Source: Rhodoferax bucti
Lineage (GTDB): Bacteria; Pseudomonadota; Gammaproteobacteria; Burkholderiales; Burkholderiaceae_C
Assembly (NCBI RefSeq): GCF_005876985.1
Contig: NZ_VAHD01000001.1
Coordinates: forward strand, 744,001 to 808,000
Reading direction: 5' to 3'
DNA length: 64,000 nt
Shown one piece after another: positions 1 to 64,000 of this stretch; position 1 is the first letter of the stretch; every line of letters begins with the position of its first letter. Both the position numbers and the translations under genes were made by a program. The notes below the pieces were generated by a model. The model ran no database searches and was not told the origin of the DNA. It worked only from the letters and a program-made list of their open reading frames with translations.

Positions 1-1205
1 ACATCCGCGCTCTGGCCGAAGCCGCTGCCAGCGTGGGCGTGGAGCGCTTTGTGCTCGACGACGGCTGGTTCCAGGGCCGCCACAGCGACCGCGCTGCCCT
101 GGGCGACTGGTGGCCCGACCCCGCCAAATACCCCGACGGCTTGCAACCCCTGGCCCGCCATGTGAACCAGCTGGGCATGGAGTTCGGCCTGTGGGTCGAG
201 CCCGAAATGGTCAACCCCGACAGCCAGCTCTTTCGCACCCACCCCGACTGGGCGCTGCAGCTGGAAGGCCGCCCCCTGCTCACCATGCGCAACCAACTGG
301 TTCTGGACGTAGCCCGCCCTGAAGTAGCCGACTACCTGTTTGCCAAGCTGCACGCGCTCTTGAGCAACGTGCCCATTGCCTACCTCAAGTGGGACATGAA
401 CCGCGACCTCACCACCGCCGGCGACGCGCTGGGCCGCCCGGCCTACCGCCGCTTTGTGCACGCGCTGTATGCGCTGGTGGATCGGGTGCGCGCCGCCCAC
501 CCGCAGCTGGAGATAGAGAGCTGCGCCTCCGGCGGCGCGCGGCTGGACATGGGCGTGCTCGCCCACACCCACCGCGTTTGGACCAGCGACTGCAACGACG
601 CACTCGCGCGCGTGGCCATCCAGCGCGGCGCGCTGCAGTTTTTGCCGCCCGAAATTCTGGGCGCCCACATCGGCCCCGCGCCCGCGCACACCACCGGCCG
701 CAGCCAGAGCCTGAACTTCCGTGCCGGTGTTGCGTTGAGCGGTCACCTGGGGATAGAGGCCGACGTGCGCCACATGAGCGATGAAGACCGCATGGCCCTG
801 GGCCGCTGGGTGGGCATGTATAAACAGCTGCGCAACCGCCTGCACACCGGCCAGGTGTGGCTGGGCGAGGCCGGCGACGGCGTGGTCTGGCAAGCCCATG
901 GCGACGCCGGTGCCAGCGAAGTGCTGCTGCTGGTGTACCGCACCACGCCCACCACCCACCGCAACACGCCGCCCCTGCGCCTGCCCATGCTGCGCCCGGC
1001 GGCGCACTACACCATCGAGCGGCTGGACCCGACCCCACCCGAGTGGACCAGCAGCCCGCTCAACGACGCAGCGCTGGCCGCCGGTGCGCAAGCCGCCCTG
1101 CCACCCACCGCCCACGGCGCGTGGCTGGCCGCAGTCGGCCTGCCGCTGCCACGCATGAATGCGGAGAGCGCGCTGATCTACCGGCTGCGGTTTATCCCGC
1201 AATAA
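1..1205 (+). CDS. Alpha-galactosidase, GH36 family (C-terminal part; gene starts left of the window)
   Basis: The frame is open to the left edge, so only about 401 C-terminal residues are present; GH36 enzymes of this kind are usually near 700 residues. The family hydrolyses terminal alpha-galactosyl bonds in melibiose, raffinose and related sugars with retention of configuration. Barrel signatures are visible: VLDDGWFQGR near the left edge, the nucleophile strand YLKWDMNR (Asp codon at 392-394), a conserved ESCASGGARLD segment, and the acid/base segment WTSDCND. The C-terminal 100 residues form the usual all-beta domain. The N-terminal domain is not visible, so localisation cannot be judged. 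It ends 46 bp before the Fic gene. The galactose it would release could feed the sugar importer further right, but that link is inference. Confidence 0.93.
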   Translation, partial: IRALAEAAASVGVERFVLDDGWFQGRHSDRAALGDWWPDPAKYPDGLQPLARHVNQLGMEFGLWVEPEMVNPDSQLFRTHPDWALQLEGRPLLTMRNQLVLDVARPEVADYLFAKLHALLSNVPIAYLKWDMNRDLTTAGDALGRPAYRRFVHALYALVDRVRAAHPQLEIESCASGGARLDMGVLAHTHRVWTSDCNDALARVAIQRGALQFLPPEILGAHIGPAPAHTTGRSQSLNFRAGVALSGHLGIEADVRHMSDEDRMALGRWVGMYKQLRNRLHTGQVWLGEAGDGVVWQAHGDAGASEVLLLVYRTTPTTHRNTPPLRLPMLRPAAHYTIERLDPTPPEWTSSPLNDAALAAGAQAALPPTAHGAWLAAVGLPLPRMNAESALIYRLRFIPQ

Positions 1206-1235
1206 AAGTTGCAGAAGTAGCAAAAACTTGTTTTA

Positions 1236-1257
1236 AGACATACACTTAGGTATGTCT
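1236..1257. promoter_or_regulatory. Perfect inverted repeat spanning the Fic start codon
   Basis: AGACATAC and GTATGTCT, separated by six bases, form a perfect 8-bp dyad that includes the ATG at 1252. There is no good Shine-Dalgarno sequence upstream. The dyad could be an operator or a hairpin that hides the start codon; no binding protein can be named. Confidence 0.45.
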
Positions 1258-2472
1258 GACAAGTCGCAAAAATTCGCGCAGTATGACCATCCGGCCCAGA
1301 TGGAGCCGCTGCTTCCTGCCGAGCACCGGCTGGGGCCTTTGCTGGAAAAAGCGAACGACCTGATCCGCGCCTCCGACCAACTGGCGGGCAAATGCCAAGT
1401 CGGCGCTCTGGAAGGTCTGCGCGGGCTCCTGCGCGCCATGAACTCGTACTACACCAACCGCATTGAGGGGCAACACACCCTGCCGGTGGAGATCGAACAG
1501 GCCCTGCGCAACGAGTACGCCCCGGACGCAGACCGGGCACGCAAACAGCGCCTCGCCTTGAGCCACATGGCCAGCGAACAGGCCCTGGAGCAGCTGTGGC
1601 CCCAATGGACCTCGCAAGACATCTGGTCTGTGGCCATGGTCCAGAACATTCACCAAGACCTTTTTGCGAGGCTAGACGCTGCAGACCGCCTTTTGCCCGA
1701 CGGCCAGGCCTTGGAGCCCGGCGCACTGCGCACCCAAGAGGTGAGTGTTGGCCGCCATGCAGCGCCGCTCGCCGCAGCAGTCCCGCAATTCTTGAGCCGC
1801 TGGGGCAGCTACTACGTCCATGTCCGGCGGGGCGAAATGCAGGTGCTGGCCATTGCCGCTTCCCACCACCGGCTGGCATGGATTCACCCGTTTGCGGATG
1901 GAAACGGCCGGGTGGCACGCCTGCACACCCATCTGGCGATGGGCCACATGGGGTTGACGAATGGCTTGTGGTCTCCCCTGCGCGCCTTTGCCCGCAGCAC
2001 CCCTGACTACTACGCTCTGCTGGACGCGGCAGACCAAACACGCGCCAGCGACCTGGACGGCAGGGGCAACTTGTCAGAAAAAGCCCTGTGCGATTGGTTG
2101 GACTACGTGCTCACCCAGTCTTTGGACCAGGTGCGATTCATGTCAGGCCTGCTGAACCTGAGCACCATGCGCGACCGGATTGCAGCGTGTTTGGGCTATG
2201 AGCACAACGTGGTGCGCAGCGGGGTCCGCACAGAAGCGCTGGCCGCACTGCATTACCTGTTTGCCACGCAAGGCGCTCTGGAACGGGCAGACTTCAAAGC
2301 CATGCTGGGCCTGGGCGAACGCTTGGCCACCGCACAGGTGAGCGCATTGCTGAAACGGGGCCTGCTCACCACCGACAGCGCGTATGGCAGGTTAAGGTTC
2401 GGGGTGCCACAACACGCTTTGCGGTTTTATTTTCCCGGCCTCTGGCCGGAAGCAGAAGGGAATCATTCTTAA
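1252..2472 (+). CDS. Fic family protein (predicted class II AMP-transferase)
   Basis: A 406-residue Fic-domain protein. Fic enzymes usually transfer AMP from ATP to hydroxyl side chains of target proteins. The catalytic motif is intact: HPFADGNGRVAR matches HxFx(D/E)GNGRxxR, with the catalytic His about two thirds along. An N-terminal TNRIEG near residue 66 matches the inhibitory helix motif (S/T)xxxE(G/N), which places it in class II, where the inhibitory helix precedes the Fic core in the same chain. The C-terminal 100 residues look like a winged-helix region. ATG 1252 is used because it begins the conserved N-terminus, although the Shine-Dalgarno is poor and the start lies in a dyad. The next gene starts one base after its stop. 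The target protein is unknown. Confidence 0.9.
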   Translation: MSDKSQKFAQYDHPAQMEPLLPAEHRLGPLLEKANDLIRASDQLAGKCQVGALEGLRGLLRAMNSYYTNRIEGQHTLPVEIEQALRNEYAPDADRARKQRLALSHMASEQALEQLWPQWTSQDIWSVAMVQNIHQDLFARLDAADRLLPDGQALEPGALRTQEVSVGRHAAPLAAAVPQFLSRWGSYYVHVRRGEMQVLAIAASHHRLAWIHPFADGNGRVARLHTHLAMGHMGLTNGLWSPLRAFARSTPDYYALLDAADQTRASDLDGRGNLSEKALCDWLDYVLTQSLDQVRFMSGLLNLSTMRDRIAACLGYEHNVVRSGVRTEALAALHYLFATQGALERADFKAMLGLGERLATAQVSALLKRGLLTTDSAYGRLRFGVPQHALRFYFPGLWPEAEGNHS

Positions 2473-2473
2473 T

Positions 2474-2800
2474 ATGAAAACACTATTCGCCAGCATCACC
2501 CTCGCCCTCACCATGTCTTTGGGGGCCCTCTCGGCCCAGGCCAAAGACGTCATCATCGACGTGCGCAGCCCGCAGGAATTTGCAGCCGGGCATGTGGAAG
2601 GCGCCATCAACATCGAGCACACCGCTATTGCGCAAGAGATTGCCAAGGCCGGCGTCACCAAAGACGACAAGGTCATGTTGTATTGCCAGAGTGGCCGTCG
2701 CAGCGGCATGGCGCTGGACACGCTCAAAGGCCTGGGCTTTAGCAAAGCCGAGAACGTGGGCGGCATCGAGCAGGCCCGCAAAACCTTGGCCAAAAAGTAA
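2474..2800 (+). CDS. Periplasmic rhodanese-domain protein (PspE-like)
   Basis: A 108-residue single rhodanese domain with an N-terminal signal peptide (MKTLFASITLALTMSLGALS followed by AQA), so the mature protein should be periplasmic. The active-site loop CQSGRRS carries the persulfide-forming Cys, and the DVRSPQEF and GHVEGAIN signatures are present. The length matches PspE-type thiosulfate sulfurtransferases. The ATG follows the Fic stop by one base, so the two are probably cotranscribed. A link in function with Fic is not evident, and the physiological sulfur acceptor is unknown. Confidence 0.9.
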   Translation: MKTLFASITLALTMSLGALSAQAKDVIIDVRSPQEFAAGHVEGAINIEHTAIAQEIAKAGVTKDDKVMLYCQSGRRSGMALDTLKGLGFSKAENVGGIEQARKTLAKK

Positions 2801-2814
2801 AGCCGGACACGCGC

Positions 2815-3318
2815 ATGGCGGCAGTCACCCTGACCGGCCTAGCGCCGCTGGTGTCACCCGCCACCAAGGTGCTGATACTGGGCAGCTTTCCCGGTGTGCG
2901 CTCGCTGCAGGCGCAAGAGTATTACGGCCACCCGCAAAACCAGTTCTGGAAGATTTTGCAAGCCATTTGGCCCGCTAGCGCTTATGAAATATGCGCTAGC
3001 AGCTATGAAATTCATAGCAATTGGCTGCTGGAGCGCGGCCTGGGCGTGTGGGACGTGTACGCCAGCTGCGAGCGCGAAGGCAGCCTGGACAGTGCCATCC
3101 GCAACGCAGTGCCCAACGACATCGCCGCCCTGCACCTGCCACAGCTACAGGCCATCGCCCACAACGGCGGCGAGAGCTTCAAACACGCCCGCCACACCCG
3201 CAGCCTGGGCGTGCCCGTCTACCAACTCCCCAGCACCAGCCCGGCCAATGCGTCATGGAGCTTTGAACGCAAGCTGGCGGCGTGGCGGGAGGTGATGGAG
3301 CGGCACGGGTTGGTTTGA
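2815..3318 (+). CDS. DNA-deoxyinosine/uracil glycosylase (UDG superfamily, COG3663 type)
   Basis: A 167-residue member of the UDG superfamily, related to the hypoxanthine-DNA glycosylases and Mug; these remove deaminated bases and start base excision repair. Signatures are VLILGSFPGVRSLQAQEYYG and HPQNQFW near the N-terminus and LGVWDVYASCEREGSLDSAI in the middle. The C-terminal LPSTSPANA matches the conserved (P)STSPANA loop of the family. Between FWKILQAIW and the NWLLERGLGVWD segment lies a stretch (ASAYEICASSYEIHS) encoded by a copy of the dispersed double-hairpin repeat, inserted in frame. Whether activity survives is unknown, but the frame is intact and the flanking motifs are normal. 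Confidence 0.9.
   Translation: MAAVTLTGLAPLVSPATKVLILGSFPGVRSLQAQEYYGHPQNQFWKILQAIWPASAYEICASSYEIHSNWLLERGLGVWDVYASCEREGSLDSAIRNAVPNDIAALHLPQLQAIAHNGGESFKHARHTRSLGVPVYQLPSTSPANASWSFERKLAAWREVMERHGLV
2974..3018 (+). repeat. Dispersed double-hairpin repeat, copy 1 (inside a coding region)
   Basis: Two perfect stems lie next to each other: GCTAGCGC (2974-2981) with GCGCTAGC (2993-3000), and GCTATGAA (3002-3009) with TTCATAGC (3011-3018). It is the most symmetrical of ten copies in the window and is translated within the DNA glycosylase gene. Confidence 0.9.
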
Positions 3319-3417
3319 CGCACTTAGCCCGCCAGAAAGAAAAAGAGAAGAAGCCCACGTTTGGTTGGCTTCACCTCGGAATCGATACAGTAGTGCTCAA
3401 AAGGGGAGCACAAATTC

Positions 3418-5400
3418 ATGAGCCGAGCGTATTACGCAAAATCCATCAACGACTTTTTATCTGATGATGTGGACTCAATTCTTGGGCAGTTAGTCCGCAA
3501 CAGCTCCTTTGCGGTGGAGGCAACACAGCGCGACGCGTGGCTCAGTCAGATCACTCTCTTAAAAGCAGCGCTGACTGGCTTAGGCAGCAGAGGTAGTGTC
3601 TACTTTGAATATGCAGTCCCTCGTCTGGGCAAACGGATTGACGTTTTGTTATTGCTGAATCACGTCATTTTTGTTTTTGAGTTCAAAGTAGGAGAGCGAG
3701 ACTTCTTGTCCACCGCCAAAGACCAAGTATGGGACTACGCGGTGGACCTAAAAAACTTTCACGAGACATCACACAGCAAGGCAATTGCACCCATCTTGAT
3801 CGCAACGAAAGCATCGGATCAACCGCTGCTGATTACTACAAGTGCCCGTGATGATGGCGTACTCAAGCCGATCTGCTGCTCATCGTCGCAAGTTTTGACG
3901 GTCATTGACCATGTACTCTCGTTTTGCGACGGGGATGTCATTGATCCAGCAAGTTGGGATGTTGGCGGATATCACCCCACTCCAACAATTGTTGAGGCAG
4001 CGATGGCTCTCTACAACGGACACGGTGTTTCCGATATTTCCAGAAGTGATGCAACGGCAATCAATCTAAGCAAAACCACTTCTGCCATAGCCAAGATCAT
4101 TCAATCGGCCCAATTGAATTCACACAAGTCCATTTGCTTGGTTACAGGTGTACCTGGTGCGGGCAAGACTTTAGTGGGGCTCAAGATTGCGACGGAGCAC
4201 ACCGACGCAAACAATGCGCAGCATTCCGTTTTCCTCTCGGGTAACGGCCCATTGGTCGCCATCCTTCAGGAAGCACTGGCAAGAGACAAGGTTCGTCGAG
4301 AAGCTGAAGCTGGTCGAAAACTAAAGAAGGGGGAAGCGAAAAGTGAAGTGAAGCTATTCATTCAGAACGTCCATCACTTTCGAGATGAATGTCTGATTGA
4401 CCCATCACGGCCACCTATTGAACATGTCGCACTCTTTGACGAGGCGCAACGCGCCTGGAATCTAGAGCAGACCGCGGGATTCATGCTTCGAAAAAAGCAG
4501 AGACCAAACTTCCAGCAATCAGAGCCTGAATTCCTAATTTCTTGTCTTGATCGCCATAAGGATTGGGCAGTTGTTGTGTGCCTGGTCGGGGGCGGGCAAG
4601 AGATCAATACCGGGGAAGCCGGAATTGAAGAATGGATCAATGCGTTGGAGCGATCGTTTCCAGATTGGCGAATCTATATCTCGCCTCGGTTGCATGATTC
4701 CGAATACGGTGCAGGGCGGGTTCTAGAGCAGCTTAGCTGTCGCTCCAATGTGCATTTCAACGAAGACCTACATCTTCAAGTACCCATGCGGTCTTTCCGC
4801 TCTGAGCATGTGGCCGCGCTCATCAAACATCTATTGGATTTGGATTCCAACTCGGCAAAGAGCGCGTTGACATCGATTGCGGATAGATACCCCGTCGTTC
4901 TGACCCGCAATCTAGACACCGCAAAGTCTTGGCTAAAGCAGCAGGCGCGTGGTTCTGATCGATATGGAATGGTTGTCTCATCACAAGCGCAACGCCTCAA
5001 ACCACACGCCATAGACGTTAAGTCGCCGATGGATCCCATCCATTGGTTCTTAGATGGAAAAGACGATGTACGTTCTTCTTTCTACCTCGAAGACGTTGCC
5101 ACTGAATTCCATGTACAAGGTTTGGAACTTGATTGGGCTTGTGTGGTGTGGGATGCAGATTTGCGTCACACACCCAGCGGTTGGAAACACTTCTCTTTTG
5201 TCGGAAGTAAATGGCAACACATTCACAAGGCCGAACGCCAGATGTATTTGAAGAATGCTTATCGGGTGCTTCTTACTCGCGCACGGCAGGGTATGGTTAT
5301 CGTCGTCCCAGAGGGAAGTGATGAAGACCCGACACGGCCTCACAGCTTCTATGACTCGACTTACGAGTATTTGCGTTCAATCGGGCTCGTAGTTCTTTAA
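3418..5400 (+). CDS. DUF2075-type nuclease-helicase (PD-(D/E)XK domain fused to P-loop ATPase)
   Basis: A 660-residue two-part protein. Residues about 55-125 look like a PD-(D/E)XK nuclease: [20 protein letters not shown] supplies the Asp and E-x-K, followed by a Gln/Tyr helix ([15 protein letters not shown]). The rest is a DUF2075 (COG3410) superfamily 1-like helicase/ATPase with Walker A GVPGAGKT (about residue 245), Walker [12 protein letters not shown], and C-terminal motifs [11 protein letters not shown] and [15 protein letters not shown] 3418 has an AGGGGA ribosome site 12-17 bases upstream. Base composition is visibly less GC-rich than the neighbours, which suggests horizontal acquisition. 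Such proteins turn up in phage-defence settings, so a defence role is plausible but inferred. Confidence 0.85.
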
Positions 5401-5471
5401 GACTGAGTTGACGATGTGGTGCTCATCCATAGAGACTCTAAACACCTAAAATACAAGCTAAATCACCCTCC

Positions 5472-5513
5472 AGCGCTCGTATTACCTGCGCGAGCAGCTA
5501 TCAAATTCATAGT
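5472..5513 (+). repeat. Dispersed double-hairpin repeat, copy 2 (abuts the DAHP synthase start)
   Basis: AGCGCTCGT with GCGCGAGC forms the first stem, then GCTATC...ATAG the second. The repeat ends directly against the ATG at 5514, so it fills the place where a ribosome-binding site would normally lie. Confidence 0.85.
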
Positions 5514-6608
5514 ATGACCACCTCCACCATCGCCGCCCTGACCACCCACGACACCACCCGGATTGACGATGTGCGCATCGGCGCAGTGCGCCCGCTCATC
5601 ACCCCCACGCTGCTGGAAGAAAAGTTGCCCGTGCCGGCCGCGGCCGAGGCGCTGGTGGAGAGTAGCCGCGCGGCCATCTCACGCATCTTGCAGGGGCAGG
5701 ACGACCGGCTGGTGGTGGTGGTGGGGCCCTGCTCTATCCACGACCACAGCCAGGCCATGGAATACGCCCGCCTGCTCAAGGCGCAGGCCGATGCGCTGAG
5801 TGCTGACCTGCTGGTGGTGATGCGCGTTTACTTTGAGAAGCCGCGCACCACCGTGGGCTGGAAGGGCTACATCAACGACCCGCACCTGGACGGCAGCTTT
5901 GCCATAAACCAAGGGCTGGAGATGGCGCGCCGCCTGCTGCTGGAGGTGCTGGACACCGGCCTGCCTGCGGCCACCGAGTTTCTGGATTTGCTCTCGCCGC
6001 AGTTCATCAGCGAGCTGGTGAGCTGGGGCGCCATTGGCGCGCGTACCACCGAGAGCCAGAGCCACCGCCAACTGGCCAGCGGCCTGAGCTGCCCCGTGGG
6101 CTTCAAAAACGGCACCGATGGCGGCATCAAGGTAGCCACCGACGCCATTCAGGCCGCCCAAGGCGCACACGCTTTCATGGGCATGACCAAGATGGGCCAG
6201 GCCGCCATCTTCGAGACACGCGGCAACCACGATTGCCACGTGATCCTGCGCGGTGGCAAGCAGCCCAACTACTCGGCCGCCGATATTGACGCGGCCTGCA
6301 CCCTGCTCAAGGCAGCCGGCCTGCGCGAGCAGGTGATGGTGGATGTGAGCCACGCCAACAGCAGCAAGCAGCACGCCCGCCAGATCGTGGTGGCACAAGA
6401 CGTGGCCGCGCAGATTGCCGCAGGCGATGCGCGCATTACCGGCATCATGATCGAGAGCCACCTCAACGAAGGCCGCCAGGACATCGTGGACGGCAAGCCG
6501 CTGCAACACGGCGTGAGCGTGACCGACGCCTGCATCAGCTGGGCGCAAACCGTGCCGGTGCTCGAAACCTTGGCCGCCGCTGTGCGCGAGCGCCGCCAGA
6601 AGGCCTGA
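5514..6608 (+). CDS. aroG: 3-deoxy-7-phosphoheptulonate synthase (class I DAHP synthase)
   Basis: This 364-residue enzyme condenses phosphoenolpyruvate and erythrose 4-phosphate to DAHP, the first step of the shikimate pathway. Class I signatures include VVGPCSIHDHSQAMEYA, MRVYFEKPRTTVGWKG, IGARTTESQSHRQLASG and GFKNGTDG, with DVSHANSSKQH and MIESHLNEG toward the C-terminus. The length is typical of AroF/G/H. ATG 5514 is the only ATG before the conserved region, and it sits directly after a dispersed repeat with no Shine-Dalgarno visible. A TTGACG at 5408-5413 could be part of a promoter, but no convincing -10 is paired with it. Which aromatic amino acid inhibits it cannot be read off safely. 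Confidence 0.95.
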   Translation: MTTSTIAALTTHDTTRIDDVRIGAVRPLITPTLLEEKLPVPAAAEALVESSRAAISRILQGQDDRLVVVVGPCSIHDHSQAMEYARLLKAQADALSADLLVVMRVYFEKPRTTVGWKGYINDPHLDGSFAINQGLEMARRLLLEVLDTGLPAATEFLDLLSPQFISELVSWGAIGARTTESQSHRQLASGLSCPVGFKNGTDGGIKVATDAIQAAQGAHAFMGMTKMGQAAIFETRGNHDCHVILRGGKQPNYSAADIDAACTLLKAAGLREQVMVDVSHANSSKQHARQIVVAQDVAAQIAAGDARITGIMIESHLNEGRQDIVDGKPLQHGVSVTDACISWAQTVPVLETLAAAVRERRQKA

Positions 6609-6615
6609 ACGGCGT

Positions 6616-6633
6616 AAACGGCTTTAGCCGTTT
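6616..6633. terminator. Bidirectional hairpin between convergent aroG and fliA
   Basis: AAACGGC and GCCGTTT pair perfectly around a TTTA loop, and the loop contains the stop codon of the minus-strand sigma factor gene (6624-6626). It ends in T on both strands, although the T tracts are short. Confidence 0.6.
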
Positions 6634-7433
6634 GTCAGCACGCTGTATTCCGACTCGTCGGGCTCGTTGCGGGGCAGCACGCGGGGGGTTAGCAAGCGGG
6701 TGATATCGCGTTCCGCCAGAGATGCGCGGAGCTGCACAATCGTCTGCGTGTGCATCTGCGAAATGCGGGCTTCGCTCAAGCCGAGGTGCTCGGCAATTTC
6801 GTGCATGCGCATTTCGTGCTCGTAGTACAGGGTGAGCAAAATCTGGCTTTTGCGGGGCAACAGCGCAATGCTTTCTGCCAGGGCCTGGCGCAAGGAAGAG
6901 CGCTCCAGCAAGGCCAGGGGGTCAGCGTTGTCTTCCACGCAGCGCTGCAGGTACTGGTCCACGCTGTCGCCGATCAGGTCTTGCAACGAGATCAGCACAT
7001 AGCCCTGTGCGTCTTGCAGCAAACGCTGGTAGTCGGCCAAGGACATGCCCAGCTCCGCCGCCAGCTCGCCCTCGGCCGGCGGGCGACCCAACCGGTGGGT
7101 CAGCTGCTGCAGGGCTTGCTCTACCTGGCGCATGTCTTTGCGCACCTGGCGGCTCACCGGGTCGGCCGCACGCAGGCCATCGATCATGGCGCCCTGGGCG
7201 CGCAGGGCAATATAGTTTTCAAAATGGGTGCCGGTGGACTCTTTGGTCCAGCGCAGCAGCGCCTCAATCAGGCCCACCATGCCGTCCTGCACCAGATCGG
7301 CCTTGTCCACATTGGGGGGCAGACGCCGACCCACGTGGTTCGCCACCGAGCGCACCACAGGCTGGTGGTCTTCCACCAGCTTGCGGGTGTGGTCGGTCAG
7401 CTGCGGCGGTGGGGTGTCAGAGCGTGTGGCCAT
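6624..7433 (-). CDS. fliA: RNA polymerase sigma factor of the FliA/sigma-28 family
   Basis: A sigma-70 family protein with regions 2, 3 and 4 but no region 1. Region 2 is seen in VVRSVANHVGRRLPPNVDKA and DLVQDGMVGLIEA, followed by ENYIALRAQGAMIDGLRAAD. Region 3 follows (LGRPPAEGELAAELGMS), and region 4 has the helix-turn-helix MHEIAEHLGLSEARISQMH. This layout is that of FliA, which directs late flagellar and chemotaxis genes. ATG 7433 (269 residues) is preferred over the upstream ATG at 7472, which would overlap the preceding peptidase gene; both are possible. No flagellar genes flank it, so it may be an orphan copy. No FliA-type promoter was noticed before the two chemoreceptors in this window. 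Confidence 0.85.
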   Translation of the reverse strand: MATRSDTPPPQLTDHTRKLVEDHQPVVRSVANHVGRRLPPNVDKADLVQDGMVGLIEALLRWTKESTGTHFENYIALRAQGAMIDGLRAADPVSRQVRKDMRQVEQALQQLTHRLGRPPAEGELAAELGMSLADYQRLLQDAQGYVLISLQDLIGDSVDQYLQRCVEDNADPLALLERSSLRQALAESIALLPRKSQILLTLYYEHEMRMHEIAEHLGLSEARISQMHTQTIVQLRASLAERDITRLLTPRVLPRNEPDESEYSVLTNG

Positions 7434-7443
7434 GAGCTTCGCA

Positions 7444-8598
7444 TCATTGTGCGCTACCCGGCTTGTCGGCACCGGGCAGCCGCTTCTGTAGCGCAGCCCA
7501 ATCCACCGGCAAGGCCGTCCAGGGGCCGGGGTAGGCGCGGGCCGCTTCGCGCAGGCGCGCGGCCCGGTCTTCCGACGCGGGATGGGTGGACAGCAGCTCG
7601 GGCACCGCCGCGCCGGGGCTTTGCAGGGCCAGCGTATCCATGAAGTCGGCCATACCGGCGGGGTTGATGCGGGCGGCCACCAGGCGGCGCAGGCCCTCGG
7701 TGTCTGCCGCCGCTTCGGCTTCGCGGGAAAACTTCATCTCCAGCAGGCTGGTCATGGCCTGGCCGAGGGCAGCGCCACTCCAGTCGCCCAGCAACACGGC
7801 GGCACCGGCACGCACGCCCAGTGTTTTGACCATGCCCTGCAGACCATGGCGCAACTCAGCGTGGGCCACCTCGTGGGCGATAACGCCAGCGGCCTCCTCG
7901 GGGGTTTTGGCCGCTTGCAACAAGCCGCTGTAGACCACCACCACGCCCCCCGGTGCGGCAAAGGCATTGAGCTCGGGTTGGTCCACCACCAGCCAGCGGT
8001 AGCTATAGGCCGAGCCGGTAGTCAGGCGCTCACCGATGAGGCGCACCGCATCCACCGCCGGGCCGGACTCGATGACGCGCATGCGCGCGCGCGTCTGGAC
8101 CAGCACCAGGTCGCCCAGCTTGGCTTCCTGTTCATGGGGGATGTATGTCACCAACCAGCCCACCGCACTATCCACCCGGGTAAGGAGCAGGGCCACCACC
8201 AGCACGGGCACCAGCGCCAACAACCCCAGTGCGGCCCACCAGAGCCGGAAGCGCCGCTCCACCCGTGCGCTGGCCTGGCCCGCCGCGCGGTGCTGAGGGC
8301 TCAGGTGCGCAGGCAAGCCGGCGGCAAAGGCGGCACGGGGTGCACCGGCATCTACATAAAAGCGGCATTCACCTTCAAGGTCAACCCACACCAGCGCCAG
8401 CTGCGCAGCATTGAATCCGCCGGACTGCACCGTGGCCTGCACCCCCGATGTCCAGGTCCGGCCCGCCGCGTGCACCTGCAAGCTGCCGTGCTGCCAGTGG
8501 GCGGTGGCGGGCACGCCCACCCCGTCCAGGCCCGGGGCGAACATGCGCCCGCTGAAGATGCCGGGCTTGGTAGGTACTTCGCTACCGCTGTTCAGCAT
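7444..8598 (-). CDS. M48-family zinc metallopeptidase, membrane-anchored
   Basis: A 384-residue protein with a single transmembrane segment near residue 125 (LWWAALGLLALVPVLVVALL) and a C-terminal M48 peptidase domain. The zinc site is HEVAH in VIAHEVAHAELRHGLQGM, with a downstream EAEAAADTEG segment that would supply the third ligand and the conserved Asp. The preceding AAPGGVVVVYSGLL is typical of M48C, the family of BepA and Oma1-like peptidases, which act in envelope quality control. The N-terminal domain is not recognised. ATG 8598 lies four bases after the stop of the upstream gene. An in-frame start at 8625 would overlap that gene and is less likely. Confidence 0.88.
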   Translation of the reverse strand: MLNSGSEVPTKPGIFSGRMFAPGLDGVGVPATAHWQHGSLQVHAAGRTWTSGVQATVQSGGFNAAQLALVWVDLEGECRFYVDAGAPRAAFAAGLPAHLSPQHRAAGQASARVERRFRLWWAALGLLALVPVLVVALLLTRVDSAVGWLVTYIPHEQEAKLGDLVLVQTRARMRVIESGPAVDAVRLIGERLTTGSAYSYRWLVVDQPELNAFAAPGGVVVVYSGLLQAAKTPEEAAGVIAHEVAHAELRHGLQGMVKTLGVRAGAAVLLGDWSGAALGQAMTSLLEMKFSREAEAAADTEGLRRLVAARINPAGMADFMDTLALQSPGAAVPELLSTHPASEDRAARLREAARAYPGPWTALPVDWAALQKRLPGADKPGSAQ

Positions 8599-8602
8599 GG
8601 GC

Positions 8603-9406
8603 TCAATCGTCGCTACCGCCGCCAATCAGGCCGCCGAGCACACCGGCACCCAGCAAGGAGCCTTGGTCGGCAGACCGGCCACCGGCAGCCGGGGCAGAAA
8701 GGATGATGCGGTTGGCCAGGCGCGAGAGCGGCAGGCTTTGCAGCCACACCTTGCCCGGACCGCGCAGGGTGGCAAAGAACAAGCCTTCGCCACCGAAGAT
8801 GGCGGACTTCACCTTGCCGACGAACTGGATGTCAAAGTCCACGGTGGGTTGGAAGGCCACCACGCATCCGGTGTCGACCCGCAGAGTCTCGCCGGGGGCC
8901 AGGGTGCGCTCCATCAGCGTGCCGCCGGCGTGCACAAAGGCCATGCCGTCGCCATCGAGCTTTTGCATGATGAAGCCTTCGCCGCCGAACAGGCCCACGC
9001 CCAGCTTTTTCTGGAAGGCAATACCCAGGGCCACGCCCTTGGCTGCGCACAAGAAGGAGTCTTTCTGGCAGATGATGGTGCCGCCCAGCTGGCTGAGGTC
9101 CATGGGCACGATCTTGCCGGGGTAGGGTGCGGCGAAGGCCACGCGTTGCTTGCCGGCACCGGCATTCTGAAAGACGGTAGTGAACAGGCCTTCGCCCGTC
9201 AGCAGGCGTTTGCCCGCGCCCATGAGCTTGCCGAAGAAGCCGCCCTGGTTGGAGCCATCGCCAAAAATGGTGTCCATGGTGATGCCTTCTTGCATGTACA
9301 TCATCACGCCGGCTTCGCCGATAGCTGCCTCGCCGGGGTCCAGCTCCACCTCGACGTACTGCATCTCGGAGCCGAAAATTTCGTAGTCCACCACATCCAT
9401 TGCCAT
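8603..9406 (-). CDS. TIGR00266/AIM24 family protein
   Basis: A 267-residue protein of the TIGR00266 (AIM24-like) family, a beta-sandwich fold of unknown biochemical role. Typical features are the repeated glycine-rich blocks [20 protein letters not shown] and [18 protein letters not shown] and the region [20 protein letters not shown]. The C-terminus is Gly/Ser-rich ([17 protein letters not shown]). ATG 9406 has a good ribosome site (GGAG, eight bases upstream). The peptidase gene follows after four bases, so the two probably form an operon. Confidence 0.88.
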
Positions 9407-9479
9407 GTTGTTTCTCCAGTTAGCGGGCCCACGCTTTGGGCCGGAGGGCGAACCTTAGCAGGACTGCATGGCACAGGCG

Positions 9480-9506
9480 TAAAAAAGCCCCCTGCACGAG
9501 GGGGCT
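9480..9506 (-). terminator. Intrinsic terminator ending the sugar operon
   Basis: On the minus strand a 7-bp GC stem (AGCCCCC paired with GGGGGCT, seven-base loop) is followed by six T. It lies 28 bp after the stop of the distal ChvE-like gene. Confidence 0.85.
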
Positions 9507-9533
9507 ATGTGGGCAGCCCAGCGCGCCAGGTGC

Positions 9534-10598
9534 TCAGCGGAACTGGTCCGATTTGTAGTAGCCCGAGTTCACCAGCAGAGCGCGCCAGTTGTTGCCGTCG
9601 ACCACCACCGGTTTGAGCAGGTAAGAGGGCACCACTTTCTGGCCGTTGTTGTAGGTCTTTTCGTCGTTGATCTGCGGCTTCTTGCCGGAGAGGATGGCGT
9701 CCACCATGGTGGTAACCACCTGGGCCAGCTCGCGGTTGTCCTTGAACACGGTGGAGGCCTGCTCCCCGCGGATGATGGAGCGCACCGAGGGCATTTCGGC
9801 ATCCTGCCCTGTGACCACCGGCAAGGGCTGACCACCTTGACCGTAGTTGGCTTTTTTCATGGCGGTGATCAGCTCCATGCTGATGCCGTCGTAGGGCGAG
9901 AGCAGGGCATCCAAGCGCTGCTTGGTGTAGTGCTTGTCGAGTATCTGCACCAGGCGCGCGCGGGCTACCGAGCCGCTCCAGCGCTGGGTTGCCACCTTCT
10001 CCATGCCCATCTGGCCGGAGCCGACCACCAGCTTGCCTTTGTCGATGTAAGGCTTGAGCACCGACATGGCGCCGTCATAGAAAAAGAAGGCATTGTTGTC
10101 GTCCGACGAGCCGCCAAACAACTCGATGGTGAAGGGGCCTTTGCCCTTGTCCAGGCCCAGCCGCTCGATGATGTCGGTGCCCTGCAGCACGCCAACCTGG
10201 AAGTTGTCAAAGGTGGCGTAGTAGTCCACATGCGGGGTGTCGCGGATCAGGCGGTCGTAGGCAACGACCTTGATGTTGCGCTCGGCCGCCTTCTTGAGCA
10301 CCGGTTCCAGCTTGGTGCCATCAATGGCACCGATGACCAGCACTTTCATGTCAGCCGCCTTGAGCATTTCCTCTGTCTGGGCCACTTGCGTGGCCACATC
10401 GTCGTTGGCGTACTTGAGGTCGGGGCGGTAGCCCAGCTTGTCCATGGCGCGCACCATGGCCAGACCGTCCACCACCCAGCGCTGGGAAGTGACGGTAGGC
10501 ATCAGGATGCCCACGCCGCCCTTGCTGCTTTGTGCATGGGCCCAGGGCATGGACACCAACAACAAACTGCTTAAAAAGATCCGTCGGAGGGTGCGCAT
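9534..10598 (-). CDS. ChvE-like sugar-binding protein (second copy, distal end of operon)
   Basis: A 354-residue periplasmic sugar-binding protein (type 1, ribose/xylose-binding superfamily) with an N-terminal signal peptide ending near WAHAQ. It is clearly a paralogue of the ChvE-type protein at 17021-18097: both carry the [16 protein letters not shown], [20 protein letters not shown] and [13 protein letters not shown] blocks. It should deliver an aldose to the same GguA/GguB membrane complex, or broaden its substrate range. It is the last gene of the minus-strand operon, 18 bp after the aldehyde dehydrogenase and before a terminator. Its ligand cannot be told from sequence. Confidence 0.88.
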
Positions 10599-10616
10599 GG
10601 TGAGGGCCTTACCGGT

Positions 10617-12056
10617 TTATGCCAGGGTGTAAGCCGTCTTCACCGTAGTGAAGAACTCAGCCGCGTACTTGCCCTGCTCGCGCGAGCCATAGCTACTGCC
10701 TTTGCGCCCGCCAAAGGGCACGTGGTAGTCCACGCCCGCCGTGGGCAGGTTCACCATCACCATGCCGGCTTGGCTGTGGCGCTTGAAGTGGGTGGCGTAC
10801 TTGAGGCTGGTGGTGGCAATGCCGGCCGAGAGACCAAAAGGCGTGTCGTTGGCGGTGGCCAAGGCTTCTTCGTAGTCCTTCACACGGATCACGCTGGCCA
10901 CCGGACCGAAGATTTCTTCGCGGTTGATGCGCATGGACGGGGTGCTGTCCACCAGCAGGGCCGGTGCCATGTAAAAGCCCTCGGTGTCGCGCGTCAGGCG
11001 TTCACCACCGGTGAGCAGCGTGGCGCCCTCAAGCTTGCCGATTTCCACATACGACAAGTCCTGCTCCAGCTGGGCCTGGGAAGCCACCGGGCCGATGTCA
11101 ATGCCCGCAGCCATCGCATCACCTACCTTGATGGCGGCCATGCGTTTTTGCATGGCTTCGATGAAGGCGGGGTAAATCTTGTCCGTCACGATCAGGCGGC
11201 TGGACGCGGTGCAGCGCTGGCCGGTGGAGTAGAAGGCGCTTTGCACGCTGAGTTCGACCGCCACATTCAGGTCGGCATCGTCCAGCACGACTTGCGGGTT
11301 CTTGCCACCCATTTCCAGCTGCACTTTTTTCATATGACCGGCACAAGCGGCGGCGATGCGCTGGCCCACGCCTACCGAGCCGGTGAAGCTCACGGCGGTG
11401 ATGCCGGGGTGGTTGACCAAGGCGTCACCAATCACGCGGCCCGAGCCCATGACGAGGTTGAACACACCTGCAGGAATGCCGCTGCGGTGGATGATGTCGG
11501 CCAGCGCCCAAGCACAGCCGGGCACCAAATCTGCAGGCTTCAAGACCACGCAGTTGCCATAGGCCAAAGCAGGGGCGATCTTCCAGGCGGGGATGGCGAT
11601 GGGGAAGTTCCAGGGGGTGATCAGGCCGATCACACCCAAAGGCTCGCGGGTCACCTCCACCCCGATGCCGGGGCGCACAGAGGGCAATGTTTCACCGGCC
11701 AGACGCAGGCATTCGCCCGCGAAAAACTTGAAGATGTTGCCGGCACGGGCAGCTTCGCCAATGCCTTCGGCGCGTGTCTTTCCCTCTTCGCGGGAGAGCA
11801 GGGTGCCCAGCTCTTCTTTGCGAGTTAGGATTTCATTGCCGATTTTGTCGAGCGCGTCGGCGCGGGCCTGGATGCCACCTGTAGACCAAGCCGGGAAGGC
11901 CTTTTGGGCAGCGGCTACCGCGGCGTTGAGCTGGGCGACATCGGCTTGGGCGTATTCGCCGATCACGTCTGCAAGGTTGGAGGGGTTGAGGTTGGCCGAG
12001 TAGCCGGTGCCGGCTAGCCATTCGCCATTAATCAGATTGTTGTGTTGGGTGGTCAT
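10617..12056 (-). CDS. Aldehyde dehydrogenase, probable 2-oxoglutarate semialdehyde dehydrogenase
   Basis: A 479-residue NAD(P)-dependent aldehyde dehydrogenase. The Rossmann region has GLITPWNFPIAIPAWKIAPA and VSFTGSVGVGQRI. The catalytic Glu is in LEMGGKNP and the nucleophilic Cys in STGQRCTASSRL. Sequence style and context fit the semialdehyde dehydrogenases that finish the non-phosphorylative pentose and sugar-acid pathways (2,5-dioxopentanoate to 2-oxoglutarate). The start is placed at ATG 12056 (TTQHNNLINGEW), 16 bp after the dehydrogenase stop; a longer frame upstream has no homology-like content. The assignment to 2-oxoglutarate semialdehyde rests on the neighbouring dehydratases. Confidence 0.88.
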   Translation of the reverse strand: MTTQHNNLINGEWLAGTGYSANLNPSNLADVIGEYAQADVAQLNAAVAAAQKAFPAWSTGGIQARADALDKIGNEILTRKEELGTLLSREEGKTRAEGIGEAARAGNIFKFFAGECLRLAGETLPSVRPGIGVEVTREPLGVIGLITPWNFPIAIPAWKIAPALAYGNCVVLKPADLVPGCAWALADIIHRSGIPAGVFNLVMGSGRVIGDALVNHPGITAVSFTGSVGVGQRIAAACAGHMKKVQLEMGGKNPQVVLDDADLNVAVELSVQSAFYSTGQRCTASSRLIVTDKIYPAFIEAMQKRMAAIKVGDAMAAGIDIGPVASQAQLEQDLSYVEIGKLEGATLLTGGERLTRDTEGFYMAPALLVDSTPSMRINREEIFGPVASVIRVKDYEEALATANDTPFGLSAGIATTSLKYATHFKRHSQAGMVMVNLPTAGVDYHVPFGGRKGSSYGSREQGKYAAEFFTTVKTAYTLA

Positions 12057-12072
12057 AGCGGGATGAAGTGGG

Positions 12073-13233
12073 TTAAACGGCGGTCCAGGCACCGTTCTGG
12101 TGGCTGGAGCGAATAGCGGCGGCCACAAAGCGGATGCCTTGCAGGCCATCGGAGGCATTCGGGAAAAACTGGTTCAGCGGGTCCGGCGTGTTGCCGCTGC
12201 GCTGCGCAGCGATGGTGTCTGCCGCATTGGTGTACAGGTTGGCAAAGGCTTCGTGAAAACCCTCGGGGTGGCCCGCCACGATGCGCGAGGCGCGGGCTGC
12301 CAAGGGCAGGGTGCCAGGGCCATTGGGCGTACGCACTTGGGCGGGTGCATCCAGCGGTTTGAAGTGCAGCACCTGCGGGTGCTCCTGGTGCCACTCCACA
12401 CTGCCCAGCGAGCCGCTCACGCGGATGCGCAAGCCGTTTTCCACACCGGCTGCCGCCTGCGTGACCCAAAAGCTGCCGCGTGCGCCATTACTCATGCGCA
12501 GCATGGCGCCGGCGTAGTCGTGGGTGATGCGGTCGGGCACGATGGTGCCCACATCGGCGGCCACCTCGGCCACTTCCAGCCCGGTGATAAAGCGCAGCAG
12601 GTTGTGGGCGTGGGTGCCGATGTCACCCATCACCAGCGAGGGACCGCCACGGGCCGGGTCTTCTTTCCAGGCCTTGCGGCCGGGGCCGCCTTTGGCGCGA
12701 CCGCCTTGCACGTATTCCACCTGCACCAGACGAATGTCGCCCAGCAGCCCTTCCATCACCATGGCCTTGGCCTGGCGCACCATGGGGTAGCCGGTGTAGT
12801 TGTGGGTCAGGCAAAACACACGACCGCTGCTCTGCACCTTCGCATGCAGTGCCTCGGCTTCTTCCAGCGTGTTGGTCATGGGCTTGTCGCAGACGACGTC
12901 CATGCCGTGCTCCAGCGCCAGCATGGAGAAGCGGAAGTGGCTGTCGTTGGGCGTCATGATGGCCACGACCTCGGCACCATCGGCGCGCGAGGCTTCGGCT
13001 TCGATCAGGGCCGCGCCATCGGCGTAGCAGCGGTCCGCCGGCACGCCAATGCTTTGGCCACCGGCCTTGGACCGCTCGGGGTCCGACGACAGGGCCGCTG
13101 CCACCAGCTCATACCGGTCATCCAGCCGCGCGGCCTGGCGGTGCATGGCACCGATGAAAGAGCCAGGCCCCCCGCCGATCACGGCCAGTCGCAAACGGCG
13201 ACCCAGGAGTTGGAAGACGGTGTTTTCTGACAT
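12073..13233 (-). CDS. Gfo/Idh/MocA family oxidoreductase
   Basis: A 386-residue NAD(P)-dependent sugar dehydrogenase of the Gfo/Idh/MocA family. The N-terminal Rossmann fold starts at LRLAVIGGGPGSFIGAMHRQ, the family motif is CDKPMTN, and the C-terminal half (GDIGTHAHNLLRFITGLEVA) contains the conserved catalytic-type His. The family oxidises sugars, inositols or their derivatives. Within this operon it is a candidate for the first aldose oxidation or for a side-chain epimerisation step. It is longer than the roughly 310-residue AraA-type L-arabinose 1-dehydrogenases, so I do not assign that function. Confidence 0.85.
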   Translation of the reverse strand: MSENTVFQLLGRRLRLAVIGGGPGSFIGAMHRQAARLDDRYELVAAALSSDPERSKAGGQSIGVPADRCYADGAALIEAEASRADGAEVVAIMTPNDSHFRFSMLALEHGMDVVCDKPMTNTLEEAEALHAKVQSSGRVFCLTHNYTGYPMVRQAKAMVMEGLLGDIRLVQVEYVQGGRAKGGPGRKAWKEDPARGGPSLVMGDIGTHAHNLLRFITGLEVAEVAADVGTIVPDRITHDYAGAMLRMSNGARGSFWVTQAAAGVENGLRIRVSGSLGSVEWHQEHPQVLHFKPLDAPAQVRTPNGPGTLPLAARASRIVAGHPEGFHEAFANLYTNAADTIAAQRSGNTPDPLNQFFPNASDGLQGIRFVAAAIRSSHQNGAWTAV

Positions 13234-13266
13234 GGCGGCGGTGTCCTTGGTGGGTGGTGAGTGGGT

Positions 13267-14196
13267 TTACCGGCCCCAGCGCAACACCATGGGGTCCAGA
13301 CGCTGGGCCGTGTCGATCAGACCGGCGCGGGTGTCGGGGTGCATGGCGGGGAAGGGGTGGCGGCCGGCTTCGCAAGCGATCACACCCCCTTCTTTCATCA
13401 GGGCCTTGGCAGTCAGTATGCCGCCCTGGCGGTTCTCGTAATTGATGAGGGGCAGCCACTGCTGGTAGTGCGCCGCCGCTTCGTCACGGCGGCCGGCGGC
13501 ATAAGCGTCCACAATTTTGCGGATGCCGTCGGGGTAGGCACCGCCGGTCATGGCGCCGGTGGCGCCGGCGTCCAGGTCGGGCATGAGGGTGATGGCTTCT
13601 TCACCATCCCAGGGGCCTTCAATAGCGGCACCCCCCACGCGGATGAGCTCGCGCAGCTTGGAGGCGGCACCGGCAGTTTCGATCTTGAAGTACGACACCT
13701 GCTTGATTTCCTGCGCCATGCGGGCCAGGAAGGGCACCGACAGCGGTGTGCCGCTGACCGGGGCGTCCTGGATCATGATGGGAATATCAATCGCGTCTGA
13801 CAGGCGGGCGAAGTAGTCGTAAATCTGACCTTCGGGCACCCGGATGGTGGCACCGTGGTACGGCGGCATGACCATGACCATGGAGGCACCCAGCTGCTGC
13901 GCCTGCAGGCTGCGCGCAATGGTGACCTGGGTGCTGAAGTGCGTAGTGGTCACGATGACCGGCACCCGGCCATTCACATGCGCGAGGATGGTTTTGGTGA
14001 GCACTTCGCGCTCGGCATCGGCGAGCACAAACTGCTCGGAGAAGTTGGCCAGGATGCACAAGCCGGTGGAGCCCGCGTCGATCATGAAATCGACACAGCG
14101 TTTCTGGCTTTCCAGGTCCAGCTCACCGGCCTCGTTGAAGGTCGTAGGGACGACAGGAAACACGCCCTTGTAGCGGGCATTGGCTGCGGAGTACAT
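13267..14196 (-). CDS. DHDPS/NAL-family 2-keto-3-deoxy sugar acid dehydratase or aldolase
   Basis: A 309-residue member of the dihydrodipicolinate synthase/N-acetylneuraminate lyase family (TIM barrel). The Schiff-base lysine is expected in QVSYFKIETAG, and the N-terminal GVFPVVPTTFNEAGELDLES plus the FSEQFVL and GEEAITLMPDLDAGATGAMT blocks are typical. In L-arabinose and related pathways such a protein (AraD type) dehydrates 2-keto-3-deoxy-L-arabonate to 2-oxoglutarate semialdehyde, which suits the aldehyde dehydrogenase two genes downstream. An aldolase activity on a deoxy sugar acid cannot be excluded. It starts 9 bp after the permease gene. Confidence 0.85.
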   Translation of the reverse strand: MYSAANARYKGVFPVVPTTFNEAGELDLESQKRCVDFMIDAGSTGLCILANFSEQFVLADAEREVLTKTILAHVNGRVPVIVTTTHFSTQVTIARSLQAQQLGASMVMVMPPYHGATIRVPEGQIYDYFARLSDAIDIPIMIQDAPVSGTPLSVPFLARMAQEIKQVSYFKIETAGAASKLRELIRVGGAAIEGPWDGEEAITLMPDLDAGATGAMTGGAYPDGIRKIVDAYAAGRRDEAAAHYQQWLPLINYENRQGGILTAKALMKEGGVIACEAGRHPFPAMHPDTRAGLIDTAQRLDPMVLRWGR

Positions 14197-14205
14197 AGCG
14201 GGTCC

Positions 14206-15399
14206 TTATTTGTTTTTGTTGTAGACGTCGAAGCAGACGGCGGCCAACAAGACCAGGCCTTTGATAACCTGCTGATAATCAATGCCGATGCCCATGATGG
14301 ACATGCCGTTGTTCATGACGCCCATGATGAAAGCGCCGATCACCGCGCCCAGCACCTTGCCCACACCACCGGAAGCGGATGCGCCACCGATGAAACAAGC
14401 GGCAATCACGTCCAGCTCAAAGCCCAGACCCGCTTTGGGAGTGGCAGTGTTCAGGCGGGCAGCAAAGATGAGCCCGGCCAGTGCGGCCAACACACCCATG
14501 TTGATGAAGGTGTAGAAGGTAAGGCGCTCGGTGCGAATCCCAGACAGTTTTGCGGCCTTCTCGTTACCGCCCAGTGCGTAAATGCGGCGGCCGATGGTGG
14601 TACGGGAGGCAACAAAGTCGTAAGCCAACATCAACAGCAACATGACGACCAGCACATTGGGCAGGCCTTTGTACGAGGCCAACTGGTAGCTGAAGGCCGC
14701 AATCATGCCGATGAAGATGATGTTGGCAATCGCGAAGAACAGTACCGGCTCGTTGTCCATGCCATGGGAGGCACGAGCAGCGCGGCCACGCACCTTGGCA
14801 ATCAGCATGGCCAAGGCAGTCAGCAAACCGATGACCAGAGAGGCCACCCGCAAGGTTTCACCCGCAAACGGGTCTGGAATGAAGCCGGTGCTCAGCAACT
14901 GGAACTCGGGCGGGAACGGGCCCACCGAAGCACCTTCCAGCACGGCCAGTGCTAAGCCCTTGAAGACCAGCATGCCGGCCAGGGTGACGATGAACGACGG
15001 GATTTTGTAGAACGCGACCCAATAGCCTTGGGCCGCACCAATGACGCCACCTAAAATCAGGCAAACGATGGTGGCTGGGACATAGTGCCAGTTGTAGTTC
15101 ACCATCAGCACCGCGGCCACGGCTCCGATAAAGCCGCACACCGAGCCGACCGACAAGTCGATGTGACCCGCTACGATGACCAGCAACATGCCCAGCGCCA
15201 TGACGATGATGTAGCTGTTCTGCAGAATCAGGTTGGTCAGGTTCAGGGGTTGAAACAGGGTGCCGTCTGTTTGGACCTGGAAGAACACCATGATGATGAC
15301 CAGTGAAATCAGCAGGCCGTATTCGCGCAGGTTGCTCTTCAAAAAAGCCATGCCGCCGCCGGTGGCGGGGGCGTTTGTTTCCGGGGTTGTGCTTGCCAT
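14206..15399 (-). CDS. gguB: Sugar ABC transporter permease (GguB-like)
   Basis: A 397-residue membrane protein of the ribose/xylose/galactose (CUT2) permease family with about ten hydrophobic segments. The DLSVGSVCGFIGAVAAVLMV segment and the GRRIYALGGNEKAAKLSGI cytoplasmic loop, which contacts the ATPase, are characteristic. Together with GguA and ChvE it forms a high-affinity aldose importer. It begins one base after the stop of the ATPase gene, so translation is probably coupled. Confidence 0.92.
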   Translation of the reverse strand: MASTTPETNAPATGGGMAFLKSNLREYGLLISLVIIMVFFQVQTDGTLFQPLNLTNLILQNSYIIVMALGMLLVIVAGHIDLSVGSVCGFIGAVAAVLMVNYNWHYVPATIVCLILGGVIGAAQGYWVAFYKIPSFIVTLAGMLVFKGLALAVLEGASVGPFPPEFQLLSTGFIPDPFAGETLRVASLVIGLLTALAMLIAKVRGRAARASHGMDNEPVLFFAIANIIFIGMIAAFSYQLASYKGLPNVLVVMLLLMLAYDFVASRTTIGRRIYALGGNEKAAKLSGIRTERLTFYTFINMGVLAALAGLIFAARLNTATPKAGLGFELDVIAACFIGGASASGGVGKVLGAVIGAFIMGVMNNGMSIMGIGIDYQQVIKGLVLLAAVCFDVYNKNK

Positions 15400-15400
15400 T

Positions 15401-16933
15401 TCAGTTCACTCCTGACGTCACGATAGAACGCATAATTTTTTCTTGTGTCGCTTCTGCAGCCGGAAACTCCGCCACAAAAGCACCTTCATTCAATACACAG
15501 ATCCGGTCGCACATGCCTAGCAACTCGGGCATCTCGCTGGAGATCATCAGCACGCATTTCCCCTCGGCGGCGAGCTGCGCGATGATGGTGTAAATCTCAT
15601 ATTTGGCGCCCACGTCGATACCGCGGGTCGGCTCATCCAGAATGAGCACCTCCGGCTCGGAAAACAGCCATTTACTCAGCACCACTTTTTGCTGATTACC
15701 GCCGGATAGATTGACGGTGCGGGCAAACACATTGGGGCTGCGAATGTTGAGCTTTTTGCGGAAGTCCTGGGCCACGCCGAACTCTTTGCCCTCGTCCACC
15801 ACCGTGTTGCGCGACACGGCAGACAGATTGGCGAGCGTGGTGTTCCAGGCGATGGTTTCATCCAGCACCAGCCCGTAGCCTTTGCGGTCTTCGGTGACAT
15901 AGGCAATGCCATGGTCAATGGCTTTTTGCACCGTGCTGGTATCCACCTCTTTGCCGTGCACCAGCACTTTGCCGCTGATGTTCTGGCCATAAGTGCGGCC
16001 AAAAATGCTCATGGCCAACTCGGTGCGGCCTGCGCCCATGAGACCGGCAATACCCACGATCTCACCACGCTTGACGTGCAGGTTCACGCCCTTGATGACT
16101 TTGCGCTCGGGGTGAATCGCATGGTGCACCACCCAGTCGCGCACCTCAAACACCGTCTCACCGATGTGGGGGGTGCGCTTGGGATAGCGGTCCGCCATTT
16201 CGCGGCCCACCATGTGGCGGATGATCAGGTCTTCGCTCACCGGCTCTGCTTTGCAGTCGAGGGTGGCCACGGTGGCCCCATCGCGCAGCACGGTAATGGC
16301 ATCGGCAACCTTGGAAATCTCATTGAGCTTGTGCGAAATCAGAATGCAGGAGATGCCTTGCCGCTTGAGCTCCAGCAGCAACTCCAGCAACGCATCGCTG
16401 TCCGTCTCATTCAAACTGGCAGTAGGCTCATCCAGGATGAGCAGCTTCACCTCTTTGGAGAGGGCTTTGGCAATTTCAATCAGCTGCTGCTTGCCCACAC
16501 CGAGGTTGGTAATGAGCGCGTTGGGAGACTCTTTCAGGCCCACCTTGGTCAGCAGGGCCTGGGTTTTGACGTAGGAAGCGTTCCAGTCAATCACACCACC
16601 CTTGGCTTGCTCGTTGCCGAGAAAAATGTTCTCGGTAATCGACAGCAGCGGCACCAGTGCCAGCTCCTGGTGGATGATGATGATGCCTTTTTCTTCACTG
16701 TCATGAATGCCGCGAAAGCGACACTCCTCGCCCTGGTAGCGGATGGTGCCCTCGTAGTCCCCGTGGGGGTAGACGCCGCTCAACACTTTCATCAGGGTGG
16801 ATTTGCCGGCGCCGTTTTCGCCGACTACCGCGTGGATCTGGCCTTGTTGCACTGTGAGGTTCACATTGCTCAAGGCAGTCACACCGTGGAACGTTTTGCG
16901 CATGCCGCGCATTTCTAGGATGGGTTCAGCCAT
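15401..16933 (-). CDS. gguA: Sugar ABC transporter ATP-binding protein (GguA-like)
   Basis: A 510-residue protein with two ABC domains in tandem, as in other CUT2 sugar importers. The first half has Walker [10 protein letters not shown] and Walker [11 protein letters not shown]. Its signature is shifted to [15 protein letters not shown] instead of LSGGQ. The second half has a degenerate Walker A (GLMGAGRTE), the signature [15 protein letters not shown] and Walker [12 protein letters not shown]. It is separated from the upstream binding-protein gene by a strong hairpin, which should lower its expression relative to ChvE. Confidence 0.93.
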
Positions 16934-16970
16934 GGTGCCTCAACGATCGTTCTCTTGAACCGGAAGAATG

Positions 16971-17000
16971 TAAAAAGCCCTGTGCTGTGGGGCACAGGGC
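16971..17000 (-). terminator. Intercistronic terminator/attenuator between chvE and gguA
   Basis: On the minus strand a perfect 9-bp stem (GCCCTGTGC with GCACAGGGC, six-base loop) is followed by five T. Its place between the binding-protein and ATPase genes is the usual one for partial termination, so that more binding protein than transporter is made. Confidence 0.85.
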
Positions 17001-17020
17001 CTCTGTATCGCCGCTAAAGA

Positions 17021-18097
17021 TTACTTCAGTTGCTCTTCTTTGATGTAGCCGCTACCCACCAGCACTTGCTTGTAGTTGGACAGATCAACTGCCACGGGCT
17101 TCAACAGGTAAGAGGGCACCACCTTGACCTTGTTGTTGTAGGTCTTGGTGTCGTTGATTTCAGGCTGCTTGCCGCTGATCACAGCGTCCACCATGCCGGC
17201 GGCCACTTTGGCGAGTTCGCGGGTGTCTTTGAAGATGGTGGAGTACTGTTCCTTGCGGATGATGGACTTCACAGAAGGGACTTCCGCATCCTGGCCGCTC
17301 ACGAAAGGCATGGGTTGTGCGGCAGTGCCGTAACCCACACCCTTGAGGGCGGAAATGATGCCGATGGACAGGCCGTCATAGGGAGACAGTACGGCGTGCA
17401 CTTTGTCCTTGCCGTAGTAGGCGCTCAAGAGGTTTTCCATACGGGCTTGGGCCACTTGGCCGTCCCAACGCAGGGTTGCCACTTTTTGCATGCCAGTCTG
17501 CTTGGAGCGGACCACCAGCTTGCCGGACTTGATGTAGGGGTCCAACACGGACATGGCGCCGTCGTAGAAGAAGAAGGCGTTGTTGTCATCCGCAGAGCCA
17601 CCGAACAATTCGATGTTGAACGGACCCTTGCCTTCTTTCAGGCCCAGTGCTTTTTCCAGGGATTGGGCTTGCAACACACCCACTTGGAAGTTGTCGAAGG
17701 TGGCGTAGTAGTCCACGTTCTTGGAGCCCACGATCAGGCGGTCATAGGAGATGACCTTGATGCCCTTGTCTGCGGCTTTTTGCAGCACGTTGGTCAGGGT
17801 GGTGCCATCGATAGCGGCAATCACCAGCACCTTGGCGCCTTTGGTGATCATGTTTTCGATCTGGGCCAACTGATTGGGGATATCGTCTTCCGCGTATTGC
17901 AGATCGGCCTTGTAGCCTTTGGCAGCCAATGCGCTGACCATGCTATTGCCGTCAGCGATCCAACGGGTAGAGCTCTTGGTAGGCATGGCTACGCCGACCA
18001 GGCCTTTGTCTTGTGCATTAGCAACGGTGGTGCCGAATGCCAAGCCCAGTGCCAGGCTTGCTGCAAGTACCTTGAGGGTGGTTCTACGTGCTGTCAT
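17021..18097 (-). CDS. chvE: Multiple-sugar-binding periplasmic protein (ChvE-like)
   Basis: A 358-residue periplasmic binding protein with a signal peptide ([20 protein letters not shown]). It has the whole ChvE pattern: [54 protein letters not shown] and [15 protein letters not shown]. ChvE proteins bind galactose, glucose, arabinose, xylose and similar aldoses, and in some bacteria also feed sensor kinases or chemotaxis. ATG 18097 is preceded by AGGAGA; an in-frame ATG 16 codons upstream is not supported. It is the first gene of the operon and is divergent from a GbpR-type regulator. Confidence 0.93.
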
Positions 18098-18243
18098 GGA
18101 ATGTCTCCTGTGTTTAATTGCTTCTGTCAGATACGTCCTTGCCAAACTGGCTCAGGCGGCGAATGATAAGGACGGGATTGATTTATTTCTAATATAGTTT
18201 GAGCCTTATTCGATATGTATTTCAGGATTGGTGCTAACCCTAT
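18098..18243. promoter_or_regulatory. Divergent control region of chvE operon and LysR gene
   Basis: The 146-bp region between the divergent genes is AT-rich near 18176-18225. It contains a spaced dyad, ATAAGG (about 18167-18172) and CCTTAT (18204-18209), extended imperfectly by flanking CGAAT/TTCG. A LysR-type regulator would be expected to bind here. No single T-N11-A box stands out. Confidence 0.4.
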
Positions 18244-19218
18244 ATGACGAATTACACCCATTGGTTCCTGCGTGCAAGGCTCAAAACCAGACAGCTTTTG
18301 CTATTGGTCGCATTGTCCGAGGAGGGCAATATCCACCGGGCAGCACAAGTGCTGAACATGACGCAGCCCGCTGCCTCCAAACTGCTCAAGGACCTGGAGG
18401 ACGTGCTGGGCGTCTCCCTGTTTGAGCGCCTGCCACGCGGCATGCGCCCCACCTGGTACGGCGACACCATGATCCGCCATGCGCGCGCCGCACTGGCCAG
18501 CCTCAACCAAGCCCATGAAGAGCTGCAAGCCGCCAAGAACGGGCAGTTCGGCCAGGTGAATCTCGGCTCCATCACCGCGCCGGGCCTGGCTTTGTTGCCG
18601 CCCACCGTGGCCGCCGTCAAGCAGGCGCACCCCAATCTGCAAATCACCATCCAGATTGAGCCCAGCAACGTACTGATCGAAAAACTCAACCGCGGCACCC
18701 TGGACATTCTGGTGGGTCGCCTCTCACCCGAGCACGACAAGGCCGCATTGCGCTACGAAATGGTGGCAGAAGAACCCATTTGCGCCGTCGCACGCCCGGG
18801 CCACCCGTTGCTGACGGCCATCAAGCCCACCTTGGAAGACGTGTTCAAGTACGGCTGGATCGTGCCGCCCGCCGGCAGCATGCTGCGCCACCGGTTTGAT
18901 TTGATGATTCAGGAATTGGGCCTGGAGCAGCCCTCCAACAGCGTGGAGACCAGTGCGTTGTTGTTCATCAGCAAAATGATGCAGCAAAGCGACATGGTGA
19001 GCGTGATGGCCGTGGACGTAGCCCGCTACTACGCCAACCACGGCTTGATGTCCATCCTGCCTGTGGCCATGCCCTGCGAAATGGAGCCCTTCGGCTTCAT
19101 CACCCGCCGGGACCGTTTGCTGTCGCCGGCCGGTGAAGTGGTGTTGCGGGCCCTGAAAGCCTCTGCCATGACGGTGTACGGCAAAGCCTTCAGCGTGGAC
19201 CCCGCCCCCGCAGGCTAA
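18244..19218 (+). CDS. gbpR: LysR-family regulator (GbpR-like, sugar operon control)
   Basis: A 324-residue LysR-type regulator. The N-terminal winged helix-turn-helix is clear (LVALSEEGNIHRAAQVLNMT followed by QPAASKLLKDLEDVLG), and the rest is the periplasmic-binding-like effector domain. It is transcribed away from chvE, the arrangement of GbpR, which controls ChvE-type galactose/arabinose uptake in Rhizobiales and Azospirillum. The ATG has almost no Shine-Dalgarno sequence. It probably responds to an aldose or a derived acid and acts on the intergenic region on its left, and possibly also on the SDR and dehydratase genes to its right. Confidence 0.85.
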   Translation: MTNYTHWFLRARLKTRQLLLLVALSEEGNIHRAAQVLNMTQPAASKLLKDLEDVLGVSLFERLPRGMRPTWYGDTMIRHARAALASLNQAHEELQAAKNGQFGQVNLGSITAPGLALLPPTVAAVKQAHPNLQITIQIEPSNVLIEKLNRGTLDILVGRLSPEHDKAALRYEMVAEEPICAVARPGHPLLTAIKPTLEDVFKYGWIVPPAGSMLRHRFDLMIQELGLEQPSNSVETSALLFISKMMQQSDMVSVMAVDVARYYANHGLMSILPVAMPCEMEPFGFITRRDRLLSPAGEVVLRALKASAMTVYGKAFSVDPAPAG

Positions 19219-19224
19219 GTCAAT

Positions 19225-19252
19225 GGATGCGGGTCAGTTCCAGCCCGCATCC
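19225..19252. terminator. Hairpin at the convergent end of the LysR and SDR genes
   Basis: GGATGCGGG and CCCGCATCC pair perfectly (9 bp) around ten bases. The right half encodes the last residues of the SDR protein, and its stop codon lies in the loop. There is no T tract, so termination by hairpin alone is uncertain. Confidence 0.45.
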
Positions 19253-20010
19253 ACCTTGAACTCTTGCGCCGTGCACATGGCGCCGTCGTCCGACGCCAAA
19301 AACAGCACCATGCGCGCCACGTCCGAGGGTTGCAACTTGTCAGGCAGGCACTGGTTGCGCTGGATATCGGCCTCGCCCTCGGCGTTGAGCCACATTTTGA
19401 TCTGGCGCTCTGTCATCACCCAGCCGGGAGACACGGTGTTGATGCGGATGCGGTCTGCGCCCAACGTATCCGCCAGGCCCCGGGTCAAACCATTGACTGA
19501 GGACTTGGCCACCGCATAGCAGGGGTAACCGCTGCCCTTGGTTTGCCAGCCGGTAGACCCCAGGTTGATCACAGACCCGCCACCCAAACGTTTCATGCCG
19601 GGCACAACGGCCTGAATGGCAAAAAAGGCCGGCCGCTGGTTAACCGCCATGCGTTCATCCCAGTACTCGGGCGTCACCGACTCCAGGGTGTGGCGGTCGT
19701 CGCGGGCTACGTTGTTCACAAGCACCGAGAAATCGCCCAAAGCCGCGGCCGCCTCGGTAGCAGCCAGCTGCAAGGCCGCGATGTCGCGCACATCACAGGT
19801 GCGCCACCAAATTTGCGCCTGCGTGCGGGCGCTCAAGCTCTCTGCCAGTTGCCGGCTTTCCGCCTCTGCCACATCCACAAAGGCCACCCGGGCGCCTTGC
19901 TCGGCAAACGCGGTCACGATGGCCGCACCAATGCCGGTGCCACCACCGGTGATGAATACATTTTTGCCCTGCAGGCTGGGGTATTGGGCGAGTTTTTTGG
20001 GCTCAGACAT
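19234..20010 (-). CDS. SDR-family dehydrogenase, probable aldose 1-dehydrogenase
   Basis: A 258-residue classical short-chain dehydrogenase. The cofactor motif is VFITGGGTGIGAAIV, with Asp in AFVDVAEAE favouring NAD. NNVA, the catalytic Ser in INLGSTGW and the YAVAK catalytic pair follow. Related SDRs oxidise galactose, arabinose or other aldoses at C1 to a lactone, which would be the first step of the pathway built by the neighbouring dehydratases. It is divergent from the IlvD/EDD dehydratase gene, and the two may share a control region. Its substrate is inferred from context. Confidence 0.85.
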   Translation of the reverse strand: MSEPKKLAQYPSLQGKNVFITGGGTGIGAAIVTAFAEQGARVAFVDVAEAESRQLAESLSARTQAQIWWRTCDVRDIAALQLAATEAAAALGDFSVLVNNVARDDRHTLESVTPEYWDERMAVNQRPAFFAIQAVVPGMKRLGGGSVINLGSTGWQTKGSGYPCYAVAKSSVNGLTRGLADTLGADRIRINTVSPGWVMTERQIKMWLNAEGEADIQRNQCLPDKLQPSDVARMVLFLASDDGAMCTAQEFKVDAGWN

Positions 20011-20111
20011 GGTTTTTTCTCAAATTTGATTGCAATTTATATATATGAATTGTCTCGAAATTCATTTTCTATTATCACTGTGCATTGGTACCATGCCTGC
20101 TGTCAAGAACC

Positions 20112-20126
20112 GGAGGCGTCGCCTCC
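20112..20126. promoter_or_regulatory. Palindrome in the dehydratase leader
   Basis: GGAGGCG and CGCCTCC flank a single base, 21 bp before the ATG of the dehydratase. It could be an operator or a tight hairpin in the mRNA leader. Confidence 0.35.
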
Positions 20127-20146
20127 ACGAATAAAGAGGCAAACCC

Positions 20147-21871
20147 ATGAGTTCCGAAAAGCCCCCATTCCGCCGCAGCCACGCCTGGTTCGGCCGCCAG
20201 GACCGCGATGGTTTTGTGCACCGCAGCTGGCTCAAAAACCAGGGCTATCCGCACGACCTGCTCGATGGCCGCCCCATCATCGGCATCTGCAACACCTGGA
20301 GCGAATTGACGCCCTGCAATGGCCATTTCCGTGAGCTGGCCGAGTTTGTGAAGCGTGGTGTGTACGAGGCCGGTGGCTTCCCACTCGAATTCCCCGTCAT
20401 GTCCTTAGGCGAAACCCAGCTGCGCCCTACCGCCATGTTGTTCCGCAACCTGGCATCGATGGATGTGGAAGAAAGCATCCGCGGCAACCCGATTGACGGC
20501 GTAGTGCTGCTCATGGGCTGCGACAAGACGACACCATCATTGATGATGGGTGCCGCCAGCTGCGACTTGCCCACCATCGGTTTGTCCGGCGGCCCCATGC
20601 TCAACGGCAAGTTCCGTGGCAAAGATGTGGGCTCCGGCACTGGCGTGTGGCAAATGTCTGAAATGGTGCGGGCGGGCGAAATGACCATGGAAGAGTTCTC
20701 GTCCTGCGAGAGCGATATGCACCGCTCCAGTGGCACCTGCATGACCATGGGCACCGCCTCCACCATGGCCAGCATGGTCGAAGCCTTGGGTATGGCTCTG
20801 CCGGAGAACGCTGCCATCCCGGCTGCGGACACCCGCCGCAAACGCTTGGCCCAACTGACCGGCCGCCGCATTGTGGAAATGGTCAAGCAGGACATCAAGA
20901 TGTCCCAGATCCTGACCCGTCAAGCGTTTGAGAATGCCATCCGTACCAACGCGGCCATTGGCGGCTCCACCAACGCGGTGATCCACTTGCTGGCGATTGC
21001 CGGCCGCATCGGCGTGGAGTTGAAGCTGGAAGACTTCGACAAGCTGGGCTCGGAAGTGAACAACATCCTGAACCTGCAACCCTCCGGCAAGTACCTGATG
21101 GAAGACTTCTGCTACGCCGGCGGCCTACCTGCGGTCATGCGCGAAATCCTGCCAATGTTGCACGGCGACGCACTGACGGTGAACGGCAAGACCATCCGCC
21201 AGAACGTGGAAAACGCGCCTTGCTACAACCGCGAAGTCATCAAGACGGTGGACGAGCCTTTCATGCCCGCCGCAGGTATTGCGGTGGTGCGTGGCAACCT
21301 AGCCCCTAACGGTGCGGTGATCAAACCCTCGGCGGCGTCCAAACACCTGCTGCACCACCGTGGCCCGGCCGTGGTGTTCGAGTCGATTGAAGACTTCCAC
21401 GCACGTATCGACGACCCAGACTTGGACATCGACGAAAACAGCGTCATGGTGCTCAAGAACTGCGGCCCGCGCGGCTACCCCGGCATGGCAGAAGTGGGCA
21501 ACATGCCCCTGCCACCCAAAGTGCTCAAGAAGGGCATTACCGACATGGTACGCATTTCGGACGCACGCATGAGCGGCACGGCCTATGGCACGACCGTATT
21601 GCACACCTCGCCCGAAGCCGCCGCTGGCGGCCCCTTGGCCGTGGTGCAAAACGGCGACATCATTGAACTCAATGTACCGGAGCGCAAGCTGCACCTGGAA
21701 GTGTCGGACGAAGAACTGGCGCGCCGTTTGGCCGCGTGGCAAGCACCCGAGAAGCCCAAGCGCGGTTGGTACAAGTTGTATGTAGAGACCGTGCAACAGG
21801 CCCACTTGGGCGCGGACTTGGACTTTTTGGTGGGTGGAAGCGGCGCTGCAGTGCCGCGCGACTCCCACTGA
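20147..21871 (+). CDS. IlvD/EDD family sugar-acid dehydratase (L-arabonate dehydratase-like)
   Basis: A 574-residue Fe-S dehydratase of the IlvD/EDD family, closest in pattern to L-arabonate and D-xylonate dehydratases. Cluster cysteines are expected in ICNTWSELTPCNGH, LLMGCDKTTPS and MHRSSGTCMTMGTASTM. Other blocks are NAAIGGSTNAVIHL and KNCGPRGYPGMAEVG. It converts an aldonate to a 2-keto-3-deoxy acid, the substrate of the DHDPS-family enzyme in the neighbouring operon. An AGAGG ribosome site precedes the ATG. A terminator follows. Confidence 0.92.
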   Translation: MSSEKPPFRRSHAWFGRQDRDGFVHRSWLKNQGYPHDLLDGRPIIGICNTWSELTPCNGHFRELAEFVKRGVYEAGGFPLEFPVMSLGETQLRPTAMLFRNLASMDVEESIRGNPIDGVVLLMGCDKTTPSLMMGAASCDLPTIGLSGGPMLNGKFRGKDVGSGTGVWQMSEMVRAGEMTMEEFSSCESDMHRSSGTCMTMGTASTMASMVEALGMALPENAAIPAADTRRKRLAQLTGRRIVEMVKQDIKMSQILTRQAFENAIRTNAAIGGSTNAVIHLLAIAGRIGVELKLEDFDKLGSEVNNILNLQPSGKYLMEDFCYAGGLPAVMREILPMLHGDALTVNGKTIRQNVENAPCYNREVIKTVDEPFMPAAGIAVVRGNLAPNGAVIKPSAASKHLLHHRGPAVVFESIEDFHARIDDPDLDIDENSVMVLKNCGPRGYPGMAEVGNMPLPPKVLKKGITDMVRISDARMSGTAYGTTVLHTSPEAAAGGPLAVVQNGDIIELNVPERKLHLEVSDEELARRLAAWQAPEKPKRGWYKLYVETVQQAHLGADLDFLVGGSGAAVPRDSH

Positions 21872-21894
21872 GCGCGTCTTTCCGAGAGGCTCAC

Positions 21895-21936
21895 AGGCCC
21901 ATTGCCGCGGTTATGCCGTAGCGATGGGCCTTTTTT
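21895..21936 (+). terminator. Intrinsic terminator after the dehydratase gene
   Basis: AGGCCCAT and ATGGGCCT pair over a 21-base loop that can fold further (GCCG...), followed by a run of six T. Confidence 0.85.
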
Positions 21937-21978
21937 GTCGTTGTGATCGGCCCCAGTACAACCATAAGGAGACAGGCC

Positions 21979-23520
21979 ATGAATTTCAAAAATATCAAGA
22001 TATCCACCCGTTTGACCGCCGTCATGGGCGGACTGACCGCCTTGCTGGTGGCCGTGGTTGTTCTCGCGCTGACGCAAATGCAGGCCATGCGCAATGACAC
22101 CATCGCAATCACCAGCAATTGGCTCCCGAGTGTGGGGCTGATCGGCGATCTGCGTGCGGGTCTTGCGGATTTGCGCGCCTTGGAAAGCCAGCACATTCTC
22201 AATACCGATGAAACGGCCATGGAGCGCATCGGCAAACTCGCAACCCAAGCCGTACTCGGTATTGAAGCCATCCGGCAGGACTATGGAAAGCTGGTCAACG
22301 AAGCCGAAGAGCAAACCCTGTTTTCGCGCTTGGAAACGGATTGGAAAGCCTACCAGGCACTGCATGCGCAGCTGGTAGACATGTCCACCAAGCGCGAAAA
22401 ATTCCCCGCGCGCAAGCTGCTGGAAGGCGATGCCAAAACCCTGTTCGATTCGCTGGATGCCACTGTGAAAAAGATCGCCGAATACAACCGGACAGGTGCC
22501 ACATCGGCAAGCGCCCAAACCGACAGCAGCTTTCAAACCGCCCGCACCTCCATGCTGTTGGCACTGGTCGTCGGGGCCATGGCAGCAGCGGGGGCCACTT
22601 TGTGGGTTACACGATCAGTCACCCGGCCGATTGCCACCGTGATTGATCTCGCCGATGGCATTGCAGATGGGGATTTGTCCAAAATCATTACTGTGGATTC
22701 GAGCAATGAAACGGGTCAATTGCTGGCGGCATTGCAACGGATGCAACACAACCTGGCGAACGTAGTCGCCCAGGTACGTGAAGGCTCCGAAGGCGTCGCC
22801 ACCGCCAGCGCCGAAATCGCCCAAGGTAACAACGACCTCTCGGCCCGCACCGAGCAGCAAGCCAGCGCCCTGGAAGAAACCGCAGCGAGCATGGAAGAAC
22901 TCGGCTCCACCGTCAAACAAAACGCCGACTCCGCCCGCCAAGCCAACCAACTCGCCATGAATGCGTCTACCGTGGCGATTCAAGGCGGAGAAGTGGTGAG
23001 TCAGGTGGTGGAGACCATGAAAGGCATCAACGAGAGCAGCCGCAAGATTGCTGACATCATCAGCGTCATTGACGGCATCGCCTTCCAAACCAACATCCTG
23101 GCCCTGAATGCAGCGGTAGAAGCCGCACGGGCGGGTGAACAGGGACGAGGCTTTGCCGTCGTCGCCTCCGAAGTCCGTAGCTTGGCCGGACGCAGTGCCG
23201 AAGCCGCCAAAGAAATCAAAACCCTGATCAACGCCAGCGTAGAGCGGGTGGAGCAAGGTAGTAGCTTGGTCGACAAAGCCGGTGAAACCATGACCGAAGT
23301 GGTCAGCAGCATCCGCAGAGTCACCGACATCATGGGAGAAATCAGTGCCGCCAGCTCAGAGCAAAGTGCTGGGGTCTCTCAAGTGGGAGAAGCCGTTACT
23401 TCCATGGACCAGACCACGCAGCAGAACGCGGCTTTGGTGGAGGAGATGGCAGCGGCGGCCAGCAGCTTGAAGGGCCAAGCCAACGACCTGGTGCAGGTGG
23501 TGGCGGTGTTCAAGCTTTGA
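21979..23520 (+). CDS. Methyl-accepting chemotaxis protein (4HB-type sensor)
   Basis: A 513-residue chemoreceptor. Transmembrane segment 1 is at about residues 12-35 ([20 protein letters not shown]), followed by a roughly 150-residue periplasmic helical bundle. Transmembrane segment 2 is [19 protein letters not shown], then a HAMP domain ([20 protein letters not shown]). The cytoplasmic signalling hairpin has the conserved tip [20 protein letters not shown]. The C-terminus (VVAVFKL) lacks a CheR-binding pentapeptide. ATG 21979 has a strong AAGGAGA site. It lies just after the sugar locus; sensing a sugar is possible but not shown. Confidence 0.93.
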
Positions 23521-23531
23521 GTCAAATCGGG

Positions 23532-23577
23532 CTCTAGCGCACGGTGAGTGTGCGCGATCAGCTATCTATTTGATAGC
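23532..23577 (+). repeat. Dispersed double-hairpin repeat, copy 3
   Basis: TAGCGCAC pairs with GTGTGCGC, and GCTATC with GATAGC. It lies between the convergent chemoreceptor and infA genes. Confidence 0.85.
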
Positions 23578-23582
23578 AAATA

Positions 23583-23635
23583 CAACCGGAACCTTGCGTC
23601 CGGTTGTGCATTGGCGAACCCGATGCGCCAATGCA
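23583..23635. terminator. Two tandem perfect hairpins between convergent genes
   Basis: Hairpin one is CAACCGGA with TCCGGTTG (8 bp, 8-base loop). Hairpin two is TGCATTGGCG with CGCCAATGCA (10 bp, 9-base loop). With the repeat just upstream this makes four stems in about 105 bp. There is no T tract, but the position suits a bidirectional transcription block. Confidence 0.55.
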
Positions 23636-23647
23636 CACCTATTCACA

Positions 23648-23896
23648 TCAACGACGTGGTGTCATCGGGCCACGTCCTTCGATGTGGCGGAAGTTGATAC
23701 GGCCTTTGCTCAGGTCGTAAGGCGAGAGCTCCAGGGACACACGGTCGCCCGCCAGAATACGGATGTGGTTCTTGCGCATCTTGCCTGCGGAGTAGGCGAT
23801 CAACTGGTGACCGTTATCCAGGGTCACGCGGAAACGGGTGTCAGGCAACACTTCGTTCACCACACCCATCATTTCAATCAGGTCTTCTTTAGCCAT
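23648..23896 (-). CDS. infA: Translation initiation factor IF-1
   Basis: An 82-residue S1-type OB-fold protein: [20 protein letters not shown], then [17 protein letters not shown] and [16 protein letters not shown]-1 binds the ribosomal A site during initiation. It carries about ten residues ([12 protein letters not shown]) beyond the usual 72, and it is a single gene outside a ribosomal-protein operon. Both features recall the second infA copies of Burkholderiales, so another infA may exist elsewhere. The ATG has an AGAGGAAG-type ribosome site. Confidence 0.95.
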
Positions 23897-24415
23897 AAAA
23901 CTTCCTCTGAACGTATAAGTTACCGGGAGCCGGTGAGGGCCTGTATCCGGTAGATACCTTGTGCGCTTGCAAGGTCAGCGTGCGCATCAGGTGTTGAAAA
24001 ATCGTTGTAGAACCGCCGTACCCCACTGGTACATACCTTGCCAGATCCGCTCAGCGGGCAGATTCGGGCTGCAACCGGCAATGCAGTGCTTGCCGATGAA
24101 GATGGGATGCAAAACGTCAATCTAATTTTGGTTCTGAAACATTAAAAATACAAACGCACACACCACAGCAATGAGCCAAACGCTCCTTGAAGGGCGCTTG
24201 CGGGTCCATGGTGGGAGTCGCTGTAGAAGCCGAATCGGGGCGGATCGGGAAATTCTCCGGCCGGAAGAATCGTGTTTTTGCGTCACGCATTCACACTGCC
24301 AATCGCTTTTCGGCAACTCGCTAATGTAGCATGGAGCGCTAAAAATGGAACTTCGCACGCTCCGTGAACTCGATCGTGTGTGGTTTTCTGCCTAAAACTG
24401 GAACTATTTCAAGCC
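23897..24415. other. Gene-poor stretch between infA and the amidotransferase gene
   Basis: No convincing gene was found. On the minus strand 24122-24358 is open for 78 codons and ends in a hydrophobic run (VWLIAVVCAFVFLMF). A second frame, 23920-24120, is also open. Neither has a good ribosome site or recognisable family. The part next to infA presumably holds its promoter. Confidence 0.4.
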
Positions 24416-25120
24416 ATGAAACTTTGCATTCTGGACAACGACACCATTGATGAAGCCCTGATTCCGGTCTACGGAAGTTACGGCGCCATGCTGGCAAAAG
24501 TTTTGCGGGAAGCCGGCGCAGAGCACTGGACCATGGACCGGTTCAGCACCCCACATGGGGAGTATCCGTCTTCGTTCGCAGACTACGATGCAGTGCTTTT
24601 GACGGGTAGCAAAGCAGATTCGTTTTCTGATGAACCCTGGGTGGTAGAGCTGCGCCGACGCGTGACAGCGCTGCTTGCCACCGATATCAAATTGTTGGGC
24701 GTGTGCTTTGGCCATCAGCTGATTGCCTTGTGTCTGGGTGCCAAGGTGGGCAGGGCGCCCAAAGGCTGGGTGACCGGACGTCACCAGTACCAATGGCATG
24801 CCGGTGACTTGGTGGAGCCTGCGCGTGATGGTTTTGCACTTCTCGCCAGCCATCAGGACCAGGTGTTGGAACTTCCTGAAGGCGCACGCTTACTCGCAAG
24901 CAGCGACCATTGCCCGATTGCAGCGTACTCCAAAGGCAAAGAAGTGCTATGCATTCAACCGCACCCCGAATTTGTAGAGGACTACAGTGCCTATTTGCTC
25001 GACAAGCGACGTGCACTGCTGGGAGATGAACACTACGCTTCCAGCATGGAAAGCCTGCAACACGGCCACGAAGGCCCAGAATTTGCCAAGCTGATGGTGG
25101 CGTTTGTAGAAGGCAACTAA
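24416..25120 (+). CDS. Class I glutamine amidotransferase-like protein (GMP synthase type)
   Basis: A 234-residue stand-alone class I amidotransferase (GATase1, COG0518 type). The nucleophile elbow is GVCFGHQLIA, and the triad is completed by IQPHPEF (His and Glu). Such proteins free ammonia from glutamine, or hydrolyse gamma-glutamyl compounds. Without a fused synthase the substrate is unknown. ATG 24416 (KLCILDNDTID) begins the conserved sequence; the upstream extension of the frame has no family-like residues. It overlaps the convergent next gene by four bases. Confidence 0.88.
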   Translation: MKLCILDNDTIDEALIPVYGSYGAMLAKVLREAGAEHWTMDRFSTPHGEYPSSFADYDAVLLTGSKADSFSDEPWVVELRRRVTALLATDIKLLGVCFGHQLIALCLGAKVGRAPKGWVTGRHQYQWHAGDLVEPARDGFALLASHQDQVLELPEGARLLASSDHCPIAAYSKGKEVLCIQPHPEFVEDYSAYLLDKRRALLGDEHYASSMESLQHGHEGPEFAKLMVAFVEGN

Positions 25121-25602
25121 GCTTTTTGCAAAGCGGCAACAATGCGTGCCTGATCCAGTTTTTTTGCCGCCCCAAACCCGGCAATCACTCTGCCGGCTAC
25201 CGGACTGATTTCTACAAAAGAGAAGTCTGGCAAATCTGTCATGAAAGCCACCTCCGGGAACCGGCGGAGGTAAGCTTCGCGGGCATTGGCGTAGCCGCTT
25301 TGGTCTCTGGACACAAATGACGCTGTGCCTTGGACAGACATTCTTGGCAAAGCATGCACTTCTGCTCCCGCTGTTTCTGCTTTTGCAACTAACAGACTGG
25401 CATGTGGCTTGTTATGCAAATACGCAAAGTGCGGTGACATGCCGCTGATGTGAATCAGCAGTGTTCCACGCACAGGGTCTATCGCAAAAGGCACCATGGA
25501 CGCGTGTGGCATGCCCTCTTCATCCACTGTGGCCATGGCGGCGATGCGCTGCCCGGACAAAAGTGCCTCAAGCACCGCATCAAATCGTTGGGTATCGGTC
25601 AT
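25117..25602 (-). CDS. Pyridoxamine 5'-phosphate oxidase-fold protein (HugZ-like)
   Basis: A 161-residue split-barrel flavin-binding-fold protein, of the group that includes PNPOx-like and HugZ/HutZ heme-utilisation proteins. Visible blocks are AAMATVDEEGMPHASMVPFA, LIHISGMSPHFAYLHNKPHA, SLLV and FVEISPVAGRVIAGFGAA. Whether it binds FMN, F420 or heme cannot be decided. ATG 25602 is chosen because an in-frame codon at 25644 lies inside a strong terminator hairpin. The stop overlaps that of the convergent amidotransferase. Confidence 0.83.
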   Translation of the reverse strand: MTDTQRFDAVLEALLSGQRIAAMATVDEEGMPHASMVPFAIDPVRGTLLIHISGMSPHFAYLHNKPHASLLVAKAETAGAEVHALPRMSVQGTASFVSRDQSGYANAREAYLRRFPEVAFMTDLPDFSFVEISPVAGRVIAGFGAAKKLDQARIVAALQKA

Positions 25603-25623
25603 TGCAGCATGGTAGCGCGCAAC

Positions 25624-25663
25624 AAAAACGCCCCGTGACGGCATTCGTCAACGGGGCGTTTTT
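25624..25663. terminator. Long bidirectional terminator hairpin upstream of the PNPOx-fold gene
   Basis: A stem of about 17 bp with one bulged base: AAAAACGCCCCG and TGACG pair with CGTCA and CGGGGCGTTTTT around a five-base loop. Five A or T on each side make it a terminator in both directions. It lies only 21 bp upstream of the minus-strand ATG at 25602, inside the expected leader or promoter region. Confidence 0.85.
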
Positions 25664-25805
25664 GCATCCAGCCTCGGTAAGGCTTTGAACATCCAGTTCC
25701 TTGTGAGATTTGGACAGGTACTTGCTGTGGTTCAGCGTCTGCCAAGAAGTGTACGCAAGGACTGTCGGCAGTTCATTGCCTAATTGCGATCTAAAGCGGT
25801 ATTTA

Positions 25806-25841
25806 TGGAATATTATTCCAACAAATAAATATTTATTGGAA
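25806..25841. promoter_or_regulatory. Probable Lrp-type operator (three half-sites)
   Basis: TGGAA (25806-25810), TTCCA (25816-25820) and TGGAA (25837-25841) alternate in orientation just before the Lrp gene. Between them is the palindrome AATAAATATTTATT. Such AT-rich phased half-sites suit autoregulation by an Lrp/AsnC protein. Confidence 0.5.
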
Positions 25842-25845
25842 TTTT

Positions 25846-26310
25846 ATGAACATAGACAAGTTTGATCAGCAAATTCTCGAAATCCTGCAGGTGGATGGGC
25901 GTATTGCCAACCAAGACTTGGCAGACCGGATTGGTTTGTCGCCGTCTCCCTGTTTGCGCAGGGTACGTGCGCTTGAAGAGTCCGGTTTGATTACAGGCTA
26001 CCGGGCCATGCTGGATGCCAAAAAACTCGGACTTTCTTTGATTGCGCTGGTCCATATTTCCATGGACCGCCACACCCCGGAGCGGTTTGCCAATTTTGAA
26101 GCCAGCGTAGGCATCTTGCCCGAAGTGCTGGAATGCCTGCTCATTACCGGCCAGGATGCGGATTACCAGATCAAGGTGGCCGTCAAAGATATGGACCACT
26201 ATCAAGCGCTTTTGCTCAACAAGCTGACCCGCATTGAGGGTGTTACCGGTGTGCACTCCAGCTTTGTATTGCGCAGGGTCATAGACCGGACTGCACTGCC
26301 TTTGGTTTGA
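25846..26310 (+). CDS. Lrp/AsnC family transcriptional regulator
   Basis: A 154-residue feast/famine regulator. The N-terminal helix-turn-helix (RIANQDLADRIGLSPSPCLR, residues about 18-37) is followed by a linker and the RAM effector domain (AMLDAKKLGLSLIALVHISM, CLLITGQDADYQIKV, EGVTGVHSSFVLRRV). Such proteins form octamers and respond to amino acids. The amino acid and targets are unknown. The NRDE gene follows after nine bases and may be cotranscribed. Confidence 0.92.
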   Translation: MNIDKFDQQILEILQVDGRIANQDLADRIGLSPSPCLRRVRALEESGLITGYRAMLDAKKLGLSLIALVHISMDRHTPERFANFEASVGILPEVLECLLITGQDADYQIKVAVKDMDHYQALLLNKLTRIEGVTGVHSSFVLRRVIDRTALPLV

Positions 26311-26319
26311 GAGTGCCCC

Positions 26320-27075
26320 ATGTGCATGATCGTGTGGGATTGGAACCCTACAAGCCGTGAATTACTGCTACTGAGCAACCGCGACGAGTTTTACCAACGC
26401 CCTGCCTTGCCTTTGCATGTATGGCAAAACACCGATATTTATGCTGGTAAAGACTTGGAAGCCGAGGGAAGTTGGTTAGGGTGCACTCTCAGCGGCAGGC
26501 TCGCTGCTGTTACCAATTTCAGGAATGGAAAGGTGGCTCAAGCACACACCAAAAGCCGCGGAAAATTGGTCACGGATTTTCTGAAAAGTGATGCCAGTTC
26601 TGAACACTTCTTGGAAGAACTGGGTCAGCAGGTGGGGGATTACAACGGCTTTAATTTATTGGTATTCGACGGCAGCAAATTGTGCGGATTCGAAAGCCAT
26701 ACCGGACGCACTATCCATATACCGCCAGGCATTTCAGGGGTCTCCAATGCTGGCTTTGACACGCCTTGGCCCAAGCTCATCAAAAGCAAAAATCGTTTAC
26801 AACAACTTCGGCAGAACCCTGACACCCCTTGGGAAAGCTATTGGTCTATCCTTGCTGATGACACCCGTGCAAATGTAGATGAATTGCCCAGCACGGGCAT
26901 TCCCACCGCTATGGAACACCAACTGTCCGCGGTGTTTATCCAATTACCCGGTTACGGAACACGTGCCAGCAGCTTGATTCAGATAGACCGGCAACGCGGC
27001 ACTTTCGTTGAAAAGACCTTTGATCCCAACGGACTGCAAGGCACTGTGCACTTGCAGATTCCGTTCACACCTTAG
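26320..27075 (+). CDS. NRDE family protein (TANGO2 homologue)
   Basis: A 251-residue protein that begins [10 protein letters not shown] and carries the name-giving motif in [10 protein letters not shown], with [20 protein letters not shown] and an N-terminal Cys2 typical of the family (COG3332). The family may belong to the Ntn-hydrolase superfamily and its eukaryotic relative TANGO2 has been linked to heme and lipid metabolism; the bacterial role is not settled. The stop overlaps that of convergent minE by four bases. Confidence 0.9.
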
Positions 27076-27332
27076 CGTGCATCAGGAAGTTCGATCTTGA
27101 CTTCCAGTACTTCCAGGTTGTCCTGACGCTCCAGATTCACCTTGATGTCATCCGGATTGATCTTGATGTATTTGCTGATAACTGCAACCAAATCTCGCTG
27201 TAAATCGGGCAAATAGTCAGGCTCTGCTGCATTGCGGCCACTGCGCTCATGCGCCAGGATGATTTGCAGGCGTTCTTTGGCAACACTGGCTGTTTTTTTC
27301 TTCTCGCCGATCAGGAATGAAAGAAACGACAT
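27072..27332 (-). CDS. minE: Cell division topological specificity factor MinE
   Basis: An 86-residue MinE. It has the N-terminal membrane-targeting and MinD-contact region ([20 protein letters not shown] then LQIILAHER) and the C-terminal dimer domain ([39 protein letters not shown]). MinE stimulates MinD ATPase and drives pole-to-pole oscillation. ATG 27332 starts the conserved sequence, four bases after minD ends. It is the last gene of minCDE. Confidence 0.96.
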
Positions 27333-27336
27333 GGTT

Positions 27337-28152
27337 TCACTTTCCTCCGAACAGGCGCTTGAACAAGCCTTGTTTGGGCGCTTCAGTGAAACGCATGGGC
27401 TTTTCTGCTCCCAAGAAACGGTCAATCACGTCCTTGTACGCCTCAGAGACATCGCTGCCCTGCATATGCACTGCAGGCAGGCCTTGGTTGGAAGCCTGCA
27501 ACACCGATTCGCTCTCGGGAATCACTCCAATCAAAGGAATACGCAAGATGTCCTGAATGTCTTCCAGCGACAGCATCTGCCCTTGGTCCACGCGGGCCGG
27601 GTTGTAACGGGTAATCAGCAAATGCTCTTTGATGGGGGCTCCACCTTCCATGGCGCGCTTGGTTTTGCTGGAGAGCATGCCCAAAATGCGATCGGAATCC
27701 CGCACTGAAGACACTTCCGGGTTGGTTACCACCAATGCCTCGTCTGCAAAGTGCATGGCCATCAGCGCACCGGTTTCGATACCGGCCGGAGAGTCACACA
27801 CGATGTATTCAAACTCCAAAGCAGACAGATCGTTCAACACACGCTCCACACCTTCTTGGGTCAGGGCATCTTTGTCACGGGTTTGCGATGCGGCCAGAAT
27901 GTAGAGGTTGTCGCACTGCTTGTCTTTGATGAGCGCTTGATTCAGGTTCGCTTCACCTTGAATCACATTGATCAGGTCATACACCACACGGCGTTCACAA
28001 CCCATGATCAAGTCCAGGTTACGCAAGCCCACATCGAAGTCAATCACAGCCGTCTTGTGGCCACGTAATGCCAACCCCGTTGCAAAACTGGCGCTGGTGG
28101 TCGTTTTGCCAACCCCGCCTTTGCCTGACGTAACAACAATGATCTTGGCCAT
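27337..28152 (-). CDS. minD: Septum site-determining ATPase MinD
   Basis: A 271-residue deviant Walker A ATPase of the MinD/ParA family: [20 protein letters not shown] contains the signature lysines. [14 protein letters not shown] and CDSPAGIE follow, and an amphipathic membrane-targeting helix closes the protein ([11 protein letters not shown]). MinD recruits MinC to the membrane and oscillates with MinE. ATG 28152 is used; an in-frame ATG seven codons upstream is not conserved-looking. Confidence 0.97.
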
Positions 28153-28186
28153 GAGAAGCTGGTCTTTCAAAAAGATGTGAAAAGTG

Positions 28187-28963
28187 TCAAGCCTTGAGGG
28201 CTTCTATCAATAATTTTTCTTGTCCATCATCGCTCAAACGGATTTGCGCCGTCTTGCCATGAACATCCTTGGGGAATGGATTTTCACTGGTCCGGTATAC
28301 CCCGGCGATGGACACCAATTCAGGTTCCAATGACAAAGCAAAAATACGGGCTTTGACATTGCCACGTGCTCCTGCCATCGCCTTACCGCGCAAGGCAGCA
28401 TAAACATGGATATTGCCATCGGCCACGACTTCGGCACCTTGGTTGACCATGGCCAACACCACGAGGTCACAGCCTTTGGCGTAGACCTTCTGGCCTGATC
28501 GCAAAGGCTTGTCGATGACCATGGTTCCAGGACCGGGAACTTCACGAATCACTTCCTGAATCACGGGTTCTGCAGAGACCTGGGCAATGGGCGCCGACTT
28601 GCTCCGCTGAATTTCTGCCTCTGCTTTAACCAGGCCCGCTGCCAATGCAGCTTCAGTCCAAGCGCTGCTTGCATGGCGGAATGCCACAGGAATCAACTGA
28701 CATGCCTTCAACACGGACAACAGAGGTGCCAGATCTTGGGCAAGCTCTTCTGCTGGCATCAAGGAAAAGTCCAAGACTACGGCATCGCGTTCAAAAAAAT
28801 CAGGGCTTTCTCCATCAGGACCAAAAGCAGCGTGGAGTTCTTCCGTGAGTTTTGAAAAATCGGGCGACTTCACCAGCAAAGCAACCATGGGCAGTTGTGC
28901 ACTTTTGATTTCAAACGTACTTCGCGTTTGAGGGGATGGGTGCACGGCAGAGGAAGCGGGCAT
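28187..28963 (-). CDS. minC: Septum site-determining protein MinC
   Basis: A 258-residue inhibitor of FtsZ assembly. The N-terminal domain (STFEIKSAQLPMVALLVKSP) and the C-terminal beta-helix (VIDKPLRSGQKVYAKGCDLV, GNIHVYAALRGKAMAGARG) are clear, with a linker containing EPVIQEVIREVPGPGT. It heads minCDE on the minus strand. ATG 28963 is taken; 28999 is an alternative. The promoter must lie in the DnaA-box-rich region immediately upstream. Confidence 0.95.
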   Translation of the reverse strand: MPASSAVHPSPQTRSTFEIKSAQLPMVALLVKSPDFSKLTEELHAAFGPDGESPDFFERDAVVLDFSLMPAEELAQDLAPLLSVLKACQLIPVAFRHASSAWTEAALAAGLVKAEAEIQRSKSAPIAQVSAEPVIQEVIREVPGPGTMVIDKPLRSGQKVYAKGCDLVVLAMVNQGAEVVADGNIHVYAALRGKAMAGARGNVKARIFALSLEPELVSIAGVYRTSENPFPKDVHGKTAQIRLSDDGQEKLLIEALKA

Positions 28964-29040
28964 GAAGCGATGGATCAGCGGTTCAACAGAAGGTGGCAAA
29001 TCTTACTTGATACCAGGCTGCATTTTCTGTTTTTGCTTCC

Positions 29041-29340
29041 CTGAATTGCAGATGTGCACAAGATTTTTTCAAAATTTCCATGTATGCGAAAAATGGGGAA
29101 AAAGTTTTCCTTGCTATTGTCTTATTTCTTTAAATTCAAGATAGTAGTAGTAGATAAGGATTGCCTTCCTCTGTGGATAAGCAAAAAAAATTGTTTTAAA
29201 TCATAAAGTTACAGTTCTTCTACTCTTGTGTGTGACTGCGCTTTCATTTTGTACCGCGAACAGGGATAAGTCTTCATTTTCAACTTCATCTGTGGATAAG
29301 TTGGAGTTGTGCTTGAATTTATGCACAGAGTTATGCTCAG
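29041..29340. other. Candidate replication origin: DnaA boxes, DnaA-trio run and AT-rich DNA
   Basis: The gene-free stretch between minC and the diguanylate cyclase gene (28964-29456) holds two perfect DnaA boxes TGTGGATAA (29172-29180 and 29291-29299) and the accepted variant TTATGCACA (29319-29327). One-mismatch forms lie at 29331-29339 (TTATGCTCA) and 29053-29061 (TGTGCACAA). Four TAG triplets and a TAA (29142-29157) run toward the box at 29172, with AT-rich DNA on their far side (29101-29141). This is the order of the bacterial basal unwinding system: box, spacer, DnaA-trios, AT-rich DNA. The 14-base spacer is longer than usual. The dnaA gene is not in the window, so a DnaA-controlled min promoter is the main alternative. 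Confidence 0.55.
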
Positions 29341-29456
29341 ACTACGTGACGCGATGCTTTTGCTCCTCTGCTCCCGGACTTTGCGTTATTGCCATGAAAT
29401 AAGCCGACAATGTTCTTTGGCTGAAAACAGGGTGCGTTCCAGAAAGAGAAGCAAGC

Positions 29457-31010
29457 ATGGTTGAGAAACGTTCATTTGAGATTGCCCGTGAAACCTTGAA
29501 GCAATTGACGGCGAGAAAGCTGGTCCCTACGCCAGCGAATTACCAGTCGGTGTACAACGAGATTGCGGGCATTCCTTCTATTCAGCCGTTTCCTGCTGAC
29601 TTCTTGCGGGATTTGGCGCAGTCCCTGCCGCTCAAAACCCCTGGACAACAGAAACAAAAAGGTTTGTTGGACTACGCAATCGATCGCTTGAGCTGGGACG
29701 GCGTGAAATCTGCCTTGGTGGGATATGGCGCGTTCGCGCCTGTAGTGGCACCAGAAGAGAGTGTTGTCAGTCATGCAGCTGCGCCAGTGCCCGAAGCATC
29801 GGTAGTCCAGGCATCTGCATTGACGAACGAGTTTTTTGCCCAAATTGCGCGTTTGATTGAATACGCCCAGCCAGCACTCGGCAACGATGATGCGCGTTTT
29901 GTCGATCAGACCCATCAGTTGGTACAAGCTTTGCGCAAGCCGGATGCAGATGCCTTGACGGTGAAGACCATGCTGGTGAATTACAGCCATCGCTTGTCGT
30001 TTGCAGCGGAAGATCAGGCTGAAATCCGCAACGGCCTGCTCAAGCTACTGCATCTGGTGTTCACCAACATCAGTGAACTGAGCTTGGATGAGCAGTGGCT
30101 CAAAGGACAGATGGACGCGCTGATGAGTGTTTCCACACCACCTCTGAGTCTGCGCCGGCTGGATGAGCTGGAGCGTTTGCTGAGCGATGTGATCTTCAAA
30201 CAAAAGGACGCGAAATACAAAGCATTGGAAGCGCAAGACGAAATGCGCCGCATGCTGGCCATGTTTATTGAGCGGCTTGCACAGATGAATCAGTCCACTG
30301 GTACGTTTCAAAGCAAGCTGGAAGAAAGTGCCCGGTTGATTGAGCAAGCCAAAAGTCTGGCGGATATTGCTCCGGTGCTCAAAGAGGTCGTGGGTACAAC
30401 ACGGAATATGGCGCAAGAGAGCCAGCTGTCCCGCGAACAGTTGGGTGCCATGCAAGAGCGTGCAAAGCAGACAGAAGCGGAGCTCGCCAAGCTGCACAAG
30501 GAGCTGGATCGCGTGAGTTTGCAGGCACGCCATGATGCATTGACTGGTGCCTTGAACCGCAAAGGCCTGGATGAAGCCTTGAACCGCGAGGTGTCCACCG
30601 TGCGGCGCAATGCCAGTGTGTTGAGTGTGGCCTTGCTGGACATCGACAATTTCAAAAAACTCAATGACACGCTAGGGCACGCCACCGGAGACATTGCTTT
30701 GGCCCATCTGGCCACCGTGGCCAAAGAGTGCATGCGCCCGCAAGACACCTTGGCACGCTATGGTGGTGAGGAATTTGTGATTCTCTTGCCAGATACCCCC
30801 TTGGACAAAGGCATTGAAGCCATGACCCGTTTACAGCGAGAGCTGACCAAACGCTTTTTCCTTTCGGGGACTGAGAAAGTATTGATTACCTTCAGTGCGG
30901 GCGTGGCACAGGTCACGGATGAAGAACAACCGGGAGATGCCATTCGCCGTGCGGATCAGGCCATGTACCTGGCCAAGCGGGCGGGGAAAAACAGGGTACT
31001 GGGGGCTTGA
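29457..31010 (+). CDS. Diguanylate cyclase (GGDEF domain) with a novel-looking N-terminal region
   Basis: A 517-residue protein. The last 165 residues are a GGDEF domain that should make cyclic di-GMP: HDALTGALNRKGLDEALNRE begins it, and the active site is RYGGEEF. The inhibitory-site motif RPQD lies five residues before GGEEF, so product feedback is likely. The N-terminal 330 residues are soluble and mostly helical, with a coiled-coil-like stretch (QLGAMQERAKQTEAELAKLH) before the cyclase. I do not recognise a sensor family there. No signal peptide or membrane segment is seen. AGAGAAG precedes the ATG. Confidence 0.9.
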   Translation: MVEKRSFEIARETLKQLTARKLVPTPANYQSVYNEIAGIPSIQPFPADFLRDLAQSLPLKTPGQQKQKGLLDYAIDRLSWDGVKSALVGYGAFAPVVAPEESVVSHAAAPVPEASVVQASALTNEFFAQIARLIEYAQPALGNDDARFVDQTHQLVQALRKPDADALTVKTMLVNYSHRLSFAAEDQAEIRNGLLKLLHLVFTNISELSLDEQWLKGQMDALMSVSTPPLSLRRLDELERLLSDVIFKQKDAKYKALEAQDEMRRMLAMFIERLAQMNQSTGTFQSKLEESARLIEQAKSLADIAPVLKEVVGTTRNMAQESQLSREQLGAMQERAKQTEAELAKLHKELDRVSLQARHDALTGALNRKGLDEALNREVSTVRRNASVLSVALLDIDNFKKLNDTLGHATGDIALAHLATVAKECMRPQDTLARYGGEEFVILLPDTPLDKGIEAMTRLQRELTKRFFLSGTEKVLITFSAGVAQVTDEEQPGDAIRRADQAMYLAKRAGKNRVLGA

Positions 31011-31019
31011 AGAGGTCGG

Positions 31020-31235
31020 CTAGACACTACCCGATAAAAACCACTGGATCAGGTATTTGGCGGCAAACCCGACCATGCCGAATGCCAGGCCCAAAAACAG
31101 CACAAAAGTGCCGAATTTGCCGGCCTTGGATTCCCATGCCAGTTGCCCGATGATGAAAAGCATGTAGAGCATGAACGCTCCCACGCCGAAGCTCAGGCCG
31201 AACGCGGCAATCTGCTCTTCTGAATAACCAAACAT
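31020..31235 (-). CDS. DUF2788 small membrane protein
   Basis: A 71-residue protein with two predicted transmembrane helices (FGVGAFMLYMLFIIGQLAWE and GTFVLFLGLAFGMVGFAAKY) joined by a short basic loop (SKAGKF). This matches the DUF2788 family of unknown function. Its ATG overlaps the stop of the DUF2189 gene by one base, so the two are surely translated from one mRNA. Confidence 0.88.
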   Translation of the reverse strand: MFGYSEEQIAAFGLSFGVGAFMLYMLFIIGQLAWESKAGKFGTFVLFLGLAFGMVGFAAKYLIQWFLSGSV

Positions 31236-32077
31236 TACTGCACTCCCGCCCGCTGTGTGGAGTGGTCATGCTCCTTGTGATCATCCGAGTCCGGGGCAAT
31301 CAAGTCCCGGTAGGCGTGCCAACTGGCATGGCCGAGCATGGGAATGACAGCTATCAATCCCAGTAGCAACGAAGCCAGACCCAAGAAAGTAAAGCCCATG
31401 ATCAGGGCGGCCCACCAGGCCATGACTGCCGGATTGGCCAGTACCACTTGCCAGCTCGTGAGTACAGCAGTTTTGACATTCACCTTGCGGTCCAGCAGCA
31501 AGGGCATGGCTACCACGCTGGAGGCAAACATGGGCGCTGCCAGTACGGCTCCTAGGGCGAGCCAGAGCTCAAACAACCATCCATCCCGCGCCAGGATGAC
31601 CAGGCGCACAAAATCTGCAGGGGAATTAACCGGTGCCGGTGCGAGCAAGGTGATCAAAGCGGCAGAAGTCACCACCCAAGTGGTAGCAGCCGCAGCCAGC
31701 AACAGGCCGAAGCGCACCATGCACCAATATTCCTCGCCCCAGCGGTTGATGCGTTGGTTTTGCCAGTTCAACCAAGTTTGGGTGATGACATCCCAATCTG
31801 CGGGTTCATCACGTTCTATGGCGCGGCTCAAGGCATAGAGGCTGGTGGCAAGCACCGGCGCAATCACCAGAAAACCGGACAAGGCACCCGCAAGTAACCA
31901 GAATTTGTGCCGTGCAAATGCCACGATGGCTGCACCGATGAAGGTGAGCACCAAGCCATGCGTCAGGCTGGCAATGCCGGCATGCTGGATATCACGCCAC
32001 CCCATGCCCAACCACACCAAAGGGCGCATGAAGCCAACAGTGCGGATTTGAAACGTGGGTGCAGCGGGTGTGGTCAT
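31235..32077 (-). CDS. DUF2189 multi-pass membrane protein
   Basis: A 280-residue integral membrane protein with about six hydrophobic segments and the N-terminal pattern GFMRPLVWLGMGWRDIQHAG typical of DUF2189 (COG5473). Its function is unknown. ATG 32077 is preferred to a TTG two codons upstream. It is followed directly by the DUF2788 gene. Confidence 0.87.
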   Translation of the reverse strand: MTTPAAPTFQIRTVGFMRPLVWLGMGWRDIQHAGIASLTHGLVLTFIGAAIVAFARHKFWLLAGALSGFLVIAPVLATSLYALSRAIERDEPADWDVITQTWLNWQNQRINRWGEEYWCMVRFGLLLAAAATTWVVTSAALITLLAPAPVNSPADFVRLVILARDGWLFELWLALGAVLAAPMFASSVVAMPLLLDRKVNVKTAVLTSWQVVLANPAVMAWWAALIMGFTFLGLASLLLGLIAVIPMLGHASWHAYRDLIAPDSDDHKEHDHSTQRAGVQ

Positions 32078-32163
32078 GGTCAAGTGCAGTCTACGGAGAT
32101 GGGGTCGCAGACATCTTGACCATGATCAAGCAAGCGCGCAAGTCTTTGCGCACTGTTCAGGGT

Positions 32164-32649
32164 TTAGTGTTTTGCCATGCCGCCGTGGTGGCCTTTCATG
32201 CTCGCAAACTCACCGTCAAACACCTTTTTTTGTTCGGCGGTCAATGTGTTGTAGAAGGTTTTGACCGCCTGGTCGCGCTGCTCCATATCTGCATTGCGGC
32301 TTGCCAGGTGTTCTGTACGCAGGGCTTTCATTTTGTCCAACCGTTCCGGCGTGGGGAGCTTGGCCAACTCAGCACGGTCGATGGCGGGCTTGTTTGCCTG
32401 TGCCGGCGGTTTCATGGCGTTGCTGAAAGTTGTCCAACTGGCTTCTTGTGCGGCCGTAATCTTGAGTTTGGCCTTGAGTTCGGCGCTGCGTTTGGCATGC
32501 ATGGCTTCCATCTTGGCGGGGTCCATGCGGTGCATGCCGGGTCGGTCATCATGTGCGCTGTCTTCGGCGCCATGTTTTTGCGCCAGTACGGAAAAGCCTG
32601 CAGTCGCCAACATGCCAGCAACGATCAGGGTTTTGAATGCGGGTTTCAT
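32164..32649 (-). CDS. Spy/CpxP-like periplasmic protein (LTxxQ motifs)
   Basis: A 161-residue secreted protein with a signal peptide (KTLIVAGMLATAGFSVLAQ). The mature part is helical and Met/His-rich, with the paired family motifs KITAAQEASW and TLTAEQKKVFDGEF. Spy and CpxP relatives act as periplasmic chaperones or metal-stress sensors. His/Met clusters near both ends (PGMHRMD, MKGHHGGM) could bind metal. ATG 32649 has a perfect AGGAGAT site; the longer frame upstream is not supported. Confidence 0.87.
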   Translation of the reverse strand: MKPAFKTLIVAGMLATAGFSVLAQKHGAEDSAHDDRPGMHRMDPAKMEAMHAKRSAELKAKLKITAAQEASWTTFSNAMKPPAQANKPAIDRAELAKLPTPERLDKMKALRTEHLASRNADMEQRDQAVKTFYNTLTAEQKKVFDGEFASMKGHHGGMAKH

Positions 32650-32796
32650 TGTGATCTCCTTTGTGAGTACCCGTGACAGACATTGCCTACAGGTTGGAAA
32701 CAAGTGTCACGCTCGCGTGTAACGCCGGTGTGCTGATGCGCTAACCGCTTGTAAAGATGCGTGAAAATGCCTGATTAACAAATCGATAGGTGTTGT

Positions 32797-33732
32797 GTGT
32801 TTAAAAACGTGATCGTGTACCGCTTGGTGTCTCCCTGGTCTGTGACGCAGGCCCAACTGGATGAGGCCTTGCAGGCGGACCGCTTTGTGGAGTGCGGTGC
32901 CAGCCAGGAAAAATCCGTCGGCTGGATCGAGCCCCGCGGCCAGGCGCATGGCCCCCTGGTAGAAGTGGTGGGTGGGCAATGGGTGCTGCGCTTGATGATG
33001 GAAGTGAAATCGGTACCCGGCTCCGTGGTCAAACGTAAAGTCGAAGAACAGGTTGCACAAATTGAAATAAGCACCGGTCGCAAACCCGGCAAGAAAGAAG
33101 TGCGCGAACTGCGTGATGACGCCCGCCTGGCCTTGTTGCCCATGGCTTTTACCAAACAAGGCAGTGTGGGGGTGTGGATAGACCCCAAAGCGGGTTGCCT
33201 GGTACTGGATGCCGGCAGCCAAAGCAAGGCCGATGAGGTCATGACAGCGTTGGTCAAAGCGGTGCCCGGTTTTGCGGTGCAGCTGGTGAATACCCAGATT
33301 TCGCCAGCCGCCGCCATGGCGGTGTGGCTGTCCACCCGCGAATCACCTACAGACTTTTCGGTGGACCGCGAGTGCGAGTTGAAGGCGTCGGACGAATCCA
33401 AAGCCGTGGTGCGCTACACCCGCCACCCCTTGGATACCGAAGAGGTGAGCCAACACATTGCACTGGGCAAGATGCCCACACGCCTGGCCATGACCTGGAA
33501 CGACCGCGTGTCTTTTGTGTTGACCGAGGCCTTGCAACTCAAGAAGGTGACGTTCCTGGATACCGTGTTTGAAGAGTCTTCCAAAGCGGCAGGCGATGGC
33601 AAAGACGACAACTTTGACGCCGACGTGATCATTTCCACCGGTGAGTTGTCGCAGTTGATTCCTGACCTGATGGAGGCCTTGGGTGGTGAGGTACCGCTAG
33701 GCTCGCTGCCTGGTGCGCCGGCAGCGGCCTAA
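32797..33732 (+). CDS. rdgC: Recombination-associated protein RdgC
   Basis: A 311-residue RdgC: FKNVIVYRLVSPWSVTQAQL at the N-terminus, GRKPGKKEVRELRDDARLAL in the first third and IALGKMPTRLAMTWNDRVSF in the last third. RdgC forms a ring around DNA and limits RecA loading. In E. coli it becomes important when replication restart is impaired. The start is GTG at 32797, because no ATG precedes the conserved sequence; the ribosome site is weak (TAGG). It is a monocistronic gene. Confidence 0.95.
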   Translation: MFKNVIVYRLVSPWSVTQAQLDEALQADRFVECGASQEKSVGWIEPRGQAHGPLVEVVGGQWVLRLMMEVKSVPGSVVKRKVEEQVAQIEISTGRKPGKKEVRELRDDARLALLPMAFTKQGSVGVWIDPKAGCLVLDAGSQSKADEVMTALVKAVPGFAVQLVNTQISPAAAMAVWLSTRESPTDFSVDRECELKASDESKAVVRYTRHPLDTEEVSQHIALGKMPTRLAMTWNDRVSFVLTEALQLKKVTFLDTVFEESSKAAGDGKDDNFDADVIISTGELSQLIPDLMEALGGEVPLGSLPGAPAAA

Positions 33733-33777
33733 AGGCGCGCCCGTTGTAGGGATTTGTCCTTGACGATCCAGAGCAGT

Positions 33778-33822
33778 CATGGGAGTTCGCTACGCTGCGA
33801 TTTTTTCTAGGGAGCTCCCATG
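33778..33822 (+). promoter_or_regulatory. Inverted repeat that can hide the dienelactone hydrolase start codon
   Basis: CATGGGAG (33778-33785) pairs perfectly with CTCCCATG (33815-33822), which contains the start codon and touches the Shine-Dalgarno AGGGAG. If transcription starts upstream of 33778, the mRNA could sequester its own initiation site. Confidence 0.4.
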
Positions 33823-34710
33823 CCGCGCAAAACCGCCCAGGATTTCGACCAGGAATTGTTGATTCTTTTTGATGCCTATGTGCACGGCATCGTGGATCGC
33901 CGGGGCTTTCTGGAAAAAGCCCAGAAGTTCGCGGTAGGGGGTTTGACAGCCGCCGGCTTGCTGGCTGCCCTGAGCCCGGACTTTGCTTCGGCCCAACAAA
34001 TACCCAAGGACGATAAACGCATCGTCACCGCTACGGTCGAAATTCCGTCATCTGCCGGGTACGGTACCGTCAAGGGATATCTGGTGCGCCCTGCGGGGGT
34101 ACAAGGCAAGTTGCCCACCATTTTGGTGGTGCACGAAAACCGGGGCTTGAACCCGCACATTGAAGACATTGCCCGTCGTCTGGCGTTGGAAGGGTATCTG
34201 GTCTTGGCACCCGATGCCTTGGCCCCTCTGGGCGGCTACCCTGGTGACGAAGACAAGGCCCGCACCTTGTTTGCCACTCTGGACCAAAAGAAAACGGCGG
34301 AATACTTCGTGGCCGCAGCCCAGTGGTTACAAGCGCATCCGGATTCCACCGGCAAATTGGGCACGGTAGGTTTTTGCTACGGCGGCGGTGTGGCCCACGC
34401 ATTGGCAGTACGGCTGCCCACCTTGTCAGCCGCCGTGCCTTTTTATGGCAATCACCCGGCAGCGGAGGATGCGGCCAAAGTGAAAGCTCCTTTGCTGATT
34501 CACTTTGCAGGGGTGGATGAGCGCATCAACGCCGCATGGCCCGCTTACGAAGCAGCGCTCAAAGCAGCCAACGTGCGTTACACAGCGCACCAGTACGCGG
34601 GCACCCAGCACGGCTTCAACAACGACACCACGCCCCGTTTTGACGCAGTGGCTGCCAAGCTGGCGTGGGAACGCACCTTGGCGTTCTTCAGCCAGACGCT
34701 CAAGGCTTAG
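33820..34710 (+). CDS. Dienelactone hydrolase family protein, Tat-exported
   Basis: A 296-residue alpha/beta-hydrolase of the dienelactone hydrolase (carboxymethylenebutenolidase) family. The triad is visible: Cys in GTVGFCYGGGVAH, Asp in AGVDERIN and His in GTQHGFNN. A twin-arginine signal (DRRGFLEKAQKF followed by a hydrophobic stretch to ASA) lies at residues 25-65, unusually far from the N-terminus, as in other secreted DLH proteins with a short leader. Substrates may be lactones or esters; no aromatic-degradation genes flank it. Its stop overlaps the convergent glycine-zipper gene by four bases. Confidence 0.9.
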   Translation: MPRKTAQDFDQELLILFDAYVHGIVDRRGFLEKAQKFAVGGLTAAGLLAALSPDFASAQQIPKDDKRIVTATVEIPSSAGYGTVKGYLVRPAGVQGKLPTILVVHENRGLNPHIEDIARRLALEGYLVLAPDALAPLGGYPGDEDKARTLFATLDQKKTAEYFVAAAQWLQAHPDSTGKLGTVGFCYGGGVAHALAVRLPTLSAAVPFYGNHPAAEDAAKVKAPLLIHFAGVDERINAAWPAYEAALKAANVRYTAHQYAGTQHGFNNDTTPRFDAVAAKLAWERTLAFFSQTLKA

Positions 34711-35261
34711 TCCTCATACCGGTCGTGGCCGCGCGCATAGCCGTGGCCCTGACCGTGGCGATGATGGTGCTTGCGCTCCCATTGGTCGTGGTAGCGGTCG
34801 TCGCCCCGGTAGCTGGTGCGGTAACCGTAGTCGTCATGGCCGCGGCCCCGGGTGTCATACCGCTGTGGTTCGCGGCCGCCCATGTTGCGGGCAATGCCAG
34901 TGCCTGCGGCACCCCCCAAACCTGCACCCACTACCGCGCCAGAACGTCCCCCTACCGATTGCCCCACTGCGGCGCCTGCTGCGCCGCCAACTGCTCCACC
35001 GAGCACGGCGCCGTTTTGGTTACGTCCATGGTTGGTGACGGCTGCGCCCGCCGCTCCACCCAAGGCGCCACCAATCACCGCACCATTTTTGCCACCTACG
35101 CTCTGGCCCAACACGGCGCCTGCTGCGGCACCCACACCGCCACCCAAGAGCGGCGTGAGGTCATCTGCGTGGACTACCGGTGCGGCTAGCAAGCTACCGG
35201 CCACCAATGCAGCCGCCAGCCAGCCGGAATGGGAAGTGTGTGTTGTGCAAAGTTTCAACAT
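34707..35261 (-). CDS. Glycine-zipper envelope protein with histidine-rich tail
   Basis: A 184-residue protein with an N-terminal signal peptide (WLAAALVAGSLLAAPVVHA). The middle has three repeats of the type [20 protein letters not shown], characteristic of glycine-zipper membrane-associating proteins. The C-terminal 50 residues are hydrophilic and rich in His, Arg, Asp and Tyr (ERKHHHRHGQGHGYARGHD), which could bind metals or polyanions. The function is unknown. ATG 35261 is preferred over upstream in-frame starts because the signal peptide follows it. Confidence 0.82.
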   Translation of the reverse strand: MLKLCTTHTSHSGWLAAALVAGSLLAAPVVHADDLTPLLGGGVGAAAGAVLGQSVGGKNGAVIGGALGGAAGAAVTNHGRNQNGAVLGGAVGGAAGAAVGQSVGGRSGAVVGAGLGGAAGTGIARNMGGREPQRYDTRGRGHDDYGYRTSYRGDDRYHDQWERKHHHRHGQGHGYARGHDRYED

Positions 35262-35374
35262 AAGTGCAAGGGGCGAGGCCCGCACCGCCAAACGTGGCGG
35301 TTTATGCACCTACAACGGTGGGTTTGCCGCGGGGATGACCCGGATTACAAGCCTTTACACCTGCCGCTATTTGC

Positions 35375-36109
35375 TTACGACCGGCCCAAAGCGCTTAACT
35401 CGGGCGATACGTTGGACCACTGCACCTGAAAGCCGCTGGTAGCTTGTAACCGCGGGGTTAGTGCTAGTGCGTGGGTGGTGCCGGCCAGCACACTGTCAAT
35501 CACCGGTACTGGCACGTAGGGCTGCACCGCCGCCGCCATGCCGGCCAGGCCCGCACCGCCCAGCACAATGCTGCGCACGCCGGGCCGTGTGGCCATGTCG
35601 GCACAGGCTTGAGCCAATAGCTGTATGGCCGCTTGCGGATCATTGGCCAGCTCCACGCCGCTGGGTGCAACCGTGTGGATATCCACCACCTGCTCGTACA
35701 CACCCAAACCCATGGCCAAGCGCTGGAGCATGGGTTTCCATGCTGCGCCACCGGTCACCACCGCAAACCCGCCGTGCTGGCTGGCTTGCAGGAAAGAGGC
35801 CTCGGCCAAGCCGGTAACTGGGGCTGCGCTGCTCTCCCGCAATGCCCACAAACCGGGGTCGCCGAAGCAGGCAATCAGCACCGCATCGGGCGCAAAAAGG
35901 GGTGATGTGGATTGATCGGCGGCCCAGGCATCGAGCAAGGCATGGCCGGCCACGGCATAGCTGGCTTCGCAGGCGATGTAGGGAGCGCCGAAGCGTGCAG
36001 TGACGGTGTCCACTTGCACGTTGGGCCCGGCAGCTTGTTGCACATGGTGTTGCACCAGCGCACTGACGGACGCAGACGTGTTGGGGTTGATCACAAGCAG
36101 GCGGCGCAT
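35375..36109 (-). CDS. Asp/Glu/hydantoin racemase family protein, second cysteine missing
   Basis: A 244-residue member of the aspartate/glutamate/hydantoin racemase superfamily. The N-terminus RRLLVINPNTSASVSALVQH and the first catalytic Cys (VLIACFGDPGLWAL) are typical of hydantoin racemases. The second catalytic Cys is expected in a VLGCAGMAG-type motif but reads VLGGAGLAG here (codon GGT). It may therefore be inactive as a two-base racemase, or catalyse a related one-cysteine reaction. It is the last gene of the ABC transporter/GntR operon, five bases after the regulator. Confidence 0.85.
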   Translation of the reverse strand: MRRLLVINPNTSASVSALVQHHVQQAAGPNVQVDTVTARFGAPYIACEASYAVAGHALLDAWAADQSTSPLFAPDAVLIACFGDPGLWALRESSAAPVTGLAEASFLQASQHGGFAVVTGGAAWKPMLQRLAMGLGVYEQVVDIHTVAPSGVELANDPQAAIQLLAQACADMATRPGVRSIVLGGAGLAGMAAAVQPYVPVPVIDSVLAGTTHALALTPRLQATSGFQVQWSNVSPELSALGRS

Positions 36110-36114
36110 GGGTA

Positions 36115-36825
36115 TCAGGGCGCCGGTGGTGTGCCGAACAGCGACAGAAGGTCGGGGGCATCGTCGGCAGATTCGGTGAAATGCAGCTGTTGCTCCAGCT
36201 GCTCCAGGTGTTCGCGCATCAGGCGGGCTGCTTCCCGCGGGTCGCGCAGGCGGATGGCGTCCAGCAGGGCGCGGTGCTCCTGGCAGCCACACGAGGTGGC
36301 CTCGGTTTTGGCCTGGGCGTGGTTGTCGCTGTAGGTCATCAAAATCAAGGAGGTGCGCGACACCAGCTCCCGCAGGATGCGCCCCAGCGTCTGGTGGTCG
36401 GACGCATTGGCAATGTGCAGGTGAAAGTCGCCGGAGAGACGGATGGCGCGGCGCATGTCGCCGCTGGCGCGCGCGGCTTCTTCCTCGTTGATGCACTGGG
36501 TGAGCACGGCAATGTCGTCTGCCGTGGCGCTGGCGATGAAGCATTCGATGAGCGTGGGCTCGATCATGCGGCGCACCTCAAACACTTCGCGTGCTTCTTT
36601 CTCCGTGGGCTGCGCCACCATGGCACCCCGGTTGGGCGTGAGGGTGACGATTTGCTCATTGGCCAGGCGCACCAGCACCGGGCGGACGCGGGTGCGCGAG
36701 ACACCGAAGGCACTGGCCAGCTTTTCTTCAATCAGCTTGGTGCCGGGGGGCAGGCGGTGATCGAGGATGGTGGCCACCATGCGCTCGTAAATCTCGTTTT
36801 CCGTCAGTGCAACAAATTCGCTCAT
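36115..36825 (-). CDS. GntR-family regulator, FadR/FCD type
   Basis: A 236-residue regulator. The N-terminal winged helix is seen in LTENEIYERMVATILDHRLP, GTKLIEEKLASAFGVSRTRV and RPVLVRLANEQIVTL. The C-terminal FCD ligand-binding domain has the metal-ligand pattern of FadR relatives (GDFHLHIANASDHQTL, REHLEQLEQQLHF). The ligand is probably an amino acid, hydantoin or organic acid carried by the transporter encoded in the same operon. The ATG overlaps the permease stop (ATGA). A tandem palindromic operator lies upstream of the first operon gene. Confidence 0.9.
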   Translation of the reverse strand: MSEFVALTENEIYERMVATILDHRLPPGTKLIEEKLASAFGVSRTRVRPVLVRLANEQIVTLTPNRGAMVAQPTEKEAREVFEVRRMIEPTLIECFIASATADDIAVLTQCINEEEAARASGDMRRAIRLSGDFHLHIANASDHQTLGRILRELVSRTSLILMTYSDNHAQAKTEATSCGCQEHRALLDAIRLRDPREAARLMREHLEQLEQQLHFTESADDAPDLLSLFGTPPAP

Positions 36826-37709
36826 GTGTCCCGCTTTGCGTGCTGGCGCTTGGCCAGAAGAGAGGACAAGCCCACCGCCAATCCCATGACGAGAAACGAT
36901 ACCACCATGGTCACTGTGCCCAGGGCGTAAATGGAGGGCGTGGTGACGGTGGTGGTAAGCCCCTGCAACTCCAGCGGCAAGGTGTTCACATCACCAATGG
37001 CCTGGGAGGTGCGGGCGATTTCGTCCCAGCTCAGGGTGAAGCCGAACATGCCGATACCCACCACCGACGGCGCGATCAGCGGCAGCACCACATGGCGGAA
37101 GGTTTGCCACGGGGTGGCACCGAGGTCGCGCGCCGCCTCTTCATAAGCGGGGTTGAAGCGGTTGAAGATGGCAAACATGATGAGCAGGCCAAAAGGCAAC
37201 GTCCAGGTCAGGTGGGCGCCGAGGGCCGAGGTGTAAATGCCCAGGGCGGTGCCGTAGTTCTCCAGCACGCCGTCCATGCCCAAGCTTTCCAGCACCTTTT
37301 TGACGCCGCCATCGAGCAGGCGGAACTCCAGGCCGATGCCCAGCGACACGATGATGGACGGCATGATGAGGCTGGCGACGACAGTAAAAAACAGCACATT
37401 CGCAAAGCGCAATTTTTTGCGGAAGGCCAGGCCCGCCAGCACGGAGAGCACGATGGTGAGCGCCATCACGGTCAGGCCCAGACCCAGCGAGCGTTGCAGC
37501 GCGGCGGTAATGTCCACCACGCCCAGCCCTTCGGCCAGTTTGCTAAACCAGTGTAAGGAGACGCCTCGCATGGGAAAGGTCAGCCCGCCTTCAGGCCCCT
37601 GAAAGCTCAGTACCACGATGACGAACATGGGGCCGTAGAGAAACAGCACATAGGCGGCGAAGAACGCGGCCAGCAGCCAGAAGGCGGGGGGGCGTTTGTC
37701 GGAGTTCAT
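36822..37709 (-). CDS. ABC transporter permease, PotC-like
   Basis: A 295-residue inner-membrane permease of the spermidine/putrescine (PotBC) family, with six hydrophobic segments. The cytoplasmic EAA loop reads EEAARDLGATPWQTFRHVVL. ATG 37709 is used because it overlaps the stop of the partner permease; a longer frame upstream is only that gene read out of frame. It pairs with the PotB-like permease next to it. Confidence 0.92.
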   Translation of the reverse strand: MNSDKRPPAFWLLAAFFAAYVLFLYGPMFVIVVLSFQGPEGGLTFPMRGVSLHWFSKLAEGLGVVDITAALQRSLGLGLTVMALTIVLSVLAGLAFRKKLRFANVLFFTVVASLIMPSIIVSLGIGLEFRLLDGGVKKVLESLGMDGVLENYGTALGIYTSALGAHLTWTLPFGLLIMFAIFNRFNPAYEEAARDLGATPWQTFRHVVLPLIAPSVVGIGMFGFTLSWDEIARTSQAIGDVNTLPLELQGLTTTVTTPSIYALGTVTMVVSFLVMGLAVGLSSLLAKRQHAKRDT

Positions 37710-38626
37710 AGTTCCTTCCGAATGTCGACCATGCGGGTCAGCGCCCAGATGATCATCAAGACAATGGCCAACAGCACCACGGCATTGGCCGCCGCAAGCG
37801 GGAACTGCAGGTAAGACGTCTGCACCTGGATGATCTTGCCCACCGATGCGATCTGCTGCCCGCCCATGACGCCGATGGTGACGAAGTCGCCCATCACGAT
37901 GGTGATGACGAAGATGGAGCCGATGATGATGCCGGTGCGGCACAAGGGAATGATCACGTTCCACAAGGTTTGCCAAGCGCTGGCACCGCTGTCGCTGGCG
38001 GCCTCGATCAAGCTGCGGTCAATGCGCATCATGCTGTTGAAGATGGGCACGATCATGAAGGTCGTGAACAGGTGCACAAAAGCCAGCACCACCGAGAAAT
38101 TAGAGAACAGCAGCCACTCGATGGGCTGGTCGACCATGCCGTAACCCACCAAAAAATCATTCACCAAGCCATTGCGCCCCAGAAGCGGCACCCAGGCAAT
38201 CATGCGGATCACGTTGGACGTCCAGAACGGAATGGTGCAGAGCACGAACAGCACGACCTGCACACCGCTGGACTGGACGTGGAAGGCCAGAAAGTACGAC
38301 ACCGTGAAGCCGATCACCAGCGTCAGTGCCCACACCAGCAAACAGAACTTGAAGGTGGACAGGTAGGTCTTCAGGGTGACGCACAGGTCGCCCGACTCGT
38401 TGCGCGAGAGGCAACCGTCAAACACCGCGACATAGTTCTTGAAGGTGAAGCCGGGCAACATCTCGTACTGGTTGTAGTCCCAGAAACTCACCATCAGCAC
38501 CAGGGCCAATGGAATTAAAAAGAAGAGCGCAAACACCGTGGTGAGCGGCAAGGCCTGCCACCAGGCCGCAAGTGTGCGGCCCGGGGCAGATGCCGCCGGA
38601 AGTGAAGGTGTTGAAGGTGCGCTCAT
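37706..38626 (-). CDS. ABC transporter permease, PotB-like
   Basis: A 306-residue permease with six transmembrane segments. Features are the N-terminal helix TTVFALFFLIPLALVLMVSF, a periplasmic loop with two cysteines (DGCLSRNESGDLCVTLK), and the EAA loop IEAASDSGASAWQTLWNVII. It is the first of two permeases for the importer; the downstream permease starts within its stop codon (ATGA). Confidence 0.92.
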   Translation of the reverse strand: MSAPSTPSLPAASAPGRTLAAWWQALPLTTVFALFFLIPLALVLMVSFWDYNQYEMLPGFTFKNYVAVFDGCLSRNESGDLCVTLKTYLSTFKFCLLVWALTLVIGFTVSYFLAFHVQSSGVQVVLFVLCTIPFWTSNVIRMIAWVPLLGRNGLVNDFLVGYGMVDQPIEWLLFSNFSVVLAFVHLFTTFMIVPIFNSMMRIDRSLIEAASDSGASAWQTLWNVIIPLCRTGIIIGSIFVITIVMGDFVTIGVMGGQQIASVGKIIQVQTSYLQFPLAAANAVVLLAIVLMIIWALTRMVDIRKEL

Positions 38627-38656
38627 GGTGTTTTCACTTCTCTAGGTAGCAGTTGG

Positions 38657-39937
38657 TTACGCTGCGACGAACTCGTTCCACTTCTGGACCATGTAGGCGT
38701 TCTCGTCCATCACGGCGTTCCAGCAGGCGATACCGCCCATGCGGGCTTCGTAGCTGCCGCCGTCGCGCACTTCGCCCTTCTTCGCCAGCACATCGCCATT
38801 GGGGCTCTTGATGTCCTGGGTGGCAGGCTTGCCTTCCATCCAGTAGGCCCATTCGTAGGCTTCCATTTTGGCTTTGGCGGTGTCCAGCACAGCGCTGTAA
38901 TAGCCTTGGCGGTTGAGGTAGGCACCAGCCCAGCCGTCCAGGAACCAGTTGATGAACTCATAGGCGCCGTCCAGCTTTTTGCCCGACAAGGTGGCGGGAA
39001 TGCCAAAGCCGGAAGCCCAGGCGCGATAGCCCTCTTTGAGTGGCTGGAAGGTGCAGGCAATGCCCTTGGTGCGCACGGCCGTGACCGCAGGGCTCCACAT
39101 GGACTGGATCACCACTTCGCCCGAGGCCATCAGGTTCACAGACTCGTTGAAGTCTTTCCACAGGCTGCGGAACTGGCCTTGCTTTTTGGCTTCAATCAGC
39201 GTCTTGATGGTGAGATCAATTTCCTTCTTGGTCATGTTGCCCTTGTCGGGGTACTTGTAGATGCCCATGGCTTCCACCACCATGGCGGCGTCCATGATGC
39301 CGATGGACGGGATGTTCAGAATGGCGGCCTTGCCCTTGAACTCGGGGTTCAGCAGCTCGGCCCAGGAGGAGATGGGGCGCTTGATCAGGTCGGGGCGGAT
39401 GCCCAGCGTGTCGGCGTTGTACACAGTGGGGATCAAGCTCATGTACTGCGTGGGGCTCTTGGCGAACACCTTGCTCTTTTCGCCTTCCAGGAAGATGGTC
39501 TTCTTGGGGGCGGTGCCCTGGTCGCCCACGGCCTTGCCGGCCACCATGCCGGTGGTGAACAGGGTGGTGATCTTGTCGGCGTTCTTGATGCGCTTGGTGT
39601 CGATGCCCTTCAGGTTGCCGGTGGGCACGATGTTTTTGAGCGAGAAGTACTCGGTGTCAATCAGGTCAAAGCTGTTGGGTGCGGTGACGGCGCGCTTGGT
39701 CACGTCGTCGGTGGTTACGGCCACGTACTGGATCTTGATGCCGGTGTCTTTTTCAAACTTCTCTGCAATCGCCTTGTCCTGGTTCACCGCAGTGCCCAGG
39801 TAGCGCAACACGATTTTTTCCTGGGCGTGCACGGCCGGGAAGATGCCTGCGGCCAGGATGCCGGCAGTGCCTTTGAGCAAGCTGCGGCGTTGCACGGGGG
39901 CAGCGGTGGAGAGGGTGTCTTTCAGATCGTCAGCCAT
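38657..39937 (-). CDS. Tat-exported extracellular solute-binding protein (PotD/AfuA-like)
   Basis: A 426-residue periplasmic binding protein of the type 2 fold, family SBP_bac_8/PotD-like. The signal has a twin arginine (QRRSLLKGTAGILAAGIFPA), so it is probably exported folded by Tat. VLRYLGTAVNQDKAIAEKFE opens the mature domain. It should bring the substrate to the PotB/PotC-like permeases encoded downstream. The ligand cannot be read from sequence; polyamines, amino acids or opine-like compounds are all possible. Confidence 0.9.
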   Translation of the reverse strand: MADDLKDTLSTAAPVQRRSLLKGTAGILAAGIFPAVHAQEKIVLRYLGTAVNQDKAIAEKFEKDTGIKIQYVAVTTDDVTKRAVTAPNSFDLIDTEYFSLKNIVPTGNLKGIDTKRIKNADKITTLFTTGMVAGKAVGDQGTAPKKTIFLEGEKSKVFAKSPTQYMSLIPTVYNADTLGIRPDLIKRPISSWAELLNPEFKGKAAILNIPSIGIMDAAMVVEAMGIYKYPDKGNMTKKEIDLTIKTLIEAKKQGQFRSLWKDFNESVNLMASGEVVIQSMWSPAVTAVRTKGIACTFQPLKEGYRAWASGFGIPATLSGKKLDGAYEFINWFLDGWAGAYLNRQGYYSAVLDTAKAKMEAYEWAYWMEGKPATQDIKSPNGDVLAKKGEVRDGGSYEARMGGIACWNAVMDENAYMVQKWNEFVAA

Positions 39938-40021
39938 GAGAAAACTCCTAGAGGTTGCGGAGGGTTTGAAAACTTCTTGCGAAGACAGGGGGAAACGGGG
40001 CGGGTGTCCAGCGGGTGGCGT

Positions 40022-41053
40022 TCAGCGGGGCAGCGGATGTGCGGCCTCGGGCGTCCAGCGCAGTTGCACGGTCTCGCCCACGGCATAGGGCCGCGCGGCA
40101 AAGGTGGACTCGGACAACATCACCGACAGCTCGGCGGTGGTGGAGGCGGTGACCGAGGTGCCGGGGTTTTGCAGGCCCAGCAGCACGTAGGTGCCCTGGT
40201 ATTCCACATCGGTGATGAGTGCCATCTTGGTGTGGGGTGCGTCCGGCACCGCCTGGTCGGCCGGAAGCACTTGCAGGTGGTCGGTGCGCACACCGACCTT
40301 GCCTTCGGGCGTGGTGATGACGTTGTGGCCACCCATGAAGCGGGCAACGAACTCACTGGCCGGCCGGTTGTAGACCTCGTGCGGGCTGCCCACTTGCTCG
40401 ATGACGCCGTGGTTCATCACCACCATGGTGTCGGCCAGGGCCATGGCTTCTTCCTGGCTGTGGGTGACGTGGATGAAGGTCAGGCCCAACTCCTTTTGCC
40501 AGCGGCGCAGCTCGGCACGCATCTGGATGCGCAGGAAGGGGTCGAGTGCAGACAGAGGCTCGTCCAGCAGCAGCACGCGTGGCTGGGTGATCAGGGCGCG
40601 GGCCAGGGCCACGCGCTGTTGCTGGCCGCCGGAGAGTTCTGCGGGTTTGCGTGCTGCCAGGTGGCCCATGGCTACGCGTTCCAGCAGGTCCTGCGCCTTG
40701 GCCTGGCGCTCGGCCTTGGCCACGCCCTTCATCTTGAGGCTGAAGGCCACGTTGTCCACCGCGCTCAGGTGGGGAAAGAGCGCGAAGCTCTGGAACATCA
40801 TGGCCGTGCCGCGCTCGGCGGCGGGCAGGTCGGTGATGTTGCGGTTCTCCAGCAGGATGTCGCCGTCAGACGCCGACTCGTGCCCCGCAATCATGCGCAG
40901 CGTGGTGCTCTTGCCGCAGCCCGAAGGGCCGAGCAGGCAGCAGTAGCTGCCGCTGGCAATGCGCAGGTGGATGCTGTCCACAGCGGGCTTGCCCTGGGCA
41001 TAGCGCTTGGTGAGCCCGATGACTTCGATGGCGGCAGGTGCGTTGGCGTTCAT
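40022..41053 (-). CDS. ABC transporter ATP-binding protein, PotA-like
   Basis: A 343-residue ATPase with a C-terminal TOBE regulatory domain. Walker A is GPSGCGKSTT, the signature LSGGQQQRVALARAL, Walker B VLLLDEPLSALD, and the H-loop FIHVTHSQEEA. It energises the importer encoded downstream and heads the operon of ATPase, binding protein, two permeases, GntR and racemase. The 84-bp gap to the binding-protein gene contains no obvious terminator. Confidence 0.94.
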   Translation of the reverse strand: MNANAPAAIEVIGLTKRYAQGKPAVDSIHLRIASGSYCCLLGPSGCGKSTTLRMIAGHESASDGDILLENRNITDLPAAERGTAMMFQSFALFPHLSAVDNVAFSLKMKGVAKAERQAKAQDLLERVAMGHLAARKPAELSGGQQQRVALARALITQPRVLLLDEPLSALDPFLRIQMRAELRRWQKELGLTFIHVTHSQEEAMALADTMVVMNHGVIEQVGSPHEVYNRPASEFVARFMGGHNVITTPEGKVGVRTDHLQVLPADQAVPDAPHTKMALITDVEYQGTYVLLGLQNPGTSVTASTTAELSVMLSESTFAARPYAVGETVQLRWTPEAAHPLPR

Positions 41054-41083
41054 GCCAAGCCTTTACGCAAAGCGCGTGCCAGC

Positions 41084-41118
41084 TTTGTACACAATGTTTT
41101 TCAAGAATTGTGTACAAA
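41084..41118 (-). promoter_or_regulatory. Tandem GntR/FCD-type operator upstream of the ABC operon
   Basis: TTTGTACACAAT (41084-41095) and ATTGTGTACAAA (41107-41118) are exact reverse complements 11 bp apart. Each half is itself nearly palindromic (TTGTACACAA and TTGTGTACAA), in the style of FadR-subfamily sites. The centres are 23 bp apart, about two helical turns. The site lies 31 bp before the ATG of the ATPase gene. The GntR protein of the same operon is the obvious candidate to bind it. Confidence 0.75.
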
Positions 41119-41223
41119 ATGCACCGGCTTTGTGCAACTCGCATCACCGGATTTGCAATCCGGTGCGCGGCTTTGGTGCAGGCGCTGCCTTAGCCTGCGC
41201 CTTGTTTATGGTTCAAATCAGGT

Positions 41224-41268
41224 GCTAGCGCTCGTGGAATAAGCGCGAACAGCTCCTGATTTGATAGC
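41224..41268 (+). repeat. Dispersed double-hairpin repeat, copy 4
   Basis: GCTAGCGCTCG with AAGCGCGA forms the first stem. The second is degenerate here (GCTCC against GATAGC). The copy lies between the ABC operon promoter and the end of the DUF2892 gene. Confidence 0.8.
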
Positions 41269-41272
41269 GATA

Positions 41273-41464
41273 TCAGTGTTTAACCGCGCAGGTGCTGAAG
41301 CCGAAGATGGCATACGGCGGGCACCAGCCCAGCAGGCCGGTGGCCAGGGGCACGGTGCCCAGCCATCCCCACCAGCCCACCGTACCGGTGGCGGCCAAGC
41401 CGACGAGCACGGCGCCAGCGCCGATGCGGATGATGCGGTCGATACCGCCAACGTTTGCTTTCAT
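41273..41464 (-). CDS. DUF2892 inner-membrane protein
   Basis: A 63-residue protein with two predicted transmembrane helices and the DUF2892 pattern: N-terminal GGIDRIIRIGAGAVLVGLAA and C-terminal TGLLGWCPPYAIFGFSTCAV, with two cysteines. The family (YgaP membrane-part-like) often accompanies rhodanese or sulfur genes; its role is unknown. A good AGGAG site precedes the ATG but lies in a possible hairpin. It is next to a Crp/Fnr gene and a CRP-like palindrome. Confidence 0.85.
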   Translation of the reverse strand: MKANVGGIDRIIRIGAGAVLVGLAATGTVGWWGWLGTVPLATGLLGWCPPYAIFGFSTCAVKH

Positions 41465-41466
41465 GG

Positions 41467-41495
41467 AATCACTCCTTGGTTGGGTTGGAGTGATT
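41467..41495 (-). promoter_or_regulatory. Hairpin that can sequester the DUF2892 ribosome site
   Basis: In mRNA sense, AATCACTCC pairs perfectly with GGAGTGATT (9 bp, 11-base loop). The right arm contains the Shine-Dalgarno AGGAG of the DUF2892 gene, so folding would block initiation. Confidence 0.45.
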
Positions 41496-41519
41496 GGGCG
41501 CTTTGTGGCGCCTTGTGTC

Positions 41520-41535
41520 TGTGACTTAGGTCACG
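41520..41535. promoter_or_regulatory. CRP/FNR-type palindrome upstream of the DUF2892 gene
   Basis: TGTGA-CTTAGG-TCACG matches the classical TGTGA-N6-TCACA geometry with one mismatch. It lies 56 bp upstream of the DUF2892 start and overlaps the end of the Crp/Fnr regulator gene, whose product is a candidate to bind it. Confidence 0.55.
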
Positions 41536-42205
41536 CAGCGCGAGCGGCAGGGCCCGGTGAGCCGCCGCCGGCCAGCGTACGCAAGGCTTGGCTGTTGAGG
41601 ATGTGGATGTGCTCCCGGCCCAAGGTGAGCCAACCCTCGCGCTCAAAGCGGCGCAGCAGACGGGTGATGATTTCGCGCACCGTGCCCAGCTCGTCGGCCA
41701 GCGTCTGGTGCGAGAGGTGCAAATCCTGGCCGCGGCCCAGCAAGGCGTTGGCCAGGCGCTGGTCCAGTTTTTGGAAGGCCACCGCGTCGATCAGGCTGGT
41801 CAGGTCGGCCATGCGCTCGGCAAACAGGCCCAGCACCAGGTCGCGGAAGGCGGGCGCCTCCAGCCAGCGGGTAAAGGTCGCGGGGCTGATGAGCACAAGC
41901 TCACTCTCTTTGGTGCTCACGCCGTGGGCACTCAGCGCCTGGCTGCGAAACAGCGATGCACTGCTCACCAGACACAACTCCCCGGGCACCACGCGGTACA
42001 GCTCCAGGTGCCGCCCGTCGCCGGACTGGCGCGCCACCCGCACCTCGCCGCGCAGCACCAGCGGAAAGCCCTGGCAGGGCCGCCCTTCAGCAAACAGCTC
42101 GGTACCCGCCGGCACGGTGAAGCCCCGGCCCTCCGGCCCGAGCGCCGCCAGGGTGGGCGACACATGGGCCAATGCGGGGTACAGATCGAGGGTGGCGGTG
42201 GACAT
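41531..42205 (-). CDS. Crp/Fnr family transcriptional regulator
   Basis: A 224-residue regulator. The N-terminal cyclic-nucleotide-binding-like beta barrel (FTVPAGTELFAEGRPCQGFP then LVLRGEVRV) lacks the cysteine cluster of Fnr. The C-terminal winged helix has LADELGTVREIITRLLRRFE as recognition unit. Such proteins commonly sense redox, oxygen or nitrogen oxides. It is followed by a CRP-like palindrome and the DUF2892 membrane protein gene, a probable target. Confidence 0.9.
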   Translation of the reverse strand: MSTATLDLYPALAHVSPTLAALGPEGRGFTVPAGTELFAEGRPCQGFPLVLRGEVRVARQSGDGRHLELYRVVPGELCLVSSASLFRSQALSAHGVSTKESELVLISPATFTRWLEAPAFRDLVLGLFAERMADLTSLIDAVAFQKLDQRLANALLGRGQDLHLSHQTLADELGTVREIITRLLRRFEREGWLTLGREHIHILNSQALRTLAGGGSPGPAARAA

Positions 42206-42224
42206 GGTGGGTGGTGTTTTGCGG

Positions 42225-42270
42225 CTCTAGCGTTCGTGCAATATGCGCAAGCAGCTATGAATTTGATAGT
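42225..42270 (+). repeat. Dispersed double-hairpin repeat, copy 5 (provides the cueR stop codon)
   Basis: CTCTAGCGTTCGT is followed by TGCGCAAGCAGCTATG and ATTTGATAG. The minus-strand cueR gene ends inside it: its stop codon (42255-42257) and last few codons are repeat sequence. Confidence 0.85.
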
Positions 42271-42716
42271 GAAATGCTGCCGCCCGCCAAGTCGTCAAGG
42301 ATGGGGCAGTCCGGCCGCTCATCGCCATGGCAGCAGTGCAGCAGGGTGGACAGCGTGCGCTGCATCGCCTGCATGGCGGCAATGCGCTCGCTCAGCTCGT
42401 CCATGTGTTTCTGCGCAATCTTTTTGACGTGGGCGCTCGCCCGGCGCTTGTTTTGCCACAGGCCGACCAGCTCGCCGATCTCGGCCATGGAGAAACCCAG
42501 ATCGCGGCAGCGCTTGATGAAACGCAGGGTGTGCACATCGGCCGCGCTGTACAGCCGGTAGCCGCTCTCGGTGCGCGCCACCGCGCCCAGCAAGCCCAGC
42601 GACTCGTAGTGCCGCAGCATCTTGGCCGAGACGCCGCTTTGCTTGGCGGCCTCGCCGATGTTGACGGGCTGCGTGTTGGCCCCCACGCTTGCCAGGGGTT
42701 CAGGCCGCGACGGCAT
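42255..42716 (-). CDS. cueR: Copper-responsive MerR-family regulator CueR
   Basis: A 153-residue MerR-type activator. The helix-turn-helix is in NIGEAAKQSGVSAKMLRHYE, followed by SGYRLYSAADVHTLRFIKRC and the dimer helix. The metal loop has two cysteines spaced as in CueR (CCHGDERPDCPIL), which bind Cu(I). The last residues (ISLSNS) come from a dispersed repeat that supplies the stop. ATG 42716 overlaps the end of copZ by 17 bases. CueR should act on the two 19-bp-spacer promoters found before copZ and copA. Confidence 0.93.
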   Translation of the reverse strand: MPSRPEPLASVGANTQPVNIGEAAKQSGVSAKMLRHYESLGLLGAVARTESGYRLYSAADVHTLRFIKRCRDLGFSMAEIGELVGLWQNKRRASAHVKKIAQKHMDELSERIAAMQAMQRTLSTLLHCCHGDERPDCPILDDLAGGSISLSNS

Positions 42717-42897
42717 AGCCCTCTTCGGCAATCGCTTTGGCAAGGGTTTCGCGGGCTTGGGTGGATTCGACTTCCACCTTGTTCTGGCTGCGGTCGATCT
42801 TCACTTGGGCTTGAGGGTCCGCGTCCTGAATCGCGCGGGTCACGGCCTTTTCGCAATGGCCGCAGGTCATGCCGGTGACGGTAAAGGTTTGGTTCAT
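42700..42897 (-). CDS. copZ: Copper chaperone (HMA domain), CopZ-like
   Basis: A 65-residue heavy-metal-associated domain. The metal-binding loop is GMTCGHC near residue 10, and the C-terminus is AIAEEGYAVAA. CopZ proteins carry Cu(I) to CopA and to copper-sensing regulators. It has a good GGAG ribosome site and a MerR-type promoter just upstream, and it is followed by overlapping cueR. Confidence 0.94.
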   Translation of the reverse strand: MNQTFTVTGMTCGHCEKAVTRAIQDADPQAQVKIDRSQNKVEVESTQARETLAKAIAEEGYAVAA

Positions 42898-42924
42898 AAG
42901 GGCTCCTGGTTGGTCGATGAGCGC

Positions 42925-42955
42925 ATTGTGAACCTTGCCATGGTGGGAGGGTCAA
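42925..42955 (-). promoter_or_regulatory. CueR-type promoter of copZ-cueR
   Basis: On the minus strand: -35 TTGACC (42955-42950), a 19-bp spacer, and -10 CACAAT (42930-42925). The spacer carries the dyad ACCCTCCCACCATGGCAAGG plus T. The 19-bp spacing is the hallmark of MerR-family promoters. The -35 includes the TGA stop of the upstream membrane-protein gene. Confidence 0.8.
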
Positions 42956-43503
42956 GCCCTGTGCATCAATACCATGGCGAACAAAGCCACCCCCACGATG
43001 ACGGCGGCGACCAGGGCCATCAGCCCCACGCGGCGGAGCAAGCCACCCAGCCATGGGAGCACCTGCGGTGCGTCTTGCAGTTTGGCGCCACCGAGCAGGG
43101 CAAAGCTCAGCAACCAGCAGTAATACCCCGGCTGCGCCAGCAACCCTGTGGAATGCAGTGGCAGCATGGCAGAGCCCGCCCACGGCACCCCTACCAGGAT
43201 GTTGACGACAAAAAAGACTGCCCACACCCCCAGCGAAGGGTTGCGGGGCGTGGCAGTGCGGCGAAGCGGGTGCCAGGCCTCGGCGATGAACAAAGCGTTG
43301 CTCAGCAGGCTGGCGATTGCCAATGCGGAGTAGGGCAACAGCAGCACCGCCATGGGCAGATAAGCAAGCCCCATTCCGATTAGCACGAAGCCGGGCTCGG
43401 TGCTCCCGCCTTTCAGCTGGAGGGTTGGCAGCACAAAACTCAGCAGCCACAGTGCCAGGGCGGCGTGGCGCAGTTGGCGATTTGAGGGGCGGAAACCTGG
43501 CAT
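42952..43503 (-). CDS. Hypothetical multi-pass membrane protein
   Basis: A 183-residue protein with about four or five hydrophobic helices (LRHAALALWLLSFVLPTLQL near the N-terminus, LGVWAVFFVVNILVGVPWAG in the middle, VGLMALVAAVIVGVALFAMV at the C-terminus). I recognise no family. Its TGA stop forms part of the -35 box of the copZ promoter, so it abuts the copper genes directly. ATG 43503 is chosen. It is divergent from the Fic gene, and the 50-bp gap contains TGGCGCA repeats. Confidence 0.7.
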   Translation of the reverse strand: MPGFRPSNRQLRHAALALWLLSFVLPTLQLKGGSTEPGFVLIGMGLAYLPMAVLLLPYSALAIASLLSNALFIAEAWHPLRRTATPRNPSLGVWAVFFVVNILVGVPWAGSAMLPLHSTGLLAQPGYYCWLLSFALLGGAKLQDAPQVLPWLGGLLRRVGLMALVAAVIVGVALFAMVLMHRA

Positions 43504-43530
43504 GGACCGATTGTGCCGCCTTCGTGCTTG

Positions 43531-43605
43531 TGCGCCATACGGCTTGGCGCAATAATGGCGCAATTCATAATGAATGCGCCAGTAAATATGCCAATGAATG
43601 CGCCA
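43531..43605. promoter_or_regulatory. Array of five TGGCGCA heptamers around the Fic gene start
   Basis: TGGCGCA occurs at 43545-43551 and 43556-43562, and its complement TGCGCCA at 43531-43537, 43575-43581 and 43599-43605. Copies two to four form an extended inverted repeat around ATTCAT. The array spans the divergent promoter region and the first codons of the winged-helix Fic gene, as expected for an autoregulatory operator. Confidence 0.55.
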
Positions 43606-45012
43606 ACTCCTATCTTTGCTGCTGCCGATGTGGTTCGGCTAGTGACCCAAAGCGCCACCGGTTTAGGTATGGACGCCTTGTGCGCGGCCTTTCCTTCTGT
43701 ACCTAGGCGCACTTTGCAGCGACACATGGCCGCTCTAGTGCGGGAGCAAAAGCTGGTGCTCAGCGGCAAGGGCCGCGGCGCGCGGTATGTGGTGCCCACT
43801 GAAAAAGCAGTGACAACGCCTCACGTTTACGTGCCGTTTTCGGTGCAAGAGCCGGGCGCTGATTACCCCACCGAGGCGTATGTGCCCACGTCACCCGAGG
43901 GCGAAGCCATCAAGGCCTATGTGCGTCAGCCACGCCACCTGCGCAAACCTGTGGGCTACCAGCAGGCGTTTTTGGAGGCCTATGTTCCCAATGTCACTGC
44001 CTACCTGCCACCCGAGTTGCGCGCCCAATTGCATGCGCTGGGCCAGTCGCCCGCCGCACACACCCCAGCCGGTACGTTTGCGCGTGACATCCTGAACCGC
44101 CTGTTGATTGATTTGTCGTGGGCCTCGTCGCGCCTGGAGGGCAATACTTACAGCCGCTTGGACACCGAGCGCCTGATTGCCCAAGGCCAGGTCGCCGAGG
44201 GCAAGGATGCGGTAGAGACCCAGATGATCTTGAATCACAAAGAGGCCATCGAGTACCTGGTGCACAACCCCGAGCGCGCCCGCCTGACGCCCGACACCGT
44301 GATTGCGCTGCATGCTTTTTTGTCCGATGGACTGATGGCGGACCCGATGGCGGAGGGCCGCTTGCGGCAGCGAGCGGTTGGCATTGGGGGGAGCGTGTAT
44401 TTGCCTCTGGCCTCGCCGCAAGGTGTGCAAGACATTTTCGGCTTCGTGCTGGAAATGGCCACCGAGATTGAAGACCCTTTCGAGCAAGCCTTCTTTTTGA
44501 TGGTGCACCTGCCGTATTTGCAGCCGTTTGAGGATGTGAACAAACGCGTCTCGCGGTTGGCGGCGAATATCCCGTTCATCCGCCACAACCTGTGTCCGTT
44601 GTCCTTCATCGACGTGCCCCAACAAGCCTATGTGGACGCCATGCTGGGCGTGTACGAACTCAACCAGGTGGAGCTGTTGCGGGACGTGTTTGTGTGGGCG
44701 TATGGGCGCTCCTGCCAGCAGTATGTGTCCGTCCAGCAAAACATTGGGCAGCCGGATATGTTCCGTTTGCGCTACCGGCGCCCATTGGGCGAGGTGGTCG
44801 CGCAGATGGTGCGCGCCATGGAGCCTGCGGCCGAGGTGTTTGTGCAAAAGCGCGTGCCAGTGGAGGTAGCACAAGCAGATCGGGCGGGTTTTATTGCGCT
44901 GGTGCTGGCCGAACTGAAGGCGCTACACGCCGGTAAGGCGGTGCGCTTTGGGCTGAGGCTGTTGGAGGTGGAGGGGTGGCTGACTTTGCACTATGACGCT
45001 AGTGCTCGATAA
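43555..45012 (+). CDS. Fic-fold protein with N-terminal winged helix and degenerate active site
   Basis: About 485 residues. An N-terminal winged helix (DVVRLVTQSATGLGMDALCA, AAFPSVPRRTLQRHMAALVR) is followed by a linker and a Fic domain. The inhibitory-type motif SSRLEGN is present before the core. The catalytic loop reads QPFEDVNKRVSR instead of HPFxDGNGRxxR: the catalytic His is Gln and both glycines of the phosphate loop are replaced. Classical AMP transfer is thus unlikely; this is a known-looking but uncharacterised Fic subgroup. The start could be ATG 43555, 43570 or 43594, or GTG 43513. The surrounding TGGCGCA array suggests DNA binding and autoregulation. Confidence 0.85.
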   Translation: MAQFIMNAPVNMPMNAPTPIFAAADVVRLVTQSATGLGMDALCAAFPSVPRRTLQRHMAALVREQKLVLSGKGRGARYVVPTEKAVTTPHVYVPFSVQEPGADYPTEAYVPTSPEGEAIKAYVRQPRHLRKPVGYQQAFLEAYVPNVTAYLPPELRAQLHALGQSPAAHTPAGTFARDILNRLLIDLSWASSRLEGNTYSRLDTERLIAQGQVAEGKDAVETQMILNHKEAIEYLVHNPERARLTPDTVIALHAFLSDGLMADPMAEGRLRQRAVGIGGSVYLPLASPQGVQDIFGFVLEMATEIEDPFEQAFFLMVHLPYLQPFEDVNKRVSRLAANIPFIRHNLCPLSFIDVPQQAYVDAMLGVYELNQVELLRDVFVWAYGRSCQQYVSVQQNIGQPDMFRLRYRRPLGEVVAQMVRAMEPAAEVFVQKRVPVEVAQADRAGFIALVLAELKALHAGKAVRFGLRLLEVEGWLTLHYDASAR

Positions 45013-45061
45013 GTAAGATCACGGCACAACATTCTCAAATTTCAGAACCCGGGAGCTAGCG

Positions 45062-45991
45062 ATGACGGTGCCAACTTATGACAAATTTATAGAGCCTTTA
45101 CTGAGGTACCTGGCCCTGAACCCGGAGGGTGTCACCGCGAAATTAGCCCATGACCAAGCAGCATTCGCTTTGGGTCTAAGTGATGAAGAGCGGCAAGAAA
45201 TGTTGCCGAGCGGTGCCCAGCTTATTTATAAAAATCGCGCGGCTTGGGCGCATGACCGGCTTAAGCGGGCAGGACTTTCAGCAAGTCCCAAAAGAGGTGT
45301 TTGGAAAATTACAGCAGAGGGCTTGAAGTTTGTTGAGCAACATCCTGAGCCATTTGCCCCTCAGTTGGCGGAAGAGCTTGCGATGGGTTTTATTGCTGTT
45401 AAGTTAAAACAGAGCACGGTCAACATGTCGCTTGGAGTGGCAAATACAACGCCGCCAGTTGTGACGCCAGTGATTGCAAGCCCTGACGATAGGTTAGAGC
45501 ATGCAATTGAGGAGTTGCGGCAATCGGCGGAAGCAGAGCTTTTAGAGTCGTTAGCGGGTGTTTCACCATCCTATTTTGAGACGATTGTTTTGGACTTGCT
45601 GCACCGAATGGGATACGGTGCCAGTCGGTCTGACTTACAGCGAGTTGGCGGTTCGGGTGATGGTGGTATCGACGGGGTTATCTCTCTGGATCGGCTGGGT
45701 TTGGAAAAGGTCTATGTTCAAGCGAAGCGTTGGCAGAGCAATGTTGGGCGACCAGAATTGCAGGCGTTTTTTGGTGCACTAGCAGGACAAAAAGCGAAAA
45801 AGGGTGTTTTCATCACGACATCTGCATATACCGCCCAAGCCGAGCAGTTCGCGAAGTCTGTAGAAGGCATTGTGCTGATTGACGGCATTAGATTGGCGAG
45901 CTTGCTGATTGAGTGTGAGCTTGGTGTTACTTCCAGAACGGTAAAGATTCCTAAATTGGATATCGACTATTTCGACGAAGACACTGCTTGA
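45062..45991 (+). CDS. mrr: Mrr-type restriction endonuclease (type IV)
   Basis: A 309-residue protein with an N-terminal winged-helix domain (Mrr_N: RYLALNPEGVTAKLAHDQAA, LIYKNRAAWAHDRLKRAGL) and a C-terminal PD-(D/E)XK nuclease. The active site is GGSGDGGIDGVI followed by VYVQAKRW (Asp and QxK), preceded by FETIVLDLLHRMGYG. Mrr enzymes cut DNA carrying methylated bases. Base composition is lower in GC than the flanks. It lies between the Fic gene and copA, and its TGA stop forms part of the copA -35 box. Confidence 0.93.
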   Translation: MTVPTYDKFIEPLLRYLALNPEGVTAKLAHDQAAFALGLSDEERQEMLPSGAQLIYKNRAAWAHDRLKRAGLSASPKRGVWKITAEGLKFVEQHPEPFAPQLAEELAMGFIAVKLKQSTVNMSLGVANTTPPVVTPVIASPDDRLEHAIEELRQSAEAELLESLAGVSPSYFETIVLDLLHRMGYGASRSDLQRVGGSGDGGIDGVISLDRLGLEKVYVQAKRWQSNVGRPELQAFFGALAGQKAKKGVFITTSAYTAQAEQFAKSVEGIVLIDGIRLASLLIECELGVTSRTVKIPKLDIDYFDEDTA

Positions 45992-46018
45992 CCTTCCCAC
46001 CATGGCAAGGCCTAAGCT
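45988..46018 (+). promoter_or_regulatory. CueR-type promoter of copA (leaderless transcript predicted)
   Basis: -35 TTGACC (45988-45993), a 19-bp spacer and -10 TAAGCT (46013-46018), with the dyad ACCTTCC...GCAAGG in the spacer. The core TCCCACCATGGCAAGG is identical to that of the copZ promoter. The ATG is seven bases after the -10, so transcription should start at or next to the start codon. Confidence 0.82.
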
Positions 46019-46024
46019 TGCGCC

Positions 46025-48382
46025 ATGACCGCTGAAAACCTCACTGAAAACACCACCTCGATCAACACCACCAGCACCATCGATATCGGCATTGGCGGCA
46101 TGACCTGCGCATCGTGTGTGATGCGTGTGGAAAAAGCTCTCAAGAAGGTGCCCGGCGTGGACAGCGCCACGGTGAACCTGGCCACTGAGTCTGCCCGCAT
46201 CGCGGTGCACGACGCTGGCATGGAAGCCCGTTTACGCCGCGCGGTGCGGGACGCGGGCTACGAACCCTTGGCGCCTAGCGCGGCGATTGATGCAGTGGAT
46301 GCCTCGCCATGGGCGGGTTTCGGGCCGGTGGGCATGGGCTTGGCGCTCTGTGCGCCTCTGGTACTGCCCATGGTCGGTGACCTTTTTGGCAAAGACTGGA
46401 TGCTGCCTGCGCTGTGGCAGTTTTTGCTGGCCACGCCGGTGCAGTTCATCCTGGGTGCGCGTTTTTACAAAGCTGGTTGGCACGCGCTGCTGGCGCGCAC
46501 CGGCAATATGGATTTGCTCGTGGCGCTGGGCACCACCGCGGGATGGGCTTTGTCCATGTGGTTGTGGCTGACTGCCTCTGACCACAGCGCGCATGGCATG
46601 CCTGCCATGGAGCCACACCTCTACTTTGAGGGCAGCGCCGTGGTGGTGACGCTGGTGCTGTTGGGCAAGTGGCTGGAGGCCCGCGCCAAGCGGCAGACGA
46701 CGGCTGCCATTCGCGCCCTGCACAGCCTGCGGCCGGACACGGCGCACCTGATGGGCCGCGATGGCGAAGTGGATGTGCCCGTGGCCGAGGTATTGGTGGG
46801 CGACAAAATTGTGGTCAAACCCGGCGAGCGCTTTCCCGTAGACGGCACGCTGCTGGAGGGCCGCACGCAGGTGGACGAATCCATGCTGACCGGCGAACCG
46901 CTGCCCGTGACCAAAGACGTGGGCGCCAAGCTCACGGGCGGCAGCATCAATGGCGAAGGCCGCGTGGTGCTGCAGGTGCGCGCGGTGGGGGTGGACACGG
47001 TGCTCTCCAGCATCATCCGCCTGGTGGAAGACGCGCAGGCCGCCAAAGCGCCCATCCAGCGGCTGGTGGACCAGGTGAGCGCGGTGTTTGTGCCGGTGGT
47101 GCTGGTGATTGCGCTGGTCACGCTGCTGGGCTGGTATTTCACCGGCCACAGCTTTGAGGTGGCGCTGATCCATGCGGTGGCGGTGCTGGTGATTGCCTGC
47201 CCCTGCGCGCTGGGTTTGGCCACGCCGGCTGCCATCATGGCGGGCACCGGGGTAGCGGCCAAGTTTGGCATCCTGATCAAAGACGCGCAGGCGCTGGAGG
47301 TGGCGCACACCGTCAATGTGGTGGCCTTCGATAAAACCGGCACCCTCACCGTAGGCCAACCCCGCCTGACCGCTTTGGTGCCCGTGGGCCAGACCGATGA
47401 CGAAGCACTGGCCTTGGCTGCTGGGTTGCAAAGCGGTAGCGAGCACCCGCTGGCCCGCGCCGTGTTGCAGGCGGCCAAAGACAAAGCACTCACCGTAACC
47501 GCACCCACCGATGTGCAAGCAGTGGCCGGCCGGGGCACCCAAGGCAAAGTGGGGGGGCAGACCTTGTTGCTGGGCAGCTTGCGCTGGATGGCGGAGCTGG
47601 GCGTAGACATGGCGCCAGTCGCGGCGCAGGCGGCGGATTTGCAGATGAGCGGCGCCACGGTGTCGGCCATGGCAGAGCAACAAGCCGGTGGCTTAAAACT
47701 GCTGGCCCTGCTCGCATTTGCCGACGAGCCCAAGCTCGGCGCCAAGGAAGCGTTGGCCACCCTGAAGGCGCGTGGCATCCAGACCGTGATGATCTCCGGC
47801 GACAACCGTGGCGCGGCGCAAGCCATGGCCAAGCGCCTGGGTCTGGATGCCAAAGATGTGCTGGCCGAGGTGTTGCCTGCCGACAAGGCCGCGAAGGTGT
47901 TGGAGCTGAAGGCAGGTCGAGGCGTTTTGCCGCCGGGCCGCCCCAAGGCAAAACAGCCCCACGGCCATGCAAAACCATGGTCCCTTCCCCGGTTTGGGGC
48001 AGCGGCGGAGCGTGGGGGCGTCGCATTCGTGGGCGACGGCGTGAACGATGCGCCTGCGCTGGCGGCGGCCGATGTGGGCATGGCCATGGCCAACCCCAAC
48101 GGCGGCGGCACTGATGTGGCCATGCATGCCGCCGGCATCACCCTCATGCGGGGCGACCCGCTGCTGGTGGCGGCTGCGTTGGACATCAGCCGTCGCACGG
48201 TGTCCAAGATCCGGCAAAACCTGTTCTGGGCCTTTGCCTACAACGCGGCCGGCATTCCGCTGGCGGCGCTGGGTTACCTGAGCCCGGTGGTGGCCGGTGC
48301 GGCCATGGCACTGAGTTCGGTGAGCGTGATGACCAACGCCCTGTTGCTCAAGCGCTGGACGCCAGAGCAGGGTGGCAAGTAA
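46025..48382 (+). CDS. copA: Cu(I)-exporting P1B-type ATPase CopA, with a repeat-like in-frame insertion
   Basis: A 785-residue P-type ATPase. One N-terminal HMA domain (GMTCASC), then the usual eight-helix layout with the copper site [11 protein letters not shown] in helix 6. The actuator loop contains LTGEPLPV, the phosphorylation site is DKTGTLT, and the hinge is [20 protein letters not shown]. It pumps Cu(I) from cytosol to periplasm. Between LELKA and [10 protein letters not shown] about 35 residues ([20 protein letters not shown] and onward) interrupt the P-domain where other CopA proteins have two or three. The DNA there is GC-rich and hairpin-forming. Transcription is probably CueR-controlled and leaderless. 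Confidence 0.95.
47915..48019 (+). repeat. GC-rich hairpin-forming insertion inside copA
   Basis: 105 bp (35 codons, frame kept). It contains GTTTTGCC (47924-47931) paired with GGCAAAAC (47947-47954), and CCCC-GGTTT-GGGG (47987-47999), then a tract ending GGAGCGTGGGGGC. It resembles GC-rich intergenic hairpin repeats that I associate with comamonads rather than P-ATPase coding sequence. Confidence 0.6.
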
Positions 48383-48400
48383 GCGGGTGATTAGCCGTCA

Positions 48401-48454
48401 AAAGTGCCTCTAGCGCAGGTGGCGTGTGCACGAGTAGCTCCTAAAATGGGAGCA
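48401..48454 (+). repeat. Dispersed double-hairpin repeat, copy 6 (ynfA leader)
   Basis: AAAGTGCCTCTAGCGC opens this longer copy. The second stem is GCTCC with GGAGC instead of the usual GCTAT with ATAGC, a compensated change. It ends 15 bp before the ynfA start. Confidence 0.85.
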
Positions 48455-48469
48455 AACCCCAAGGCACCC

Positions 48470-48808
48470 ATGAACCACCTGTTGCTCACCACCGGCCTTT
48501 ACGTACTTACCGCCGTAGCGGAAATCGTGGGGTGCTACCTGCCCTGGCTCTGGTTGCAGCAACGCGCACCGGTGTGGGTGCTGTTGCCGGCGGCAGCGTC
48601 ATTGGTTCTGTTCGTGTGGCTGCTTACCCTGCACCCCGCCGCCAGCGGCCGGGTGTATGCGGCGTATGGGGGCGTTTACATCAGCACCGCGCTGGTCTGG
48701 TTGTGGGTGGTGGACGGCATTCGCCCCACGGCGTGGGACTGCGCCGGTGCCGCTTTGGCGCTGGCCGGCATGGCGGTGATGGTGCTGGCGCCACGCACCG
48801 GGACATGA
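48470..48808 (+). CDS. YnfA/UPF0060 family membrane protein
   Basis: A 112-residue protein with four transmembrane helices and the family patterns [33 protein letters not shown] and [16 protein letters not shown]. YnfA relatives are small-multidrug-resistance-like transporters of uncertain substrate. ATG 48470 has an AAGG site; the longer frame upstream is repeat sequence and is rejected as coding. Confidence 0.92.
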
Positions 48809-48985
48809 CGCAAGTCAAGGCGCGGCGGGCGGGTCTGTGGGATTCTCGGGCCCCCTGCGTCGTTGGAAGTCGTGGGAATAGAGGGGGCACTACGGCGGTT
48901 TTGCCTTGCATTGTTGCTTGTACAGCCCTTTAGACTCTGAAAGAATGGCCCATCCTGAACTGGGCCCACCCCGAGGAATACAAGA

Positions 48986-50560
48986 ATGAACACAATGTCT
49001 TTGATGCGGCAATTCACCATTCGCCTGCGTATGTTGGGCGCCATTGCGATGGTGCTGACCCTGTTGGGCATGCTGGGCATAGGCGGCTTGTGGGGCATGG
49101 CCAAAATCCAGGACCAGAGCGATGCCTTTCTGGACAACTCGTTTGCCGAGATGCAGTACCTGGGCCGCCTGCAAGAGGCCATGAGCACGGTACGCGAGGC
49201 CGAGAAGGACATGATCATCCAGTACGAGCGGCCTGAAGAGGTGGAAAAGGCTTACACCCGCTGGAAATCGCACCTGGCCGAGGTGGACGTGATTGCCGGC
49301 CATTTTCTGGAAGGCGAGGAAGACACCGACAACCCGGTGGTGCGCCAGATGCAAGCCGACTTGAAGGAGTACGTGAAACTCTTTGAGCCGGTGGCGAACC
49401 AGCTCAAATCCAGCGGCTACGAGTCAGCCACCATTGCCAACCGCATGAGCCAGAAGGCTTTGGCCCAGGTGGAAAAGGTGATGAAGGGCATGAAGTCCCT
49501 CGAAGGCGTGCTGCAGGACGAAGCCAACAACGCGGTGAACGACCAGCACAAGGTCAGCGGCGTCATCAAGTGGTTGTTTATTGCGGCGCTGGCCGTGGCC
49601 ACGCTGGTGGTGGTGCCGCTCACCATCCTGAACATGAACTCCATCTGCCAGCCGCTGGAGCGTGCGCGGCTGCTGGCGCAGGCGATTGCGGGGGGCGATT
49701 TGTCGCAGCACATTGAGGTGCATGGCAAAGACGAGGTGGCCGACTTGCAGCAGGCCCAAAAAGCCATGCAAGAAGGCTTGAGCGCGCTGGTGTCGCAAGT
49801 GCGCAATGCCAGCGAAAGCGTGGCCACTGCCAGCCAGGAAATTGCCTCCGGCAACCAGGATTTGTCCTTGCGCACCGAGAAATCGGCCAGCAGCGTGCAA
49901 GACACCGTGGGCTCGCTCGCCGACCTGACCGAAAACGTGCAACAAACCGCCCACGCTGCCCAAACCGCACGCCAGCTCTCGGACTCCGCCTTCACCCTCG
50001 CCGCCCGCGGCGGCCAGGTGGTGACGCAGGCGGTGGGCAGCATGCACGAGATTGCAGCCAGCAGCAGCAAGATCAACGACATCATCGGCCTGATCGACTC
50101 CATCGCCTTCCAGACCAACATTCTGGCGCTCAATGCGGCGGTGGAAGCCGCCCGCGCCGGTGAGCAGGGGCGGGGCTTTGCGGTGGTGGCCTCCGAGGTG
50201 CGCATGCTGGCCAAGCGCTCGGCGGCGGCGGCCCAGGAAATCAAGGGCCTGGTCACCAGCAGCGTGCATGCGGTGGACGGTGGCGTGAAACTGGTGGAAG
50301 AGGCCGGTGCCGCCATGAAAGAAATGGTCGACGGCGTGCAGCGCGTGGGCCAGATCATTGGCGAGATTTCGTCTTCTGCCACCGAACAATCCAGCGGCAT
50401 TGCGCAGGTGAACCAGTCGGTGGGCCTCATTGACCAGGCCACCCAGCAAAACGCGGCGCTGGTGGAACAGAGCGCAGCGGCTGCCCAAGGCTTGCGCGAG
50501 CAGGCCGATGCGCTGGCCCAGGTGGTGCGCCAGTTCCGCCTGCAGGGCAGCGCGGCCTGA
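48986..50560 (+). CDS. Methyl-accepting chemotaxis protein
   Basis: A 524-residue chemoreceptor. Transmembrane segment 1 is [20 protein letters not shown], then a 150-residue helical periplasmic domain with few hydrophobic patches. Transmembrane segment 2 is [20 protein letters not shown], then HAMP and the signalling hairpin with the tip [20 protein letters not shown]. The C-terminus ([12 protein letters not shown]) has no clear CheR pentapeptide. GAGGAA precedes the ATG. The ligand is unknown. Confidence 0.93.
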
Positions 50561-50571
50561 GCCCGCGCCCC

Positions 50572-51783
50572 GTGGCGCCGCAAGCGTCTACGCCCCAACT
50601 GGCCATCGATGCGCAGGCCTGGGGCCTGGCTTTGGCCCTCTCGCTGGGGGCGGCCGTGTCGCTGGGCATTACCCGGTTCGCCTACGGCTTGCTTTTGCCG
50701 GCCATGCGTACCGACCTGGGCTGGAGCTACACCCTGGCGGGTGCCATGAACACGGCCAATGCGCTGGGTTACTTCATCGGCGCTTTGCTCACTCCCCGCT
50801 TGCTGCGCAGCCGGGGGCCCGGTGAGTTGTTGTGGGGCGGCGCGTTGCTGGCCACCGCGTTCATGGCCTTGAGCGGCTTTTTTACCGATGCCACAGCCTT
50901 GCTGGTACAGCGTTTGCTGGCTGGTGTGGCCAGTGCGCTGGTGTTTGTGGCCGGCGGGCTGCTGGCGGCCCGCCTGGGCGCACGCTACCCGCGGCACAGC
51001 GGTTTGTTGCTGGGCATGTACTACGGCGGCACCGGCTTGGGCATTGTGGCCAGTGCGGTGCTGGTGCCGTGGTTGCTGGAGCGCTTTGCGGCACAGCTCC
51101 ATGGCTGGCAATGGTCCTGGTGGGCGCTGGCACTGGCCTGCGGGTTGGGCACGGCCGTGCTGGTGTGGCCGGCGCGGGTGATGGCGCGCTGGGCTTTGCC
51201 GGCTGCGGGTGCCGCCACCGCCGGGCCGCAGCAGTTTCATTGGACGGACTTCCGCTATGGCTTGGCGGGGTACACGCTGTTCGGGGTGGGTTACATCGGC
51301 TACATGACCTTTGTGGTGGCGCTCTTGCGCTCGCAAGGCACGTCGGCGGCGGCGGTGACGCTGTTTTACGCCCTGCTGGGCGTGGCGGTGTGCGCCTCCA
51401 GCCGCATCTGGGCGGGCCTGCTGGACCGTCACCGCAACGGCCGACCGCTGGCCACGCTGAATGCCTTGCTGGGCGTAGCCACCATCCTGCCGGCCCTCAC
51501 CCAGTGGTGGCCGGTGGTGCTGGCTTCGGGGCTGTTGTTCGGGGCGGTGTTTTTGTCGGTGGTGGCGTCCACCACGGCGCTGGTGCGGCACAACCTGCCG
51601 CCGGTTGCCTGGGCGGCGGGCATCAGCGCCTTCACCACCGTGTTTGCCGCCGGCCAGATCGTCGGGCCCACGGTGGTGGGCTGGATTGCCGATGGCCCCG
51701 GCGGTTTGGCCCGCGGTTTGGTGTTTTCGGCATGCGCCCTGTGGCTGGGTGCGGCGCTGGCTACACGTCAAAAAGCACTCTAG
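50572..51783 (+). CDS. YbfB/YjiJ family MFS transporter
   Basis: A 403-residue carrier with about twelve transmembrane helices. The start of the first half (LSLGAAVSLGITRFAYGLLL, PAMRTDLGWSYTLAGAMNTA, NALGYFIGALLTPRL) is diagnostic of the YbfB/YjiJ family. The substrate is unknown. A GTG at 50572 starts the frame 11 bp after the chemoreceptor; no ATG precedes the first helix. Its TAG stop is the CTCTAG of a dispersed repeat. Confidence 0.9.
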   Translation: MAPQASTPQLAIDAQAWGLALALSLGAAVSLGITRFAYGLLLPAMRTDLGWSYTLAGAMNTANALGYFIGALLTPRLLRSRGPGELLWGGALLATAFMALSGFFTDATALLVQRLLAGVASALVFVAGGLLAARLGARYPRHSGLLLGMYYGGTGLGIVASAVLVPWLLERFAAQLHGWQWSWWALALACGLGTAVLVWPARVMARWALPAAGAATAGPQQFHWTDFRYGLAGYTLFGVGYIGYMTFVVALLRSQGTSAAAVTLFYALLGVAVCASSRIWAGLLDRHRNGRPLATLNALLGVATILPALTQWWPVVLASGLLFGAVFLSVVASTTALVRHNLPPVAWAAGISAFTTVFAAGQIVGPTVVGWIADGPGGLARGLVFSACALWLGAALATRQKAL

Positions 51784-51823
51784 CGCTCGTACAGCAAGCG
51801 CAAGTAGCTATTGATTTCATAGT
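51775..51823 (+). repeat. Dispersed double-hairpin repeat, copy 7 (provides the MFS stop codon)
   Basis: GCACTCTAGCGCTCGT, then AAGCGCAAGTAGCTATT and TTTCATAGT. The TAG at 51781-51783 ends the MFS transporter gene. Confidence 0.88.
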
Positions 51824-51847
51824 GAATGATTCGATGAACAAGGGAGC

Positions 51848-52321
51848 GTGGGCGTGTTGAGTTGGTACCGACGTGTGGGAGTCGTCTTGTTGGTGGGCGT
51901 GGTGGGCATTTCTGTTTGGCGCCACCATGACGATGCCTGGGTGCAGGCGTTGTGGCGCCCTGAGCCGCCGCGTAAGCCGGTGGTGTTTGACAACGGTTCG
52001 GTGCGGGGCAAGGCACAGCCAGTGCTGCCCTCAGCCAGTGCCACAGCCAAGGCCCCGGACAACCTGCCCGGCCAGATGAAGAAGTGCATACGCGGCAAGC
52101 AGGTGATTTACACCGACCAAGCCTGCGAAGCCGGCGCCAAGGTGGAGGCGGTCACCGGTGGCCACGTCACGGTGGTGCCCTCCATGGCTCCCAAACCTGC
52201 CACTCCATCCCAAGGGGCAACACAGGCACCCACCGGACGCACGACCTTGCACGATGCGTTGGACCTCAATGGCAACGACAACATCCGTGACAAGATGATG
52301 GAGCGAGCCATCAACCGGTAG
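51848..52321 (+). CDS. Membrane-anchored protein with DUF4124-like segment
   Basis: 157 residues from GTG 51848 (GTG 51854 is an alternative). One N-terminal transmembrane helix (VGVVLLVGVVGISVW) anchors a short periplasmic domain. KCIRGKQVIYTDQACEAGAK resembles the DUF4124 pattern with two cysteines that could form a disulfide. The rest is Pro/Thr/Ala-rich and probably unstructured. The function is unknown. Confidence 0.7.
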   Translation: MGVLSWYRRVGVVLLVGVVGISVWRHHDDAWVQALWRPEPPRKPVVFDNGSVRGKAQPVLPSASATAKAPDNLPGQMKKCIRGKQVIYTDQACEAGAKVEAVTGGHVTVVPSMAPKPATPSQGATQAPTGRTTLHDALDLNGNDNIRDKMMERAINR

Positions 52322-52355
52322 TACAGGATCAGCGTTAGACCATGAAAGAAAACCG

Positions 52356-52982
52356 ATGATCAAGTCTTTCACTTGGGTTGCACTTTGGTGCAGCGGTGTC
52401 GTCACGGCGTTCGCACAAACGTCTGGCCCCATACCGGCGGCACGTGCAGTGACTCCGGTGTTCAGCCAGTTGGTGAGCTTTAGCTATCCATCAGGTTTTG
52501 TCCCCGCCTTTGAAGACAGTAAACCGGGTGGTTATATCCAGGAGTCGGTGTTGCGGGGTGAGACGCTGGAGCGGTGGACCCAGATGCTCACGCTCAGTGG
52601 TGTCCGTGACCTGGCAGCCCATGCCCAGATGACGCCCTCGCGCTTTGCCGGCAGTATGGCTGCTGGCTTCAAAAATGCCTGCCCCCAAAGCTATGCCGCT
52701 CAAGGTTTGGGTGAAATGCGCGTGGGCAATCACGATGCCTTTGCCGCCTTGATCGGATGCGGCATCGCGCCGGGTGGAACTCGCAGCGAAGTGGCCTTGG
52801 TGCTAGTGGTGAAAGGTGAGCGCGACTACTACACCCTGCAGTGGGCGGAGCGTGCAGAGCCAGTTAGCAGCCCCGTCGCCCTGGATGCCGCCAAGTGGTC
52901 AGAGCGCCTGCAGCGGCTGATGCCGATGAAGTTGTGCCCCCGGGTTCCGGGCGAGGCAGCACCCTATCCTAGTTGCCTCTAG
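52356..52982 (+). CDS. Hypothetical secreted protein
   Basis: A 208-residue protein with a signal peptide (SFTWVALWCSGVVTAFAQ). No known domain is recognised. Several Cys occur in the mature part (FKNACPQSY, LIGCGIAPG, LCPRVPG, SCL), consistent with an exported disulfide-containing protein. It lies 34 bp after the DUF4124-like gene. Its TAG stop and last codons derive from a dispersed repeat, so the original C-terminus may have been different. Confidence 0.72.
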   Translation: MIKSFTWVALWCSGVVTAFAQTSGPIPAARAVTPVFSQLVSFSYPSGFVPAFEDSKPGGYIQESVLRGETLERWTQMLTLSGVRDLAAHAQMTPSRFAGSMAAGFKNACPQSYAAQGLGEMRVGNHDAFAALIGCGIAPGGTRSEVALVLVVKGERDYYTLQWAERAEPVSSPVALDAAKWSERLQRLMPMKLCPRVPGEAAPYPSCL

Positions 52983-53022
52983 CGCTCGTCGGATAAGCGC
53001 AAGCAGCTATCAAAAAAATAGC
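52975..53022 (+). repeat. Dispersed double-hairpin repeat, copy 8 (provides a stop codon)
   Basis: GCCTCTAGCGCTCGTC, then TAAGCGCAAGCAGCTATC and AAATAGC. The TAG at 52980-52982 ends the hypothetical gene upstream. Confidence 0.88.
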
Positions 53023-53034
53023 AAGCCAATAGAA

Positions 53035-53054
53035 AAGGGCCCGTGACGGCCCTT
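53035..53054. terminator. Bidirectional terminator between convergent genes
   Basis: AAGGGCC and GGCCCTT pair around six bases. On the minus strand it is followed by TTTTCT, so it mainly serves the GST gene; on the plus strand GGTTTT follows. Confidence 0.7.
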
Positions 53055-53074
53055 GGTTTTGGTAGCTTGGTGTT

Positions 53075-53683
53075 TTATTTCAACAAACCTTCAGCCCGCA
53101 TAGCGGCCTGCACGCCGGGGCGCTCAGCCACACGGGCGCGGTAGGCCAGCAGATTCGCAAAGGTGCTCAGGTCCACGTGCACAAGGCGTGCCCAGTTGGT
53201 CACGGTGAACAGGTAGGCATCGGCCACGGTGAATTGCGCACCCAGTAGGTAGTCTTTGCCGGCCAGCTCGCCATCCACCCACGCCAAGCGTTTGGCCAGG
53301 GTTTGCTTGGCGGCTTCTTTGGTTTCTGCGGGGGCGGTGGGGGTGAACAGGGGGCTGAAGTTTTTGTGTAGCTCGGTGCCGATGAAGGTCAGCCACTCTT
53401 GCAGCTTGTAGCGCTCAAACGTGCCGTTGGCCGGGGCCAGCTGTTTCTCGGGCACCAGGTCGGCCAGGTACTGCACGATGGCAGGGCCTTCGTGCAGGCT
53501 GCGGCCATCGTCCAGCGTGAGGTAGGGCACGTAGCCTAGCGGGTTGATGGTGTAGAAGTCGGTGCCGTCGGGCAGCTGGTGGGTTTTGGTAGGCGCGGGG
53601 ATGGCTTCAAACGCCAGGCCGGCCTCGTGCAGCACGATGTGCGGGGACAGCGAGCAGGCGCCTTGGGAGTAGTACAGCTTCAT
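53075..53683 (-). CDS. Glutathione S-transferase (beta-class-like)
   Basis: A 202-residue GST. The N-terminal thioredoxin-like domain starts [20 protein letters not shown] with Cys10, the catalytic or mixed-disulfide residue of bacterial beta-class enzymes, and continues with the cis-Pro segment NPLGYVPYL and the [11 protein letters not shown] glutathione contact. The helical C-terminal domain ([14 protein letters not shown]) is typical. It probably conjugates or reduces electrophiles in the cytosol. Confidence 0.93.
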
Positions 53684-53716
53684 AAACGTCCTCTGGTGGG
53701 GGGTGAGCCCCGCATG

Positions 53717-55339
53717 CTACCGGACTTGCGCGGCGCGGATGTGGTGCACCGCCTTCTCGGCAATCATGATGGTGGGGGCGTTGGTGTTGCCAGTGACCAG
53801 GTCCGGCATGATGGAGGCATCCACCACCCGCAGCCCGGCAATGCCGTGCACCCGCAGTTCGGCGTCCACCACCGCCATCGGGTCGCTGGCCGGGCCCATC
53901 TTGCAGGTGCCGATGGGGTGGTACTCGGTGTCGGAGTGGTCGCGCAAAAACTGCTCAATCTGCGCGCGGTTGTTGCGCTCCAGCGGGTAGAGCATCTTTC
54001 CTCGGTAGGGGGCCAGCGTGGGGGCTTCCATGATGTCGAAGCCCATTTGCGTGGCGCGCACCATGGTCTCCAGATCGTCCGGGTGCTGGTAGTAGGCGGG
54101 GTCGATGCGCGGCGCATCGGTGGGCTTGGCACTTTGCAGGGTGAGGCTGCCACGGCTCTGGGGGCGCATCAGTGTCACGTGCAAGGTATAGCCGTGGCCC
54201 AGGTGGGCTTTGCGGGTGTGGTCGTCCACGATGCCGGTGCAAAAGGCCAGCTGGATGTCGGGGGCCTCCACGTCGGGCCGGGTTTTCATAAAGCCTTGCG
54301 ACTCGGCCACGTTGGTGGTGATCCAGCCGGTGCGTTGGCGGCGCCACTCAAAGATGGAGCGCACCATGGCCCACGCACCCCGGAACGAAAAGCCCAGCGT
54401 TTCCCGCTGGTGCGGTGTGCGGTAGATGAGCACGGCGGTCACGTGGTCTTGCAGGTTCTGGCCCACACCGGGCAGGGCGTGGCGCACCGGGATGCCGTGT
54501 TCGCGCAAGTGCTCCGCTGGGCCTACGCCCGAGAGCATGAGGAGCTGTGGCGAGCCGAAGGCGCCGCTACTTAGCAGCACTTCGCGGCGCGCCCGCACCT
54601 CCTGGGTTTGGCCCTGGCGCAGGTACTGCACGCCGGTGGCCCGCAGTGCGCCGTGGGCCCCGTCCAGCAGCACCTTGCTGGTGTGGGCCTGGGTGATCAC
54701 GGTGAGGTTGGGCCGGTTGCGGTGGGGGGTGACGTAGGCTTTGGCCGCACTCCAGCGCTCGCCATCTTTTTGCGTCACCTGGGCGGGTGCGCAGCCCCAC
54801 TGTTGCGCGCCGTTGTAGTCGGGGGTGCGGGGCAGGCCCTGGCTTTCGCAGGCGTCCAAAAAGGCCTCGTTGAGCGGACTGGGGCTGCGCAGGTAGCACA
54901 CGTTCAAGGGGCCGCCGGTGCTGCGGTAGGCGTTGTTGCCAAAGCACTGGTTGTTCTCGGACTGCTTGAAGAGCGGCAATACCTCCTGGTAGCTCCAGCC
55001 GGGGTTGCCCTGGGCGGCCCAGCGGTCGTAATCGGCCGGGTTGCCGCGGGTGTAGACCATGGCGTTGAGCGAGCTGCTGCCGCCCAGCACCTTGCCACGG
55101 GGGGCAAAGCCGCGCCGCCCGCCCAGGCCGGCTTGGGGCACGCTCTCGTAGTTCCAGTTGAAGATGCCCAGCGGCGCGGTAGCGGCAAAGCCGAGGGGGG
55201 CGTGGATGAAGGCGCTGGTATCTGGCCCGCCGGCTTCGAGCAGGCATACCGATACGCTGGGGTCTTCGCTCAGGCGGCCGGCCAGCACGCAGCCGGCGGA
55301 GCCGCCGCCGACCACGATGTAATCGAATTCAGTTGTCAT
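53717..55339 (-). CDS. GMC-family FAD-dependent oxidoreductase (choline dehydrogenase-like)
   Basis: A 540-residue flavoprotein of the glucose-methanol-choline family. The FAD motif is [16 protein letters not shown] with acidic residue in CLLEAGG. GMC signature 1 is [20 protein letters not shown], signature 2 [17 protein letters not shown], and the C-terminal active site has HPIGTCKMG (His) and [16 protein letters not shown]. It oxidises an alcohol group; choline is only one option, and no betaine genes are adjacent. It is divergent from a Crp/Fnr gene with a palindromic site between them. Confidence 0.93.
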
Positions 55340-55422
55340 GTTGAGTCATTCAGCTTATTGCGGTGCCACACGACTTTGGTGAGACTCCATGCCCCAGCGT
55401 ACTCTTTGCAGATACGATGGAC

Positions 55423-55438
55423 TGTTAAAAATTTAACA
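55423..55438. promoter_or_regulatory. Crp/Fnr-type operator in the divergent GMC/Crp region
   Basis: TGTTA-AAAATT-TAACA: an exact 5-6-5 dyad with Crp-family spacing (arms extend to TGTTAAA/TTTAACA). It lies 28 bp before the ATG of the Crp/Fnr gene and 84 bp before the GMC start, so the regulator probably controls both. Confidence 0.65.
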
Positions 55439-55466
55439 ATCGAGGGTATTCACCGTGGAGGAATGG

Positions 55467-56162
55467 ATGACGCACTCCAAAACCGAGGTGCTGAAGATGA
55501 TGGCCATTAACCCGTGGTTTGCCGGGCTGCCTCTGGCAGAGCGCAAAGCCATGCTGGCCGTGGCGACCTGGGTGCCGGTGACGGCGGGCGAGGTGGTCTA
55601 CCGCAAGGGCGACGAAGGGGGCAGCTTTTACGGCGTGCTTGACGGGGTGCTGCGCGTATCCATCACCGGGGAGGACGGGCGCGAAGGCATCTTGTCGGTG
55701 CTGGAGGCGGGCAACTGGTTTGGCGAAATGTCCCTGCTGGATGGCGAGCGCCGCCCGCACGACGTGACGGTGTTGCGCGATGGGGTACTGCTCGTGATCA
55801 CCCCGCAGGATTTCTGGCGGCTGATGGGGCGCATCGGCTTTGCCCACGGCATGACGACGCTGCTGTCGGCCCGGGTGCGGGGCCTGTCGGGCCTGGTGGA
55901 AGACACCATGCTGCGCTCCACCCGCATGCGGGTGGCCCGTCGCTTGATCTCGCTGGCTAAGGGCGACATGACCATGGCTGCGCAAGTGCGCACGGGGGTG
56001 CATGTGTCGCATGAGGAGCTTGCCATGATGCTGGGCGTGACCCGCCAGACCCTGGCCAAGGAGTTGAAGCATTTTGTGAGCGAAGGGGCGCTGGTGCTGG
56101 GCTACGGGCACATCGATTTTTTGGACATGGCCTTGCTGCAGCGCGAGGCGGCGCTGGCCTGA
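55467..56162 (+). CDS. Crp/Fnr family transcriptional regulator
   Basis: A 231-residue regulator with an N-terminal cNMP-type barrel (VVYRKGDEGGSFYGVLDGVL, GNWFGEMSLLDGERRPHDV). The central helix follows, then a C-terminal winged helix (HVSHEELAMMLGVTRQTLAK). FGEMSLLDGERR resembles the phosphate-binding cassette of cAMP-binding members, so a cyclic nucleotide effector is plausible. ATG 55467 has GGAGG five bases upstream; GTG 55455 is less likely. A TGTTA-N6-TAACA site upstream suggests autoregulation. Confidence 0.9.
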   Translation: MTHSKTEVLKMMAINPWFAGLPLAERKAMLAVATWVPVTAGEVVYRKGDEGGSFYGVLDGVLRVSITGEDGREGILSVLEAGNWFGEMSLLDGERRPHDVTVLRDGVLLVITPQDFWRLMGRIGFAHGMTTLLSARVRGLSGLVEDTMLRSTRMRVARRLISLAKGDMTMAAQVRTGVHVSHEELAMMLGVTRQTLAKELKHFVSEGALVLGYGHIDFLDMALLQREAALA

Positions 56163-56293
56163 GTAGCGGGTGCGTGCCAAGGGGATGACCTTGGCATTCG
56201 GCAAAACAGGGGAGGGCCGGTAAAATCGGCGCCTCCCTTCTCTGATTGCGCCGGCCGGACACGCACTGTGGTCCGCCCCCGCGCCCCCTTGCC

Positions 56294-58339
56294 ATGTTGT
56301 ACCCACAAGAATTCGACGTCATCGTTGTCGGCGGCGGCCATGCCGGAACCGAAGCTGCACTCGCAGCCGCCCGCATGGGCTGCAAGACCCTGCTGCTCTC
56401 CCACAACATCGAGACCCTGGGGCAGATGAGCTGCAACCCCTCCATCGGCGGCATCGGCAAGGGCCACCTGGTCAAAGAGGTGGATGCCATGGGCGGTGCG
56501 ATGGCGCTGGCCACGGACGAGGCCGGCATCCAGTTCCGTATTCTCAACAGTAGCAAAGGCCCAGCTGTGCGGGCCACCCGTGCGCAGGCCGATCGCGTGC
56601 TCTACAAAGCCGCCATCCGCCGCATGCTGGAAAACCAGCCCAACCTCTCGCTGTTCCAGCAAGCCGTCGATGACCTGATGGTCGAAGGCGACCGGGTGGT
56701 GGGTGCGGTCACGCAGGTAGGCATCCGCTTCAGGGGCAAGGCGGTGGTGCTGACGGCCGGTACCTTCCTCGACGGCAAGATCCACGTGGGCCTGAACAAC
56801 TATGCCGCCGGCCGGGCAGGCGACCCGCCCGCCGTGTCGCTGTCTGCCCGACTCAAAGAACTGAAGCTGCCCCAAGGGCGCTTGAAGACGGGCACTCCGC
56901 CGCGCATTGATGGCCGCAGCATCGACTTCAGCAAATGCATCATCCAGCCCGGTGACGGCGTGCCCGGTGGCATGAGCGATGTGATGCCGGTGGTGAGCTT
57001 CATGGGCAATGTGGCCATGCACCCGCAGCAAGTGCCGTGCTGGATTACCCACACCAACGAGCGTACGCACGACATCATCCGCAGCGGGTTCGATCGCAGC
57101 CCCATGTTCACCGGCAAGATCGAGGGCGTGGGCCCGCGCTACTGCCCGAGCGTGGAAGACAAGATCAACCGCTTTGCCGACAAGGACAGCCACCAGATCT
57201 TTTTGGAGCCCGAAGGCCTGACTACCCACGAGTACTACCCCAACGGCATCAGCACCAGCTTGCCCTTCGATATTCAGTACGAGTTGGTGCGCAGCATGGC
57301 TGGCTTGGAGAATGCGCACATCCTGCGCCCCGGTTACGCCATCGAATACGACTACTTTGACCCGCGCAGCCTGAAGGGTAGTTTTGAGACACGCCAGATT
57401 GGCGGACTGTTCTTTGCCGGCCAGATCAACGGCACCACCGGCTATGAAGAGGCGGCGGCGCAAGGGATGTTTGCCGGCATCAATGCCGCACTGCAAGTGC
57501 GAGCCATGGGCGGTGGCGATGTGTCATTGAGTGCGGCGGGTGGCGCCAGCTACACGGGCGACACCTGGTTGCCCGGTCGCGACCAAGCTTACCTGGGCGT
57601 GCTGGTGGATGACCTGATTACCAAGGGTGTGACGGAGCCTTACCGCATGTTCACCAGCCGGGCTGAGTTCCGCTTGCAGCTGCGTGAAGACAATGCCGAT
57701 GCCCGCTTGACCGAAGTGGGGCGCGAACTGGGCTTGGTGGACAACGCGCGATGGGATGCCTTCTGCCGCAAGCGCGATGCTGTTTCACGTGAAACAGAAC
57801 GTCTGCGCAGCATCTGGGTGAACCCGCGCAACCTGGCCGCCGACGAATCCGAGCGGGTGCTGGGCAAGTCCATCGAGCATGAGTACAACCTCGCGGACCT
57901 GCTGCGGCGCCCCAATGTGAGCTACGGCGGGTTGATGTCGCTGGATCATGGCAAGTACGCCAACCGTGATTTGCTGGATGTTGTTTCACGTGAAACAGCT
58001 GGCCTGCCAACCGTGGATGCAGCAGAGGTGGCCTTTGTGGCTGCGGTGGTGGAGCAGGTGGAAATCGCTGCCAAGTATTCCGGCTACATCAACCGTCAGA
58101 AGGACGAAGTGGAGCGCGCCGCCCATTACGAAAACCTGCGCTTGCCGGATGACCTCGACTACATGCAAGTCACGGCCCTGAGCATCGAAGCCCGCCAGCG
58201 CCTGAGTAAGTACAAGCCCGAAACCTTGGGGCAGGCATCGCGCTTGTCCGGCATCACGCCCGCCACGATTTCGCTGTTGATGATCCATCTGAAGAAGGGC
58301 AACTTCCGCGGCTTCGCCGAAAAGGCCGAGGCTGTATGA
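56294..58339 (+). CDS. mnmG: tRNA uridine-5-carboxymethylaminomethyl modification enzyme MnmG (GidA)
   Basis: A 681-residue FAD protein that, with MnmE, adds the carboxymethylaminomethyl group to U34 of certain tRNAs. Signatures: [40 protein letters not shown], the Cys-containing [20 protein letters not shown] and [19 protein letters not shown]. Two perfect parS sites lie within the gene and both are translated as VSRET (57781-57796 and 57982-57997). ATG 56294 starts the conserved sequence. rsmG overlaps its stop by four bases. Proximity to parA/parB is usual near chromosome origins. Confidence 0.97.
57781..57796. promoter_or_regulatory. parS: parS site 1 (perfect)
   Basis: TGTTTCACGTGAAACA is the universal ParB-binding palindrome (TGTTNCACGTGAAACA). 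It lies inside mnmG. Confidence 0.96.
57982..57997. promoter_or_regulatory. parS: parS site 2 (perfect)
   Basis: A second exact TGTTTCACGTGAAACA, 201 bp after the first and also inside mnmG. Confidence 0.96.
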
Positions 58340-59010
58340 GCGCCAGCCATTTGAAGCAACTGGGCAAAGCGGCCACCTCATTGGGTTTGAATCTGGACGC
58401 GGCCCAGCAAGCCGCCTTGCTGGAGTACCTCGCCCTGATACAGAAATGGACCAAGGTCTACAACCTGACGGCGGTGCGCAATCCGGATGAGATGCTCACG
58501 CACCACCTGCTCGACAGCTTGGCGGTGATCGCACCATTGCAAAAGCAGCTTGCCGCTTTGAAAGAGCAGGGCGTTGTTGGTGACAAGCCGCGCTTGCTGG
58601 ATGTGGGTTCGGGTGCTGGCCTGCCCGGTATCGTCATTGCTATTTGCTGCCCGCACATCACGGTGCACTGTGTCGATACGGTAGCCAAGAAGGCTGCATT
58701 CATCCAGCAGGTGGCCGTGACTTTGAAGCTGCCTAACCTGCGTGGCATCCATGCGCGGGTGGAAAGCTTGACCGAGCCCTACGACGTGGTGAGCTCGCGT
58801 GCCTTTGCTTCTTTGGTGGACTTCACCACTTGGTCCGAAAAAGCCTTGGCAGGGCAGGGTGTGTGGATGGGAATGAAGGGCAAGCATCCTGCGGACGAGA
58901 TGGCTGCGTTGCCTGTGTCCGTGGAGGTGTTTCACGTGGAACAGCTTTCGGTGCCTGGGTTGGATGCGGAGCGGTGCATTGTGTGGATGCGGAAGAGGGT
59001 GGTGGTTTAA
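58336..59010 (+). CDS. rsmG: 16S rRNA (guanine-527-N7)-methyltransferase RsmG (GidB)
   Basis: A 224-residue SAM-dependent methyltransferase for G527 of 16S r[43 protein letters not shown] (motif I) and [20 protein letters not shown] are typical. It starts within the mnmG stop (ATGA). Near its end it contains a third, imperfect parS site. Confidence 0.96.
58928..58943. promoter_or_regulatory. parS: parS-like site 3
   Basis: TGTTTCACGTGGAACA, one base from the parS consensus, inside rsmG. Confidence 0.85.
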
Positions 59011-59036
59011 GCCCTTGTTTTCCGGGTTGGTGTGAG

Positions 59037-59128
59037 GGTTGGGTGGGGTTGCGCGTTTTGCTCCGTGTCCTCCGCCCGCTTTGCGGGCTCCTCCTTGACC
59101 TGCGCAAAACGCACAACCCCACCCAACC
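59037..59128 (-). repeat. Structured element, copy A (25-bp variable arms around a conserved core)
   Basis: Arms 59037-59061 and 59104-59128 are complementary over 25 bp with one mismatch. They enclose a roughly 40-base core that, on the minus strand, reads AGGTCAAGGAGGAG, a small hairpin GCCCGC-AAA-GCGGGC, and GGAGGACACGGA. The arms differ completely from those of copy B. Confidence 0.8.
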
Positions 59129-59183
59129 TGCCAATGTAATGAGCGTTCTTAAAGTCGTAAATACAGGCGCGTTCTTCGCAGCG

Positions 59184-59273
59184 GCGTGGCAGGGGTGCAC
59201 CCCAAAGTGAGGTCAAGGAGGAGCCTGCGTAGCAGGCGGGGGACACGAACGGCGGGGTGTGCCCCTGCCACGC
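59184..59273 (+). repeat. Structured element, copy B (20-bp variable arms around the same core)
   Basis: Arms 59184-59203 and 59254-59273 are complementary over 20 bp with two mismatches. The core (AGGTCAAGGAGGAG, hairpin GCCTGC-GTA-GCAGGC, GGGGGACACGAA) matches copy A, including a compensated base pair in the small hairpin. It is in the opposite orientation to copy A. Confidence 0.8.
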
Positions 59274-59318
59274 AGCGAGTCCAGCACCAAGGCTGCGAGC
59301 AAAGGGGTGTTCAAGCAG

Positions 59319-59334
59319 AGTTTCACGTGAAACA
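59319..59334. promoter_or_regulatory. parS: parS site 4 (one mismatch)
   Basis: AGTTTCACGTGAAACA differs from parS only in the first base. It is intergenic, 100 bp before the LysE gene. Confidence 0.88.
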
Positions 59335-59433
59335 CACGGTGGAGATTGCCCGGGAGGTAATGATCAGCAAACCCATACAGCGCCATAAAGTTTCCAACGT
59401 AAACTCACCCACTCCCCCCAAGAAAGAAACCCC

Positions 59434-60054
59434 ATGCTCGGCGTCACCGATTACGGCACTTTTGTCATCACCATCATCGTGTTCCTGGCCATCCCCGGCC
59501 CGGGGAATCTGGCCTTGGTGACCTCGACCAGCAAAGGCGGCATCAGTGGCGGACTGGCCGCGACCCTTGGGGTGATCTTGGGCGACCAGGTGCTCATGTG
59601 GTCTGCCGTTGCCGGCGTGGCCGCATTGCTGGCCGCTTACCCCGAAGCCTTCCACGCTGTGCAGTGGGCCGGCGCTGCTTATCTTGCTTGGCTGGGCTTT
59701 AAGATGTTGACCGCCAAACCCGGCGCCGCACCGGTACTCAACATCAAGGCAGGCCACTACCTGCGCCAGGCCTTGCTCATCACGCTGCTCAACCCCAAGG
59801 CCATCTTGTTTTACATGGCTTTCTTCCCCTTGTTCGTGGACCGTGCCAACCAGCAAGGGGTTGTGACGTATGCCTTTATGGCGGCCACCATTGCTTTTCT
59901 CACCTTTCTCTACGGCCTGGGTGCCACGCTGCTGACGCACTTTTTGGCGGAGCGCATGCGCGCCAACCCCCGCATCGGCCGGGTGCTGGAGAAAGTGGCG
60001 GGCCTGTTTCTGGTGGGCTTTGGCATCAAGCTGGCCTTGCAGTCTGCCAAGTAA
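59434..60054 (+). CDS. LysE/RhtB family translocator
   Basis: A 206-residue exporter with about six transmembrane helices. The N-terminal TDYGTFVITIIVFLAIPGPG and the LNPKAILFYMAFFPLFVD segment are diagnostic of the LysE superfamily, which exports amino acids or derivatives. The start at 59434 has a weak site (AAGAAAG). It sits between rsmG and parA. Confidence 0.93.
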   Translation: MLGVTDYGTFVITIIVFLAIPGPGNLALVTSTSKGGISGGLAATLGVILGDQVLMWSAVAGVAALLAAYPEAFHAVQWAGAAYLAWLGFKMLTAKPGAAPVLNIKAGHYLRQALLITLLNPKAILFYMAFFPLFVDRANQQGVVTYAFMAATIAFLTFLYGLGATLLTHFLAERMRANPRIGRVLEKVAGLFLVGFGIKLALQSAK

Positions 60055-60099
60055 ATTTCCCGTTGCATCTGTTTTCCGTTTTCACACCCTGAGCGCTCT

Positions 60100-60885
60100 A
60101 TGGCCAAAATCTTCTGCGTTGCCAACCAAAAAGGTGGCGTCGGCAAAACCACCACCACCGTCAATCTGGCTGCGGGTCTGGCCAAGGTCGGGCAGCGGGT
60201 GTTGATGATTGACCTCGATCCCCAAGGCAATGCCACCATGGGCTCGGGCGTGGACAAGCGCAAGCTCGAACTCACGGTGTACGACGTGCTGCTGGAATCC
60301 GCTTCGGTAGCGGAAGCCCGTGCCAAAAGCGAGAAGCTGATCGAAGGCGGCTGCAGCTACGACATCCTCGGCGCCAACCGCGAGCTGGCGGGTGCCGAGG
60401 TAGAAATGGTGGAGCTGGAGCGGCGGGAGCGCCGCCTCAAGCAGGCCTTGGCGGCGGTGGATGGTGAATACGACTTTGTGCTCATCGACTGCCCGCCGTC
60501 TTTGAGCATGCTTACCCTCAACGGCCTGTGTTGCGCCCATGGCGTGATCGTGCCCATGCAGTGCGAGTACTTCGCCCTCGAAGGCCTGACCGATCTGGTC
60601 AACACTATCAAGCAGGTCAAGGCTAACCTCAACGATGACCTGCAAATCATCGGCCTGCTGCGCGTGATGTTCGACCCCCGCATCACCTTGCAAAACCAGG
60701 TGAGCGACCAGCTCAAGGCCCACTTCGGCGACAAGGTGTTCGACACCGTCATTCCTCGCAACGTGCGCTTGGCCGAGGCACCCAGCTATGGCGTGCCGGG
60801 CGTGGTGTTTGACCCCCACTCCAAAGGCGCGCAGGCTTTTGTGACCTTCGCGCAAGAGATGGTGGACCGCATTCAGGCTATGTAG
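60100..60885 (+). CDS. parA: Chromosome-partitioning ATPase ParA (Soj)
   Basis: A 261-residue ParA ATPase without an N-terminal DNA-binding domain, the chromosomal type. The deviant Walker A is [36 protein letters not shown] and FVLIDCPPSLSMLTLN follow. With ParB and the parS sites upstream it moves the replicated origin region. A dispersed repeat and a small hydrolase gene separate it from parB. Confidence 0.97.
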   Translation: MAKIFCVANQKGGVGKTTTTVNLAAGLAKVGQRVLMIDLDPQGNATMGSGVDKRKLELTVYDVLLESASVAEARAKSEKLIEGGCSYDILGANRELAGAEVEMVELERRERRLKQALAAVDGEYDFVLIDCPPSLSMLTLNGLCCAHGVIVPMQCEYFALEGLTDLVNTIKQVKANLNDDLQIIGLLRVMFDPRITLQNQVSDQLKAHFGDKVFDTVIPRNVRLAEAPSYGVPGVVFDPHSKGAQAFVTFAQEMVDRIQAM

Positions 60886-60903
60886 GCTTTCCGAGCCAAA
60901 TAG

Positions 60904-60951
60904 ACCTTTAGCGCGTGTCTCCCTTGCGTAAGTAGCTCCTGAATTCATAGC
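60904..60951 (+). repeat. Dispersed double-hairpin repeat, copy 9 (abuts a start codon)
   Basis: ACCTTTAGCGCGTGT, then TTGCGTAAGTAGCTCC and AATTCATAGCA, ending next to the ATG at 60953. It lies between parA and the hydrolase gene. Confidence 0.85.
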
Positions 60952-60952
60952 A

Positions 60953-61501
60953 ATGATGTCCACTCCTACCGTCCTCCTGTTGCCCGGCTGGCAAAACTCC
61001 GGCCCCGCCCACTGGCAAAGCCGCTGGGAAGCCTTGCACGGCTTCACCCGCGTGCAGCAGCACGACTGGATGCAGCCCCTGCGCGGCGACTGGATGATGC
61101 AGCTCGAAGAAGCCGTGCTGGCCGCGCCCACCCCGGTGGTGCTGGTGGCGCACAGCCTGGGGTGCATCCTCACCGCCGCCTGGGCCCAGCATTCGCAAAA
61201 CACCCACCGCGTGAAGGCCGCCTTTTTGGTCGGCCCCGGCGACCCGGAGCGCGAAGAGCTGCAGGCCCCGCTCAAGAGCTGGTGGCCGGTGGTGATGGAC
61301 AAGTTGCCTTTCGCCGTCGAGCTGCTGGGCAGCCGCAACGACCCCTATTGCACCTATGCCCGAGCCCAACAGTTCGCCACCGCGTGGGGCGCCGACTTGG
61401 TGGACTGCGGCAACGCCGGGCACTTGAATGCTGATAGCGGCCTGGGGGATTGGCCCGAGGGCCTGGCCAGGCTGCAAGCGCTGGTGGCCCGCGCCGGCTG
61501 A
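60953..61501 (+). CDS. RBBP9/YdeN-family serine hydrolase between parA and parB
   Basis: A 182-residue alpha/beta-hydrolase of the RBBP9/YdeN family. The nucleophile is in VAHSLGC, Asp in SRNDPYC and His in NAGHLNADSGLG. TVLLLPGWQNSGPAHWQSRW opens the fold. The substrate is unknown. The start is directly preceded by a dispersed repeat and has no Shine-Dalgarno; a second ATG is the next codon. Its place inside the par operon is unusual. Confidence 0.9.
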   Translation: MMSTPTVLLLPGWQNSGPAHWQSRWEALHGFTRVQQHDWMQPLRGDWMMQLEEAVLAAPTPVVLVAHSLGCILTAAWAQHSQNTHRVKAAFLVGPGDPEREELQAPLKSWWPVVMDKLPFAVELLGSRNDPYCTYARAQQFATAWGADLVDCGNAGHLNADSGLGDWPEGLARLQALVARAG

Positions 61502-61543
61502 CGCCCAGGCCTCTCACTGACACGACATCGACAAGGACAGAAT

Positions 61544-62503
61544 ATGGTTACGAAAAAACCCAAAGGCTTGGGCATGGGCCTGGAAGCCTTGCTGGGCCCC
61601 AAAGTGGTGGACGCCCCGGCGGCGGATGCCACCTCTGCCACATCAACGACACCCAGCACCCTGCTGCTGGCTGACATGGTGGCCGGCGTGTACCAGCCGC
61701 GTACCCACATGGACGAAGGTGCCCTGTACGAGCTGGCCGAAAGCATCAAGGCCCAGGGCATCATGCAGCCTATCCTCGTGCGCAAGCTCGATGAAGCCGA
61801 TGCCGCCCAACATCTGGGCGAGGGCCGCAAGCGTGCTATTTACGAAATCATTGCCGGCGAACGCCGCTTCCGTGCCGCCAAACTGGCCGGCCTGAGCGAA
61901 GTGCCGGTGCTGGTGCGCGACGTGCCCAACGAGGCCGCCGCCGCCATGGCGCTGATTGAAAATATCCAGCGCGAAGACCTGAACCCGCTGGAAGAGGCCC
62001 AGGGCCTGCAGCGCCTGATCAAAGAATTCGGCCTCACTCACGAAACCGCCGCCCAGGCCGTGGGCCGCTCGCGCAGCGCCGCCAGCAACTTGTTGCGCCT
62101 CTTGAACCTGGCCGACCCGGTGCAGACCATGCTCATGGCGGGCGACATCGACATGGGCCACGCCCGTGCCCTCTTGGCCTTGGACCGCGCCACCCAGATC
62201 ACCGCCGCCAACCAGATTGCCACCAAAAAAATGTCGGTGCGGGAGGCCGAGAGCCTGGTCAAGAAGCTGAGTGCCGAGTTCTCCCTCACGCCGCAAAAGC
62301 CGGCCAAAGAAAAGTCGCGCGATATCAAGCGGGTGGAGGAAGAACTCTCCGACCTGTTGATGGCGCAGGTGGATGTGCACATCAAAAAGCGCGTCAAGCG
62401 CAACGGCCGCTTCGAGGAAATGGGCGAAGTCGTGATCCAGTTCGGCTCGCTGGACGAGCTCAATGGCCTGATCGATCGCTTGGCGCCGGGTGGCAACCGC
62501 TAA
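61544..62503 (+). CDS. parB: Chromosome-partitioning CTPase/DNA-binding protein ParB
   Basis: A 319-residue ParB. The N-terminal tail (KKPKGLGMGLEALLGP) is the ParA-activating type. The CTP-binding ParB/Srx domain has YQPRTHMD and the GERRFRAAKLAGL motif, then ENIQREDLNPLEEAQGLQRL. The helix-turn-helix is LTHETAAQAVGRSRSAASNL, and a C-terminal dimer domain follows. An AAGGA site precedes the ATG. It loads at the parS sites found 57.8-59.3 kb. Confidence 0.97.
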   Translation: MVTKKPKGLGMGLEALLGPKVVDAPAADATSATSTTPSTLLLADMVAGVYQPRTHMDEGALYELAESIKAQGIMQPILVRKLDEADAAQHLGEGRKRAIYEIIAGERRFRAAKLAGLSEVPVLVRDVPNEAAAAMALIENIQREDLNPLEEAQGLQRLIKEFGLTHETAAQAVGRSRSAASNLLRLLNLADPVQTMLMAGDIDMGHARALLALDRATQITAANQIATKKMSVREAESLVKKLSAEFSLTPQKPAKEKSRDIKRVEEELSDLLMAQVDVHIKKRVKRNGRFEEMGEVVIQFGSLDELNGLIDRLAPGGNR

Positions 62504-62522
62504 CCCTCGCTCAGCGCATTGT

Positions 62523-62578
62523 TTGCTATGAAAACAGGAGCTGCTTGCGCATATTCCATAAGCGCTAGAGGCACTTTT
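62523..62578 (-). repeat. Dispersed double-hairpin repeat, copy 10 (reverse orientation)
   Basis: On the minus strand it reads AAAAGTGCCTCTAGCGC, then ATATGCGCAAGCAGCTCC and TTTTCATAGCAA. It is the only copy in reverse orientation, and it fills the parB-methyltransferase gap. Confidence 0.87.
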
Positions 62579-62591
62579 GGCTTGTAGAACC

Positions 62592-63368
62592 ATGCGCCGC
62601 ATCCACCCCACCCATTGGCCCTGGCCCCTGCCTGCGGTGCTGGCGTGGGCGCTGTGCTGGACGGTGTTTCGCGCACTGCTGGGGCAGGGCCTAGCGCTGC
62701 AGTGGGCGCTGGGCCTGAGCAGTGCGGTGGGGGTGGCTTGCAGCCTCTGGGGCGCGACCTGGTGGCGCCGCTTGCTGATTGCCGGGGGCTTTCCCTTGTC
62801 GCTGGCAGCGAGCCTCTCGGCGCTGGGGGCCGACTCGCTGCCCGCCTGGGCCTGGCTGCTGCCGCTGGGCTTGTTGCTGCTGGTCTACCCGGTGAATGCC
62901 TGGCGGGATGCGCCGTTGTTTCCCACCCCCCGCAACGCCCTGGCCGAGCTGCCTGCGCACGCCCCCTTGCCGGTGGGTGCCCATTTGCTGGATGCCGGTT
63001 GCGGCCTCGGCCACGGCCTGCAGGCGCTGCGCCTGGCTTACCCGCAGGCGGAGTTGCACGGCATTGAATGGAGCTGGCCGCTGCGTCTGCTGTGCGGGCT
63101 GCGCTGCCCTTGGGCGCTGGTGACGCGCGGCGACATCTGGAAAGCCCACTGGGGCCGTTACGACATGGTTTACCTCTTCCAACGGCCGGAGAGCATGGCC
63201 CGCGCGGTGGCCAAGGCCCGCGCCGAGCTGCGCCCTGGGGCTTGGCTGGTGAGTCTGGAATTTGAGGCCACGAGCGCCACACCGCGTGCCCACTGGCGCG
63301 CACCCGGTGGCAAAATGGTATGGCTGTACCAGGCGCCTCTGCCGGTGCCCCCAGGAGAAACTGCATGA
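62592..63368 (+). CDS. Membrane-associated class I SAM-dependent methyltransferase-like protein
   Basis: 258 residues. The first 105 contain three or four hydrophobic helices (LPAVLAWALCWTVFRALL, WLLPLGLLLLVYPVNAW). The second half is a Rossmann methyltransferase with motif I LLDAGCGLGHGLQALRLAYP and the acidic residue in LHGIEW. The catalytic substrate is unknown. The start is ATG 62592. The stop overlaps the HD-GYP gene start (ATGA). Confidence 0.83.
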   Translation: MRRIHPTHWPWPLPAVLAWALCWTVFRALLGQGLALQWALGLSSAVGVACSLWGATWWRRLLIAGGFPLSLAASLSALGADSLPAWAWLLPLGLLLLVYPVNAWRDAPLFPTPRNALAELPAHAPLPVGAHLLDAGCGLGHGLQALRLAYPQAELHGIEWSWPLRLLCGLRCPWALVTRGDIWKAHWGRYDMVYLFQRPESMARAVAKARAELRPGAWLVSLEFEATSATPRAHWRAPGGKMVWLYQAPLPVPPGETA

Positions 63369-64000
63369 CACACGCGAGCCCCGTCCCCCCCGTTGACGCT
63401 GACGAAGCCCTGCACGCTGCGCAGGTGGTGGTGTTTGCCCTGGCCACCCTCGCAGAGTTGCGCGAGTCGGATACCGAGAGCCACCTGCTGCGCGTGCAGC
63501 ACTATGTGCGCGCCCTGTGTGGCGAGTTGCACCAGAACCCGGCGTACGCTGAGGCCTTGACCCCCGCTTTTGTGGAGTTGCTGGTGGGCAGCGTGCCGAT
63601 GTACGACATGGGCACCGTGGGCATTCCCGACCGCATTCTGCTCAAGCCCGGCCGCCTCAGTGCCGACGAAATTGCCATCATGCGCACCCACACCACGCTG
63701 GGCCACGACGCCCTGGTGCGCGCAGAAAAAACGCTGGGCCGCGTCTCGCCCCTGTTGACCGTGGCCAAAGAGCTGACGCTGTGCCACCAGGAAAAGTGGG
63801 ACGGCACCGGCTACCCCAAGGGCCTGTGGGGCGAGCAGATTCCGCTCTCTGCCCGCATCGTGGCGCTGGCCGATGTGTATGACGCCCTGATCAGCAACAA
63901 GGTCTACAAAGACGGCGTGCCGCATGAGCGGGCCGTGCAGATCCTCACCGAAGGCCGTGGCGCGCACTTTGACCCGGCCGTGGTCGATGCGTTTTTGGCG
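63365..64000 (+). CDS. HD-GYP domain protein with altered metal-ligand motifs (truncated by window end)
   Basis: 212 codons are visible and the gene runs off the right edge. The ATG overlaps the methyltransferase stop and has an AGGAG site. The sequence is an HD-GYP domain, the cyclic di-GMP phosphodiesterase type: VGIPDRILLKPGRLSADEIA, DGTGYPKGLWGEQIPLSARI and VALADVYDALIS. The HDxGK motif reads YDMGT, and HHExxDGxGYP reads HQEKWDGTGYP, so two metal ligands are changed. It may be a non-catalytic binder. No N-terminal receiver domain is present. Confidence 0.88.
   Translation, partial: MTHASPVPPVDADEALHAAQVVVFALATLAELRESDTESHLLRVQHYVRALCGELHQNPAYAEALTPAFVELLVGSVPMYDMGTVGIPDRILLKPGRLSADEIAIMRTHTTLGHDALVRAEKTLGRVSPLLTVAKELTLCHQEKWDGTGYPKGLWGEQIPLSARIVALADVYDALISNKVYKDGVPHERAVQILTEGRGAHFDPAVVDAFLA

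Follow-up and report, generated by a model that had tools for sequence, protein, structure and literature searches.

Where does the chromosome of Rhodoferax bucti start its replication? The question is raised by a cluster of DnaA boxes that is situated between minC and a GGDEF gene, at a considerable distance from dnaA. The cluster lies in the 64-kb stretch of DNA that was analysed (hereafter the window, G000:C1:744001-808000), part of a genome of 3.67 Mb in 8 contigs; positions are those of the window unless a contig is named. Considering the sites at this locus, their conservation and order, and the similarity both to a module in the dnaA-dnaN gap of relatives and to the oriC of E. coli, we predict with a probability of about 0.93 that the chromosomal origin of replication (oriC) lies at 29122-29337. 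In addition, the prediction rests on the GC skew, which switches at the module in most of the widely displaced relatives tested.

Layout of the module and its surroundings

The left neighbour of the module is minC (28187-28999, minus strand; TIGR01222, 177.6 bits), and the series minC-minD-minE, of which MinD and MinE were also matched, runs away from the module on the minus strand. The right neighbour is a diguanylate cyclase-type GGDEF gene (29457-31010, plus strand; TIGR00254, 150.4 bits). The wider gene context is as the first-pass annotation had described it, with infA and minCDE to the left on the minus strand, and mnmG, rsmG, a ParA-type ATPase gene and parB to the right on the plus strand. 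The four parS sites that it had placed within 30 kb were found as well: they are located at 57781, 57982, 58928 and 59319 (57781-59334, plus strand; 0.00 expected) and form a cluster at 57.8-59.3 kb within the mnmG-rsmG-parA-parB region, 28-30 kb to the right of the module. The genes at 43513-45012 and 45062-45991 encode a Fic/DOC-domain protein beside an Mrr-type restriction endonuclease, 14-17 kb from the predicted origin, and are perhaps a defence pair. A gene for a heavy-metal (copper-type) P-type ATPase is found at 46025-48382; in several genera its homologues are no more than a few kb away from the module.

The module is matched by the whole of a sequence model, R1 (see below), at 29122-29337 on the plus strand (123.2 bits, E 1.4e-36). 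Its elements are arranged in the order AT-rich DNA, TAGx4 trios, DnaA box, IHF-type site, weak boxes, a near-invariant box and divergent boxes. The adjacent AT-rich element, recognised by its base composition, is the presumed unwinding element (29062-29141, 72.5% AT); the AT content of 29112-29157 amounts to 76.1% versus 39.5% for the window, in agreement with the earlier remark on AT-rich DNA beyond the trios. The DnaA-trio run (29142-29157, plus strand) reads 3'-GAT-5' from the box and consists of TAGx4 (29142-29153), one A and TAA (29155-29157). It had been annotated as TAGx4 plus TAA; both parts are there, but the single A between them shifts the TAA out of register by one base.

Box 1 (29172-29180, minus strand, TTATCCACA) lies beside the trios, in the place that box R1 presumably takes in E. 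coli. The IHF-type site WATCANNNNNTTR (29199-29211, plus strand), which was matched with the familiar IHF consensus, is situated between box 1 and the remaining boxes. Two weak DnaA-like sites occur on the minus strand: TGTGTGTGA at 29227-29235, in the place of E. coli TGTGAATGA, which has three mismatches to TTATCCACA and is therefore rated by conservation only, and CAGGGATAA at 29261-29269, which represents a conserved TGnATAA/TGAACAA element in the alignment of relatives. Box 2 (29291-29299, minus strand) is an exact TTATCCACA and the most conserved of the boxes, box 3 (29319-29327, plus strand, TTATGCACA) has the opposite orientation, and box 4 (29331-29339, plus strand, TTATGCTCA) is weak, with two mismatches. 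An outlying near-box TTGTGCACA (29053-29061, minus strand) also has two mismatches, lies beyond the modelled module and may be a chance occurrence. The perfect boxes 1 and 2, box 3 and both near-boxes had already been reported in the first-pass annotation and are indeed present.

The sequence TTATNCACA occurs three times within 156 bp and nowhere else in the window, the expectation being 0.74 per 64 kb; three occurrences were reached anywhere by 4 of 100 shuffles. Moreover, the module is the only place within the 304 kb of the genome examined that has at least three boxes (0-1 mismatch to TTATCCACA) per 500 bp. Given these box statistics and the conservation in relatives, a chance cluster of boxes is unsupported.

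Conservation of the module and likeness to known origins

We collected the loci of the 80 nearest MinD relatives, mostly Rhodoferax where a genus was named, with Polaromonas next and a few others. MinC was located in all but one of them (79 of 80), and 78 loci were searched for the module, leaving out L104 (no minC) and L102 (upstream DNA too short). The module was found upstream of minC in 61 of these 78 and was missing there in the other 17, many of which belong to Polaromonas or Ramlibacter. The window and 54 of the 61 matching loci were combined into an alignment of 55 rows, A1, from which L054, L061, L081, L088, L101, L105 and L114 were omitted as near-duplicates.

In A1, AT-rich DNA is followed by TAGTAGTAGTAG; beyond a spacer come box 1, then AATCAAnnACTTA, TGTGnGTGA and TGnATAA in turn, next a TGTGGATAA that hardly varies, and finally TTATNCACA in the opposite orientation. 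The trios appear as exact TAGx4 in 33 of the 55 rows, as TAGTCGTAGTAG in 11 and as near variants in 7, with the search pattern unmatched in 4. Box 1 has 0-1 mismatch in 32 rows and box 3 in 40, and box 4 has 0-2 mismatches in 14. Box 2 is the exact TTATCCACA in 50 rows and has 0-1 mismatch in 54. At the site of 29227-29235 the TG is invariant and the following T is found in at least 90% of the rows. An IHF-type site falls on a single alignment column in 41 of the 55 rows versus 2.0 expected from shuffled rows, and the strict form WATCAANNNNTTR is found in 29 rows versus 0.5 expected, the window itself having the looser form. As in an E. coli-type oriC, this predicted site is located between the R1-like box and the right-hand boxes.

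Model R1 is a sequence-only model made from A1, in which no E. coli sequence was included. At E values up to 10 its single match in 304 kb of the genome is the module, and at E <= 0.001 it has one match in the whole R. bucti genome; a second module, as in a bipartite or duplicated origin, was not found at this threshold. R1 matched 280 of the 299 family genomes, representing 134 of 141 genera. The proposal of the first-pass annotation that the site is oriC or a second DnaA-dependent site is supported by this distribution, by the occurrence of the module in the dnaA-dnaN gap elsewhere and by the similarity to E. coli oriC.

In fact, on a 50-kb stretch of E. coli K-12 that comprises dnaA and oriC, R1 had its best match at the annotated oriC (28.9 bits, E 2.8e-8), well ahead of a second match with 10.0 bits. 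The match extends over 45786-45987 of L341 and R1 positions 37-217. The A1 profile scored 18.8 bits against E. coli oriC, a value reached by none of 400 dinucleotide shuffles (maximum 4.4). The module is thus similar to an experimentally defined origin (NC_000913.3 3925744-3925975). In the R1 alignment, box 1 corresponds to the E. coli box at 3925801-3925809, which we take to be R1, the IHF-type site to ATCAA, and the TGTG site to TGTGAATGA, presumably R5M. Both origins have an R1-like box by the unwinding side, a spacer starting with GGATnGC, ATCAA at the IHF position, a weak TGTG site and right-hand boxes, and both lie away from dnaA, at about 42 kb in E. coli and about 50 kb here. They differ in that E. 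coli oriC, which has 13-mer repeats, shows TTATTAG where the module has TAGx4, in that its neighbours are mnmG and mioC, and in length, as the E. coli match is somewhat longer (202 bases for R1 37-217).

The left part of the module also agrees with the basal unwinding system (BUS), in which DnaA bound to boxes next to the trios builds up on single-stranded 3'-GAT-5' repeats, with opening of the DNA (PMC8287927, PMC6669920). The search rules given in PMC8287927 are a DnaA box, a spacer of 0-16 and at least three NAN trios, with a spacer of 13 as the commonest; in the module a box lies within 16 bp of the trios, with a spacer of 14 and the right polarity, as judged against the 3'-GAT-5' consensus. 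The objection raised earlier, that a spacer of 14 is long, therefore falls away under these rules. With the BUS of B. subtilis, as described in the same two sources, the module shares a DnaA box, a spacer of 14, a 3'-GAT-5' trio run and AT-rich DNA; the difference is that a pair of boxes (6/7) stands beside the trios in B. subtilis and one strong box here.

It has been noted in PMC9584773 that dnaA is not always beside the origin, with distances drawn from DoriC, and PMC6595937 predicted an Acidovorax origin with OriFinder. Gao 2015 (PMC4403523) listed four putative double-origin chromosomes in DoriC, one of them of Ralstonia pickettii, and noted that evidence for two working origins was absent. 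That a chromosome may have several oriC-like clusters is common to that work and to the relatives described below, but the clusters in PMC4403523 lie at dnaA plus hemE, parB or a second dnaA, whereas many of the relatives here bear at least two copies of one homologous module and the genome of the window has one. None of the matches listed in a literature search describes, in the portions of text that these offered, a displaced origin for this family; DoriC may list such sites, and for this reason the location is not claimed as unpublished.

The predicted origin is of a known kind, with an E. coli-like build, and is displaced from dnaA. DnaA would bind box 1 and the right-hand boxes, and IHF, by analogy with its role in E. 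coli, would bend the DNA between them and bring the right-hand oligomer to box 1. DnaA-ATP would spread from box 1 onto the single strand of the TAG trios and open the AT-rich DNA leftward, whereupon the helicase would be loaded and forks would depart in both directions.

The dnaA locus, the GC skew and other readings of the module

The absence of dnaA and dnaN from the window, noticed earlier, is explained by their location outside it, at about C1:721988-724605. The dnaA gene itself (C1:721988-723400, family confirmed) is on the same contig, about 50 kb to the left of the module, with dnaN and then gyrB downstream of it. Just upstream of dnaA a pair of DnaA boxes is found (G000:C1:721914-721972), one perfect (TTATCCACA) and one with one mismatch (CTATCCACA), about 50 bp apart; it is a pair only, versus a cluster of three boxes at the module. 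The same pair occurs upstream of dnaA in at least 10 of 29 loci of relatives, a lower bound because minus-strand loci were not reoriented, and it likely serves autoregulation. R1 has no match near dnaA at E values up to 10 in the 304 kb. The dnaA-dnaN gap measures 50 bp, or about 98 bp if the start of dnaN, judging from the beginning of the protein, was placed 48 bp too early, which would lengthen all gaps obtained with the same query. With a pair of boxes only, a short gap and no R1 match, a dnaA-adjacent origin was rejected for this genome. Elsewhere in the genome, two matches to the DnaA domain, with the same score of 29.5 bits, lie on one contig, at G000:C5:107447 and C5:183123, and are possibly copies of one mobile element.

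The cumulative GC skew over 304 kb falls unevenly to a flat zone at 748-776 kb and then rises. Its minimum (C1:753417) lies inside the flat zone, 20 kb to the left of the module (C1:773 kb), and dnaA (722 kb) sits on the falling part. In a change-point fit on third-position skew, with gene strand as a covariate, the optimum was at 745-755 kb; compared with this best fit, a change at the module was worse by 4.2 units, which places it narrowly outside the approximate 95% set, and one at dnaA by 17.1 units. The skew of the genome itself thus rejects dnaA as the switch point, and the module is not the optimum. Ten extra contig samples of 20 kb were negative in 5 of 6 cases on the left arm and positive in 4 of 4 on the right arm. 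The cumulative-skew check suggested in the first-pass annotation, carried out on the 304 kb and these ten samples, accordingly turned against dnaA but left the minimum 20 kb off the module. A skew minimum together with a stronger box and trio cluster at dnaA had been named there as the pattern that would speak against the proposal; the locus has the pair only, and the skew is falling through dnaA.

An indirect test came from relatives with a more distant dnaA. If the module is the origin, the DNA between it and dnaA should have negative (left-arm) skew, and if dnaA is the origin, right-arm skew. Six genomes in which 138-459 kb separate dnaA from the module were compared: 26 of the 31 intervening stretches were negative, all 15 stretches beyond the module were positive, and only 9 of 14 beyond (left of) dnaA were negative. 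The switch lies at the module rather than at dnaA clearly in G118 (459 kb), G132, G086 and G139 and mostly in G323, where 2 of 5 intervening stretches are slightly positive; G075 is ambiguous. The genome G007 does not decide: its skew minimum, at 626.7 kb, falls between the module (598.4 kb) and dnaA (652.6 kb) and is marginally closer to dnaA. Local skew, taken over about 5-15 kb per side, changes from negative to positive across the modules of G348, G353, G250, G234 and G063; over the same range a sign change was absent at both copies of G222, at G132 and at one copy of G331, and the sign was reversed at the dnaA-side copy of G331 and the minC copy of G181. At individual copies the noise is too high to tell the working copy.

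These results bear on the possibility that the working origin lies just upstream of dnaA, the cluster being an additional DnaA-dependent site that is minor or dormant. Such an arrangement would accord with the box pair at dnaA and its recurrence in relatives, with the modules that G181 has both upstream of dnaA and at minC, and with a skew minimum that lies away from the module in the own genome. However, a module match near dnaA is absent in this genome, the skew is still falling through the gene, and the relatives with dnaA 138-459 kb off switch their skew at the module, four clearly and one mostly; we regard the arrangement as very improbable.

It is just as improbable that the module is a DnaA-titrating or DnaA-reactivating locus of the datA/DARS type and not an origin. 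Clustered DnaA boxes are paired with an IHF site in those loci too, but they have no unwinding element, and the module does not fit the class, since trios and an AT-rich element are present and conserved. Moreover, homologous modules are the sole match, in the dnaA-dnaN gap, in other genomes, and oriC is the best match in the 50-kb stretch of E. coli, which excluded datA and DARS. The position of the boxes between two divergent genes could point to a DnaA-regulated promoter region that serves minC and the GGDEF gene alone, but in other genera the module has rdgC, mnmG or dnaN nearby and so does not travel with these two genes; we give this reading almost no weight.

Relocation and multiplication of the module in the family

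With 29122-29337 taken as the predicted oriC, its place in the family was followed in 40 complete or near-complete genomes (that of the window included), picked for few contigs and not at random. The module was matched in 38 of them: in 12 it lies within about 250 bp of dnaA, and in 26 it is only found displaced, at 16-459 kb (for G313, G181 and G133 the distances assume circular contigs). Of the dnaA-adjacent modules, 11 are at the 3' end of dnaA towards dnaN and that of G181 is upstream; the direction relative to dnaA is identical in all 11 gap genomes. In G219 there is one copy each way. The dnaA-dnaN gap is 169-763 bp in 10 of the 11 dnaA-adjacent genomes in which it was measured, the eleventh being G181 with 10 bp, and at most 133 bp in 22 of the 24 displaced genomes measured, the exceptions with long gaps being G323 and G188; all these values are perhaps 48 bp too short alike. 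On reading the neighbourhoods, displaced modules were found near minC, rdgC, mnmG or genes unrecognised by the markers. If the module is the origin, dnaA is head-on to replication in 22 of the 26 displaced genomes.

Where other genera, in the family or elsewhere in the order, have their origin in the dnaA-dnaN gap, the module is the same by R1, though weaker outside the family; the present one differs in its distance of about 50 kb from dnaA and in the short gap. Indeed, 47 of 150 genomes sampled from the order (four of the family) matched R1, mostly weakly, and G039, G053, G049 and G057 have weaker matches right after dnaA in the same orientation. G109 and G303, which lack an R1 match, have a diverged box cluster in the gap with weak profile matches (E 4e-4 and 1e-3). 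The gap is probably the ancestral place of the module, from which it would have moved later, leaving dnaA-dnaN-gyrB of the present genome transcribed towards the origin, head-on to replication. On a tree of the 40 DnaA proteins, 5 changes of the dnaA-adjacent label are required, of which well supported branches force at least 3, with the bootstrap not fully settled, the context class 'other' partly reflecting missing marker genes, and G109 and G303 assigned to no group. The module thus left or re-entered the gap at least three times on this tree. In the two-contig genome G078, a partial match on the second contig (G078:C2:247854-247961, 27.2 bits) could be the origin of a secondary replicon.

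Two or more R1 matches (E <= 0.001), not all of them checked for length, are present in 90 of the 299 family genomes, and 16 of the 40 chosen genomes carry at least two nearly full-length modules. Extra copies are either in tandem, at 425-612 bp, or 3-46 kb apart. Nearly full-length pairs are G222:C1:48954 and 95363, G331:C1:2357454 and 2386119, and G181:C1:14539 and 4936250, and G064 has three nearly full-length modules in one chromosome. In Rhodoferax relatives too, additional boxes or duplicate module matches lie close to the first one, at 838 (L086), 748-776 (L092) and 938 bases (L119) upstream of the minC start and at C84:42504 and 42953 in G015. Within genomes, 15 pairs from 13 genomes are 52-77% identical, and between genomes the median is 54% and the maximum 70%. 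The compared copies have thus diverged nearly like the modules of different species, so most would be old, retained pairs. It is possible, if rather doubtful, that the oriC of this family is a relocating and multiplying module and that some relatives are natural chromosomes with more than one working origin.

A single displaced origin is modest news; the unexpected part is the family-wide relocation, together with the multiple modules in relatives. Many records of the group are numbered from dnaA (in 17 of 40 genomes the dnaA match starts no more than 700 bases into contig 1), and with the module 16-459 kb from dnaA in 26 of 38 genomes, coverage-based growth-rate estimates as well as replichore or strand-bias analyses that assume an origin at dnaA would be off. 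The head-on orientation of dnaA in most displaced genomes is a testable oddity. The group offers natural experiments on the positional needs of the origin, and whether bacteria ever use two origins becomes testable in those relatives that have two or three homologous modules.
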